Assembly (NCBI GenBank): GCA_003171335.1
Contig: PMYD01000093.1
Location: 1 to 37,457, forward strand
Source of the DNA: Phycisphaerales bacterium
Lineage (GTDB): Bacteria; Planctomycetota; Phycisphaerae; SM23-33; FEN-1343
Direction: 5' to 3'
Length of the DNA stretch: 37,457 bases
The translations under genes and the position numbers were made by a program. Below the pieces are notes generated by a model, which was not told where the DNA came from, searched no databases, and saw nothing but the letters and a program-made list of their open reading frames with translations. Positions 1 to 37,457 of the stretch are shown here, one piece after another; the first letter of the stretch is position 1; each line of letters begins with the position of its first letter.

Positions 1-308
1 CCCCCGTAAGAGGGGGAGGGGTTCCGCATCCATCTCCGGCCGTTCCTCACGCCTCCCCCTCCAGCCTTTTTTGCCCCGGTGAAGGGGGCTCCTGCTACGA
101 CCTATAATTGTTTAGGAAAACCACTCGGTCTTTTGTAAAGGGCCGGGAAACGACATATTCAAACCACATATTAACTCTCATGCGGGGCGACAGGACACGT
201 GCTTGTCGAGCGACAGGGGCCCAAATCTTTGGGCCGGGAGCACTTATGGCTACTCTGGAGGAGCGCCGCCCCACGCGACTGCAGAAGCCCCGCCGGCAGG
301 AGAATACC
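1..308. other. upstream intergenic region
   Basis: No convincing gene is seen in this stretch. It opens with a small GC-rich hairpin (CCCCC, six-base loop, GGGGG at 1-16) that could be the end of a transcript entering from the left. An open frame continues upstream of the gene at 309 as far as 108, but that part has no good ribosome binding site and looks unlike protein. Confidence 0.4.
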
Positions 309-1559
309 ATGGCGCTGGCAGCGCAGAGAATCGAGCGGCTCCTGGACCATCGGCAGTTGACAGACCTGATGGAGCACGTTGAGGCCGGATGCGTTTCCAT
401 CTACATGCCGGTGCATCGGGGCGGCCCCGAGGTCATTCGGGAAGACCCCATCCGCCTGAAGAACCAACTCCAGCAGGCCACCGGGCAATTGATCCAAACC
501 GGCTGGCGGAGCTGTGACGCCCGCGACCATCTGGCCGAGCTGAACAGCCTGCTGGAAGACAGCGAATTCTGGCGGCACAACGACCAGGGCTTGGCCATGT
601 TCATCTCGTCGCTTCGCAAAGGTGTATTTCGCACGCCCATGCCGGTCGAGACGCGCGTGGTCGTATCCAGCCGGTTTTACTTGAAGCCTCTGCTGCCGCT
701 GCTGGAGATGCAAAAGACATTCTATATTCTGGCGCTCAGCCAGGAGCAGGTGCGGCTGCTGGAGGTGACGTCCTTTGGCGTGCGGCCGCTGGAGCTGCCC
801 AAGAGCACGCCCACATGCATCGAGGATTTGACGAAATTCGAAGAGGTCCAGAAAGTCATGGAATTCCACAGCAGTTCGGCGCCGCAGCCTCCCGGCTCTC
901 GCCGGCCGGCCGTTTTTTATGGCACGGTTTCGGGGTCGGACGAGGGTGTCGATAAGAAGGACGTGCTCTGGTATTGCCAGGCCGTGCATGTCGGCGTGGA
1001 AAAGGCCCTGGCCCAGGCCATCGGGCAGCTTCCCCCGCCGTGGCCCAAGACGCCCGGCGGCGGCGTGCCGCCCTTAGTGCTGGCCTCGGTGGACCCGCTG
1101 TTAAGCATATATCGCGAGGTTAATACGTATGCCGGTCTGAGTGACCGGCAGATCAACGGCTCGGCGCAGCGGCTCAGCGATAAGCAGCTCCGCCAGAAGG
1201 GCCTGGACCTGCTGCGTGATGTGCTGGAAGAGCCCGTCAGCCGCGATGCCTGGCGCTATCAGCAGGCCGCGGCCGCGGGGCAGGGCTCCGCGAAGCTGGC
1301 TGAAGTGCTGCCGGCAGCCCACGACAGCCGGGTGGAGACGATATTCGTCAATCGCGACGCGCACATTCCCGGCAGGTATGACCCGGTGAGCCAGAAAATC
1401 GAGCAGCACGAAACCGCCCTGGCGGGCGACCAGGACCTGCTGGACCTGGCCGCCGTGCGAACGTATCTGGCCGCCGGCCGCGTCCACGTGGTGCCGCCGC
1501 AGCGCATGCCCAACGGGTCGCCCGTGGCGGCGATTTTCAGGTTCCCGCTGCAAAGGTAA
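309..1559 (+). CDS. baeRF-family (bacterial archaeo-eukaryotic release factor-like) protein
   Basis: A cytosolic protein of about 416 residues. The order of segments (helical N-terminus with ERLLDHRQLTDLMEH, then VSIYMPVHRGG, the run PIRLKNQLQQA, a strand YILALSQEQVRLLEV, and a C-terminal part with NTYAGLSDRQING and VHVVPPQRMP) resembles bacterial eRF1-like proteins of the baeRF group, which are predicted to act on stalled or hibernating ribosomes. The frame is open back to 108, but ATG 309 is preferred because AGGAG sits seven bases upstream and the homologous-looking sequence begins there. Its stop faces the polX stop across a 29-bp inverted repeat. The family call rests on recognised sequence pattern only; the cellular role is unproven for this family. 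It stands alone on this strand with no operon partner visible. Confidence 0.6.
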   Translation: MALAAQRIERLLDHRQLTDLMEHVEAGCVSIYMPVHRGGPEVIREDPIRLKNQLQQATGQLIQTGWRSCDARDHLAELNSLLEDSEFWRHNDQGLAMFISSLRKGVFRTPMPVETRVVVSSRFYLKPLLPLLEMQKTFYILALSQEQVRLLEVTSFGVRPLELPKSTPTCIEDLTKFEEVQKVMEFHSSSAPQPPGSRRPAVFYGTVSGSDEGVDKKDVLWYCQAVHVGVEKALAQAIGQLPPPWPKTPGGGVPPLVLASVDPLLSIYREVNTYAGLSDRQINGSAQRLSDKQLRQKGLDLLRDVLEEPVSRDAWRYQQAAAAGQGSAKLAEVLPAAHDSRVETIFVNRDAHIPGRYDPVSQKIEQHETALAGDQDLLDLAAVRTYLAAGRVHVVPPQRMPNGSPVAAIFRFPLQR

Positions 1560-1642
1560 GCAAGCAGCGATAGTTGCAACGGGCGTCAAGGTCTGCCAGA
1601 TGGCGGCCGCGGCGCCCGTTTTTCCTGGTCAGACGAATGTTG

Positions 1643-1755
1643 GGTGCCACGGCTGTCCGCAGCCGTGCGCTGTGCGGTCTGACGCCTCTTTGGCTTCCTA
1701 TGGAACTGCTGCCTAGTTGGAATTCCAGCGCACGGCTGCGGACAGCCGTGGCACC
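1643..1755. repeat. 29-bp perfect inverted repeat, BIME/REP-like, between convergent genes
   Basis: The left arm is 1643-1671 and the right arm 1727-1755; they are perfect reverse complements with a 55-base spacer. Each arm also folds on itself (CACGGCTG, TCCG loop, CAGCCGTG), so the unit looks like two REP palindromes in head-to-head orientation. It lies between the stops of the convergent baeRF and polX genes and could act as a two-way terminator or mRNA end protector. No T-run follows, so a classical intrinsic terminator is not supported. Confidence 0.75.
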
Positions 1756-1766
1756 TTGAACAGAGG

Positions 1767-3494
1767 TCATACCTTGGCGGTCGCTCTTCGCAACCGCTTG
1801 CGGAGTTGCATTGGGCTGAGTGTGTTGATCACATCGCCGGCGGTCAGCCAGGCGCGGCGGGCGACGTTGAGGCCGAATTCCATGAAGCGCAGTTCGTCGG
1901 CCCTATGGGCATCGGTGCCCAGGCAGAATTTCACTCCTGCCTGACGGGCCTGGATGCACAAGGAGTCGGGCAGGTCCAGCCGGTCGGGCTGGGCGTTGAT
2001 TTCGAGGCACACATCGTGCTCGCGGCAGGCGCGGAAAACCGCCTCGGCGTCGAAGCTGATGGGCTCGCGCTTGCCGATGAGCCGCCCCAGCGGGTGACCC
2101 AGGGCGTCTACCAGGCCGGTGCTGACGGCGCGGATAATGCGTGCGGTCATCTCGTCCTTGCCCAGGGCCATGGAGCTGTGCACGCTGGCGATGACCCAGT
2201 CCAGCTCGGCCAGCACTTTCTCGTCCATATCCAGTTGGCCATCGCGCAGGATGTCCACCTCCACGCCGGCCATAAGCCAGAAGCCGCGCATGGTAGCGCC
2301 GATGCGGCGGATTTCCTCCGCGTGGCGGCGCAGGCGCTCTTCATCCAACCCATTGGCGATGCGCACCGCCTTGGAATGGTCCGTGATCGCCAGGAAAGAA
2401 TAGCCGCGGTCGCGGGCGGCGCGGGCCATGGTGGCGATGTCGTCGGCGCCATCGCTGGCGGTGGTGTGCGCGTGCAGGTCGCCGCGGATGTCGCGCGGCT
2501 CGATCAGCTTGGGCAGTTTGCCGGTGGCGGCGGCGGCGATCTCGCCCCGGTCCTCACGCAGCTCCGGCGCGATCCACGCCAGGTCCAGCTTACGGAAAAT
2601 GGCCGGCTCGGTCTTGCCGGCGATCAGCGTGTCGCCCTTGAACAGGCCATATTCGTTGAGCTTCCACTTGTTGGCCTGGGCCCGGCGGCGCAGGGCGATG
2701 TTGTGCGGCTTGGAGCCGGTGAAATACATCAAGGCCGCGCCGAAACTGTCGGCCTCGACGAAGCGGAAGTCCACCTGCAGGCCCGACGACAGCCGCACGG
2801 AGAGTCGCTCGGCGCCCTGGCCGATGACATTGGCGACCAGGTTGTATTTCAGGATTTCCTTCGTGGCCGCCGCCCGGTCGCCTGCCTCGATGAGAATATC
2901 CAGGTCGCCGATCGTCTCAGCCCGGCGGCGAAAGCTGCCGGCCACTTCCCAGCGCACAATCAGCGGCAGGTGGGACAGGTATTCGCCGATCTGCTGCACG
3001 TGAACGGCCGCCTCGGCGTACGGCATGCGGCCGGCCGCGAGATCGAGCATGAGCAGGCCCTCCAGGATCTTCTGTTCGCTCTTGACGCCCATGCCCTCCA
3101 GCTCGGCGACGCGGTGGCTCAGGCAGGCGGCGCGCAGGGCCTGGCGGTCGGAAACGCCCAGCTTCTGATGGAGCATCAAGGCCCGCCGCGGCCCCAGGCC
3201 GGGAATCTGCATCAGCTCGGTCAGGCCGGCGGGAAACTGTGCGCGCAGCTCCTGCAGCCGCTGGCATGTGCCGGTCTTGACGATTTCAGCGATCTTCTCG
3301 GCCGTACTCCTGCCCACCCCCGGCAGGCCCTCGATCGCCCGGCCCTGCTTGACCACATCTTCCAGCGACTCCCCCCAGTCGCGCACGACCCGGGCGGAGT
3401 TGTGGTACGCGCGGATACGGAAGGCGTCGGCCTGCTGAAGCTCCAGCAGGTTGGCGATCTCCAGCAAAAGGTTGGCTATCTGCGCGTTGTTCAT
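1767..3494 (-). CDS. polX: DNA polymerase/3'-5' exonuclease PolX
   Basis: A family X DNA polymerase fused to a PHP phosphoesterase, acting in gap filling and base excision repair. The 575-residue length fits bacterial PolX. From the chosen start: N-terminal helical 8-kDa-like domain with a helix-hairpin-helix GLPGVG (about 57-61) and a second hairpin IPGLG (97-101); palm motif AGSFRRR...GDLDILIEA (185-204) with the catalytic Asp pair D197/D199 and the third Asp in VDFRFV (D242); linker; PHP domain from about 337 with DLHAHTTASDG (metal-binding His341, His343), ITDHSK (D372, H373) and GTDAHRADEL near the end. The open frame runs further upstream to 3701, but residues before MNNAQIANLL overlap the neighbouring gene in another frame and are not PolX-like, so ATG 3494 is chosen. 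The PRC-barrel gene ends 65 bases upstream on the same strand, so cotranscription is possible. Confidence 0.93.
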   Translation of the reverse strand: MNNAQIANLLLEIANLLELQQADAFRIRAYHNSARVVRDWGESLEDVVKQGRAIEGLPGVGRSTAEKIAEIVKTGTCQRLQELRAQFPAGLTELMQIPGLGPRRALMLHQKLGVSDRQALRAACLSHRVAELEGMGVKSEQKILEGLLMLDLAAGRMPYAEAAVHVQQIGEYLSHLPLIVRWEVAGSFRRRAETIGDLDILIEAGDRAAATKEILKYNLVANVIGQGAERLSVRLSSGLQVDFRFVEADSFGAALMYFTGSKPHNIALRRRAQANKWKLNEYGLFKGDTLIAGKTEPAIFRKLDLAWIAPELREDRGEIAAAATGKLPKLIEPRDIRGDLHAHTTASDGADDIATMARAARDRGYSFLAITDHSKAVRIANGLDEERLRRHAEEIRRIGATMRGFWLMAGVEVDILRDGQLDMDEKVLAELDWVIASVHSSMALGKDEMTARIIRAVSTGLVDALGHPLGRLIGKREPISFDAEAVFRACREHDVCLEINAQPDRLDLPDSLCIQARQAGVKFCLGTDAHRADELRFMEFGLNVARRAWLTAGDVINTLSPMQLRKRLRRATAKV

Positions 3495-3559
3495 CGATGC
3501 GTCCGCCGCCCGAACCAAATCTTCAATCCACAGTCGCGGATCGAGAACGGGCACTCCAG

Positions 3560-4306
3560 TCATTCCCAGTAGCGGTCGCCGGCGTAGTGGTCGTACAGCT
3601 TCTTCTCGTACTCGCGGCTGATGATCTGGCTGGCATCGAAGGGCGGGCCATCCTTGAGGGAGCCGGCCGTCAGATCGACATCGACCACGCCGCCGGACCA
3701 CTCGACCCGGCGCACCCAGGCGGGCGAGACCAGCATCTTCTTGCCGGGCACGAGATTGCGCGCATCGATCACCAGGTAGCGCAGCAGCCAGCTATCGGTC
3801 TGCACCAGCACATCCTCGATGTGCCCCACATCCACGCCACGGGCGCGGATGTGATAGCCGATCATCCCGCGCAGGCTCTTGAGGTGCGGGTCGAGCTGCT
3901 CGGACTGCTGGTTCTGGAGGAGCATTCGCGCGGCCTTGGGACCGTCGCCGGCACCCATGGCGGCAGATCCTACGGAACGCTTCGCCGCCGGCAGGGACCA
4001 GTCGTAGTACTCGGCCAGCAGTTGCTGCTGGCGCGGCGTCAGACCCTGCTCCTGCACGATAGGTGGACTGCCTTCGATCCGCCGACGCGCCAGCGTGATG
4101 GGCATTTCGCGGCGGTTTGGATCCGGCTCGCCCAGCACCTCCGGCGCCAGCACGATCTGCCGGCCGGCCATCCAGGTGCCGGTGTCCACCACGACATACC
4201 GTATGGCCCAGGAAGTGTCGTCAAAGTAGATGTCCTTGATACGGCCCAGGGTGCCGTCTTCGGCCTGTATCTTGTAGCCGAGTATTTCTTCAATGCTTCT
4301 GAGCAT
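3560..4306 (-). CDS. two-domain PRC-barrel protein
   Basis: A 248-residue soluble protein with two PRC-barrel units. The first is residues 1-60 (LGYKIQAEDGTLGRIKDIYF, then WAIRYVVVDTGTW, then the strand around IVLAPEVL); the second is about 142-220 (MIGYHIRARGVDVGHIEDVL, LLRYLVIDARN, GKKMLVSPAWV). The region between them, around residues 75-140, is charged and helical. PRC-barrels occur in RNA metabolism and as adaptor domains; tandem forms like this are common in free-living bacteria and are often stress linked, with no defined reaction. It precedes polX on the same strand with 65 bases between them. The ATG at 4306 begins directly with the barrel, supporting this start. Confidence 0.85.
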   Translation of the reverse strand: MLRSIEEILGYKIQAEDGTLGRIKDIYFDDTSWAIRYVVVDTGTWMAGRQIVLAPEVLGEPDPNRREMPITLARRRIEGSPPIVQEQGLTPRQQQLLAEYYDWSLPAAKRSVGSAAMGAGDGPKAARMLLQNQQSEQLDPHLKSLRGMIGYHIRARGVDVGHIEDVLVQTDSWLLRYLVIDARNLVPGKKMLVSPAWVRRVEWSGGVVDVDLTAGSLKDGPPFDASQIISREYEKKLYDHYAGDRYWE

Positions 4307-4396
4307 ATTCGCTTCCTCAACAAAAACTCGTCCCTCCGATAATATTAGGATGAGTCTACCGCCGCCGGCGACAGGGCATGGCGGCCCAAGGGCGAA

Positions 4397-5329
4397 TCAG
4401 GTGGCGGCGATTTCGGGGCCGAAGGCCGCCAGGATGGCCTCGATATCCGCAAATGCCAGTCCGATACACGTGTCGGCCGCACCGTAGTAGATCCACAGTT
4501 GGTCGCCGCGGTGCACCCAGCCGGTGGGGAAGACCACGTTGGGCATGATGCCCGAGGTCTCGTACACCGCGGTGGGCTTGAACAGGTTTCCGGGCGCCCG
4601 GGCAATGACGCGATAGGGGTGCTCCGGGTCCAGCAGGGCCGCGCCCACACGATACACGCGATTGCCGCCGTACATCTTCACCCCGTGATAGAGCAGCAGC
4701 CAGCCCAGGCGCGTTCGCACCGGCGGGGGGCCGGTGCCCACCGTGACGGCGTCCCAGGCGGGGCCTTGGCCTTCGGTCAGCACCAGGTGCGGGTCGCCCC
4801 AGTGGGTCAGGTCGGGCGAGTAGGCGATCCAGATGTTCTCGACGCCGCCGCCGGCATCCGGTCGGTGCAGGGCGGCCCAGCGCTCGCCGAATTTTTCAGG
4901 GAATAGCGCGGCATCCTTGTTGTTAGGTGGGAAAATCAGCCCGATCCGCTCGACCTTCTCCAGGTCGCACGTGCGCGCCAGCGCCACGGCCGCACCGGCG
5001 TCGGAATAGGCGGTGTAGACGACGTACCAGCACTTCTCGCTCTCCAGCCAGGTGATGCGGGCATCTTCGCAACCCCAGGTCTCATAGCGGTTAGCCGGCA
5101 GCCCGTGCTGGAGTAGTGGGGCCTTTTCGATCCGCCAGTTGCTCACGCCGTCCTTGCTGCGGGCGATGTGAATGTTGGAGCGTCCCGTGCGCTCCTCCAC
5201 CCGCAGCAGCAGCACCACCTCGCCTTCCTGCTCGGTCACGCCCGGGTTGAGCACCGCCTCGGCGGCGTAGGGCATATCCTCGGCGGTGAGGATCGGGTTA
5301 CTCGCTTCGCGTTGGAAGAGGACGGCCAT
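4397..5329 (-). CDS. GH130-family glycosidase/mannoside phosphorylase-like enzyme
   Basis: A 310-residue five-bladed beta-propeller enzyme. Family 130 enzymes mostly cleave beta-mannosides by phosphorolysis, releasing alpha-mannose 1-phosphate. Features seen: NPILTAEDMPYAAEAVLNPG at the N-terminus (11-30), LLLRVEERTGRSNIHIARS (40-58), the family signature WGCEDARIT (85-93), YTAYSDAGAAVALA, then NKDAALFPEKFGERWAALHRP, WIAYSPDLTHWGDP, a glycine-rich GPPPVRTRLGWLLLYHGV, and the C-terminal IYYGAADTCIGLA. These follow the usual GH130 order and length. No signal peptide is visible, so it should be cytoplasmic, as expected for a phosphorylase. Which mannoside it uses, and whether it phosphorolyses or hydrolyses, cannot be told from sequence alone. 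It is transcribed divergently from the cyclodeaminase-like gene. Confidence 0.87.
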   Translation of the reverse strand: MAVLFQREASNPILTAEDMPYAAEAVLNPGVTEQEGEVVLLLRVEERTGRSNIHIARSKDGVSNWRIEKAPLLQHGLPANRYETWGCEDARITWLESEKCWYVVYTAYSDAGAAVALARTCDLEKVERIGLIFPPNNKDAALFPEKFGERWAALHRPDAGGGVENIWIAYSPDLTHWGDPHLVLTEGQGPAWDAVTVGTGPPPVRTRLGWLLLYHGVKMYGGNRVYRVGAALLDPEHPYRVIARAPGNLFKPTAVYETSGIMPNVVFPTGWVHRGDQLWIYYGAADTCIGLAFADIEAILAAFGPEIAAT

Positions 5330-5361
5330 CCTTAGAAGTATAGGTCGCTCCGACAGGGCTC

Positions 5362-5504
5362 AGGCTGTAGGCTGGAGGCTGGAGGCACAGCAAGAACAAG
5401 CGGTTGTCCTGAAGTTTGCACTACTATATGTTATATCGACGTTGAAGTTGGAGGCTGGGATGTTCCGGCAGTACCTACAGCCTATAGCCTATAGCCTACA
5501 GCCT
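5362..5504. repeat. heptamer tandem repeats in inverted orientation
   Basis: At 5362-5386 the unit GGCTGTA/GGCTGGA is repeated about three and a half times. At 5474-5504 the complementary heptamers (CCTACAG, CCTATAG, CCTATAG, CCTACAG) run on the same strand, so the two arrays can pair with each other over about 20-25 imperfect bases. A further single GGAGGCTGG unit lies near 5450. The arrays occupy the divergent gap between the GH130 and cyclodeaminase genes. Confidence 0.65.
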
Positions 5505-5523
5505 TGAACAGGTGGACCCTGGC

Positions 5524-6147
5524 ATGAAACAAGAAGACCTCCTGGCGATTCCGGTTAGCCAGTTCATCGCCCGCACAGCCGCCAAGACGCCTACGCCCGG
5601 CGGCGGCAGCGTGGCGGGACTGGTGGGCGCGCTGGCGGCGGCATTGGGCGAAATGTCGCTCAACTTCACCCGCGGCAAGAAGAAGTACGCCCTGCACGAG
5701 GAGTTTTACGCGGACTTGGCGCAGCGGCTGTCCGGCGTGCAGGCGCGGTTTGAGCAGTTGATCGCCGATGACATCGCGGCGTACGAAAAGTACCAGGCGG
5801 CCGCGGCCATGCCGGAGGGCCAGGCGGGCAAGGCCGCCGCCCAGGCGCAGGCCCTTTCGGCGGCCATCGAGGTTCCCCGGCGGGCCGCGGCGGCTGCGCT
5901 TCAACTCCTGGAGGACCTGCGGGCGTTTGGTGACAAGTGCAACCCTTACCTCATCAGCGACCTGGTGGCCGCGGCGACGCTGGCGGTGGCCGCATTGCGC
6001 ATGAGCGACTACAACGTGCGGATCAATACCCGCCAGCTTGCCGACCCTTCCGCCGCCCAGCAGTTGCGCCAAGCTTCCGCGCACGAGGTGCAGCGGGGGG
6101 CCGCCCTGCGCGATGAGATCGAGCGGCTGGTCAGCGCGCACCTGTAA
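5524..6147 (+). CDS. cyclodeaminase/cyclohydrolase-family protein (FTCD_C fold)
   Basis: A 207-residue, almost all-helical cytosolic protein of the FTCD_C family, which includes formimidoyl-tetrahydrofolate cyclodeaminase and methenyl-tetrahydrofolate cyclohydrolase (FchA). Typical features are KTPTPGGGSVAGLVGALAAA near the N-terminus, MSLNFTRGKKKY, the central Asp-rich ADDIAAYEKYQAA, then the long Ala-rich helices with AIEVPRRAAAAA and the C-terminal CNPYLISDLVAAATLA and YNVRINTRQL. ATG 5524 is preferred to the in-frame GTG at 5512 because AGGTGG lies eight bases before it. It would interconvert one-carbon tetrahydrofolate derivatives, but the family members are hard to tell apart, and no other folate gene is nearby. 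A tRNA gene follows about 100 bases downstream on the same strand. Confidence 0.85.
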   Translation: MKQEDLLAIPVSQFIARTAAKTPTPGGGSVAGLVGALAAALGEMSLNFTRGKKKYALHEEFYADLAQRLSGVQARFEQLIADDIAAYEKYQAAAAMPEGQAGKAAAQAQALSAAIEVPRRAAAAALQLLEDLRAFGDKCNPYLISDLVAAATLAVAALRMSDYNVRINTRQLADPSAAQQLRQASAHEVQRGAALRDEIERLVSAHL

Positions 6148-6206
6148 TAACACGGTGGCGGCCAGCGCGGCGGCCGAGGCCAATCACGGCCAGGCGGGGG
6201 TGCCGC

Positions 6207-7898
6207 CTAGCGCGTTGAATTCCCCCGTGCCCGAGGTATGCTCAGGATCGTGCGCCCGTAGCTCAGTAGGATAGAGCGGCGGTTTCCTAAACCGCAGGTC
6301 ACAGGTTCGAATCCTGTCGGGCGTATTTCGGAAAGCCCCTGTGAATGTTGGTTGTCGCCAATGTTTGCAGGGGCTTTCTCATTCTCGCTCGCATCGCCTT
6401 CTTGTGCATCGTCGCGCACCGAAACGCGGCAAAATGAGCCGTCTTGCGCCAAGCAATCCGACAAGACAGAATCAGTCGCTCTGGCGTCAATGCGCCGGCC
6501 ATGCCCATGATCGTCCGTCCTAGGGCAGCCTGCCGCGTTCTGTGCGGCTCTGGCGTTGTCGGTCCCTGTCGCCCGGACGGATTGTCGCGCCTGCATGTTC
6601 AGGTCGGGCAGCGCTGATACCGCATCGGCTTCCTGCCCGGCGTAAACGTGGCTGTACCGCGACAGGGTAAGGTTCACGTCGGAATGCCGCATGATAGCCT
6701 GGGCAACCTTGGGATGCGCCCCGCTTGCCGCCAGCAGACTTCCGGCGGTATGGCGCAGGGCGTGAAAATCGGCCACGCGCCCGGCGTCATCGGCATAGCA
6801 CAGGAAACGGGTTCCATCGCGGGCCTTGCGGTCCTGGGGCGTCGGGGCATCGTCCAGCCATGCCGCGCGGGCGGCTTCCAGATCATCGCGGAGCATTTCA
6901 GACAACGGCCGATACTTGGGCGGGTTGAACGCCTGGGCATCAGGCAGCTTACAGGCCAGGAAGTCCCGCAGGTCGGCGGCCGTTTCCTGGCGCAGCGGCA
7001 ATACGTCTTGGCGACGATGCTTGCTGTAGCCGGCGGCAACCGTCACGGTCGGCCGCTCACCATCCAGGGCGAAGCTCGAGCGCCTCAGGCTCGCCAGTTC
7101 GCCCGCCCGCAGGCCGGTTTCTACCGCTAGCCTGTACAGGGTCGCCCGCTCGGGTCCGCCCATGCCCAGGCGGTGGGGGCCTTTGCGGGTCGTGTCCAGC
7201 AGCCAACGCAATTCTTCAACGTCCAGCGCCCGCCGGTCGTGCCGGCGGTCGGTCCGCACGTTCAGGCCGTCCAGGTGGGCGACGGGGCTTTGCGTTGCCC
7301 GCCCATCCTTGACCATCCAGCGGCAGAATGCCTTGAAGGCCGCCAGATAGAAATTGAAGGTCTGCGCCGATTTGCCGCGCTTGACCTTGCCCTTGGCATC
7401 TTTCGTGTCGGCCCGCAGGTCGTCCAGCCACGCCATGACGCGGGCAGCGGATACGTCGGACCAGTGGGCAAACCCGCAGCCGTCGATCACCCTCCGCGCT
7501 CGGCCGCAGATAAGCTCAACATACTTGGGCGTATTGGCCTTGGCCGTGAGGTACTGCCGCCAGCCTGGGGCATCCGGCGCGCCGTCCAGGTGGTCCCGCA
7601 GGGGCCGCAGGGCCGCCACCCTGCCCAGGTCCAGCAGTCCAAACCGCCCCAAGGCCCGATGCAGCCGCGCCGGCAGATCTTCAAGCCAGCGGCTCATGTC
7701 AGGCGGCAGCGTCTGTGCGCCCGCCTTCAGCGCCACCAGATCGGCAATCCGCCTGCCCAGGGCTTCGGTCTGCTTGCGGTCGGTAAGGCCGGGGACGCGG
7801 CGGACCGCGCCCAGGTGGTCGGTATATTCGATATACCAGCTCTTTGCCTTGGCCTGCCGGCCGCTCCGGTCCGTGTAGGTGGTCTGGAAGGTTCTCAC
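6207..7898 (-). CDS. int: tyrosine integrase of the tRNA-Arg element (3' end formed by the att site)
   Basis: A 563-residue phage-type tyrosine recombinase that would integrate and excise the element. The N-terminal arm-binding part begins MRTFQTTYTDRSGR; a SAM-like core-binding domain lies at about 110-210; the catalytic domain carries ETGLRAGELASL (first Arg), SKHRRQDVLPL (Lys strand), HALRHTAGSLLA (His-x-x-Arg), IMRHSDVNLTLSRYSHVYAG (His and nucleophile Tyr). The start is GTG 7898, overlapping the XRE stop by four bases, so the two are translationally coupled. After the catalytic domain comes a low-complexity tail, then residues RPTGFEPVTCGLGNRR read from the antisense strand of the att core, then 22 residues from antisense tRNA and beyond, ending at 6207. 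In a circular form the same frame would instead enter the 67 codons at 12828-13031, giving about 608 residues. Confidence 0.93.
   Translation of the reverse strand: MRTFQTTYTDRSGRQAKAKSWYIEYTDHLGAVRRVPGLTDRKQTEALGRRIADLVALKAGAQTLPPDMSRWLEDLPARLHRALGRFGLLDLGRVAALRPLRDHLDGAPDAPGWRQYLTAKANTPKYVELICGRARRVIDGCGFAHWSDVSAARVMAWLDDLRADTKDAKGKVKRGKSAQTFNFYLAAFKAFCRWMVKDGRATQSPVAHLDGLNVRTDRRHDRRALDVEELRWLLDTTRKGPHRLGMGGPERATLYRLAVETGLRAGELASLRRSSFALDGERPTVTVAAGYSKHRRQDVLPLRQETAADLRDFLACKLPDAQAFNPPKYRPLSEMLRDDLEAARAAWLDDAPTPQDRKARDGTRFLCYADDAGRVADFHALRHTAGSLLAASGAHPKVAQAIMRHSDVNLTLSRYSHVYAGQEADAVSALPDLNMQARQSVRATGTDNARAAQNAAGCPRTDDHGHGRRIDARATDSVLSDCLAQDGSFCRVSVRDDAQEGDASENEKAPANIGDNQHSQGLSEIRPTGFEPVTCGLGNRRSILLSYGRTILSIPRARGNSTR
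6252..6325 (+). tRNA. tRNA-Arg (anticodon CCT)
   Basis: The 74-base sequence folds as a full cloverleaf: acceptor GCGCCCG (6252-6258) with CGGGCGT (6318-6324, one G-U pair), D arm GCTC...GAGC, anticodon stem GCGGT/ACCGC with loop TTCCTAA (anticodon CCT), and T arm ACAGG/CCTGT with loop TTCGAAT. The discriminator is A6325 and CCA is not encoded. Its 3' two thirds is the left copy of the 50-bp direct repeat that bounds an integrated element, so the element has restored an intact tRNA. Confidence 0.95.
6276..6325 (+). other. attachment site, left (attL core, 50-bp direct repeat)
   Basis: The repeat starts at GCGGCGGTTTCC and ends at the tRNA 3' end (GTCGGGCGTA). It is identical base for base to 13032-13081. 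It covers the anticodon arm, variable loop, T arm and 3' acceptor strand of the tRNA. The sequences diverge on both sides of both copies, so 50 bp is the full identity block. Confidence 0.92.
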
Positions 7899-8119
7899 TT
7901 TGATCCTGCCTTTCTTGCCTTTCGCCTGGGGCTCAGCTCCAGCCCCAGCGCATCGGCCAGCTTCGCGGCCGTTTCAAGCGTAAGCGTCCGGCCGCCTGTC
8001 ACGAATCGCGACAGTACCGCTTGCGATACGCCGGACAGCTTTGAAATCGCATATCGGGACAGCTTGGCGCTAAGTATCGCCTGCCGTAATTGCGTTTCGA
8101 TGTTTGCTCGCTTGTTCAT
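7895..8119 (-). CDS. XRE-family HTH transcriptional regulator
   Basis: A 74-residue single-domain Cro/C1-type DNA-binding protein. The helix-turn-helix is in residues about 12-60: LRQAILSAKLSRYAISKLSG then VSQAVLSRFVTGGRTLTLET followed by AAKLADALGLEL. Its TGA overlaps the integrase GTG as GTGA, so it is the first gene of a two-gene operon with the integrase and probably controls it. A good sigma-70-like promoter lies just upstream, with a 10-bp palindrome covering the -10, so autorepression is likely. It would serve as the element's lysogeny-type switch; no antirepressor is evident. Confidence 0.85.
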   Translation of the reverse strand: MNKRANIETQLRQAILSAKLSRYAISKLSGVSQAVLSRFVTGGRTLTLETAAKLADALGLELSPRRKARKAGSK

Positions 8120-8127
8120 CCGGGCTA

Positions 8128-8156
8128 ACTGTACAGTCGCTACGGTTACTTGTCAA
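8128..8156 (-). promoter_or_regulatory. promoter of the XRE-integrase operon with overlapping operator
   Basis: On the minus strand TTGACA (8156-8151, perfect -35) is followed 17 bases later by TACAGT (8133-8128, four of six for -10). The -10 lies within a perfect palindrome ACTGTACAGT (8128-8137), a good candidate operator for the XRE protein whose ATG is at 8119. The -35 overlaps the stop codon of the upstream primase-like gene (8153). Confidence 0.65.
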
Positions 8157-9193
8157 GGGGTAAGTATAATCTTTTTCTTGCGCGGCCTGATTTCTTTGCA
8201 CGGCCCGAAATCCACGCGGTATTCATTGCATCGGCCGGTATGCCCCCTGCGCCATTTCAGCAGCCCCGCGCGCTCAAGAACCTTCTTGTAACGATCAACC
8301 GTCGAAACGGTTTTGCCCAACAGCCCCGCCAGCGTTTCGCGCTCTGGAAAGATATTCCCGTTGCCCCGATTAAACGATGCCAAGAGGCACAGCAGACAGA
8401 ATGGCCCTTCGCCGACCTTGGCGATGATGCCCCGCCGCAAAGGGGCATTGGGGACGGGGAAAAAGCCGGGAGTCCAGCCTGCCGGGTAAATGACTTCGGC
8501 CGCGTCGATTGCCGCCGCAAGCGTGTCGGCCGTTAGTTGCCCCAGGGCTAGCCAGTCCCTCAAGTCCTTGTGCGGACTCGGGGGGAATAGCTTGCGGCAG
8601 GCGATTCCGGCCGTTGCCATCGCCACGGCGAGATTCTCAACCCCCTTCAATCCATTTTCGTCATTGTCCCCGATGATGCAAGGGCAGGCAGTCGGGAATG
8701 GCCGAAAGAAGTCGATAACAAGCGCCGGGGCGGACATAGCGCCGGGCCGCCCTACCGCCGAAAACCCCAGCGTCAAGGCAGCCGCCGTGTCGCTTTCGCC
8801 TTCGGTAATGATCCGGCAGTTCCCCCCGGTTACGTTCTCAGGCACAAACAGCCCCAGGTGTCCGCCGGCCAAGGCCAACTTGCTGCCGTCGCGCGTTCTT
8901 TGCCGAAACCCGACAATTCTGCCGCCTTGCCTCATCGGGAACGTGAATGCGTAGCTGCCGAACCCGATACCGAGCGCGCGCAGGCTTTTTTCATTCACGC
9001 CCAACCCGCAAGCGTAATTTCTCAGAGAGTTCTCAGACAAAGCGCGTACAAACTCATCTTGTCTTGTCTCTAAAGAAATCCCTTCCCCTAGAGACTCTCC
9101 GTCTTCTACGTCTTCAAGGTGGCGCACGGGTGCGCTGTCAGAAAGCGCATCGGTGGCCTGTAGGGGCTTGGGCTCTTGGCAAACACCGCTCAT
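8153..9193 (-). CDS. TOPRIM primase-like replication protein with C-terminal winged helix
   Basis: A 346-residue protein probably used to prime or start replication of the excised element. The middle carries a DnaG-like TOPRIM arrangement: GGRIVGFRQRTRDGSK and LGLFVPEN as the lead-in, then IITEGESDTAAALTLGF (catalytic Glu strand) and PCIIGDNDENGLKGVENL (Asp-x-Asp strand), followed by KDLRDWLALG. The C-terminal about 100 residues (FPERETLAGLLGKTVSTVDR, then LERAGLLKWRRG) look like a helix-turn-helix or winged helix. There is no zinc-ribbon or helicase domain, so it is shorter than a full phage primase-helicase. Start ATG 9193 is chosen because it overlaps the upstream stop as ATGA; the open frame extends further to 9283 but into the previous gene. 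Third gene of a coupled operon. Confidence 0.72.
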   Translation of the reverse strand: MSGVCQEPKPLQATDALSDSAPVRHLEDVEDGESLGEGISLETRQDEFVRALSENSLRNYACGLGVNEKSLRALGIGFGSYAFTFPMRQGGRIVGFRQRTRDGSKLALAGGHLGLFVPENVTGGNCRIITEGESDTAAALTLGFSAVGRPGAMSAPALVIDFFRPFPTACPCIIGDNDENGLKGVENLAVAMATAGIACRKLFPPSPHKDLRDWLALGQLTADTLAAAIDAAEVIYPAGWTPGFFPVPNAPLRRGIIAKVGEGPFCLLCLLASFNRGNGNIFPERETLAGLLGKTVSTVDRYKKVLERAGLLKWRRGHTGRCNEYRVDFGPCKEIRPRKKKIILTP

Positions 9194-9462
9194 AGCCGGT
9201 CCCCGCGATACGGGTACAAGGGGCAGGCGGCGGCGGTGCATCGGTTCACTTCCGCCGGCTCGTGGCCAACACACCCCAGACAAAAAGCCCGTATGGCGGC
9301 CTTGCGGCTCTTGCCGGCCCAGGCTTGCAGAAAAATCGGACGTTGCCGGGGCGGTATTTGCGCTAAGCGCCTTTGGCGGATGGCCCGCAGGTCGTCCCCG
9401 GCATATGGCGGAGTTCCTGGCGCGTGTTGGGGCCGGTCATCAGGGTCAATGGGTTGGTTCAT
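9190..9462 (-). CDS. small Cys-cluster phage-type protein
   Basis: A 90-residue protein. The N-terminal half is Pro-rich; the C-terminal half has RKAAIRAFCLGCVGH followed by EVNRCTAAACPLYPYR, that is four Cys arranged C-x2-C...C-x4-C. Small proteins with this 'AIRAFC-x2-C ... C-x-x-x-x-CPLYPYR' pattern are frequent in phages and phage-like elements next to replication genes; their function is unknown, and zinc binding is an inference. Its start (ATG 9462) and stop (9190) both overlap the neighbouring genes by four bases, so it is the middle gene of a tightly coupled three-gene operon. Confidence 0.75.
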   Translation of the reverse strand: MNQPIDPDDRPQHAPGTPPYAGDDLRAIRQRRLAQIPPRQRPIFLQAWAGKSRKAAIRAFCLGCVGHEPAEVNRCTAAACPLYPYRGDRL

Positions 9463-9695
9463 GGCCGCGCCCCCTTGTTGACGGCAATCCAGCGGTCGCG
9501 GCTTGGACAGCCCGCCCGGCACCATTCGGCCAGTTCTTCGGCCCGCCACAGGGTCCGCCGGCCAAGCCGCACCGGCAGCGGCGTCTTACCGGCCGTGTTC
9601 AGGCTCCACCATTTCCGCATGGACACCCCGCATAGGGCTGCGGCTTCCTTGGCGGATACCAGCAGCACGGCGGGGGCCGTAGGGCTTTCATTCAC
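9459..9695 (-). CDS. AlpA/excisionase-like helix-turn-helix protein
   Basis: A 78-residue MerR-superfamily HTH of the kind used as excisionase or activator in integrated elements. Seen: LLVSAKEAAALCGVSMRKWW (helix-turn-helix), then LPVRLGRRTLWRAEELAEWC, the usual 'wing plus recognition' layout (RxGRRxxWRxxEL). GTG 9695 is chosen because AAAGGA lies ten bases upstream; the open frame continues to 9851 but that part runs through an A/T-richer leader with a large inverted repeat and does not look coding. It is the first gene of the coupled set that includes the Cys-cluster protein and the primase. It may switch on excision and replication together, which is an inference from position. Confidence 0.75.
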   Translation of the reverse strand: MNESPTAPAVLLVSAKEAAALCGVSMRKWWSLNTAGKTPLPVRLGRRTLWRAEELAEWCRAGCPSRDRWIAVNKGARP

Positions 9696-9727
9696 GGGGC
9701 ACCGTTCCTTTGCGTGGGCGGTGCTTT

Positions 9728-9801
9728 CATCCGCCCGATGCGCGCAATTAGAAAGGCGAACCCTACGGACAAAATTCACGGTCGTTTTTGTCGGGCGGAT
9801 G
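9728..9801. promoter_or_regulatory. leader with 11-bp perfect inverted repeat
   Basis: CATCCGCCCGA (9728-9738) and TCGGGCGGATG (9791-9801) are perfect reverse complements lying just upstream of the AlpA-like gene. The 9-mer TGTCGGGCG within the right arm occurs again at 9913-9921 and in the att core. The region could be an operator or a leader structure. No clear -35/-10 pair was identified. Confidence 0.4.
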
Positions 9802-9931
9802 GGGATACAGCGGGGCGCGAAGAACGGGCCTGAAATGTCAAGGGGCGTCAAGCGCAGAAAATTTTTTGAGTATTCTTCAGAAACAACTTGCGCGCGTGGA
9901 ATTCGTCGGATTTGTCGGGCGGGAATTGGCG

Positions 9932-10675
9932 CTACTGGTTCCGATTCGCTCGCTGGCGCGCCCAGTCTTGATACTTCTCCAGGTCTTGCGGGGTGATGTC
10001 TTCATCCTCGCAGAATCTCTGCCGCGTCACCTCCGCTTCGTGCGCCTGATTCCATCGGCTCAGGATGCCCAGTCGTCTTTCTGCTTCTGCTGTAGGCAAT
10101 TTCCTTGCCCCCCGACGCCGTGAAGTGCCTCTAGGCAGCGGCAGTGCAGACAGGGCGGCATAGCGCCCTCGAACGTATTCGGCCTTTTCCAGTTGCACCG
10201 CCCATGCGTCGATAGCATCCGCCAAGACGGATATGCGGCATCGCCGCTTGCCTGCCGTCCCCGGTTTCAGGGTGTCATGGTAGGACTCTTCTTTGTAGAG
10301 ACACAGGAGCCGCTCAGCATCGGGCCGTGTAAGCGTCGCCTTAAGCCAGGCAATCGCCTCCTGGGCAGGAGCGCTACAGCCGTAGGCGTCGGCGCATAAG
10401 GACAGCACGTGCAAGTTGTCGCTGACGAGTTTGCCCGCCAGTTGCACGGCGGCCGAATGGGCTTTCAAGACTGAATCAGCTTCGCTCCGCTTGGCCTCAT
10501 CGGTTTCGGTCGGCGGACGCCCCGCGCTGGCTTGTTCCCATTTCAATGCCTTCAGCGCGCAGCGGGCCTGCCGCAGCGTTCCATTTTCCAGGCGTCTCGC
10601 CCATTCGCGGAGCGCATCAGCAACACGTTTTAGCTCAGCCCCACGGCCGTGATTTGGGCCGCCTTCTTGTGGCAT
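9932..10675 (-). CDS. hypothetical element protein, helical, charged
   Basis: A 247-residue protein that I do not recognise. It is rich in Ala, Arg and Glu and appears all-helical, with no signal peptide or membrane segment. Notable stretches are LKRVADALREWARRLENG near the N-terminus, a central SDNLHVLSLCADAYGCSAPA, KATLTRPDAERLLCLYKEES, and a basic C-terminal part (RRRGARKLPTAEAERRLG). It lies upstream of the AlpA/primase operon on the same strand with a 236-base gap, so it has its own or a shared leader. A DNA-binding or packaging-related role would be a guess. The ATG at 10675 is the only reasonable start seen. Confidence 0.6.
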   Translation of the reverse strand: MPQEGGPNHGRGAELKRVADALREWARRLENGTLRQARCALKALKWEQASAGRPPTETDEAKRSEADSVLKAHSAAVQLAGKLVSDNLHVLSLCADAYGCSAPAQEAIAWLKATLTRPDAERLLCLYKEESYHDTLKPGTAGKRRCRISVLADAIDAWAVQLEKAEYVRGRYAALSALPLPRGTSRRRGARKLPTAEAERRLGILSRWNQAHEAEVTRQRFCEDEDITPQDLEKYQDWARQRANRNQ

Positions 10676-10787
10676 GATTCACCTGTCCGTTGTCGTTCCG
10701 CCGGGTTGCCGTGTTGTCTCCAGCGAACCGTATCCGACGCAAGTCAGCTTTCCGCCAGTATTCAGCGTGCGTAGGGGGAGGACTTCG

Positions 10788-10988
10788 CTACTGCGATCCC
10801 GGCTTCTTCGGATGCCGTCGGAAGGAAAGGACAAGGCCCACGATGCAGATGCTCAGGATAATGAGCATCAGCGCCCACTGGGTGTAGGTAAAGCCGAGTG
10901 GACCCGGTTCACCCTTTGTAAGATAGCCCGGAATCAGTCCTAGCAGACGAGGCTGCTTCTCCACGGTGGAGGCGCCACTGTTATGCAC
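10788..10988 (-). CDS. small single-pass membrane protein
   Basis: A 66-residue protein with one strong transmembrane segment (about 39-56, WALMLIILSICIVGLVLSF) followed by a basic tail (RRHPKKPGSQ), which suggests that the tail is cytoplasmic. Nothing else is recognisable. Its first 49 bases overlap the 3' end of the gene upstream in another frame, so the true start may be somewhat further in. Function unknown. Confidence 0.45.
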   Translation of the reverse strand: MHNSGASTVEKQPRLLGLIPGYLTKGEPGPLGFTYTQWALMLIILSICIVGLVLSFRRHPKKPGSQ

Positions 10989-11257
10989 TTCGGTTCTTCG
11001 TATGTAGGTCTTTCAATCGTCCCCAGGTTTGTGATCCAGCTCCGCTTCGGGCCGCATTCAACCAGCCACCGTTGGCTCGTCCTTGTGTCCAGAATAACCT
11101 CCCCCGAAAGAGCATATCGTCCTCTCTGCCCTACTCTCTCGCACACGACAAAACCGGCGACAAGGCACAAGACCAGCGCCACCAGCAGCCCGCGGTTGAA
11201 CCATCTTGCGCGTGCCAGTCCCCTCTCCACCCTGTCCAGACGTTCTTCTGCCGTCAT
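10940..11257 (-). CDS. small membrane-anchored protein with N-terminal amphipathic helix
   Basis: A 105-residue protein: a charged helix (MTAEERLDRVERGLARARW), one transmembrane segment (about 22-40, GLLVALVLCLVAGFVV), and a soluble beta-rich part (YALSGEVILDTRTSQRWLVE). The helix-TM-beta layout suggests a membrane-anchored accessory protein. It is the most upstream gene of the element's minus-strand set. Homologous short proteins with an ERLDRVERGL-like start are frequent in planctomycetes, but I cannot name a family. Confidence 0.5.
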   Translation of the reverse strand: MTAEERLDRVERGLARARWFNRGLLVALVLCLVAGFVVCERVGQRGRYALSGEVILDTRTSQRWLVECGPKRSWITNLGTIERPTYEEPKCITVAPPPWRSSLVC

Positions 11258-11501
11258 TGGCGGCCCCTTTCATTGCTGACTCGACGCCAGGACTCTACGC
11301 CCCCGTAGAACGTCCTGCAACGCAAAACCTGGCACCGGTTTGGTTGCGGGCCGCAATTCCCGATATGCCGTCCCCATGAGCGCCGGGCTCGTTCTTGCCG
11401 GGCAAAGCACATCATGGTAATATGTCCTTTACTTAAGAATCCGCCGGCAGTGCGGGCTTGGGGCACGCGCTACCGCAGGTTCGTTGCTCGGGAGGAAAAC
11501 C

Positions 11502-12273
11502 ATGTCTCAGCATCGTGGCAATGCGGTTGGCAGTCGGGTCATTCTTTGGGCGGTGGGAAGTGTGGCGGTACTGTGCCTGCCGAAGCTGGCAGCAGGAGAG
11601 CAGGTGCTGACTATTCTGGATGAAAGAGACACATTTGCTGCGAGCATGCGGCCAGACTTGTCATACTTACTATCAGGCCAGTACTATTCGTGCGCACATG
11701 ACCTCAGCGGACTGGGCGGGTTTCACCACACTAGACGGCCATTATCAGGGTCTGTCGGCGGAATTTAGCTCACCGACTCTCCAAGGTAATCCGGCACCTT
11801 TCTCGTACCCTTTTTCTGGCGGCGAGCCCTACACCTTGCACATCGAGAACTACTCCTACGCAGGTCGCGAGGCCAGATTTAGCGGCGGTGGTGGCGAGGG
11901 CCCAAAGTGGTATGGTTTAGCCTCAATGAACATCTTCTGGCGTATGCAGGTAGGGGATGAACCGATTGATTTGACAATCGATTGCTGGTCAGACGACGGT
12001 TGCGACTCCTTCACCACCACCTTGCGGAACGAGACCACAGGCGCTTCTGTGGATTGTCCATTAGGAGAATACACACCCGTCACGTTGCTTCCGGGGCAAA
12101 TCTACGATTTCACTCTTGGCGCATCCGTTACGGATTTTCCGCAATTTTACACGCACTTAGGCGCGTCGGTGTACTTCGCATATTACGATCCAGTGACCGT
12201 GCTTCTTGTGCCCGAACCTGCGTCGTTTCTCTTGCTGGGATTGGGCGCGCTGGTGCTACGCCGGCGGAGATAA
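11502..12273 (+). pseudogene. PEP-CTERM secreted protein gene with a frameshift
   Basis: The 5' part starts at ATG 11502 after GGAGG (11491) and encodes a signal peptide (RVILWAVGSVAVLCLPKLAA) in one frame that closes at 11768. The 3' part is in the +1-shifted frame, open from about 11620 to 12273, and ends in a classical PEP-CTERM signal (VPEPASFLLLGLGALVLR plus Arg run). Neither frame alone makes both halves, and the switch must fall within 11620-11768. The mature part (WAGFTTLDGHYQGLSAEF, SFTTTLRNETTGASVDC) looks like a secreted beta-rich protein. A single indel in the gene or in the assembly would explain it. It is the only plus-strand gene of the element, so it may be passenger cargo. 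Confidence 0.65.
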
Positions 12274-12489
12274 CACTCGCTGGCCCCGGCCGGTTCGGCG
12301 CTGCCAGACAAAGCGGCGGAAACGATAACGCCCCAAGTCAACACGGCCAAGGTTGCAGGTGGCTGCCGCTCTCTGCGCCAAGCTGGCATGGGCGACGTAG
12401 AGTGAGAGAAGAAGCATTCGGTGTTCAGTCTGGCCGAGCAAAACCCTACGCGCGCCCGCTCCGATGTGGCGGCTTGCCAAGTGCTTCGG

Positions 12490-12630
12490 TCACCTTGTTT
12501 TTTCATTTCCGTCCGCTTGGCCCGCAACGCGGGCCTGCTGGCCGTCCAGGAAGCGAAGCGCATCGTCCAGGCGATACCAGACGTAGCGGCCGATACGGAA
12601 GGTTTTCTCGCTCCTGTCTGCACTCGGGGG
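12490..12630 (-). pseudogene. excisionase/HTH gene remnant (C-terminal part only)
   Basis: Read on the minus strand this frame gives EKTFRIGRYVWYRLDDALRF followed by LDGQQ, the typical end of a planctomycete excisionase-like HTH. It is preceded in frame by a TGA at 12631-12633 with no start codon, so the N-terminal helix-turn-helix is missing. It sits in decayed sequence between the PEP-CTERM gene and the right att site. Confidence 0.5.
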
Positions 12631-12827
12631 TCAAAATGAAAATGGTAAAGGAATTGTCGCGGGAACCTACGCTCGATGGCTCGGCCGCTTTCCCCCCGCT
12701 ACCCCCCTGTCGGCGCGTTGGTACTGGGGCATGGGGTCTGGGGGGAGCCCCCCTCTGCTCGTGATCGTTGGCCGGACGGCCGCAGCGTGGCACTTGGCGC
12801 GGCTCCTGGGGCTTCCTGGGGGGCGGC

Positions 12828-13031
12828 TTATGCCTTCGCGCCCTTGCTCGCCTTGACCATCGCCACGATGCCCGCCTTGATCGCTTCCGGCAGACTTGCC
12901 CAGGTGGTCAACAGGGCGGACAGGTCGGCGTCGGCGGGGGCGATTTCGGCGGCAAAAACGCCAAGCAATCCGACAAGACACTTTCCCGCCGCGTCGGAAC
13001 TGCCGCCTTGTGCATTACTTACACTGTCCGG
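12828..13031 (-). other. stranded integrase 3' codons (in frame through the att core)
   Basis: Continuing the integrase frame through the right att copy gives 67 codons that start PDSVSNAQ after ...TCGLGNRR and end at a TAA (12828). The encoded tail contains FAAEIAPADADLSALLTTWA followed by SLPEAIKAGIVAMVKASKG. A W-x-x-LP-x-x-I-x-x-GI-x-AMV pattern of this sort is what planctomycete integrases commonly end with. In the integrated state these codons have no start codon and are cut off from the integrase. In the circular element, joining at the 50-bp repeat would attach them in frame. Confidence 0.72.
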
Positions 13032-13081
13032 GCGGCGGTTTCCTAAACCGCAGGTCACAGGTTCGAATCCTGTCGGGCGTA
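13032..13081 (+). other. attachment site, right (attR core, 50-bp direct repeat)
   Basis: Identical to 6276-6325. It carries the anticodon arm, T arm and 3' acceptor strand of tRNA-Arg but no 5' acceptor strand or D arm, so it is not a tRNA gene. A second, different integrase gene ends 82 bases to its right, so this same copy may also be the left end of an older element. Confidence 0.92.
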
Positions 13082-13163
13082 AATGGCCGCATTTCAGGGC
13101 CGAGTCGTAAGACGTGATGAGGCAGAAAGTTGCGAAGTTCTCTAGGGATTCTTGAGAATTCGC

Positions 13164-14378
13164 TTAGTCGCGGGCATGCACAGCGTTCATCACAGCGCAC
13201 GGAAAGTGGCTAGATTCTGGGCCTTCTGCTCCACTTTTTGCTACGCCTAGCGCACCCTCTCTGGCCGCCCGCTCGATATCCTCCTCGGTCACCTGCAGGT
13301 AGTGCTTGTTGGCGATGAGGGCGTTATGCCCGAGCCACTTGCAAACCAGATGCACCGGGTACGCTCTGACCAGCTCCGTCTCGCAGGTGCTGCGCAGGTT
13401 GACAAACAGCTTGGGCCAGGGCAGCAGTCCGGCCTTCCGGAGGATCCGGCAAAACTGGGTCCGCAGGTTCGCGCTGGTATCGCGATAGCGAGTGATGACG
13501 TACTCGCTGCCAGGAGCAGCCTGATCGTAGCATTCCCGGAAGTATCGCCGCAGTTCGGGGAAGATCGGGACAATGCGCTCGACATGGTCGCCGCCATGAT
13601 GCTCCGTCTTGGGCGAGTGCACGGTCATTTGCTTCCAATCAACGTAATCCACATCGGCCCACCGAAGCGTGAGCACTTCAGAAGGGCAGCGCAGGCCGCC
13701 GAAGCGGCATAGGGCGAAGATCAGTCGCCACTGGGCATCGGGGCAGGCGTCCAGCACCTTCTGAGCCATGTCGCGGGTGACAAAGAAGCGCCGCTTCTCG
13801 TTGGCGGGGCAGGATGTCTTGATGTCCTCAAAGGGGTTCTCGACCAGAATTTTCTTACGCCTGCCCCAGCGGAAGAATTGTTTGGCGATTCCGGCGCGCC
13901 TGCCAGCGGTGGCGGGGGCGTACCTGGCTCGCATCTTGTCGGCCCACTCATCAACGTCGCCGGCTGTAATCGCAGTGATGTCTTTATCCTCGCCCCAGAA
14001 CCGCACCAGGTCTCTGCGCGTCATCTTCCACGAGTGTATTGTCCCGAACTTCACGGTCAGGCGGGTCTTGATGTAGCCGTCGATGAACGTCCCTAGCGAT
14101 GGACCACGCAGCGGCTCAACCTTCACACGCGGCTGTGCAAGGCCAAGCTCCACCAGGCGGGCATACGTCCGATCATCGCGTTCCGCGAGCCAGCGCGCCG
14201 TCTCATCCTTGATGATGCTTGAGCCGGTGGTGCTGGCTTTGATCAGGTCCAGCAGCCGCACCTTGACGTACAGGGCCTGCTCCTTCGACACGCGCCCAAG
14301 CCGAAAGGCCTTGCGCTTACCGTCCTTGTCGAAAAAGAAGATTGACCTGAGCCCGTTGTTGTTGACGATGCTTGCCAT
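13164..14378 (-). CDS. second tyrosine integrase (planctomycete NLRS-type)
   Basis: A 404-residue tyrosine recombinase distinct from the first. The N-terminus (MASIVNNNGLRSIFFFDKDG) is the beta-sheet arm-binding domain; the core-binding domain is at about 110-190; the catalytic part has CRFGGLRCPSEVLTLRW (Arg), SPKTEHHGG and ERIVPIFPEL, NLRSTCETELVRAYPVHLVC (box II with Asn in place of the usual His, Arg kept), WLGHNALIANKHYLQVTEED (His and Tyr). The Asn-for-His form is common among planctomycete integrases, so it need not be inactive. The gene ends 82 bases from the right att copy and has the same orientation relative to it as the first integrase has to the tRNA, which suggests a tandem, earlier insertion. 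Confidence 0.92.
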   Translation of the reverse strand: MASIVNNNGLRSIFFFDKDGKRKAFRLGRVSKEQALYVKVRLLDLIKASTTGSSIIKDETARWLAERDDRTYARLVELGLAQPRVKVEPLRGPSLGTFIDGYIKTRLTVKFGTIHSWKMTRRDLVRFWGEDKDITAITAGDVDEWADKMRARYAPATAGRRAGIAKQFFRWGRRKKILVENPFEDIKTSCPANEKRRFFVTRDMAQKVLDACPDAQWRLIFALCRFGGLRCPSEVLTLRWADVDYVDWKQMTVHSPKTEHHGGDHVERIVPIFPELRRYFRECYDQAAPGSEYVITRYRDTSANLRTQFCRILRKAGLLPWPKLFVNLRSTCETELVRAYPVHLVCKWLGHNALIANKHYLQVTEEDIERAAREGALGVAKSGAEGPESSHFPCAVMNAVHARD

Positions 14379-14520
14379 TTTCTAACCTTTCTGCGCAGAC
14401 ATTGCGCGCTTAGTTCCAACCCGACAGGGAGCGACGTCTTCGCGGAGAAGCCAAGAGGATTTACGATGGATCAGGAGAAAACTTCAGCTACGACCAGTGC
14501 AGTTCCCCCCGACATGTGCG

Positions 14521-14550
14521 TCATCGCGTCAAATCGCGACAAACTGCGAC
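14521..14550 (+). repeat. 10-bp iterated direct repeat, three copies
   Basis: Three exact 10-base-period units (TCATCGCGTC, AAATCGCGAC, AAACTGCGAC; consensus AAAYCGCGWC) lie about 145 bases upstream of the second integrase start. The same unit recurs at 19035-19084 and 19143-19162. The helical spacing fits a row of protein-binding sites. Confidence 0.75.
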
Positions 14551-14643
14551 TACGGCTGTGCGCCATACGCTGCGCCACGATGCTTAGAATTTGACATGTG
14601 TTGGACGAGGCAATTCAGGCCGGCCTTTCGGTTTTCGAGGCCC

Positions 14644-17130
14644 TCAGGGAAGATCGACCACGATGCGAAATCCGCTGTCGTTGAGCATGCCGCCTTGGCC
14701 ACGAGTGGCTGATCTGCAGGAGCCGGGATCAACAAAGTAACTGCCGCCGCGCCTCACATGGTCTTCACCTGCGGCCGGGCCGGTGGGGTCCGTGACCCTC
14801 GCCTGGGCGTAAGAATCGCTGTACCAATCCGCGCACCACTCCGCCACGTTGCCATGCATATCGAACAGACCCGAGGCGTTAGGTTTCTTCTGGCCTGCGA
14901 GTGCGAGATGCGGTTCGCCCATGGAATTGTTCGGCACCTTGCTGTTGAACATGCACCAGAGGTAGGAGTCGTAGTCCTCCCAGTTATCGCCAAAACTGAA
15001 GGCTGCGCTGCTGCCCGCGCGGCAGGCATATTCCCACTGGGCCTCGGTGGGCAGGTGAACGTTGCGGCCAGTCTTTGGGGACAGCAACTGGCAGAACATA
15101 TCCGCATCACGCCACTCCAACATCTCCACCGGATTATTGGGATCCTTTATGCCGCTGGGGTCCAGCCCCGTGACGGCGAAGTACTGGGCCTGCGTCACCT
15201 CCGTCACCGCCATGTAGAATGGCCGCGTGAGGGTCACCTCGTGCAACGGCCCCTCGTTCATTTCCCGGCCTTTCTCATCATCGGGGCTACCAATCATGAA
15301 TCGCCCGGCGGGAATCAGGACCAAACGCATTTTAACGCCTCTGCCGCAGTCCACGTTTAGGTCCCTGGGCACACCGAGCTGATCGGCTGTCTCCTGCTGT
15401 CGGGCGGCTGCCTGCTTGGCATCAAAAGGCCACTCTTCGTAGATACGAGGTTTTTTTCCGGGCGGGAGACTGGCTGGCTCTGATGGCGAGTTCGCGGCGC
15501 TTGATGTGGGCTTGCTGGTCGCCTGGCCGGGCGCTTCAGGTCGAAGCTCCTGACGAACGCGGTACAACGTGCCTGCCTTTGCGGCCAGGTACTGCACCGC
15601 TCCACCGGCATCAAACGAGAGCGGTCCAGAGAGGAAGACGCGGTCAAATTCCGGTCCGGCCATGCCATCGAGCATGATGAGCGACTTACCGGCCCTGTCG
15701 GTTGCGTAGGCGAAGTGTTTTGAATCGTCGCTGAAGCAGACGGAATGAAGCTGGATGCTATCGAACTTAGGCCCTGCCTGGCCGTCCAGAACAACTACCG
15801 CCTTATGGCCCTTCCTCCCCGCATAGGCCATGTGCGTGGAGTCGTTGCTGAACAGAGGCGTTGCCTCCAGAATTTCGTCAAATTCCGGACCAGCCTGGCC
15901 GTCCACAACCACCGCCAGACTTTCGCCCCGCTTTGCGATGTAGGCCAGCCGCCTGGAATCAGCACTGAAAACCAGCGAAGGCTCAAAGGCGGAACCGGCG
16001 CGCAGCCCAATGGAGTCAAATTCCGGACCATTCTGTCCATCCAAGACCACCGATTCTTTGCCGCCTCTTTGTGCCACATAGGCCAGGTGGCTGGAATCGG
16101 GGCTGAAGGCAAGGCATAGAGATTTCTCACCTTCAAATTCCGGGCCTTTCTTCCCATCCAGGAGAACCCAGTACTTCTTGCCCTTATGGGCGGCATAGGC
16201 CACATGCCTGGAGTCCGGGCTGAAGCTCGGGCCATCGACGACGCCGTCGAAACTCGGTCTTGAGGTTCCGTCAACCCTGACGAATCGTCTTTCACCTTTT
16301 TCGGCCCGGAAGGCGAATCGCTTTGAATCGGGGCTGAATGTCACCTCACTGGCGCTATCCATTTCCCCCTGGGCGTTTCCATCCAGGACCACCACGGAGT
16401 GCTGACCAGTTCTGGCCAGGTAGGCCAGATGTCTGGAGTCCGCGCTGAACACGAGATCCTCAATGAAATCAAACTCCATCCCGGCCTGGCCATCGACGAC
16501 GACTGACAGGTGCTGCGCATCCCGGGAGGCGACGTAGGCCAGGCGATTGGAGTCCGGGCTGAACTTCAGGAAGAACGCAATCTCTTCGAATTGCGGACCT
16601 GGTTGCGCATCCACGATGACATAGCCCTTGGAACCGCTGTTCACTGCGTACGCATAGTGCTTGGAATCGGGACTGAAGGCGACGCAGCGAGCCAGCATAA
16701 GCCCCTCGACCCTTTCGACCGATGGCCCAATCTGACCATCGACAACAACCGAGAACGCCGAGCCCTTTTTGCCCCGGTAGGCCAGGCGGTTAGAATCTGG
16801 GCTGAAGATCAAGTCTTCAATGGATTCGAATTCCGTGCCGACCCCCCGGCCATCCAGCCAGGCCTTGAAGTTGTCCCCGCTTTGACTGACCAGCGCCAGA
16901 TGCTGTCCATTCCAGCTGATGATGCCCTGAAACAACGGGGGCAGTGGTGCAAGGGGTGTCGCCTTTGCGGCCGCGCAGGGTATGGGGGCCGCAGCGGGAT
17001 TCGCCTGATTCACCTGCTGGGCGGCTGCCTGAGGAATGGGCCCGCTGCAGAATACGCAGAGAATCGACGCCAAGAAGCAACAATCCCGAAACGCAGCGAT
17101 GCTCACAATGGCCCGTACACTCCGGTTCAT
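14644..17130 (-). CDS. secreted PD40-type beta-propeller protein with C-terminal FGE/sulfatase-modifying-factor-like domain
   Basis: An 828-residue exported protein. Residues 1-38 form a signal peptide (AAFRDCCFLASILCVFCSG, cleavage near AAAQQ). About 67-545 hold 11 repeats built on VVVDGQ-GPEFDxI...FSPDSxxLAY-AxxG, a WD40-like PD40/TolB-type propeller. A Pro/Ser-rich linker (545-590) leads to an FGE-sulfatase domain (about 605-828): MRLVLIPAGRFMIGSPDDE, VTEVTQAQYFAVTG, HLPTEAQWEYACRAG, NASGLFDMHGNVAEWCADWY, DHVRRGGSYFVDPG, and the end GFRIVV. True formylglycine-generating enzymes need a Cys pair after RRGGS; here only the second Cys (GSCRS) is present, so it is probably a non-canonical member that binds or modifies something else. 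It stops 93 bases from the 10-bp repeats, and the IS-like unit lies just upstream of its start. Confidence 0.88.
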   Translation of the reverse strand: MNRSVRAIVSIAAFRDCCFLASILCVFCSGPIPQAAAQQVNQANPAAAPIPCAAAKATPLAPLPPLFQGIISWNGQHLALVSQSGDNFKAWLDGRGVGTEFESIEDLIFSPDSNRLAYRGKKGSAFSVVVDGQIGPSVERVEGLMLARCVAFSPDSKHYAYAVNSGSKGYVIVDAQPGPQFEEIAFFLKFSPDSNRLAYVASRDAQHLSVVVDGQAGMEFDFIEDLVFSADSRHLAYLARTGQHSVVVLDGNAQGEMDSASEVTFSPDSKRFAFRAEKGERRFVRVDGTSRPSFDGVVDGPSFSPDSRHVAYAAHKGKKYWVLLDGKKGPEFEGEKSLCLAFSPDSSHLAYVAQRGGKESVVLDGQNGPEFDSIGLRAGSAFEPSLVFSADSRRLAYIAKRGESLAVVVDGQAGPEFDEILEATPLFSNDSTHMAYAGRKGHKAVVVLDGQAGPKFDSIQLHSVCFSDDSKHFAYATDRAGKSLIMLDGMAGPEFDRVFLSGPLSFDAGGAVQYLAAKAGTLYRVRQELRPEAPGQATSKPTSSAANSPSEPASLPPGKKPRIYEEWPFDAKQAAARQQETADQLGVPRDLNVDCGRGVKMRLVLIPAGRFMIGSPDDEKGREMNEGPLHEVTLTRPFYMAVTEVTQAQYFAVTGLDPSGIKDPNNPVEMLEWRDADMFCQLLSPKTGRNVHLPTEAQWEYACRAGSSAAFSFGDNWEDYDSYLWCMFNSKVPNNSMGEPHLALAGQKKPNASGLFDMHGNVAEWCADWYSDSYAQARVTDPTGPAAGEDHVRRGGSYFVDPGSCRSATRGQGGMLNDSGFRIVVDLP

Positions 17131-17152
17131 CGCTCTCCTCCATAGCAGAGAC

Positions 17153-18480
17153 CTAACCTACAAGGCCGCTAAGGCATCGTGCAAGAATAACTGACGTTAT
17201 TTTCTGTGGTAGCCGATATAGGAGTACATGGATCTCGAACGGATTCGAGTGAAGTACGAAGCACTGTCTCCATCGTTGACTGAACGCAGTCGTCGGCTCT
17301 GGTGCGCCACGGAAGCAATGGATATCGGGTGGGGCGGAATCCCATTGGTATCTCGCGCAACCGGCGTCTCGCAGATCACCATCTGGCGGGGCACCAAGGA
17401 ACTCAAGTCCGGCGACATGGTGGAGCTTGGGCGGGTCCGAAGGCCCGGCGGCGGGCGCAAGAAGGTTGTTCAGAAGGATGCCACGCTCCTGCGAGATGTT
17501 GAGAGTCTGGTTGAACCCACCGTCTCTGGGAACCCTGAATCTCGCTTGCTCTGGACTTCCAAGAGTGTCCGCAAACTGACAGGTGAACTTCGCGCCATGG
17601 GACATGACATCAGCTTCCGCACCATGGCAGACGTTTTGCGAGATGCCGGGTACACATTGCAGAGCAACCGCAAGTCCCAGGAAGGCCGCGGTCATCCAGA
17701 CCGAGATTCGCAGTTTCGGCATATCAACCGTCAAGTCGTCGCGTTTCAACGGGAGCAGCAACCGGTCATCTCGGTGGACACCAAGAAGAAGGAACTCGTC
17801 GGCAACTTCAAGAACCCCGGCCGCGAGTGGCGACCCAAGGGTAGCCCGGAGACCGTCAAAGTCCACGACTTCATCATCCAAGAGAACGGCAAGGCCATCC
17901 CGTACGGGGTTTACGATCTGACCCGCAACGCCGGCTGGGTGAGCGTTGGCATCGACCACGACACGGCCAGCTTCGCCGTACGTACCATCCGCCGCTGGTG
18001 GCGCGCGATGGGCCAGCCCGTCTATCCCAAGGCACGATCCCTGCTCATCACGGCCTACAGCGGCGGCAGCAACGGGGCCAAGGTCCGCCTGTGGAAGTGG
18101 GAACTCCAGCGGCTGGCGGATGCCACGGGCCTGACGATTACGGTCTGCCACTTTCCTCCGGGCACCAGCAAGTGGAACAAGATCGAGCACCGGCTGTTCT
18201 CGTACATCAGTGCCAACTGGCGCGGGCGGCCGCTGACCAGCCTGGTGACCATCGTGAACCTCATCGCCGCGACCCGAACCGAGACGGGCCTCCGCGTGCG
18301 GGCCGAGATCGACAAGGGGAGGTATCCACAGGGCCGGGAGATCAGCGACGAGGAGATGAGCCAAGTCCGCCTCCACCCGCACCGGTTCCACGGCGACTGG
18401 AACTATACCATTCATCCGCAATGAATATCCGCCATTACTCATTGAGTCGTTATGTCCCCCCGTTCATCAACCCGGATTGA
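17153..18480 (+). mobile_element. ISAzo13-family-like insertion sequence, borders approximate
   Basis: One transposase gene with short flanks. The ends are poorly defined: ATAACTGAC near 17190 and ATAACGAC (minus strand near 18452) are a short imperfect inverted pair, and no target duplication could be recognised by eye. It sits between the start of the propeller/FGE gene and the toxin-immunity pair. Confidence 0.6.
17228..18424 (+). CDS. ISAzo13-type DDE transposase, second catalytic Asp changed to Tyr
   Basis: A 398-residue transposase, about full length for the family. The N-terminal half contains an HTH region (GIPLVSRATGVSQITIWRG) and PGGGRKK; the DDE core has ISVDTKKKELVGNFKNPG (first Asp), LLITAYSGGSNGAK (second motif) and CHFPPGTSKWNKIEHRLFS (Glu). 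In family members the second motif reads ITADxGGSNG; here it is ITAY, from GAC to TAC, a single base change. The third motif and the C-terminal HPHRFHGDWNYTIHP are intact. If the family alignment is right, the enzyme should be catalytically dead. ATG 17228 follows AGGAG closely (about 17219) and is the natural start. The gene is otherwise uninterrupted, so the change is recent or it is tolerated. Confidence 0.88.
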   Translation: MDLERIRVKYEALSPSLTERSRRLWCATEAMDIGWGGIPLVSRATGVSQITIWRGTKELKSGDMVELGRVRRPGGGRKKVVQKDATLLRDVESLVEPTVSGNPESRLLWTSKSVRKLTGELRAMGHDISFRTMADVLRDAGYTLQSNRKSQEGRGHPDRDSQFRHINRQVVAFQREQQPVISVDTKKKELVGNFKNPGREWRPKGSPETVKVHDFIIQENGKAIPYGVYDLTRNAGWVSVGIDHDTASFAVRTIRRWWRAMGQPVYPKARSLLITAYSGGSNGAKVRLWKWELQRLADATGLTITVCHFPPGTSKWNKIEHRLFSYISANWRGRPLTSLVTIVNLIAATRTETGLRVRAEIDKGRYPQGREISDEEMSQVRLHPHRFHGDWNYTIHPQ

Positions 18481-18697
18481 CCTTCTTGGTGGCCGCAAGG
18501 ATGCGCCCGTCGCTAGATTCGACGATTTCACATAACACCACATCGCCTGGTTCAAATTGCCACGATTCAATCTCTCGGTCATAAGGCTGACTGAGTATGC
18601 GATACGTATTGCCGCTCAGGCGTTCTGCCTGGACTGGTCGCCACACGTCCACGCCCTCATCGAGAAGTGCAATATAGATTTGTGCGATGTCAGTCAT
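18467..18697 (-). CDS. putative immunity protein of the toxin pair
   Basis: A 76-residue acidic soluble protein: YIALLDEGVDVWRPVQAERL (the most family-like stretch), NTYRILSQPYDREIESWQFE, GDVVLCEIVESSDGR. Short proteins with an LLDEG-x-DVWRPV core occur next to bacterial toxin domains and are thought to be immunity proteins; I know no formal name for the family. Its ATG (18697) overlaps the toxin stop as ATGA, the usual toxin-then-immunity order. It is unlike the classical colicin E5 immunity protein, so pairing with an E5-like toxin is inferred from position. Confidence 0.6.
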   Translation of the reverse strand: MTDIAQIYIALLDEGVDVWRPVQAERLSGNTYRILSQPYDREIESWQFEPGDVVLCEIVESSDGRILAATKKVNPG

Positions 18698-18954
18698 GGG
18701 ATGTCTCCACTCGCAGGACCATACGTGAATCCCGGACCGCCGACATGAATCACTTCATTGGTAACAGTATCGACGACTACCGACTGGCCGGTCTGTGGAT
18801 GCACATAGCGTATGGCTGCATTGCCGGTCGCCTTGTTGATAGCAGGAATCTGTTGTCCAGACTTGATGGCCTCCGCGATCTGCTGCTCTGTCCCACCACG
18901 CGGCCCCATCTGCTTTGCAATCTTAGCAGTTATTCCTGCACGGCCGCTTAGCAC
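18694..18954 (-). CDS. colicin E5-like tRNase toxin C-terminal domain, orphan and probably truncated
   Basis: An 86-residue fragment matching the colicin E5 ribonuclease type, which cuts the anticodon of certain tRNAs: KIAKQMGPRGGTEQQIAEAI, PAINKATGNAAIRYVHPQTG, QSVVVDTVTNEVIHVGGPGF. The frame is open for 18 more codons upstream (to 19008) and then meets TAG; these codons (EEIGDCPDFL) do not look like an export or delivery domain. A full polymorphic toxin would have hundreds of residues before this domain. The conserved RGWTE motif reads RGGTE, a one-base change from TGG to GGG. So it is either a displaced, decaying cassette or a source of a new C-terminus. The start given is GTG 18954; no convincing ribosome binding site was seen. 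Confidence 0.6.
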   Translation of the reverse strand: MLSGRAGITAKIAKQMGPRGGTEQQIAEAIKSGQQIPAINKATGNAAIRYVHPQTGQSVVVDTVTNEVIHVGGPGFTYGPASGDIP

Positions 18955-19034
18955 CTGACAATACTTCTTTTGAAGGAAATCTGGGCAGTCACCTATTTCT
19001 TCACACCGCTACTGGTTCAACCCCCATCCCCCGG

Positions 19035-19084
19035 CAGTTGCGACCAATCGCGTCAATTCGCGTCAAACGACGACAAACCGCGAC
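19035..19084 (+). repeat. 10-bp iterated direct repeat, five copies
   Basis: Units AGTTGCGAC(C), CAATCGCGTC, AATTCGCGTC, AAACGACGAC and AAACCGCGAC follow each other at a 10-base period, the same consensus as at 14521-14550. They lie 80 bases beyond the toxin fragment. Between this array and the gene that ends at 19325 only the second, shorter array was noticed. Confidence 0.7.
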
Positions 19085-19142
19085 ACGTTGGCCCACGGTC
19101 GGCGATTTCTCGCCCGCCGGGCTGACGGGCCGAATCCCGCGC

Positions 19143-19162
19143 GAACTGCGTCAAATCGCGTC
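19143..19162 (+). repeat. 10-bp iterated direct repeat, two copies
   Basis: GAACTGCGTC and AAATCGCGTC, matching the consensus of the larger arrays at 14521 and 19035 in the same orientation. No gene is seen from 19163 to 19324. Confidence 0.65.
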
Positions 19163-19324
19163 AGAGCCCCTTGTGTTTGTAGTTGCCTCTTTCTTTGCTC
19201 TATCGGACTCTGGCGGCATGCGGCCAACGGAGGAGGGGGCGAAAGAGGAGCCGACCTTGCCGCCATAGAAGCACCGGGGCGATAGTTGGTTGGGCCATCG
19301 CCCCAGTGGGTTTGGTGCCGACGG

Positions 19325-22300
19325 TTACCCGTGGTAATTCGCCTGCCAGGTCAGGAAGTCCACGCCGTCAACCTTGCCGTCGCCGTTGGCATCACCCTCC
19401 CACGGGCTGGCACCGCTGTAGGTGGGGTAATGGGCCTGCCAGATAAGGAAGTCTATGCCATCCAGTTTGCCGTCTCCACTGAAATCCGCGGTCTTCATGA
19501 CGATGACCGTCACCTGAACGTTCCCGTCCAACTGTCCATCGTTGGCATCCAACATCAACACGTAGTTGCCAGCAGCAGATGGGTTCCTAGAGAACACGGC
19601 CGTGGTGACGGCTTGGTTGGGGGTGTCGAAGGTGACCGTGCCGGGGCCGGAGACCGTGCTCCAGGAAACCGTGCACGCGCCCGGTGGGTTGGGCAGCCCA
19701 TCATCGCTCACCGACCCGGCCAGCGTCCAGGGATACGTGAACGACTGCATCCACGCCCGCGGATAATTGTGGGTATATGGCGGCGGCGCGACGGTGACCA
19801 CCGGGGCCGCATTGTACAGGTTCTGCACATCGCTGGCGGACAGCGCCTGGCTGTAGATCCGCACATCGTCGATGCTGCCGGCGAAATAGCGGGCCGAGTT
19901 GTTGTCATCCCTGCTGCCGATGAACAGGTTCGTGGCCGGGGTAATCGTGTGCCCGCCCACGGCCCCATAGGTGACGCGGGACTGGCCGTCAATGTACACC
20001 GTCAGGCCTGTGCCGTTGGCGACCGTCGCGCAGTAGTGGTGCCACTGGCCGTTGGCCATGTTGGCGTCGATGATGTCGCAGTAATTGGTCGGGTCCGCGT
20101 TGACGGAGTCTTGAATGTCGGTGCGCAGCGTGATGGCGCCATTCACGTAGAACCAGATGTTGATGCTGTTGACATTGCTCACCGTGCCCCAACTGAACAT
20201 GTAGCTGTACATGTTGGGCAGGTTGCTGGCCTTGAACCAGAAGGCCACGGAGAACTGTTGGCTCAGCGGGAAGTCCGGCACGGTAACCTCGCCGGTGGTG
20301 CCGTTGAACTGCAGGGCATGGCCGATCTTGCCGGTAATCCAGGTCGTCCCGCCGGACAGCGTGCCGTTGCGGCCATTGCCAGAGGTGTCGGCCGCCGTGG
20401 TGCCCGAGCCTTCATCAAACGGCAGGTGCAGCGCCAAGACCAGGGAGCCCTGGGGCTGCACGACCACCTGCATCTGCGCCGAACCGCTCAGCGCCGGGTC
20501 TGTGGCTGTCAACTTCAGCACGTACGTGCCGAGCGTGGAGAAGGTGGCCGTGGTGCCGGGGGCATTGGCATTGGCGAAGGTGACGCTGCCGGGACCGGAG
20601 ACCACGCTCCACGTGGAGGTCACCGCACCCGCCAGACCATCATCGCTCACCGTGCCGGCCAGCGTGGCCGTGGTGGTGGGCAAGGTAATGGTCTGGTTGG
20701 ACCCGGCACTGACCACGGGGGCCTGGTGAACCGGCTGCGGGTTCACGATGATCTGGACCGTGCTGGAGGCGCTGCGCGCTGAGTCGCTGGCCGCCAGTTG
20801 CAGCACGTACGTGCCGAGCGTCGAGAAGGTGGCCGTGGTGCCGGGGGCGTTGACATTGGCGAAGGTGACGCTGCCCGGACCGGAAAGCGCGCTCCAGGTG
20901 GCCGTCGGCGTGCCCGCCGTACCATCATCGCTTACCGTGCCGGCCAGCGTGACCGTGTTGGAGGGCAGCGCGATGGACTGGTTGGCGCCGGCGAAGACCA
21001 CCAGCGCCTGGTTGGAGGTGGCCGTGACCACGGCGAAGAACTGTCCTCGCCACATGTCGGCGGTGTAGTAGTGCCCGGGGTCGGAGTCAATCATGCGAAC
21101 GCAGCCGTAGGGGATCTCGTTGGGATCCAGCGCCACGTTGGGATCGGTGCTGACATTGCCCCAGGCATCGTGCCCCAGCCGCAGCAGGTGCCAGTCACCC
21201 GTCAGATACACGTGCCCGTTGTCATCGGCCGACATGCCCTCGGTCCGCCAGGGCACGCGCCCCACCGGGTCGATGAGGCGGCCGCAGTCCTTGATGACGT
21301 GGTTGGGGTCGGTCAGGCTGATGCTCATGAGATGCTGGTCGCGGGCCTTGGCGTCATGAATGTAGGCGGTCGAGGCGTGCGTGATGGGGTCGGTGTAGAC
21401 CGTGCCCCAGGGCGTGGCGGACTGCACGAAATACACCATATTGCCGCCCAGGCACATGTCCAGGCCGCCGATGCCGATGTGGGCGACCTTGGTGAAGGCG
21501 TGGCCCATGTCGTTGGCATCCGCCTTGGCGGCGTCAAACACGTACAGGGCGCCATCCTGGCGCATATTGAAGACGAACTTGTCCGAGCCCCACTTGGCGC
21601 CCCAGTTCCAGAATCGGCCGGTCTGGTCGGTGTTGGTGCCGGAGTCGCTGGTGTCGCTGGGGAGGCTGACCAGGGGCAGGACGCCGTAGTATGGGATGGG
21701 AACATTGGCATCCCGTTGAATCTCGAACAGAGTGCCTACTAGACCGTAGCTGGTCGCCCAGAGGTTGCCCTGGCTGTCGGTGAACTGGAAGAAATCGTTG
21801 CCGCCCAAGTTCGCCAGCGGTGTGGCCGTCGTGCCGGCATCGCAATTCATGCGGTACATCTCGTACCCCGAGTTGACGTAGACCTTGTGGTTGATCGAGT
21901 CCACGCACAAGCCGCCGTAAATCTCGTTGGTGGCGTTGGGAATGCCCTTGTTATCAAAGTGGGCTGCGCCGGCCTCATAGCTGCCGAGCTGGTAGCGAAT
22001 CACGTGCCCGCCCGTGTACGGTGCGCCGGTGTAGCCGTAATACGTGGCAAAGTACAAGTAGTTGCCATCTTGCTGGAGATCGCTGTGCAGCTTGCCCTGG
22101 GGCCGAATCTGGTTGGCATCCACCATCGCTTTTTCGCCGCACACCACATCGATGTCCGGGCACAGCACATGCACCTGCCGGGTGGCCGGGTCATACTGGC
22201 AGAACATGCCGCCGGTCTTCCAGTCGTGGCTGGAATCGCCGAAATACACCTTGCCGTCCGAGGCCACGCGGCTGCAAATCCATTGCCCATCCAGATGCGA

Positions 22301-22489
22301 CTCGTTGTTCGGGTCGCCGCCGGCGATGTGGTTCAGGGTATAGGTGGTGGCCGTGATGGTGATGAGGTTGGCCGGGTTGTTCATGTTCAGAGGCGGGCTT
22401 TCATCCTGCTCCTGCTGGGCCCAGGCGACCGTCCCAAGCGCCAGCACCACAACCGACACGGCGACGGTAGTCCTCACGCTCCGTTTCAT
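19325..22489 (-). CDS. secreted multidomain protein: propeller-like N-terminus, Ig-like repeats, LamG and dockerin
   Basis: About 1054 residues with a signal peptide (MKRSVRTTVAVSVVVLALG, cleavage near WAQQ). The N-terminal 480 residues look like a beta-propeller of unknown type (DGKVYFGDSSHDWKTGGMF, DGNYLYFATYYG, GGLCVDSINHKVYVNSG). Two Ig-like repeats follow (AGANQSIALPSNTVTLAGTV and AGSNQTITLPTTTATLAGTV). A LamG/concanavalin-like domain lies at about 690-885 (LHLPFDEGSGTTAADTSGNG, FSVAFWFKASN, GSIDDVRIYSQALSASDV). A third Ig-like unit and a two-repeat dockerin-type tail (FSGDGKLDGIDFLIWQ, GDANGDGKVDGVDFLTWQ) close it. ATG 22489 is used because AGGAGAGG lies four bases upstream. Likely a surface or matrix protein with a carbohydrate-binding LamG; the substrate is unknown. 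Near-identical Ig repeats are found in the protein at 32620. Confidence 0.85.
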   Translation of the reverse strand: MKRSVRTTVAVSVVVLALGTVAWAQQEQDESPPLNMNNPANLITITATTYTLNHIAGGDPNNESHLDGQWICSRVASDGKVYFGDSSHDWKTGGMFCQYDPATRQVHVLCPDIDVVCGEKAMVDANQIRPQGKLHSDLQQDGNYLYFATYYGYTGAPYTGGHVIRYQLGSYEAGAAHFDNKGIPNATNEIYGGLCVDSINHKVYVNSGYEMYRMNCDAGTTATPLANLGGNDFFQFTDSQGNLWATSYGLVGTLFEIQRDANVPIPYYGVLPLVSLPSDTSDSGTNTDQTGRFWNWGAKWGSDKFVFNMRQDGALYVFDAAKADANDMGHAFTKVAHIGIGGLDMCLGGNMVYFVQSATPWGTVYTDPITHASTAYIHDAKARDQHLMSISLTDPNHVIKDCGRLIDPVGRVPWRTEGMSADDNGHVYLTGDWHLLRLGHDAWGNVSTDPNVALDPNEIPYGCVRMIDSDPGHYYTADMWRGQFFAVVTATSNQALVVFAGANQSIALPSNTVTLAGTVSDDGTAGTPTATWSALSGPGSVTFANVNAPGTTATFSTLGTYVLQLAASDSARSASSTVQIIVNPQPVHQAPVVSAGSNQTITLPTTTATLAGTVSDDGLAGAVTSTWSVVSGPGSVTFANANAPGTTATFSTLGTYVLKLTATDPALSGSAQMQVVVQPQGSLVLALHLPFDEGSGTTAADTSGNGRNGTLSGGTTWITGKIGHALQFNGTTGEVTVPDFPLSQQFSVAFWFKASNLPNMYSYMFSWGTVSNVNSINIWFYVNGAITLRTDIQDSVNADPTNYCDIIDANMANGQWHHYCATVANGTGLTVYIDGQSRVTYGAVGGHTITPATNLFIGSRDDNNSARYFAGSIDDVRIYSQALSASDVQNLYNAAPVVTVAPPPYTHNYPRAWMQSFTYPWTLAGSVSDDGLPNPPGACTVSWSTVSGPGTVTFDTPNQAVTTAVFSRNPSAAGNYVLMLDANDGQLDGNVQVTVIVMKTADFSGDGKLDGIDFLIWQAHYPTYSGASPWEGDANGDGKVDGVDFLTWQANYHG

Positions 22490-22575
22490 GTTCCTCTCCT
22501 CAGAAGGATCCAACATTCACCGGGGGCACCCCGCCCTCGCGTGCTTTAGCCCGCAGGACGCACTGCGGGCCCAGC
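22490..22575 (-). promoter_or_regulatory. shared 5' leader, copy 1
   Basis: Read from the gene outward, the sequence before the LamG gene matches the sequence before the PEP-CTERM gene (23222-23300) over about 70 bases: a GAGAGG ribosome binding site, AACAT, ACCGGGGG, a G/C-rich hairpin and CGCGTGC. The conservation exceeds that expected for unrelated leaders, so it may hold a common promoter or mRNA element. It overlaps the palindrome at 22549-22570. Confidence 0.5.
22549..22570. repeat. dispersed palindromic hairpin (GCCCGCAG type)
   Basis: GCCCGCAG, loop GACGCA, CTGCGGGC: a perfect 8-bp stem. Its central 20 bases occur again as the exact reverse complement at 26828-26847, and a related hairpin lies at 27034-27051. 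Confidence 0.7.
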
Positions 22576-22600
22576 TTACGACAGAAAGCCTGCCGGCGTT

Positions 22601-23221
22601 CTACCGCCGGCGGCGCAGGACCAGCAGGCCCAGGCCCAGCAGGCTCAGCGTGGCCGGCTCGGGCACGACGGAAATGGATGTGGCATTTCCAAAAAACTGG
22701 CCATAGACGAACACATCGGCCTCGGGGGATCCATAGGTGATGGAAACGGTCTGCCCGACGTTCCGCGTGCCGTCGTATGCCAGAACTCCGGGGGTGGCTG
22801 AACCGGGGGTTCCCGGGGCGGACCAGCTAAGCGAATAAATTGTGCCTGCCGTGACGCCATAGCCCCAAATGATAGTCGCGGGCGCTAACGTGTCCTGGGC
22901 AGCAAGGAGCAGGGCGTTGCCATTGGCATCCACCGTGGCGCTGCCGCTGAATCCCACGTACATGGGAGGGAGAATCAATCCACCTGGCGCATCTCTGTGC
23001 GCCGTCGTCACCCCGGAGATGGGGATGGCGAATTCAGCAATGCCAAAGCCCGAGGGGGTGACATCGGCCGGGATGCCATCCCAATTGGTCGTTTCCGTCA
23101 GCCACAAAGCCCAGGTGGTCGAGGTGGGATAGCTCACCTCCGCGTACACGGCCGTCGGGGTCGCCTGGGCTGCCCCCGCCGCCAAAAGCAAGGCGGCCAG
23201 AATCATCATGCTGCGTTTCAT
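22601..23221 (-). CDS. PEP-CTERM sorted secreted protein
   Basis: About 206 residues. Signal peptide MKRSMMILAALLLAAGAAQA (cleaved near residue 20), a beta-rich mature part (TPTAVYAEVSYPTSTTWALW, GGLILPPMYVGFSGSATVDA, YDGTRNVGQTVSITY), and the C-terminal sorting signal VPEPATLSLLGLGLLVLR plus Arg run. PEP-CTERM proteins are exported and processed by an exosortase. No exosortase is in this window. The function of the mature part is not recognised. It shares its leader with the next gene downstream (LamG protein), lies 111 bases before it and is on the same strand, so the two may form an operon or at least share control. ATG 23221 is preceded by GGAGAGGG. Confidence 0.85.
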   Translation of the reverse strand: MKRSMMILAALLLAAGAAQATPTAVYAEVSYPTSTTWALWLTETTNWDGIPADVTPSGFGIAEFAIPISGVTTAHRDAPGGLILPPMYVGFSGSATVDANGNALLLAAQDTLAPATIIWGYGVTAGTIYSLSWSAPGTPGSATPGVLAYDGTRNVGQTVSITYGSPEADVFVYGQFFGNATSISVVPEPATLSLLGLGLLVLRRRR

Positions 23222-23300
23222 ATTCCCTCTCCTTTGAAGGCTCCGAACATCCACCGGGGGCGGCTCACCCCCGCGTGCTCATGCCCGCTGCTCAGGCAGG
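23222..23300 (-). promoter_or_regulatory. shared 5' leader, copy 2
   Basis: The copy in front of the PEP-CTERM gene. It has the same order of GAGAGG, GGAGCC, the ACCGGGGG block, a hairpin GGGGG/CCCCC and CGCGTGC as copy 1. Upstream of it the sequence turns AT-rich (23320-23390), which is also the upstream region of the divergent BlaI gene. Confidence 0.5.
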
Positions 23301-23343
23301 CAAGTCGATCTTGCTCTAAAATCAGCGAAAAGCATGAATTTGT

Positions 23344-23380
23344 CAAGAACAAATTTTATGAAATTAGAAAAATTCTTGTT
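23344..23380. promoter_or_regulatory. AT-rich imperfect dyad upstream of the blaI-like gene
   Basis: Between the divergent PEP-CTERM and BlaI-like genes lies a short AT-rich stretch with an imperfect inverted arrangement (AACAAATTTT ... AAAAATTCTTGTT). BlaI-type repressors usually bind TACA/TGTA-containing dyads, which are not seen here, so the assignment as operator is weak. Confidence 0.3.
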
Positions 23381-23444
23381 GCTTTTTGCCGCCGGTGACA
23401 GTTAACTGGAAGCGGCTTCGATGGGAGGTGGAAGGTGAGCATAA

Positions 23445-23828
23445 ATGGCCAGGCCAGCTTCAAGACATCCGACGGAACTGGAACTCGAGATCTTAAAGAT
23501 TATCTGGCGAGACGGCCCTTTGCCTGTCAAGCGCGTGCGCGATGCCTTGGCGGCGTTTCGTGATTTGGCTATCACCTCGGTCACGACCACCATGAACATC
23601 ATGGTGAAGAAGGGCTATCTGCGAAAAGCAAAAACGGGCGGCAGTTTTGTCTATGCCGTCCGTATCAGTCGGCTCGCCACGACGCGCCGAACACTTCAAG
23701 ATGTTGCCGAGCGGTTTTTTGATGGTTCGTTAGCGGCGATGGTGGCCGGTCTGTTGGAGACAAGGGACTTGGACGAAGATGAGGTCAAGGAGATCCAGAA
23801 GCTGCTGGATCGGCACAAAAGAGAGTAG
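23445..23828 (+). CDS. BlaI/MecI/CopY-type transcriptional repressor
   Basis: A 127-residue winged-helix repressor. Features: HPTELELEILKIIWRDGPLP (helix 1 and the helix-turn-helix), VRDALAAFRDLAITSVTTTM (recognition helix), NIMVKKGYLRKAKTGGSFVY (wing), then a C-terminal dimerisation helix region (FDGSLAAMVAGLLETRDLDE). It would be cleaved or released when the membrane sensor next to it is activated. The stop is three bases before the sensor's ATG, so the two are co-translated. AAGGTGA lies just before the ATG at 23445. There is no beta-lactamase nearby, as is usual for planctomycete members, which seem to control other genes. Confidence 0.9.
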   Translation: MARPASRHPTELELEILKIIWRDGPLPVKRVRDALAAFRDLAITSVTTTMNIMVKKGYLRKAKTGGSFVYAVRISRLATTRRTLQDVAERFFDGSLAAMVAGLLETRDLDEDEVKEIQKLLDRHKRE

Positions 23829-23831
23829 TCT

Positions 23832-25322
23832 ATGGATCTTCTGCACCCCCTCAGCAATGGCTTTTGTCTCCGCCTGGTGACCACATTGGCCCATTTTCTC
23901 TGGCAGGCGGCGGCTGTGGCCTTACTGGCGGGACTTGCGGGAGTGTTCTTGCGCAAGTCTCAGGCGGCAGTGCGGTATTGGGTATTTGTTGGCGCCCTTG
24001 GAGTCATGGCCGTCTGCCCGGCTGCAACCTTTCCTCTCGTGCATGGGTCGTCCAGCCACATATCCCTCGTCAATACGGGCGCGCCGCTCCTGGTTACTCC
24101 GCAGAACGAATCTCCTGAGGGGTCGGCTGCGGTCGCGGCCGTACCCGGTCGAACATCTGTTGAGCCAAGCCTGGGATGGAAAAAGCTTTGCCCGTTTATC
24201 GTGAGCGGTTACCTGCTGGGCGTGTCGCTGATGCTCGTACGATTGTTGATTGGGTTGCGGAGCGGTCATAGGTTACGACTGGCGTCCCAGCCGGTTACGG
24301 AATCCTCCGTGCTGAGGATGCTGGCGGAACATTCCCGGGCTTTCGGGCTGCGTTTTGTGCCGGCAGCCGCGTACTGTCAGCGAGTGGCATCGCCGATCGT
24401 CGTGGGGGTGCTTCGCCCCGTGATTTTGTTGCCCATGTTCTTGGCAACCGGTCTATCGATTGAGCAGATCGAGGCGATTCTGGCCCACGAGTTGGCGCAT
24501 ATCAGGCGGCACGATCCACTGATTAACCTGATCCAACGAGTGATCGAAACGTTCCTGTTTTTTCACCCGGCCGTCTGGTGGGTGTCAAGATGCATACGGT
24601 TGGAGCGTGAGAACTCCTGCGATGATGCGGCCATGTCGGCCGGGATGGAGCGGCATACGTATGCTCAGTCCCTGCTGCACATGGCCCAGCGGTCCTTGGC
24701 GAACGACATGGAACGCCGCCGGCAGGTGGGGATTGCACTGACAGCCGGCAATGCTTCGCAGCTGCGCAGCCGCATCATACGTCTGCTTCAGGGGCCTGAG
24801 GAAGTGGTCCGCCTCTCCCGGTCGTGGCCCATAGCGATAACGGTCGCGGCGCTGATCGCCGGCGTATTGATTCCTCTATCTGTTACCTGTGCAACTCAGC
24901 CCGCTTGGCAGACAGCGAACTCAATGGCAAGACGGGATGAGCTTTTGGCACAGGCGGATGCACAGATCCGACATGGGCTGGTGGAACTGGCAGCGTGGTA
25001 CCCCGAGCTGAGCGCGGATGACGGTATTGGCTGGGAGAATATCAACACGCCGTCTGAAACGGGACAGTTGAACATAAGTCTTTTCCATTTTCACATAAAA
25101 GGACGACACACAAGAAACAAGGTGCCCGAAGGCGTTGTGGTGGATCTTTCCGTGATCTTGCATCCTTCCGACGGCCTGCCGGATCAGATGGATTCAGTGA
25201 AGCTCTTGAATTGGGGGCTGGCGGGACAGATTCGAATCGATGCGGCAGATCCGCAGTTGAAGAAGGCAATGCGGGACTTAGTTGAAAAGAGTCTGGCTCC
25301 GCTGTTCAACGGGCACCCTTAA
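23832..25322 (+). CDS. BlaR1/MecR1-type M56 membrane metallopeptidase sensor
   Basis: A 496-residue membrane protein. Transmembrane segments are likely at about 23-40, 47-66, 120-141 and 334-352 (WPIAITVAALIAGVLIPLSV). The M56 peptidase zinc motif HELAH is at 219-223, with the third ligand Glu in ERENSCDDA (about 260). The C-terminal part, outside the membrane (about 355-496: ANSMARRDELLAQADAQIRH, PELSADDGIGWENI, VPEGVVVDLSVILHP), is not a penicillin-binding domain and so probably senses something else. It would cut the BlaI-type repressor encoded immediately upstream. The next gene starts 94 bases later and may belong to the same transcript. Confidence 0.87.
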   Translation: MDLLHPLSNGFCLRLVTTLAHFLWQAAAVALLAGLAGVFLRKSQAAVRYWVFVGALGVMAVCPAATFPLVHGSSSHISLVNTGAPLLVTPQNESPEGSAAVAAVPGRTSVEPSLGWKKLCPFIVSGYLLGVSLMLVRLLIGLRSGHRLRLASQPVTESSVLRMLAEHSRAFGLRFVPAAAYCQRVASPIVVGVLRPVILLPMFLATGLSIEQIEAILAHELAHIRRHDPLINLIQRVIETFLFFHPAVWWVSRCIRLERENSCDDAAMSAGMERHTYAQSLLHMAQRSLANDMERRRQVGIALTAGNASQLRSRIIRLLQGPEEVVRLSRSWPIAITVAALIAGVLIPLSVTCATQPAWQTANSMARRDELLAQADAQIRHGLVELAAWYPELSADDGIGWENINTPSETGQLNISLFHFHIKGRHTRNKVPEGVVVDLSVILHPSDGLPDQMDSVKLLNWGLAGQIRIDAADPQLKKAMRDLVEKSLAPLFNGHP

Positions 25323-25416
25323 ACCAGCGACTTAGCGTAATGCCAAGACGCAATACCGTCGCTGTGAATGCGGCAAGCGATGAGGGTTGGACCGCGCGAC
25401 CGGAAGGACTTTATTC

Positions 25417-26763
25417 GTGTCCAGGATAGCCGCCATACTGTGCATGCTGGCGATGACAGGTGCGGTGCTGGCGGCCGAGGAGGGGACACTCGTGCCGGTA
25501 GCGCTGGATGCTAACGATTTTCCCAGTTACGGGTGCTCATTTGGGAATACGCACTTCACTTCCGCTTTCAGCAAGGCAGGCAAGTATTCCGGCATAACCA
25601 ATCCTCACGCCATGGTGTCCATCCTGAACACAGCATTCGGCAGGGTGTGCGTTGCGGAGGACTCCTATACCGCCGAGGCTGCCGAGCCCGAGGTTCTCCG
25701 GCTGGATTTCACGGGCAAATACAATTTCACAAATGCCTTGGCCGTCCGGTTAAAGCCGATAAAGAATGGACAGTATGAGATCGTCCCGACCCGGGGGCAG
25801 ATTCACCGGGGCGACAATTCGGTGCCGATTACCGCCAGCGGCAGTTACGTTATCCTGGATGGGCAGCACCGCGAGCTTGTGCTGAAAATAGGGACTGGCA
25901 AAGAAGGCATCTGCCGTTTCGGGGATAAATTACGGGCTGTGCGCGTGTGGGATTTGAACGGGGATCTTCGCTGTGGCGGGTTCTTCAAGCCCAGTGTGGG
26001 AAAAAATGGGACAATTCAATATCCCGCCGGTAACATGGTGGTCGTTTACTCCGATGACACGTTCGCCAGACCGGCCGGGTCAGCCTTTGTTGATCGCTGT
26101 ATCTTCCTGGATGGCCGAGCCTACCAACTGAAGGTGTCCGCGGAAGGCTCGCACATCTGCGCCACGCCCGAGGATGTCCAGACCGGGCAGATCCGGGTGG
26201 ACCATGAGCAATGGAGTGGTTACCTGATGAGCGAGTGGTGTTTCTTCCTCGTGCCTGATGCGAACGGAACGCCCATCACGCTTCCCATGGGTCATTATGC
26301 CTTCCTGCGTTTTGGACAAGTCGTGGTCGAGCCGATCGATACTCCCCCGGGCTTTCGTAACTCGTACGTGGACGGTACGGCGGTCGGCACGACGGCGGGC
26401 TTTGACGTGGTGGCCGGAAAAGTGACAGCGGTGAGCGTGGGGACCCCGCTGACGGCTGGCATAATGGTTAGTATCAACGGCCGCGATGTGAATCTAAGGC
26501 TCGCCATGATCGATAACATGGGCAACTGCGCGGAACATATCTATCCCAAGTGCGCCAGGTTGCGGGACCCGATGATCGAAGTCTTCAATGATGCCGGTGA
26601 GAGAATTCATAGTGGCACATTGGCCTGGTGTAGCTGCGTTGAGTCATTTTCGCATTCATGGCGAGTGCCCAGCCAGTATAAAGGTCAGTTCACGGTCCGC
26701 ATGAAATGCGATTTTGGCCCGCTGGAGGCTTCCACAAAGGAAGCCACCTTCACCATTAATTAG
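25417..26763 (+). CDS. secreted protein of unknown function, downstream of the BlaI/BlaR pair
   Basis: About 448 residues with a signal peptide (VSRIAAILCMLAMTGAVLAAE, first residue Met from GTG). GTG 25417 is chosen because GGAAGGA lies eight bases before it; the TTG at 25387 lacks one. The mature protein seems all-beta: YGCSFGNTHFTSAFSKAGKY, EVLRLDFTGKYNFTNALAVR, FGDKLRAVRVWDLNGDLRCG, AFLRFGQVVVEPIDTPPGFR, and an Ig-like C-terminus (KGQFTVRMKCDFGPLEASTK). It has several Cys, which suggests disulphides. I do not recognise the family. Its place after a repressor and membrane sensor makes it a candidate target or effector. Confidence 0.7.
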   Translation: MSRIAAILCMLAMTGAVLAAEEGTLVPVALDANDFPSYGCSFGNTHFTSAFSKAGKYSGITNPHAMVSILNTAFGRVCVAEDSYTAEAAEPEVLRLDFTGKYNFTNALAVRLKPIKNGQYEIVPTRGQIHRGDNSVPITASGSYVILDGQHRELVLKIGTGKEGICRFGDKLRAVRVWDLNGDLRCGGFFKPSVGKNGTIQYPAGNMVVVYSDDTFARPAGSAFVDRCIFLDGRAYQLKVSAEGSHICATPEDVQTGQIRVDHEQWSGYLMSEWCFFLVPDANGTPITLPMGHYAFLRFGQVVVEPIDTPPGFRNSYVDGTAVGTTAGFDVVAGKVTAVSVGTPLTAGIMVSINGRDVNLRLAMIDNMGNCAEHIYPKCARLRDPMIEVFNDAGERIHSGTLAWCSCVESFSHSWRVPSQYKGQFTVRMKCDFGPLEASTKEATFTIN

Positions 26764-27746
26764 TCATGGACTCCGCGGTATCCGTGCATGGCAGGCCTGC
26801 TGCGCGCCGGGACATTGTGGACAAAACCCCGCAGTGCGTCCTGCGGGCGTGAACAGGCGAGGCCGGTATGTTGGTACAGGAACCTTCGTGCTGAGGCGCT
26901 TTGGTAGATCGTGCAGCCGTTGAGGACCGCAGGAAGCAGCGATTGACAACTGGATAGTGCAACGTCGAGGGGTCAGGCCCTGTGCCTCCCGAAAACTTCG
27001 TCTGTGTTGATTCTGCGGCACGTACGATCATTGCCCGCAGCATGCCTGCGGACTGACCGCAGCAGGCACTTCTGATCGCTGCCATTTCACGCCGCGCCCA
27101 GGATTTCGCGCCTCACACAGCCCAGATAGAGTCTTCGGGAGGGACAGCTTACCATGCGATCCTGTTCGGTCAAGACCCCGAAACCTGTTTGGGGTCTGTG
27201 CGGGCCGGAAGTCGCTGGACCACTACGGGAGGTGGAGATCTTCCGGGCCCAACGCGAAGGCTTCCGTCAACGTTCAGTCATAGTCGGGCCACCGTTCGGA
27301 CGCCGTGAAAACGGGCTGGCCAATTTGGCTGGGCCACTACAGGAGGGACAGCTATGGCGGTTCGCTTTCGCAACTCGTCGTTGGGGAACTTTTTGAAGAA
27401 AGCATTGAAGAGCTGGGCACAGGTTTCCCCGAACGGGTCATTTCTGGCGATCATGGCGAATGCTCCTTGTCCGTGGGACACAGTATACGACGGGCATGCA
27501 GGTGCATAATGCGGAAAACCGTGCGACCACTCTTGTCGCAGCCCGGTTGTTACTCTGATTGCCAACGCTAACGCACTCCTAACGGCTTGCACAGACGCTG
27601 TTGAATGAGTACCATCTGAATCAACGGCCCGATGCAGGTCGGAAGGCCTGCGAGGTGGCTCGCGCGACGAGACATGGCGAAAAAGGCAGGTGTTTTCCGG
27701 CCGTTTTTGCCGATGATAGCATGAAGGATGGAGAGCTAGATCACGG
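26764..27746. other. about 980 bases without a convincing gene
   Basis: Contains two dispersed palindromes (26828-26847, 27034-27051) and three loosely similar segments, each with a GGGAGG-like purine box (about 27137, 27222 and 27340). The last two are followed by reading frames that are short or unlike protein. A minus-strand frame gives FGETCAQLFNAFFKKFPND (27360-27450), which is not recognised. The region looks like decayed or repeat-rich intergenic DNA. Confidence 0.5.
26828..26847. repeat. dispersed palindromic hairpin, inverted copy
   Basis: CCCGCAG, TGCGTC, CTGCGGG; the 20 bases are the exact reverse complement of 22550-22569. Confidence 0.7.
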
Positions 27747-28961
27747 ATGATGCGCGCGCAACGGCAATCTATTTCGGCAGTTGCTGCGGAACGACTAGCC
27801 GAGGGTGCTGCCGACCGATCTCCAGTATTGGGGTCGGTTCACAGCTTCTACCGATATCCGGCCCGATTCTCGCCGCGGTTCGCCGCGGCGGCGATTGACG
27901 CGCTCTCTGCCCCCGGAGACATGGTGCTGGACCCGTACATGGGCGGGGGCACAACGGTCGTGGAGGCCCTTCGCGCGGGACGCCGCATCGTCGGCAACGA
28001 CCTCAATGCCCTGGCTGTGTTCGTCGCTCGAGTCAAGACGACGCGACTGAGCGACGCGGAGGTCGCGGCCGTCGAGGCGTGGTCTGGTCGAACAGTGGGC
28101 CAGATGGGGTATCGTCTTGCACGTCAGGCGGTGGCCTCCATGCTCGACGACCGTCGCCTGAAGAACATGGACCTCCCTCGCGCCAGGTTCATCAAGAAGA
28201 TCGTTGCGGGGGCGATTAAGGCGGTTGGTGAACTGCCGACCCAAGCGAGCCAGGATTTTGCCCGCTGCGCCATTCTTCGCACTGCGCAGTGGGCCCTGGA
28301 TGGCCGCGAGACCCACACGTCCCTCGGCGAGTTCCGGGAAAAGTTGGCTTGGCATCTGACTGAAATGCTGCGCACGTCTGCCGACTTTTGGCAAGAACCG
28401 AACCTGGCCAACGGACTTCGTGGCGATGCTTGCACGCTGTGCCAAGGAGACGCCGCAGGCCTGGCCGAGGCTCCGGTGTTTGCGAATCCAGAGTCGAAGG
28501 CATCACTGGTTGTGACCAGCCCGCCATACCCTGGCGTTCATGTGCTTTATCACCGCTGGCAGGTCGATGGCCGTCGGGAAACGCCTGCTCCATATTGGAT
28601 TGCCAACTGCAACGATGGCCAAGGCGCTTCATTCTACAATTTCGGCGACCGGCACGAAGAGGACCTCACCACGTACTTCGAGTCTTCGCTGCGTACGTTG
28701 CGGTCCATTCGTCGGGCGATGAAGGATGGCGCTTACATAGTCCAGATGGTTGCGTTCTCTGATCCTGACACGCAACTACCGCGTTACTTGGACAACATGC
28801 AGGACGCTGGTTTCGTTGAAGCCATCGCGACACACCAACGTGCTGCCAACGGGGCGGATCGCATTTGGCGGACGGTCCCTGGCCGCAGATGGTACGCGGT
28901 GTTGAAGGGCGACATCGCGGCCTCACGTGAAGTCGTCCTTGTCCACCGGGTTGCCGACTAG
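27747..28961 (+). CDS. DNA methyltransferase (amino-MTase) with permuted motif order
   Basis: A 404-residue S-adenosylmethionine-dependent DNA amino-methyltransferase. N-terminal lead-in with HSFYRYPARFSPRFA (32-46), the SAM motif LDPYMGGGTTVVEAL (61-75) and GNDLN (83-87), a long helical insert of about 160 residues (100-255, probably target recognition), then the catalytic motif TSPPYPG (257-263). The SAM motif thus precedes the catalytic motif with a long insert between. N4-cytosine or N6-adenine cannot be told apart from this. It converges on the ATPase gene and the stops overlap in the palindrome CTAG (28958-28961). There is no restriction nuclease next to it. ATG 27747 or 27750 is possible; a GGAGAG lies about 11 bases upstream. 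Confidence 0.85.
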   Translation: MMRAQRQSISAVAAERLAEGAADRSPVLGSVHSFYRYPARFSPRFAAAAIDALSAPGDMVLDPYMGGGTTVVEALRAGRRIVGNDLNALAVFVARVKTTRLSDAEVAAVEAWSGRTVGQMGYRLARQAVASMLDDRRLKNMDLPRARFIKKIVAGAIKAVGELPTQASQDFARCAILRTAQWALDGRETHTSLGEFREKLAWHLTEMLRTSADFWQEPNLANGLRGDACTLCQGDAAGLAEAPVFANPESKASLVVTSPPYPGVHVLYHRWQVDGRRETPAPYWIANCNDGQGASFYNFGDRHEEDLTTYFESSLRTLRSIRRAMKDGAYIVQMVAFSDPDTQLPRYLDNMQDAGFVEAIATHQRAANGADRIWRTVPGRRWYAVLKGDIAASREVVLVHRVAD

Positions 28962-31423
28962 TCGTCGCTCGTCGTTGCCTGTAGTTTCATTACCTGGTGC
29001 ATGATCTCCGCTGTCCGTATGGCCTGCTTCACCTGCGTCGTGGCCACCCGAATGCGCTCCTCGTCCTGCATCCGATCCATCACCTCTTCCTTGATCTCTC
29101 CGTCGGCGGAAGGCCTGTTGCTGTCCTCGACCTGGAGGATGGCGTGATACGCGATCCAGATCTCGTAGTTCCGGCGGAACAGATCGACCAGCGCAGGGGC
29201 CCGCGTCTTGAGTCGCTCGAGCTCGTATGCGAACGGCTCGAACACCGTGGAGTAGTAGACGTAGATGCCCCCGGCCTGCTTATCCGGCTTGTAGGCAACC
29301 GCTCCCAGCTTATGCGGGTCTTGCTCGGCGTCGAGTTGGGGCCATAGCTGTCCCCATCGCTCTTGGTCGTCCGTAGGGTTGATTGGCCTGATTTCAAAGG
29401 GTGGCACGTCGCCCCTCGACTTGCGGGTCGTCTCGACCTTCGGGGGCAGAATCTCGAACTCGGTTGAGTCCATCAACTGCGTGCCGTTCGGCTTGGTGAG
29501 CGTTGCGACGATCTTGCCTCTTTGTCCGACCGTTGCAGCGTCCTTTGCCCGCAATCTCCACCGCATACGACCACCCCGCAGGGGGGAAACCGCCGCCAGT
29601 TCCAGCACGTCCGGCTCAAAACGGACTGCTATCCTCTTCTCGCGGTCATACTGGGCGTCGGCGTTGGTCTCGACCAGGACGACTTCATTATCGTTCTGGG
29701 CGAGTTGCATTTCCGGTTTGGGATGCACAATCTCAAACCGGGTGACATCCGGGTAGGGAAGCGTGGGCAGCGGATCGGCGACGGCCGGCCGGCGGCGTCC
29801 ATGCTTGGCGACATCATCTTCTTCGCCTTGTTCGCCCGGCTCAGTCGACGGGCCTGGGTCTTTGACGCGGTAGCCGGCCTCGCGCAAAAGCTTCGAGACC
29901 TCCCGCTTGACCTCCTCGTCGGTGGCGTGGGTTTCCTTCTGGGAGAGCTTCGCCGTCAGTTCTTGCTCAATCTTGGCCAGGGTCTCGTCTTCGGCCAGCA
30001 TCTTCCGAAGGACCTGGAGAAGGCCTTCGAGCACCGGCCCGTCCTTCATCGCCTCGCGGCTTGTGGAGAACAGTTCCCGTCGGACGCGGCTGTCGGCATT
30101 GGTCGAGTCAAGATGGATCACCATGTGTCGGGACAGCATGCCAAGGCCCAGATCACGCAGCAGTTTCGAGGTCAGTTCTCCTTGGTTCTGGCCGTTCATC
30201 GTGGCAATGATGGGGTGCCCGGCTTGAACAAACAGCTCGTGCGACTGGCTCCGCAGGATAAGCTCATCCTTCTTCTTGCCGGTTCCTTTGCGGGTCGCCA
30301 GGACCACCCAGTACTCGATGCCGATGGATGGCGCATCCGAACCCACCGGAACCACGTACTCCATCGGGCAGTAATGCCGAACATCTATCCGACTTTCCGG
30401 GTCCGGCGAATCGTCGCCCCGTTTCACAAGCCGCATGAGACGGTTACGGCTTCCGTTGATCCGTTCATCCTTGACGGAACTGGGGTCGCGCACATCAATA
30501 GCCCGGAAGGGAAACAGCGGGTCGAAGAGGGAACAGTGCAGATAGTGGTAGAGATTCCCGGGGCTGGGTGACAGCGTGTTGACCAGGTTGGTTAGCTTAT
30601 AGCTGAAATGGCGAATGAGCGTGCCGTGCTGCAAGGCGTACCCGCGCGAGAGGCCGAGGCCTTCATAAACCTCCATCGGTTCCTCTCCGATCTCGCACAT
30701 CGGAACCTGCTTTCCTTCGGTTCCAGCGACGGAGAGATAGGCATACGTGTCCTCTTTGTACGTCTCGTCCAGCTTGACTACGCGGATGACGGTGAAGCCG
30801 ACCACCTTCGGGTCAGCTTTGGATCGCGACAGGATGAGGGCATAGTCGCAGAATGCCAGCGTGGATGAACCACCCTGACCAAAAGCACCGATGAGATATC
30901 GCTTGTTGATCTTGTTGCCGGATTGCAGGCTCAGGATCGTTGACGGCAGTTGGGCCGGTGTCAACCCCACGCCTTGGTCGAGGACATCCACCGTCGGGGC
31001 GCTCTCCACGCCGCTGGGGTGGAGCACAACGGCAATGCGGCGATCATAATCCGACTCGTTGAAGACCCAGTTGAACAAGCCTTCGTCGGGACCCGACACC
31101 GGCCGGCCAAACCATTGCTGGGCCGCTGCCCTGGATGACGTTGGGAGCTGCATGCCCGGGCTGGCCCGATCCTCCAGCAGGGCGTCCATGGCGTTGGTGA
31201 GCCGTTCCGTCAGACTGCGCCCGGGCTTGGTCGCCAAGCCTATCGTCGAAATGTTCGACAGGTTGTTGCCGAACGGGTGCCATGAGTATGGCGACTGGCC
31301 GATCTTCTCGCCTATCTGTGTTTGTGATGCGTCCCCAATCTCGGTCAAGATTGTCCGAACCGCATCGGCCGACTTGGCGGCCAACAATCTTCTGAGCAAC
31401 TCGGCTGGCTCGTGCGTTTCCAT
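28958..31423 (-). CDS. large GHKL (MORC/Hsp90-like) ATPase of a candidate defence cassette
   Basis: An 821-residue cytosolic protein. The GHKL ATP-binding fold is at the N-terminus: helix with SLTERLTNAMDALL (N-box, E73 and N77), VDVLDQGVGL (D-x-G-x-G, 147-153), IGAFGQGGSSTLAFCD (179-193, lid and G-box) and HGTLIRHFSY (the Thr strand). The mid part (YWVVLATRKGTGKKKDEL, HMVIHLDSTNADSRVRRELF) is like the transducer domain of this superfamily. Residues about 475-560 form a charged helical coiled coil followed by a Pro-rich acidic linker, then a beta-sandwich-like region (EIVHPKPEMQLAQNDNEVVL) and a helical end. It lies 75 bases after the small winged-helix gene on the same strand and is tail-to-tail with the methyltransferase. 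MORC-like ATPases occur in prokaryotic conflict systems, but I recognise no named system with this gene set. Confidence 0.8.
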   Translation of the reverse strand: METHEPAELLRRLLAAKSADAVRTILTEIGDASQTQIGEKIGQSPYSWHPFGNNLSNISTIGLATKPGRSLTERLTNAMDALLEDRASPGMQLPTSSRAAAQQWFGRPVSGPDEGLFNWVFNESDYDRRIAVVLHPSGVESAPTVDVLDQGVGLTPAQLPSTILSLQSGNKINKRYLIGAFGQGGSSTLAFCDYALILSRSKADPKVVGFTVIRVVKLDETYKEDTYAYLSVAGTEGKQVPMCEIGEEPMEVYEGLGLSRGYALQHGTLIRHFSYKLTNLVNTLSPSPGNLYHYLHCSLFDPLFPFRAIDVRDPSSVKDERINGSRNRLMRLVKRGDDSPDPESRIDVRHYCPMEYVVPVGSDAPSIGIEYWVVLATRKGTGKKKDELILRSQSHELFVQAGHPIIATMNGQNQGELTSKLLRDLGLGMLSRHMVIHLDSTNADSRVRRELFSTSREAMKDGPVLEGLLQVLRKMLAEDETLAKIEQELTAKLSQKETHATDEEVKREVSKLLREAGYRVKDPGPSTEPGEQGEEDDVAKHGRRRPAVADPLPTLPYPDVTRFEIVHPKPEMQLAQNDNEVVLVETNADAQYDREKRIAVRFEPDVLELAAVSPLRGGRMRWRLRAKDAATVGQRGKIVATLTKPNGTQLMDSTEFEILPPKVETTRKSRGDVPPFEIRPINPTDDQERWGQLWPQLDAEQDPHKLGAVAYKPDKQAGGIYVYYSTVFEPFAYELERLKTRAPALVDLFRRNYEIWIAYHAILQVEDSNRPSADGEIKEEVMDRMQDEERIRVATTQVKQAIRTAEIMHQVMKLQATTSDD

Positions 31424-31498
31424 CTCTTGCTCCTGCTGTTCACTTGTGACAACACGGGCAACAGGTAAGACTGGCGAAACGGATGCCGTCAGCGTTGC

Positions 31499-32080
31499 CT
31501 ATCGCCCCCATGCTTCACTTGCCTGGGAGACCAGGTCTTCCGGGAATCGATACCCTTGGCGTCCTTCCTGCTGGATGATGCCACGGGCCTTCAAGAACCC
31601 CACGACAACGTAGACCTGGTAACTGGACACGCCTTCATTGGTCGTCTTCCGCATTCCCTCCAACAGGGCATCGATCATGAGCGGGCTAGTGCCCGAGGTC
31701 GCCGTGCTCTGCATGCCCTTGACGACGCGATCATAAACTTCCCGTGAAACCTTGTGCGAGTACTCCTTCTTCTCCTTCTTGGACCAGCCAATCCGGTAGA
31801 GCTGTCCGCCCCGGAACTCAAACTTGGGGTAGTTCGACTTGCGGCCGCCCTTCGCCCGAGACAAGGGCGTCGCAGGGGCGGAAGTGCCGGCGGCGGGTCT
31901 CGAGGGCAGGGCAGCCCCGCGGAGCCTGACCTGGATCGCCATGATCTCCTCGGCCACGGCGCTGGCTGCCTTCGAGACGGCATACTCGCCGCAACGAGCC
32001 GATTCCCCGATGACGAATTGCAGCTTCTCCTCGGCCTGCGCGAGAGCATCGAGCACCTTGCTGGTCATCTGCTTTTCCAT
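31499..32080 (-). CDS. small protein with C-terminal winged-helix-like region, ATPase operon partner
   Basis: A 193-residue protein. Residues 1-55 form a helix with heptad character (SKVLDALAQAEEKLQFVIGE), then an Ala/Pro linker, a basic strand pair (NYPKFEFRGGQLYRIGWSKK, EKKEYSHKVSREVYD), and a C-terminal winged-helix-like unit (SYQVYVVVGFLKARGIIQQE, GRQGYRFPEDL). It is the first gene of the ATPase operon. A strong-looking promoter ends eight bases before ATG 32080, so the transcript may be leaderless or the start may be ATG 32068 (MTSKVLDAL). DNA binding and partnership with the ATPase are inferences; no family name is known to me. Confidence 0.65.
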   Translation of the reverse strand: MEKQMTSKVLDALAQAEEKLQFVIGESARCGEYAVSKAASAVAEEIMAIQVRLRGAALPSRPAAGTSAPATPLSRAKGGRKSNYPKFEFRGGQLYRIGWSKKEKKEYSHKVSREVYDRVVKGMQSTATSGTSPLMIDALLEGMRKTTNEGVSSYQVYVVVGFLKARGIIQQEGRQGYRFPEDLVSQASEAWGR

Positions 32081-32088
32081 GTCCGCAG

Positions 32089-32118
32089 AGCATAGGGCGA
32101 AAACAACAGCCCTGTCAA
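32089..32118 (-). promoter_or_regulatory. promoter of the small gene/GHKL ATPase operon
   Basis: On the minus strand TTGACA (32118-32113, perfect -35), 18-base spacer, TATGCT (32094-32089, four of six for -10). Transcription would start close to ATG 32080, so little or no leader is expected. Confidence 0.6.
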
Positions 32119-32230
32119 TGATATTTTCGCTCTATTTTCTGACCAGCGTGGGCCGTGCGTTGCGGCCACTCGTAGCGCCTGCGGGGGAGGCCAGCCATCG
32201 GTGACAGGAGTAAGGCAGGGCGTGACCGCA

Positions 32231-32449
32231 CGTGGCCGCTGGATTGGCGGACCGCGCACACGCGAAGGCCCGCTTGATCAGCTCCACTTGCCCCACGTCC
32301 GCGCACAACCGCGCTATCTGGTACTTGGCCGGGTCGAAGTCCGGCATGACCACGGCCTCATTCACCACGTCCCAGATGTCGATCAGCCCCCGGAATGCGC
32401 TTACCTCGCGCTGGATGCGATTCCACTGAGTATCGGCGATTTCGGTCAA
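32231..32449 (-). pseudogene. GH10 xylanase-like gene remnant
   Basis: The frame reads TQWNRIQREVSAFRGLIDIW then DVVNEAVVMPDFDPAKYQ and RLCADVGQVELIKRAFACAR, then SANPAAT. FRGLI-D-WDVVNEAV is the classical strand and catalytic Glu motif of family 10 endoxylanases. Only about 73 residues survive: the rest of the domain is absent on both sides and the frame continues into unrelated sequence after residue 73. The nearby bases hold a small GC palindrome. Confidence 0.65.
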
Positions 32450-32462
32450 GCCGCAGGACCGG

Positions 32463-32484
32463 GCCGGCCATGGGGGAGGCCGGC
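32463..32484. repeat. GCCGGC hairpin, copy 1
   Basis: GCCGGCC, eight-base loop ATGGGGGA, GGCCGGC. A close relative with the same flanks (accGGGCCGGCatggggg) is at 35607-35628. Both lie in intergenic DNA on either side of the dockerin/peptidase gene. Confidence 0.55.
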
Positions 32485-32619
32485 TAGCGGCAGGAAAGAA
32501 CGGGTGCCGATTCTCTCCGGCCCTTCACCCACGTCTGCATCTTGGATCGGTGCCTGATCGTCCCGCGGCCGCTCAAGCCCGTCCACGCCGCCTCGCAAGC
32601 AGCGACGTACCGCCAATGT

Positions 32620-35304
32620 TTACCCGTGATAGTTCGCCTGCCAGATCAGGAAGTCCACCCCATCGACCTTGCCATCGCCGTTGGCATCGCCCTGGTCGCA
32701 CTGGTAGGCGATGCCTGGGTTGCCGGGGTAATGGGCCTGCCAGATCAGGAAGTCCACGCCGTCAACCTTCCCGTCGCCATTGAAATCGCCGGGAGCTAGG
32801 GCGGTCACTGTCACATTGCTCGTTCCGGTCAGGACCGAGTCGCTGGCCAGCAGTTGCAACACGTAGGTGCCGGCCGTCGAGAAGGTGGCCGTTGTGCTGG
32901 CAGCAGCCGGATTGGCGAAGGTCACGGTGCCAGGACCGGAGACCTGGCTCCATGTCGCCGTGCAGACCCCCGGCGGGTTGGGCAGTCCATCATCACTGAT
33001 CGAGCCGGCCAGTGTCAGAGCGTTGGGAATCATCACCTTGACGTTGGGCCCGGCGTTGGCCGTGGGGGCCTGATTGATGGGGGCCGGGTTGACGGTAATC
33101 TGGCACTGGGCATAGTTGCTCAACGCCGTGTCGCTGGCGGTCAGTCGCAGCAGATACGTGCCGGAGGTCGAGAAAGTGGCCGTCGTGGCCGCGGCGGCGG
33201 CGTTGGCGAAGGTCACGCTGCCCGGGCCGCTGAGGTAGCTCCAGGTGGTCGTCACGGTCGCCCCGATGGGCAGGCCGTCATCGCTGACCGTACCGGCCAG
33301 CGGGGCGGTATTGACCGGCAGCGTGATGGCCTGATTCGCACCGGCACTGACGACAGGAGCCTGATTCGGGGGGGTAACCGTAACTTGCATGTTGCTCGTG
33401 CCAGTCAACGCCGTGTCGCTGGCCGCCAGTTGCAGTATGTACGTGCCCGATGTTGAGAACGTGGCCGTGGTGCTCAAGGAGCTGACGTTGGCGAAGGTCA
33501 CGCTGCCCGGGCCGCTGAGGCAGTTCCATGTGGTCGTCACGGTCGCCCCGATGGGCAGACCATCATCGCTGACCGTACCGGCCAGTGCGACGGTGTTGAC
33601 CGGCAGCATGATGGTCTGGTTGGCTCCGGCACTGACCACCGGGGCCTGATCCACCGGCTGCGGGGCCACGGTAATCTGGACTGCGGCCGATGCGCTTAAT
33701 GCCGAATCGCTGGCCGACAGCTGCAGCACGTAGGTGCCCAGGGTGGAGAAGGTGGCCGTGGTGCTGGGGGCATTGGCATCGCCAAAGGTGACACTTCCAG
33801 GCCCGCTGATGATGTTCCACGTGGAGGTCATCACGGCCCCCAGCGGCAGGCCATCATCGCTGATGGTGCCTGCGAGGTTCACCTGCGTTGTCGGGGGCAT
33901 ATAAATCGTCTGGTTCGCCCCAGCATTGACGACCGGCGCTTGATTCACCCGCGGCGGGGCCACCGTGATCTGCACCTGGGCGTAGTTGCTCAGCTGGGTG
34001 TCGCTGGCCGTCAATTGCAGCACGTAGGTGCCGGTGGTCGAGAATGTCGCCGTCGTCGCGGGCGACGTGGCGTTGGCGAAGGTGACGCTGCCCGGTCCGC
34101 TGAGGCAGCTCCAGGTGGTCGTCACCGCCGCCCCGGTGCGCAGACCATCATCGCTGACCGTACCGGCCAGTGCGACGGTGTTGACCGGCAGCATGATGGT
34201 CTGATTCGCGCCGGCGCTGACTACGGGAACCTGATTCGCGGGCACCGCAAGGTCAAGCACCGTCACACCCCACTGGCTCATTCCGTCGTAGGAACCTCCC
34301 CAAGTCATGCTATGGGTGGAGTTGTCCCATGTGTCGTGAACGTAGACCGTGCGGGTAGAGGACTCGTACCCGACGCCCACCATGGTGTGACCCACCAACT
34401 GAATCAGCATGGGCTTGCCAGCATTAATCTTAGCCTTGTAATTGCTGAACGAGAATCCGCCCGGCACGTTCGGCGCTATATTCTGCGTGTAGTTATCCAA
34501 TACCGTGTATCCGCGGGATTCCGCGAAGAGGCGCATCCCGTGGCACCCTTCGGTTTGTGGCAGGCCCGCGCTGGCAGGCGGCACGTAGTCATCGAGCTTC
34601 GCCCCGTTGGAGTAACAGAAAAAGCAAGTGGCCCCGTCGGCGTTACAGTCCGTCGTGCCGTCGCCGTCGGAATCCCACTTCCACTGATTGCTTCCCATAT
34701 AATCAGCGGTGCATCCGCCCCAAGCATGTTCCAGCCAGTTCCCATCCCACGGGTCGGGCCCTGTGTTGCCGTAGCCGGTCCAGTAATCGTCCACATGGCC
34801 GAAAGTATTGCGCCCATCAAACCCATTCTGCGTGGCGATGATTGAGCAGGAGCCGGCGATGGGGCTTGAGGGGTCATTCCCCTGTCCCAAGTCTGTGAGA
34901 GGGGCCACGCCGCCGTTGCACGGTCCGGTATACATGTTCGGGTAACCATTGCGGTCGTAATAGCCAAAGATCATGCCTGCCGACGTCGGGGCGCAACCAT
35001 ATGTCCAGGTGGACGTGGGCACGTCGCTGAGAATAACCGCCGACATGGGAAAAAAGTCTATTTCCGGGTCGTCATAACCTTTCGGCCGTGTTGGACCGCT
35101 GTCCTGGATATGAACGACAATAGCCCCTTCCGGGCCCGACAAGCCTGTTGGAAACGTCCCACCTGCCAGGGCTGGCGTGTTGCCACATAACCCCAGCACC
35201 ACCCCAACAGCACACGATATCGCCCTCAATGCGTTCGTTGCTCCGTTCCTCTCTTGGTCTGTGCGGGGGCTCGCGGTATCACGGAACATTGATGACTCGT
35301 TCAC
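32620..35304 (-). CDS. secreted C39-like cysteine peptidase with five Ig-like repeats and dockerin tail
   Basis: About 894 residues. A signal peptide lies at about 28-48 (AISCAVGVVLGLCGNTPALA). The catalytic-like domain (about 85-345) has YGCAPTSAGMIFGYYDRNGY (Cys in the CAPT motif), VGHTMVGVGYES (His) and VHDTWDNS (Asp), the layout of C39-like papain-fold peptidases. Five Ig/PKD-like repeats follow (each VVSAGANQTIMLPVNTVALA-like, with WSxLSGPGSVTFANA and GTYVLQLxASD), and a two-repeat dockerin-type tail (FNGDGKVDGVDFLIWQ, GDANGDGKVDGVDFLIWQ). The exact start is uncertain: GTG 35304 is given, ATG 35289 is equally possible. Repeats 1, 3 and 4 are very similar at DNA level, so expansion by recombination is likely. 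It would work on or near the cell surface. Confidence 0.8.
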   Translation of the reverse strand: MNESSMFRDTASPRTDQERNGATNALRAISCAVGVVLGLCGNTPALAGGTFPTGLSGPEGAIVVHIQDSGPTRPKGYDDPEIDFFPMSAVILSDVPTSTWTYGCAPTSAGMIFGYYDRNGYPNMYTGPCNGGVAPLTDLGQGNDPSSPIAGSCSIIATQNGFDGRNTFGHVDDYWTGYGNTGPDPWDGNWLEHAWGGCTADYMGSNQWKWDSDGDGTTDCNADGATCFFCYSNGAKLDDYVPPASAGLPQTEGCHGMRLFAESRGYTVLDNYTQNIAPNVPGGFSFSNYKAKINAGKPMLIQLVGHTMVGVGYESSTRTVYVHDTWDNSTHSMTWGGSYDGMSQWGVTVLDLAVPANQVPVVSAGANQTIMLPVNTVALAGTVSDDGLRTGAAVTTTWSCLSGPGSVTFANATSPATTATFSTTGTYVLQLTASDTQLSNYAQVQITVAPPRVNQAPVVNAGANQTIYMPPTTQVNLAGTISDDGLPLGAVMTSTWNIISGPGSVTFGDANAPSTTATFSTLGTYVLQLSASDSALSASAAVQITVAPQPVDQAPVVSAGANQTIMLPVNTVALAGTVSDDGLPIGATVTTTWNCLSGPGSVTFANVSSLSTTATFSTSGTYILQLAASDTALTGTSNMQVTVTPPNQAPVVSAGANQAITLPVNTAPLAGTVSDDGLPIGATVTTTWSYLSGPGSVTFANAAAAATTATFSTSGTYLLRLTASDTALSNYAQCQITVNPAPINQAPTANAGPNVKVMIPNALTLAGSISDDGLPNPPGVCTATWSQVSGPGTVTFANPAAASTTATFSTAGTYVLQLLASDSVLTGTSNVTVTALAPGDFNGDGKVDGVDFLIWQAHYPGNPGIAYQCDQGDANGDGKVDGVDFLIWQANYHG

Positions 35305-36103
35305 TACGGTGCTGGTGCCACAAGCGCGCCCGCGTCAGAATCTGGCGCAGCCAAAGCGCGCAATAACTGTTATGTCTTTGGACTTGGCCGTGTCGGCCTC
35401 GGGCAAGAGATGCGAGGAGCGAGATCGCCCCTGCCCGTTCGGTGAACTACCCGCCGCGCCCACAAAGCGGATGGAGCTAACGATAGCCTATCGCACTTCC
35501 AGATTCTGTCAAGTCAGATTCTCAGCAGATGCGTTTGCTGGTTTACCCATCTTAACAGTGAAAAGTCGAACGCATCTTGGAGGCGATAGGCGAAAAACGA
35601 GACCGGGCCGGCATGGGGGTAGGCCGGCAGGCCCAGGAAAATCATCGCCCCATCTTCCCACCGGTATGCGTCTGCTCCACGGGCTCGGCGCGACCTACCA
35701 AAGGCTGCTGGATCGCGTAGGAGGCCAGCTAGCATGCACTTTTTTCGACGATCTCACTGGGAAGGGCTCCCAGGCCGTTCCGACCGGAGATCGTTGAAAT
35801 GGCGCGCCGTAGGCCGCCAGGAACGCTATCTGGGCGGGTTCTACGTGCCGCCTAGGCCGTCAAGGCCGCCGCACCGCGAGGCAAAGGTCGAGGCAAAGTC
35901 GACTGCTAGCGCGGCCGCAACTATCGCACCCGTCGTGCGATACGCCCTTTCGTCAACTCCTTATATAGACTTCGACCGTAAGTCAAACAGCATCAAGGAT
36001 TTACTCGACAATACCCTTGCCCACTTGCCGAGGGGACTGTAAGGGGGAACTGCGCGGTCGCGGGCTCGCGTTTACAATCCGCTACCCCGCCAGGAGATGA
36101 ACC
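35305..36103. other. about 800 bases without a convincing gene
   Basis: A GCCGGC hairpin at 35607-35628 is the second copy of that at 32463. A minus-strand frame at 35514-35735 reads YRWEDGAMIFLGLPAYPHAG but is not recognised and lacks a ribosome binding site. A plus-strand frame at 35734-36042 is also unconvincing. The last 100 bases are richer in A/T and would hold the promoter of the integrase that follows, but no clear hexamers were identified. Confidence 0.45.
35607..35628. repeat. GCCGGC hairpin, copy 2
   Basis: GCCGGC, ten-base loop ATGGGGGTAG, GCCGGC, with the same left flank as copy 1 at 32463-32484. Confidence 0.55.
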
Positions 36104-37312
36104 ATGCGAACGTACAGGCCCATGTACAGGATCGATGGCATCACGCATACCAGCCGGCGCTGGTGGATCGATCTGCACGACCACCGCGGCGTCCGTCGCC
36201 GCCTGGCCGGGTTGCCCGACCAGCGTGCGACAGAAGCCCTGGGCCGCAACATCGAGCGCCTCGTGCGCTGCGTTGCCGCAGGCGAGACGCCCGACCCGGC
36301 GCTGTCCAGATGGCTGGAGGCGCTGCCTGCCAAGCTGCAGATGGCCCTCGCCGAGATCGGCCTGCTGGAACGCGTGAAGGCGGCGGGCTTCCGCCCGCTG
36401 ATCGAGCACGTCGATGGTGCATCTGACCTGCCTGGCTGGCGTCAATCCCTCGATGCGAAGGGCGCTACCGCGCTCTACGTCCGCGTCGTGACGGCCAGGG
36501 TGTGCCGCATATTCGACGGCTGCGGATTTCGGTCCTGGAATGACATCGACCCCAGCAAGGTCATGGCCTTCTTGAGCGGACTGCAGGCGGGCAAGAAGCG
36601 CGTCGGGGCCGCGACGTTCAACGCCTACCTGGTCGCACTGAAGACGTTCTGCACATGGATGGTCCACGAGGGCCGGGCTGTGCACTCGCCGGTGGAGCAC
36701 CTGGAAGGCCCCAACGTGCGCGTCGATCCGCGTCATGCCCGGCGGGCCTTGCCGGTCGAGGAACTGCGGCGGCTGCTCAAGGCAGCACGTCAAGGCCCGG
36801 TGGTTCTGGGCATGTCGGGTCAGGCGCGTGCGTTGCTCTATCGCTTGGCCGTCGAGACGGGCCTGCGAGCCAGCGAGCTGGCCAGTCTGACCGCCGCGAG
36901 TTTCGACCTATGCAATTCGTCGCCCACAGTGATGGTTGCCGCCGCACATAGCAAGCGCCGGCGGCAGGACGTGCTTCCCCTGCGGCCCGATACCGCCGTC
37001 GTGCTGGGCGAGTTCATCAAGACCCTGCCTGCACAAGGCCAGCTATTCGCCGTGCCCACTGGACGCCTGGCGCGGATGATGCGGGTGGATCTGGCAGCGG
37101 CTGGGCTGCCGTACAAGGACGCGGCAGGCCAATACGCCGACTTCCACAGCCTTAGGCACTCCTGCGGCAGTCTGCTGGCCGCCGCCGGCACGCACCCCAA
37201 GGTGGCCCAGACGCTCCTGAGGCACAGCGACATCAACATGACCCTCTCCCGGTATTCCCACGTCTTTGCGGGCCAGGCTGCCGCGGCGGTGGCGGCATTG
37301 CCGAGACTGTGA
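36104..37312 (+). CDS. third tyrosine integrase, related to the first
   Basis: A 402-residue tyrosine recombinase, clearly homologous to the tRNA-Arg integrase over its whole length (TEALGRNIERLV versus TEALGRRIADLV, and matching core motifs). Catalytic motifs: ETGLRASELASLTAASF (Arg), SKRRRQDVLPLRP (Lys strand), HSLRHSCGSLLAAAG (His-x-x-Arg), LRHSDINMTLSRYSHVFAG (His and Tyr). It stops shortly after the catalytic domain and has no RPTGFEP-type antisense-tRNA tail and no stranded codons. ATG 36104 has AGGAG at 36092-36096. A partial gene with a good ribosome binding site follows 100 bases downstream. No att core was identified in the visible sequence. Confidence 0.92.
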   Translation: MRTYRPMYRIDGITHTSRRWWIDLHDHRGVRRRLAGLPDQRATEALGRNIERLVRCVAAGETPDPALSRWLEALPAKLQMALAEIGLLERVKAAGFRPLIEHVDGASDLPGWRQSLDAKGATALYVRVVTARVCRIFDGCGFRSWNDIDPSKVMAFLSGLQAGKKRVGAATFNAYLVALKTFCTWMVHEGRAVHSPVEHLEGPNVRVDPRHARRALPVEELRRLLKAARQGPVVLGMSGQARALLYRLAVETGLRASELASLTAASFDLCNSSPTVMVAAAHSKRRRQDVLPLRPDTAVVLGEFIKTLPAQGQLFAVPTGRLARMMRVDLAAAGLPYKDAAGQYADFHSLRHSCGSLLAAAGTHPKVAQTLLRHSDINMTLSRYSHVFAGQAAAAVAALPRL

Positions 37313-37412
37313 TCATGAATGGCGTCAAGAAGGTGACTAACATTTTTCTCTGGCGCGACGTTACCTCTTTAGTTACAGTGACTTACGTCTCGAACATCAA
37401 AGGAGATAAGTC

Positions 37413-37457
37413 ATGGACGACCCAAGAGTTACGCCAGAAGAGTTGATGGCGGAGTTG
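37413..37457 (+). CDS. partial gene, 5' end only
   Basis: ATG 37413 follows AGGAG (37401-37405) by seven bases. The 15 visible codons read MDDPRVTPEELMAEL and the frame is open at the window edge. The start looks like a helical protein. Position right after the integrase suggests an accessory gene of the same unit, but too little is visible to name it. Confidence 0.6.
   Translation, partial: MDDPRVTPEELMAEL

Follow-up and report, generated by a model that had tools for sequence, protein, structure and literature searches.

A 6,756-bp integrative element lying in the tRNA-Arg(CCT) gene of a Phycisphaerales bacterium has its att core inside the reading frame of its own tyrosine integrase, and the two copies of that core lead the frame into different C-termini: a short host-encoded stretch in the integrated gene, and a conserved tail when the element's ends are joined. 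This anatomy recurs across a family of related elements, the tail is conserved as protein, and genes in which integrase, core and tail are already joined occur intact. The whole is best explained by an element with attP in frame that makes a tailed isoform for integration and a tail-less isoform, acting with an excisionase, for excision; we favour this interpretation while placing it slightly short of even probability.

The window element and its divided integrase gene

The window analysed here is a stretch of 37,457 nucleotides (contig PMYD01000093.1). The features that define the integrase gene and its target are as follows.

6207..7898, minus strand: tyrosine integrase, integrated form, 563 aa (Pfam Phage_integrase, 1.9e-15)
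6251..6326, plus strand: intact tRNA-Arg(CCT), the integration target (ARAGORN)
6276..6325: att core, integrase-side copy, within the integrase frame (exact 50-bp repeat)
13032..13081: att core, far copy (exact 50-bp repeat)
12828..13031, minus strand: 3' end of the integrase gene in its circle form, 67 codons plus stop, detached by integration (in-frame join; homologous tails in 35 elements)
12846..12926, minus strand: conserved helical hairpin DLSALLTTWASLPEAIKAGIVAMVKAS (tail alignment; AlphaFold)

The 50-bp cores that bound the element at its two ends (6276-6325 and 13032-13081) are identical, and no third copy was found in the window. The only intact tRNA that ARAGORN found in the window is tRNA-Arg(CCT), on the integrase side. 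Here the minus-strand integrase frame traverses the core, enters host DNA and stops 22 codons on, giving the integrated protein a C-terminus of RPTGFEPVTCGLGNRR plus 22 codons of host sequence. In the circle (6276..13031), the same frame crosses the same core into 67 different codons, and joining 6276..7898 to 12828..13031 in silico gives an uninterrupted, in-frame protein of 608 aa that ends in DLSALLTTWASLPEAIKAGIVAMVKASKGAKA at the stop codon. A preliminary description of this DNA had proposed that the frame runs through the 50-bp core into 22 further codons, that the identical far core opens onto 67 codons at 12828-13031, and that the circular element would encode an integrase of about 608 residues. 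The coordinates and the join proved exact, and the joined protein carries the predicted tail.

The same description held that integration swaps the C-terminus only and spares the catalytic domain, and this is borne out by the position of the active-site residues. The tyrosine recombinase catalytic set is present in the window integrase (Pfam and alignment); R264, K293, H379, R382, H405 and Y415 are invariant in a 13-row integrase alignment, the Y415 codon lies near 6654-6656, and the catalytic residues through Y415 all fall within 6207-7898.

Upstream of the integrase, the element carries further genes on the same strand.

7895..8119, minus strand: small Cro/C1-type HTH regulator, immediately upstream of the integrase gene (Pfam HTH_3, 1.1e-10)
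8153..9283, minus strand: primase/replication-initiation-like protein of the element (PHROG primase families, ~3e-9; HTH_36)
9459..9851, minus strand: putative excisionase, HTH_17-like (PHROG 66 'excisionase and transcriptional regulator', 9e-8)

A PEP-CTERM protein gene also lies within the element on the strand opposite the integrase (11620-12273, plus strand) and is possibly cargo or a captured host gene.

Recurrence of the layout among Planctomycetota

Relatives of the integrase occur in 46 of 100 related genomes, and 40 loci were taken around them. A related-locus scan with the window protein alone gave no match, and an alignment query did find relatives; the plasmid and phage collections yielded only distant integrases (<35% identity). 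Nine elements, the window's included, have an att-like repeat of at least 18 nt at both ends, and eight of the nine join in frame to the same kind of tail. The ninth, L068, belongs to an AT-rich relative and has a tail (7590-7814) whose frame is shifted by one base relative to the integrase, an offset that could reflect assembly error, decay or frameshifting. A frame mismatch at the junctions, named beforehand as evidence against the proposal, was thus seen in this relative only, the window being in frame.

A profile built from the nine seed tails matches in 110 of 392 Planctomycetota genomes, and one script was also run on 40 tail loci, 80 named loci (almost all Planctomycetota) and 30 viral contigs. 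The frame test took in 35 distinct elements that have a tail and an integrase and share a core of 12 nt or more. Tail loci were picked by tail presence, independently of frame; the source assemblies are mostly MAGs, and least confidence attaches to the five elements whose shared cores are shortest (12-22 nt). The integrase-tail join is in frame in 34 of the 35, and the core is read open by every integrase frame (35/35) and, backwards, by every tail frame (35/35). L199, from the cultured Planctomycetota strain ZRK34, is among the in-frame pairs. When the nine seed elements used for the tail profile are removed, all 26 that remain are in frame, for which the random-frame expectation is (1/3)^26. 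A stricter calculation, conditioned on both frames being open and using the stop-free frame count of each core, gives a probability of ~5e-5 when applied to the 18 non-seed elements that have cores of at least 40 nt. The in-frame join is beyond chance, the tail is a conserved module of the family, and the integrase-core-tail layout is a family-wide design. An excisionase-like gene is present in 33 of the 35 elements. PF00589 is the only domain reported for the family's integrases; Phage_integr_3 (PF16795) is not among the reported domains.

Of 120 distinct integrase frames that encode the complete catalytic domain, 93 run across an intact tRNA gene. The overlapped genes are of many isotypes and are read in sense or antisense, and one further frame (L222) overlaps a tmRNA. 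Tail ORFs correspondingly start mostly with tRNA-derived peptides, e.g. GIRTP, RIRTCDL or TRTRDPLIKSQ. A single frame spans integrase, tRNA-half core and tail in two records, the 15.6-kb contig L182 and the IMG/VR contig L243. Each holds one family integrase, no intact tRNA was found in the available stretches, and judged by their sequence both look as the attP state should. The L182 record is titled Paceibacterota and its relatives are planctomycetal, so that mis-binning is likely. Integrase, core and tail share a frame at locus L114 as well; because its first integrase is truncated and a second lies downstream, it is probably a tandem junction. At L131, two near-identical tail ORFs (reversed-strand starts 994 and 6423) lie upstream of a single integrase, which suggests a tandem or nested insertion. 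Large open frames at the tail matches G407:C30 and G095:C23 were set aside, as no recognisable integrase domain is fused to the tail there.

A minority of relatives end 10-45 aa past the catalytic tyrosine and are tail-less (L205, L067, L058, L232 and L237 are examples that end soon after the tyrosine). L073 has a degraded tail adjoining its integrase, and L228 (9745-11452) has a weakly tail-like C-terminus with no tRNA gene detected in the frame; here the hairpin may be an ordinary domain and the att site may lie elsewhere. These exceptions, to which incomplete contigs contribute, are scattered on the tree and do not form one basal clade, a placement that points to loss or decay on more than one occasion. 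Homologues that always lack the tail had been put forward as grounds for rejecting the proposal: the passage of 93 of the 120 frames through an intact tRNA gene upholds it for most of the family, and the scattered minority does lack the tail. Catalysis in this fold is therefore not tail-dependent in every member.

The detached tail and the candidate arm sites

The 35 tails align to a consensus of D-L-x4-A-W-x2-L-P-x3-R-x-A-I-x-A-M-V, in which L and W are invariant. Pairwise substitutions give a median pN/pS of 0.44, and differences fall at the three codon positions in the ratio 226:124:390. These comparisons indicate that the tail is under protein-level constraint. An ATG occurs between core and hairpin in just 4 of the 35 tails, rising to 17 when GTG and TTG are included. 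As most tails are without an ATG of their own, translation probably occurs only from the circle, with separate translation possible in some elements. Selection on the tail is most likely exerted in the circle, the state from which the integrase has to integrate, since the protein is conserved yet usually has no ATG of its own when integrated.

AlphaFold predicts the window tail as a confident helical hairpin (residue blocks 21-50 of the tail model have mean pLDDT of 92-98). For the full-length fold, the contiguous gene of L182 was modelled in place of the window's joined protein. The model shows folded N-terminal, core-binding and catalytic domains, a disordered segment at 418-528 and a high-confidence hairpin at 535-567. 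The disordered segment coincides with the stretch encoded by arm, core and arm. The main body resembles the Tn1549 and lambda integrases (Foldseek, 6en2 at 5.9e-11 and 1z1b at 7.1e-10), and its N-terminus, a possible arm-binding domain, is beta-rich, lambda Int being among the Foldseek matches. The hairpin or tail alone gave no PDB fold match in Foldseek; its sequence matches are marginal, and its PHROG matches are weak and of unknown function.

A 22-bp perfect direct repeat, not listed in the preliminary description, lies on either side of the core and supplies the candidate arm sites of the window.

6447..6468: candidate arm site, integrase side, TGTCTTGTCGGATTGCTTGGCG on the minus strand, in the part of the integrase gene that encodes the linker; distance to the core 121 nt
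12959..12980: counterpart candidate arm site, within the tail frame; distance to the core 51 nt

Both copies lie in the joined frame in different codon phases, and therefore what is repeated is the DNA and not the protein. Across the family, cross-core direct repeats exceed all 60 shuffles in 27 of the 35 elements. Most left copies stop 103-167 nt short of the core, and most right copies begin 36-63 nt beyond it; many copies consist of two tandem units, ~11-12 bp apart. Their position and form make these paired repeats candidate arm sites, and a lambda-sized attP, in a putative arm-core-arm order, would be written into coding sequence.

Isoforms, known systems and neighbouring integrases

In the mechanism that we propose, a small integrative element would hold its entire attP (arm, tRNA-derived core, arm) within the tyrosine integrase frame, after the codons for the catalytic domain and ahead of those for the C-terminal helical hairpin. 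The gene would be whole in the circle and would yield the tailed integrase. Recombination with a tRNA gene would cut the frame at the core, and the integrated copy would then encode an integrase with all catalytic residues and a short host-encoded stretch for a tail, while the codons of the hairpin would remain behind at the far end, in most cases with no ATG to start from. The tailed form would serve as the integration enzyme, in which the hairpin may aid assembly of the attP x attB complex or bias it, and the tail-less form together with the element's excisionase would serve as the excision enzyme. The isoform would in this way report and reinforce the state of the element, and through the tail swap the enzyme may sense whether its element is free or inserted. 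The simplest interpretation is one isoform for each direction. That recombination itself switches the isoform, with a circle-only tailed enzyme integrating and a chromosome-only tail-less enzyme excising with the excisionase, is a suggestion we make tentatively and would not call probable. Selection probably still maintains excision from the chromosome, because the integrated copy is catalytically whole and 33 of the 35 elements have an excisionase-like gene.

The hairpin could instead be an ordinary accessory domain, with both forms of the enzyme acting alike, a flexible linker tolerating the attP, and integrase and attP travelling together. The predicted disorder of the attP-coded stretch would allow any tRNA core to be accommodated, tail-less relatives occur, and for archaeal elements it has been argued that compactness could favour exchange (PMC8371274). 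We nevertheless consider this account rather doubtful, as the tail is conserved as protein though hardly expressible when integrated, which implies that the circular state needs it.

Archaeal precedent raises the prospect of a bacterial 'suicidal' integrase, whose tail would be needed for all recombination and whose integration would inactivate the enzyme and lock the element in place until another, intact integrase acted in trans. The attP lies inside the gene, a conserved part is lost on integration, the split archaeal integrase is inactive (PMC8371274), and several homologues in the host genome could act in trans. However, the integrated gene keeps its catalytic residues together with the N-terminal domains, tail-less relatives occur, and the excisionase-like gene retained in 33 of the 35 elements would be useless with a dead resident enzyme. 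Since the catalytic domain is intact and the excisionase-like gene is so widely retained, suicide of the archaeal style is unlikely.

Very improbable, in our judgement, is a degradation or instability tag that integration removes, as in the mycobacteriophage repressor. The geometry is the same, with attP in the gene and a C-terminus lost on integration (PMC9262239, PMC4557955), but the conserved part of the tail is an internal helical hairpin and not the final residues, and the ends vary (GAKA, PKQ, NPER, GAAQ, DG, RGE) with no ssrA-like LAA consensus. A separate small gene abutting the core, with an incidental joined frame, finds some room in the 17 tails with an ATG, GTG or TTG before the hairpin, but is disfavoured to the point of being scarcely credible by the in-frame join in 34 of 35 elements, the presence of ATG in 4 of 35 only, and the contiguous fusions in L182, L243 and L114.

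With the two-isoform reading preferred, the family can be set beside known systems. In archaeal suicidal integrases, stated to be exclusive to archaea, the gene is divided into int(N) and int(C), the latter holding the catalytic part (PMC8371274). Like the SSV-type, pTN3 and pT26-2 integrases, the present ones have attP in the integrase gene, are disrupted on integration and form a compact integrase-att module. Unlike the SSV type, the Planctomycetota family loses a C-terminal tail only, the catalytic domain staying with the N-terminal part; it is bacterial, with an excisionase-like gene (33/35) and arm-like repeats, and PF00589 is reported in place of Phage_integr_3 (PF16795). The likeness to SSV-type elements drawn in the preliminary description thus stands for the placement of attP inside the integrase and falls for the mechanism, as the systems are unlike in where the gene is split, in Pfam domain, in host domain and in the presence of an excisionase-like gene.

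The family shares predicted N-terminal beta, core-binding and catalytic domains and an excisionase-like partner with lambda Int and Tn1549 Int, and repeated candidate arm sites on both sides of the core with the lambda-type attP; the C-terminal hairpin, without a PDB fold match, sets it apart from lambda-type Int. In lambda, attP lies outside the int frame. The mycobacteriophage Giles integrase, also a tyrosine integrase beside a tRNA-derived core-like sequence, was considered as a precedent and rejected, its core being outside the int frame: in L260 the tRNA-3'-like sequence lies near 5140-5180, and the int frame stops ~100 bp before reaching it, at 5286.

In the integration-dependent immunity of mycobacteriophage BPs and its relatives, attP lies in the repressor gene and has no arm sites (PMC9262239, PMC4557955), and the lost part carries an ssrA-like tag (PMC9262239). 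Common to both systems are an attP in a coding frame, a tRNA target, and a long circular and a short integrated protein. Here, by contrast, the core is in the integrase and not a repressor, the lost part is a conserved hairpin with variable ends and not an ssrA-like tag, and paired flanking repeats accompany the core in 27 of 35 elements. A lambda-sized attP has been judged severely constraining for a protein (PMC9262239); the predicted disordered linker appears to be how this constraint is met.

No report of a bacterial integrase with attP in its own frame was found in open-access full text, and the arrangement is apparently unreported in bacteria. Self-interrupting recombinases have been described as exclusively archaeal (PMC8371274), and here a large bacterial family, spread over Planctomycetota and many tRNA targets, does so differently, sparing the catalytic domain and exchanging only a conserved tail. 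This explains why integrase frames of Planctomycetota frequently end in tRNA-derived peptides, and it calls for caution with gene models of integrated copies, which are without the true C-terminus. If the isoforms differ in direction, the integration state would be remembered in DNA by simple means, and genome engineering would gain a natural control element; if the isoform switch is true, the enzyme's own reaction would inscribe directionality in the gene.

Other integrases lie near the element and in its genome. A different tyrosine integrase of 404 aa (13164-14378, minus strand) ends 83 bp beyond the far core, facing it, and may be the trace of a further, older element in this tRNA site. 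The window's own genome, G000 (4.2 Mb), has ten matches to the integrase family, and these homologues are a possible source of intact integrase in trans. At the end of the window (36104-37315, plus strand) lies a broken related integrase with its pieces in different frames, ~89% identical to another copy of that genome (G000:C156).
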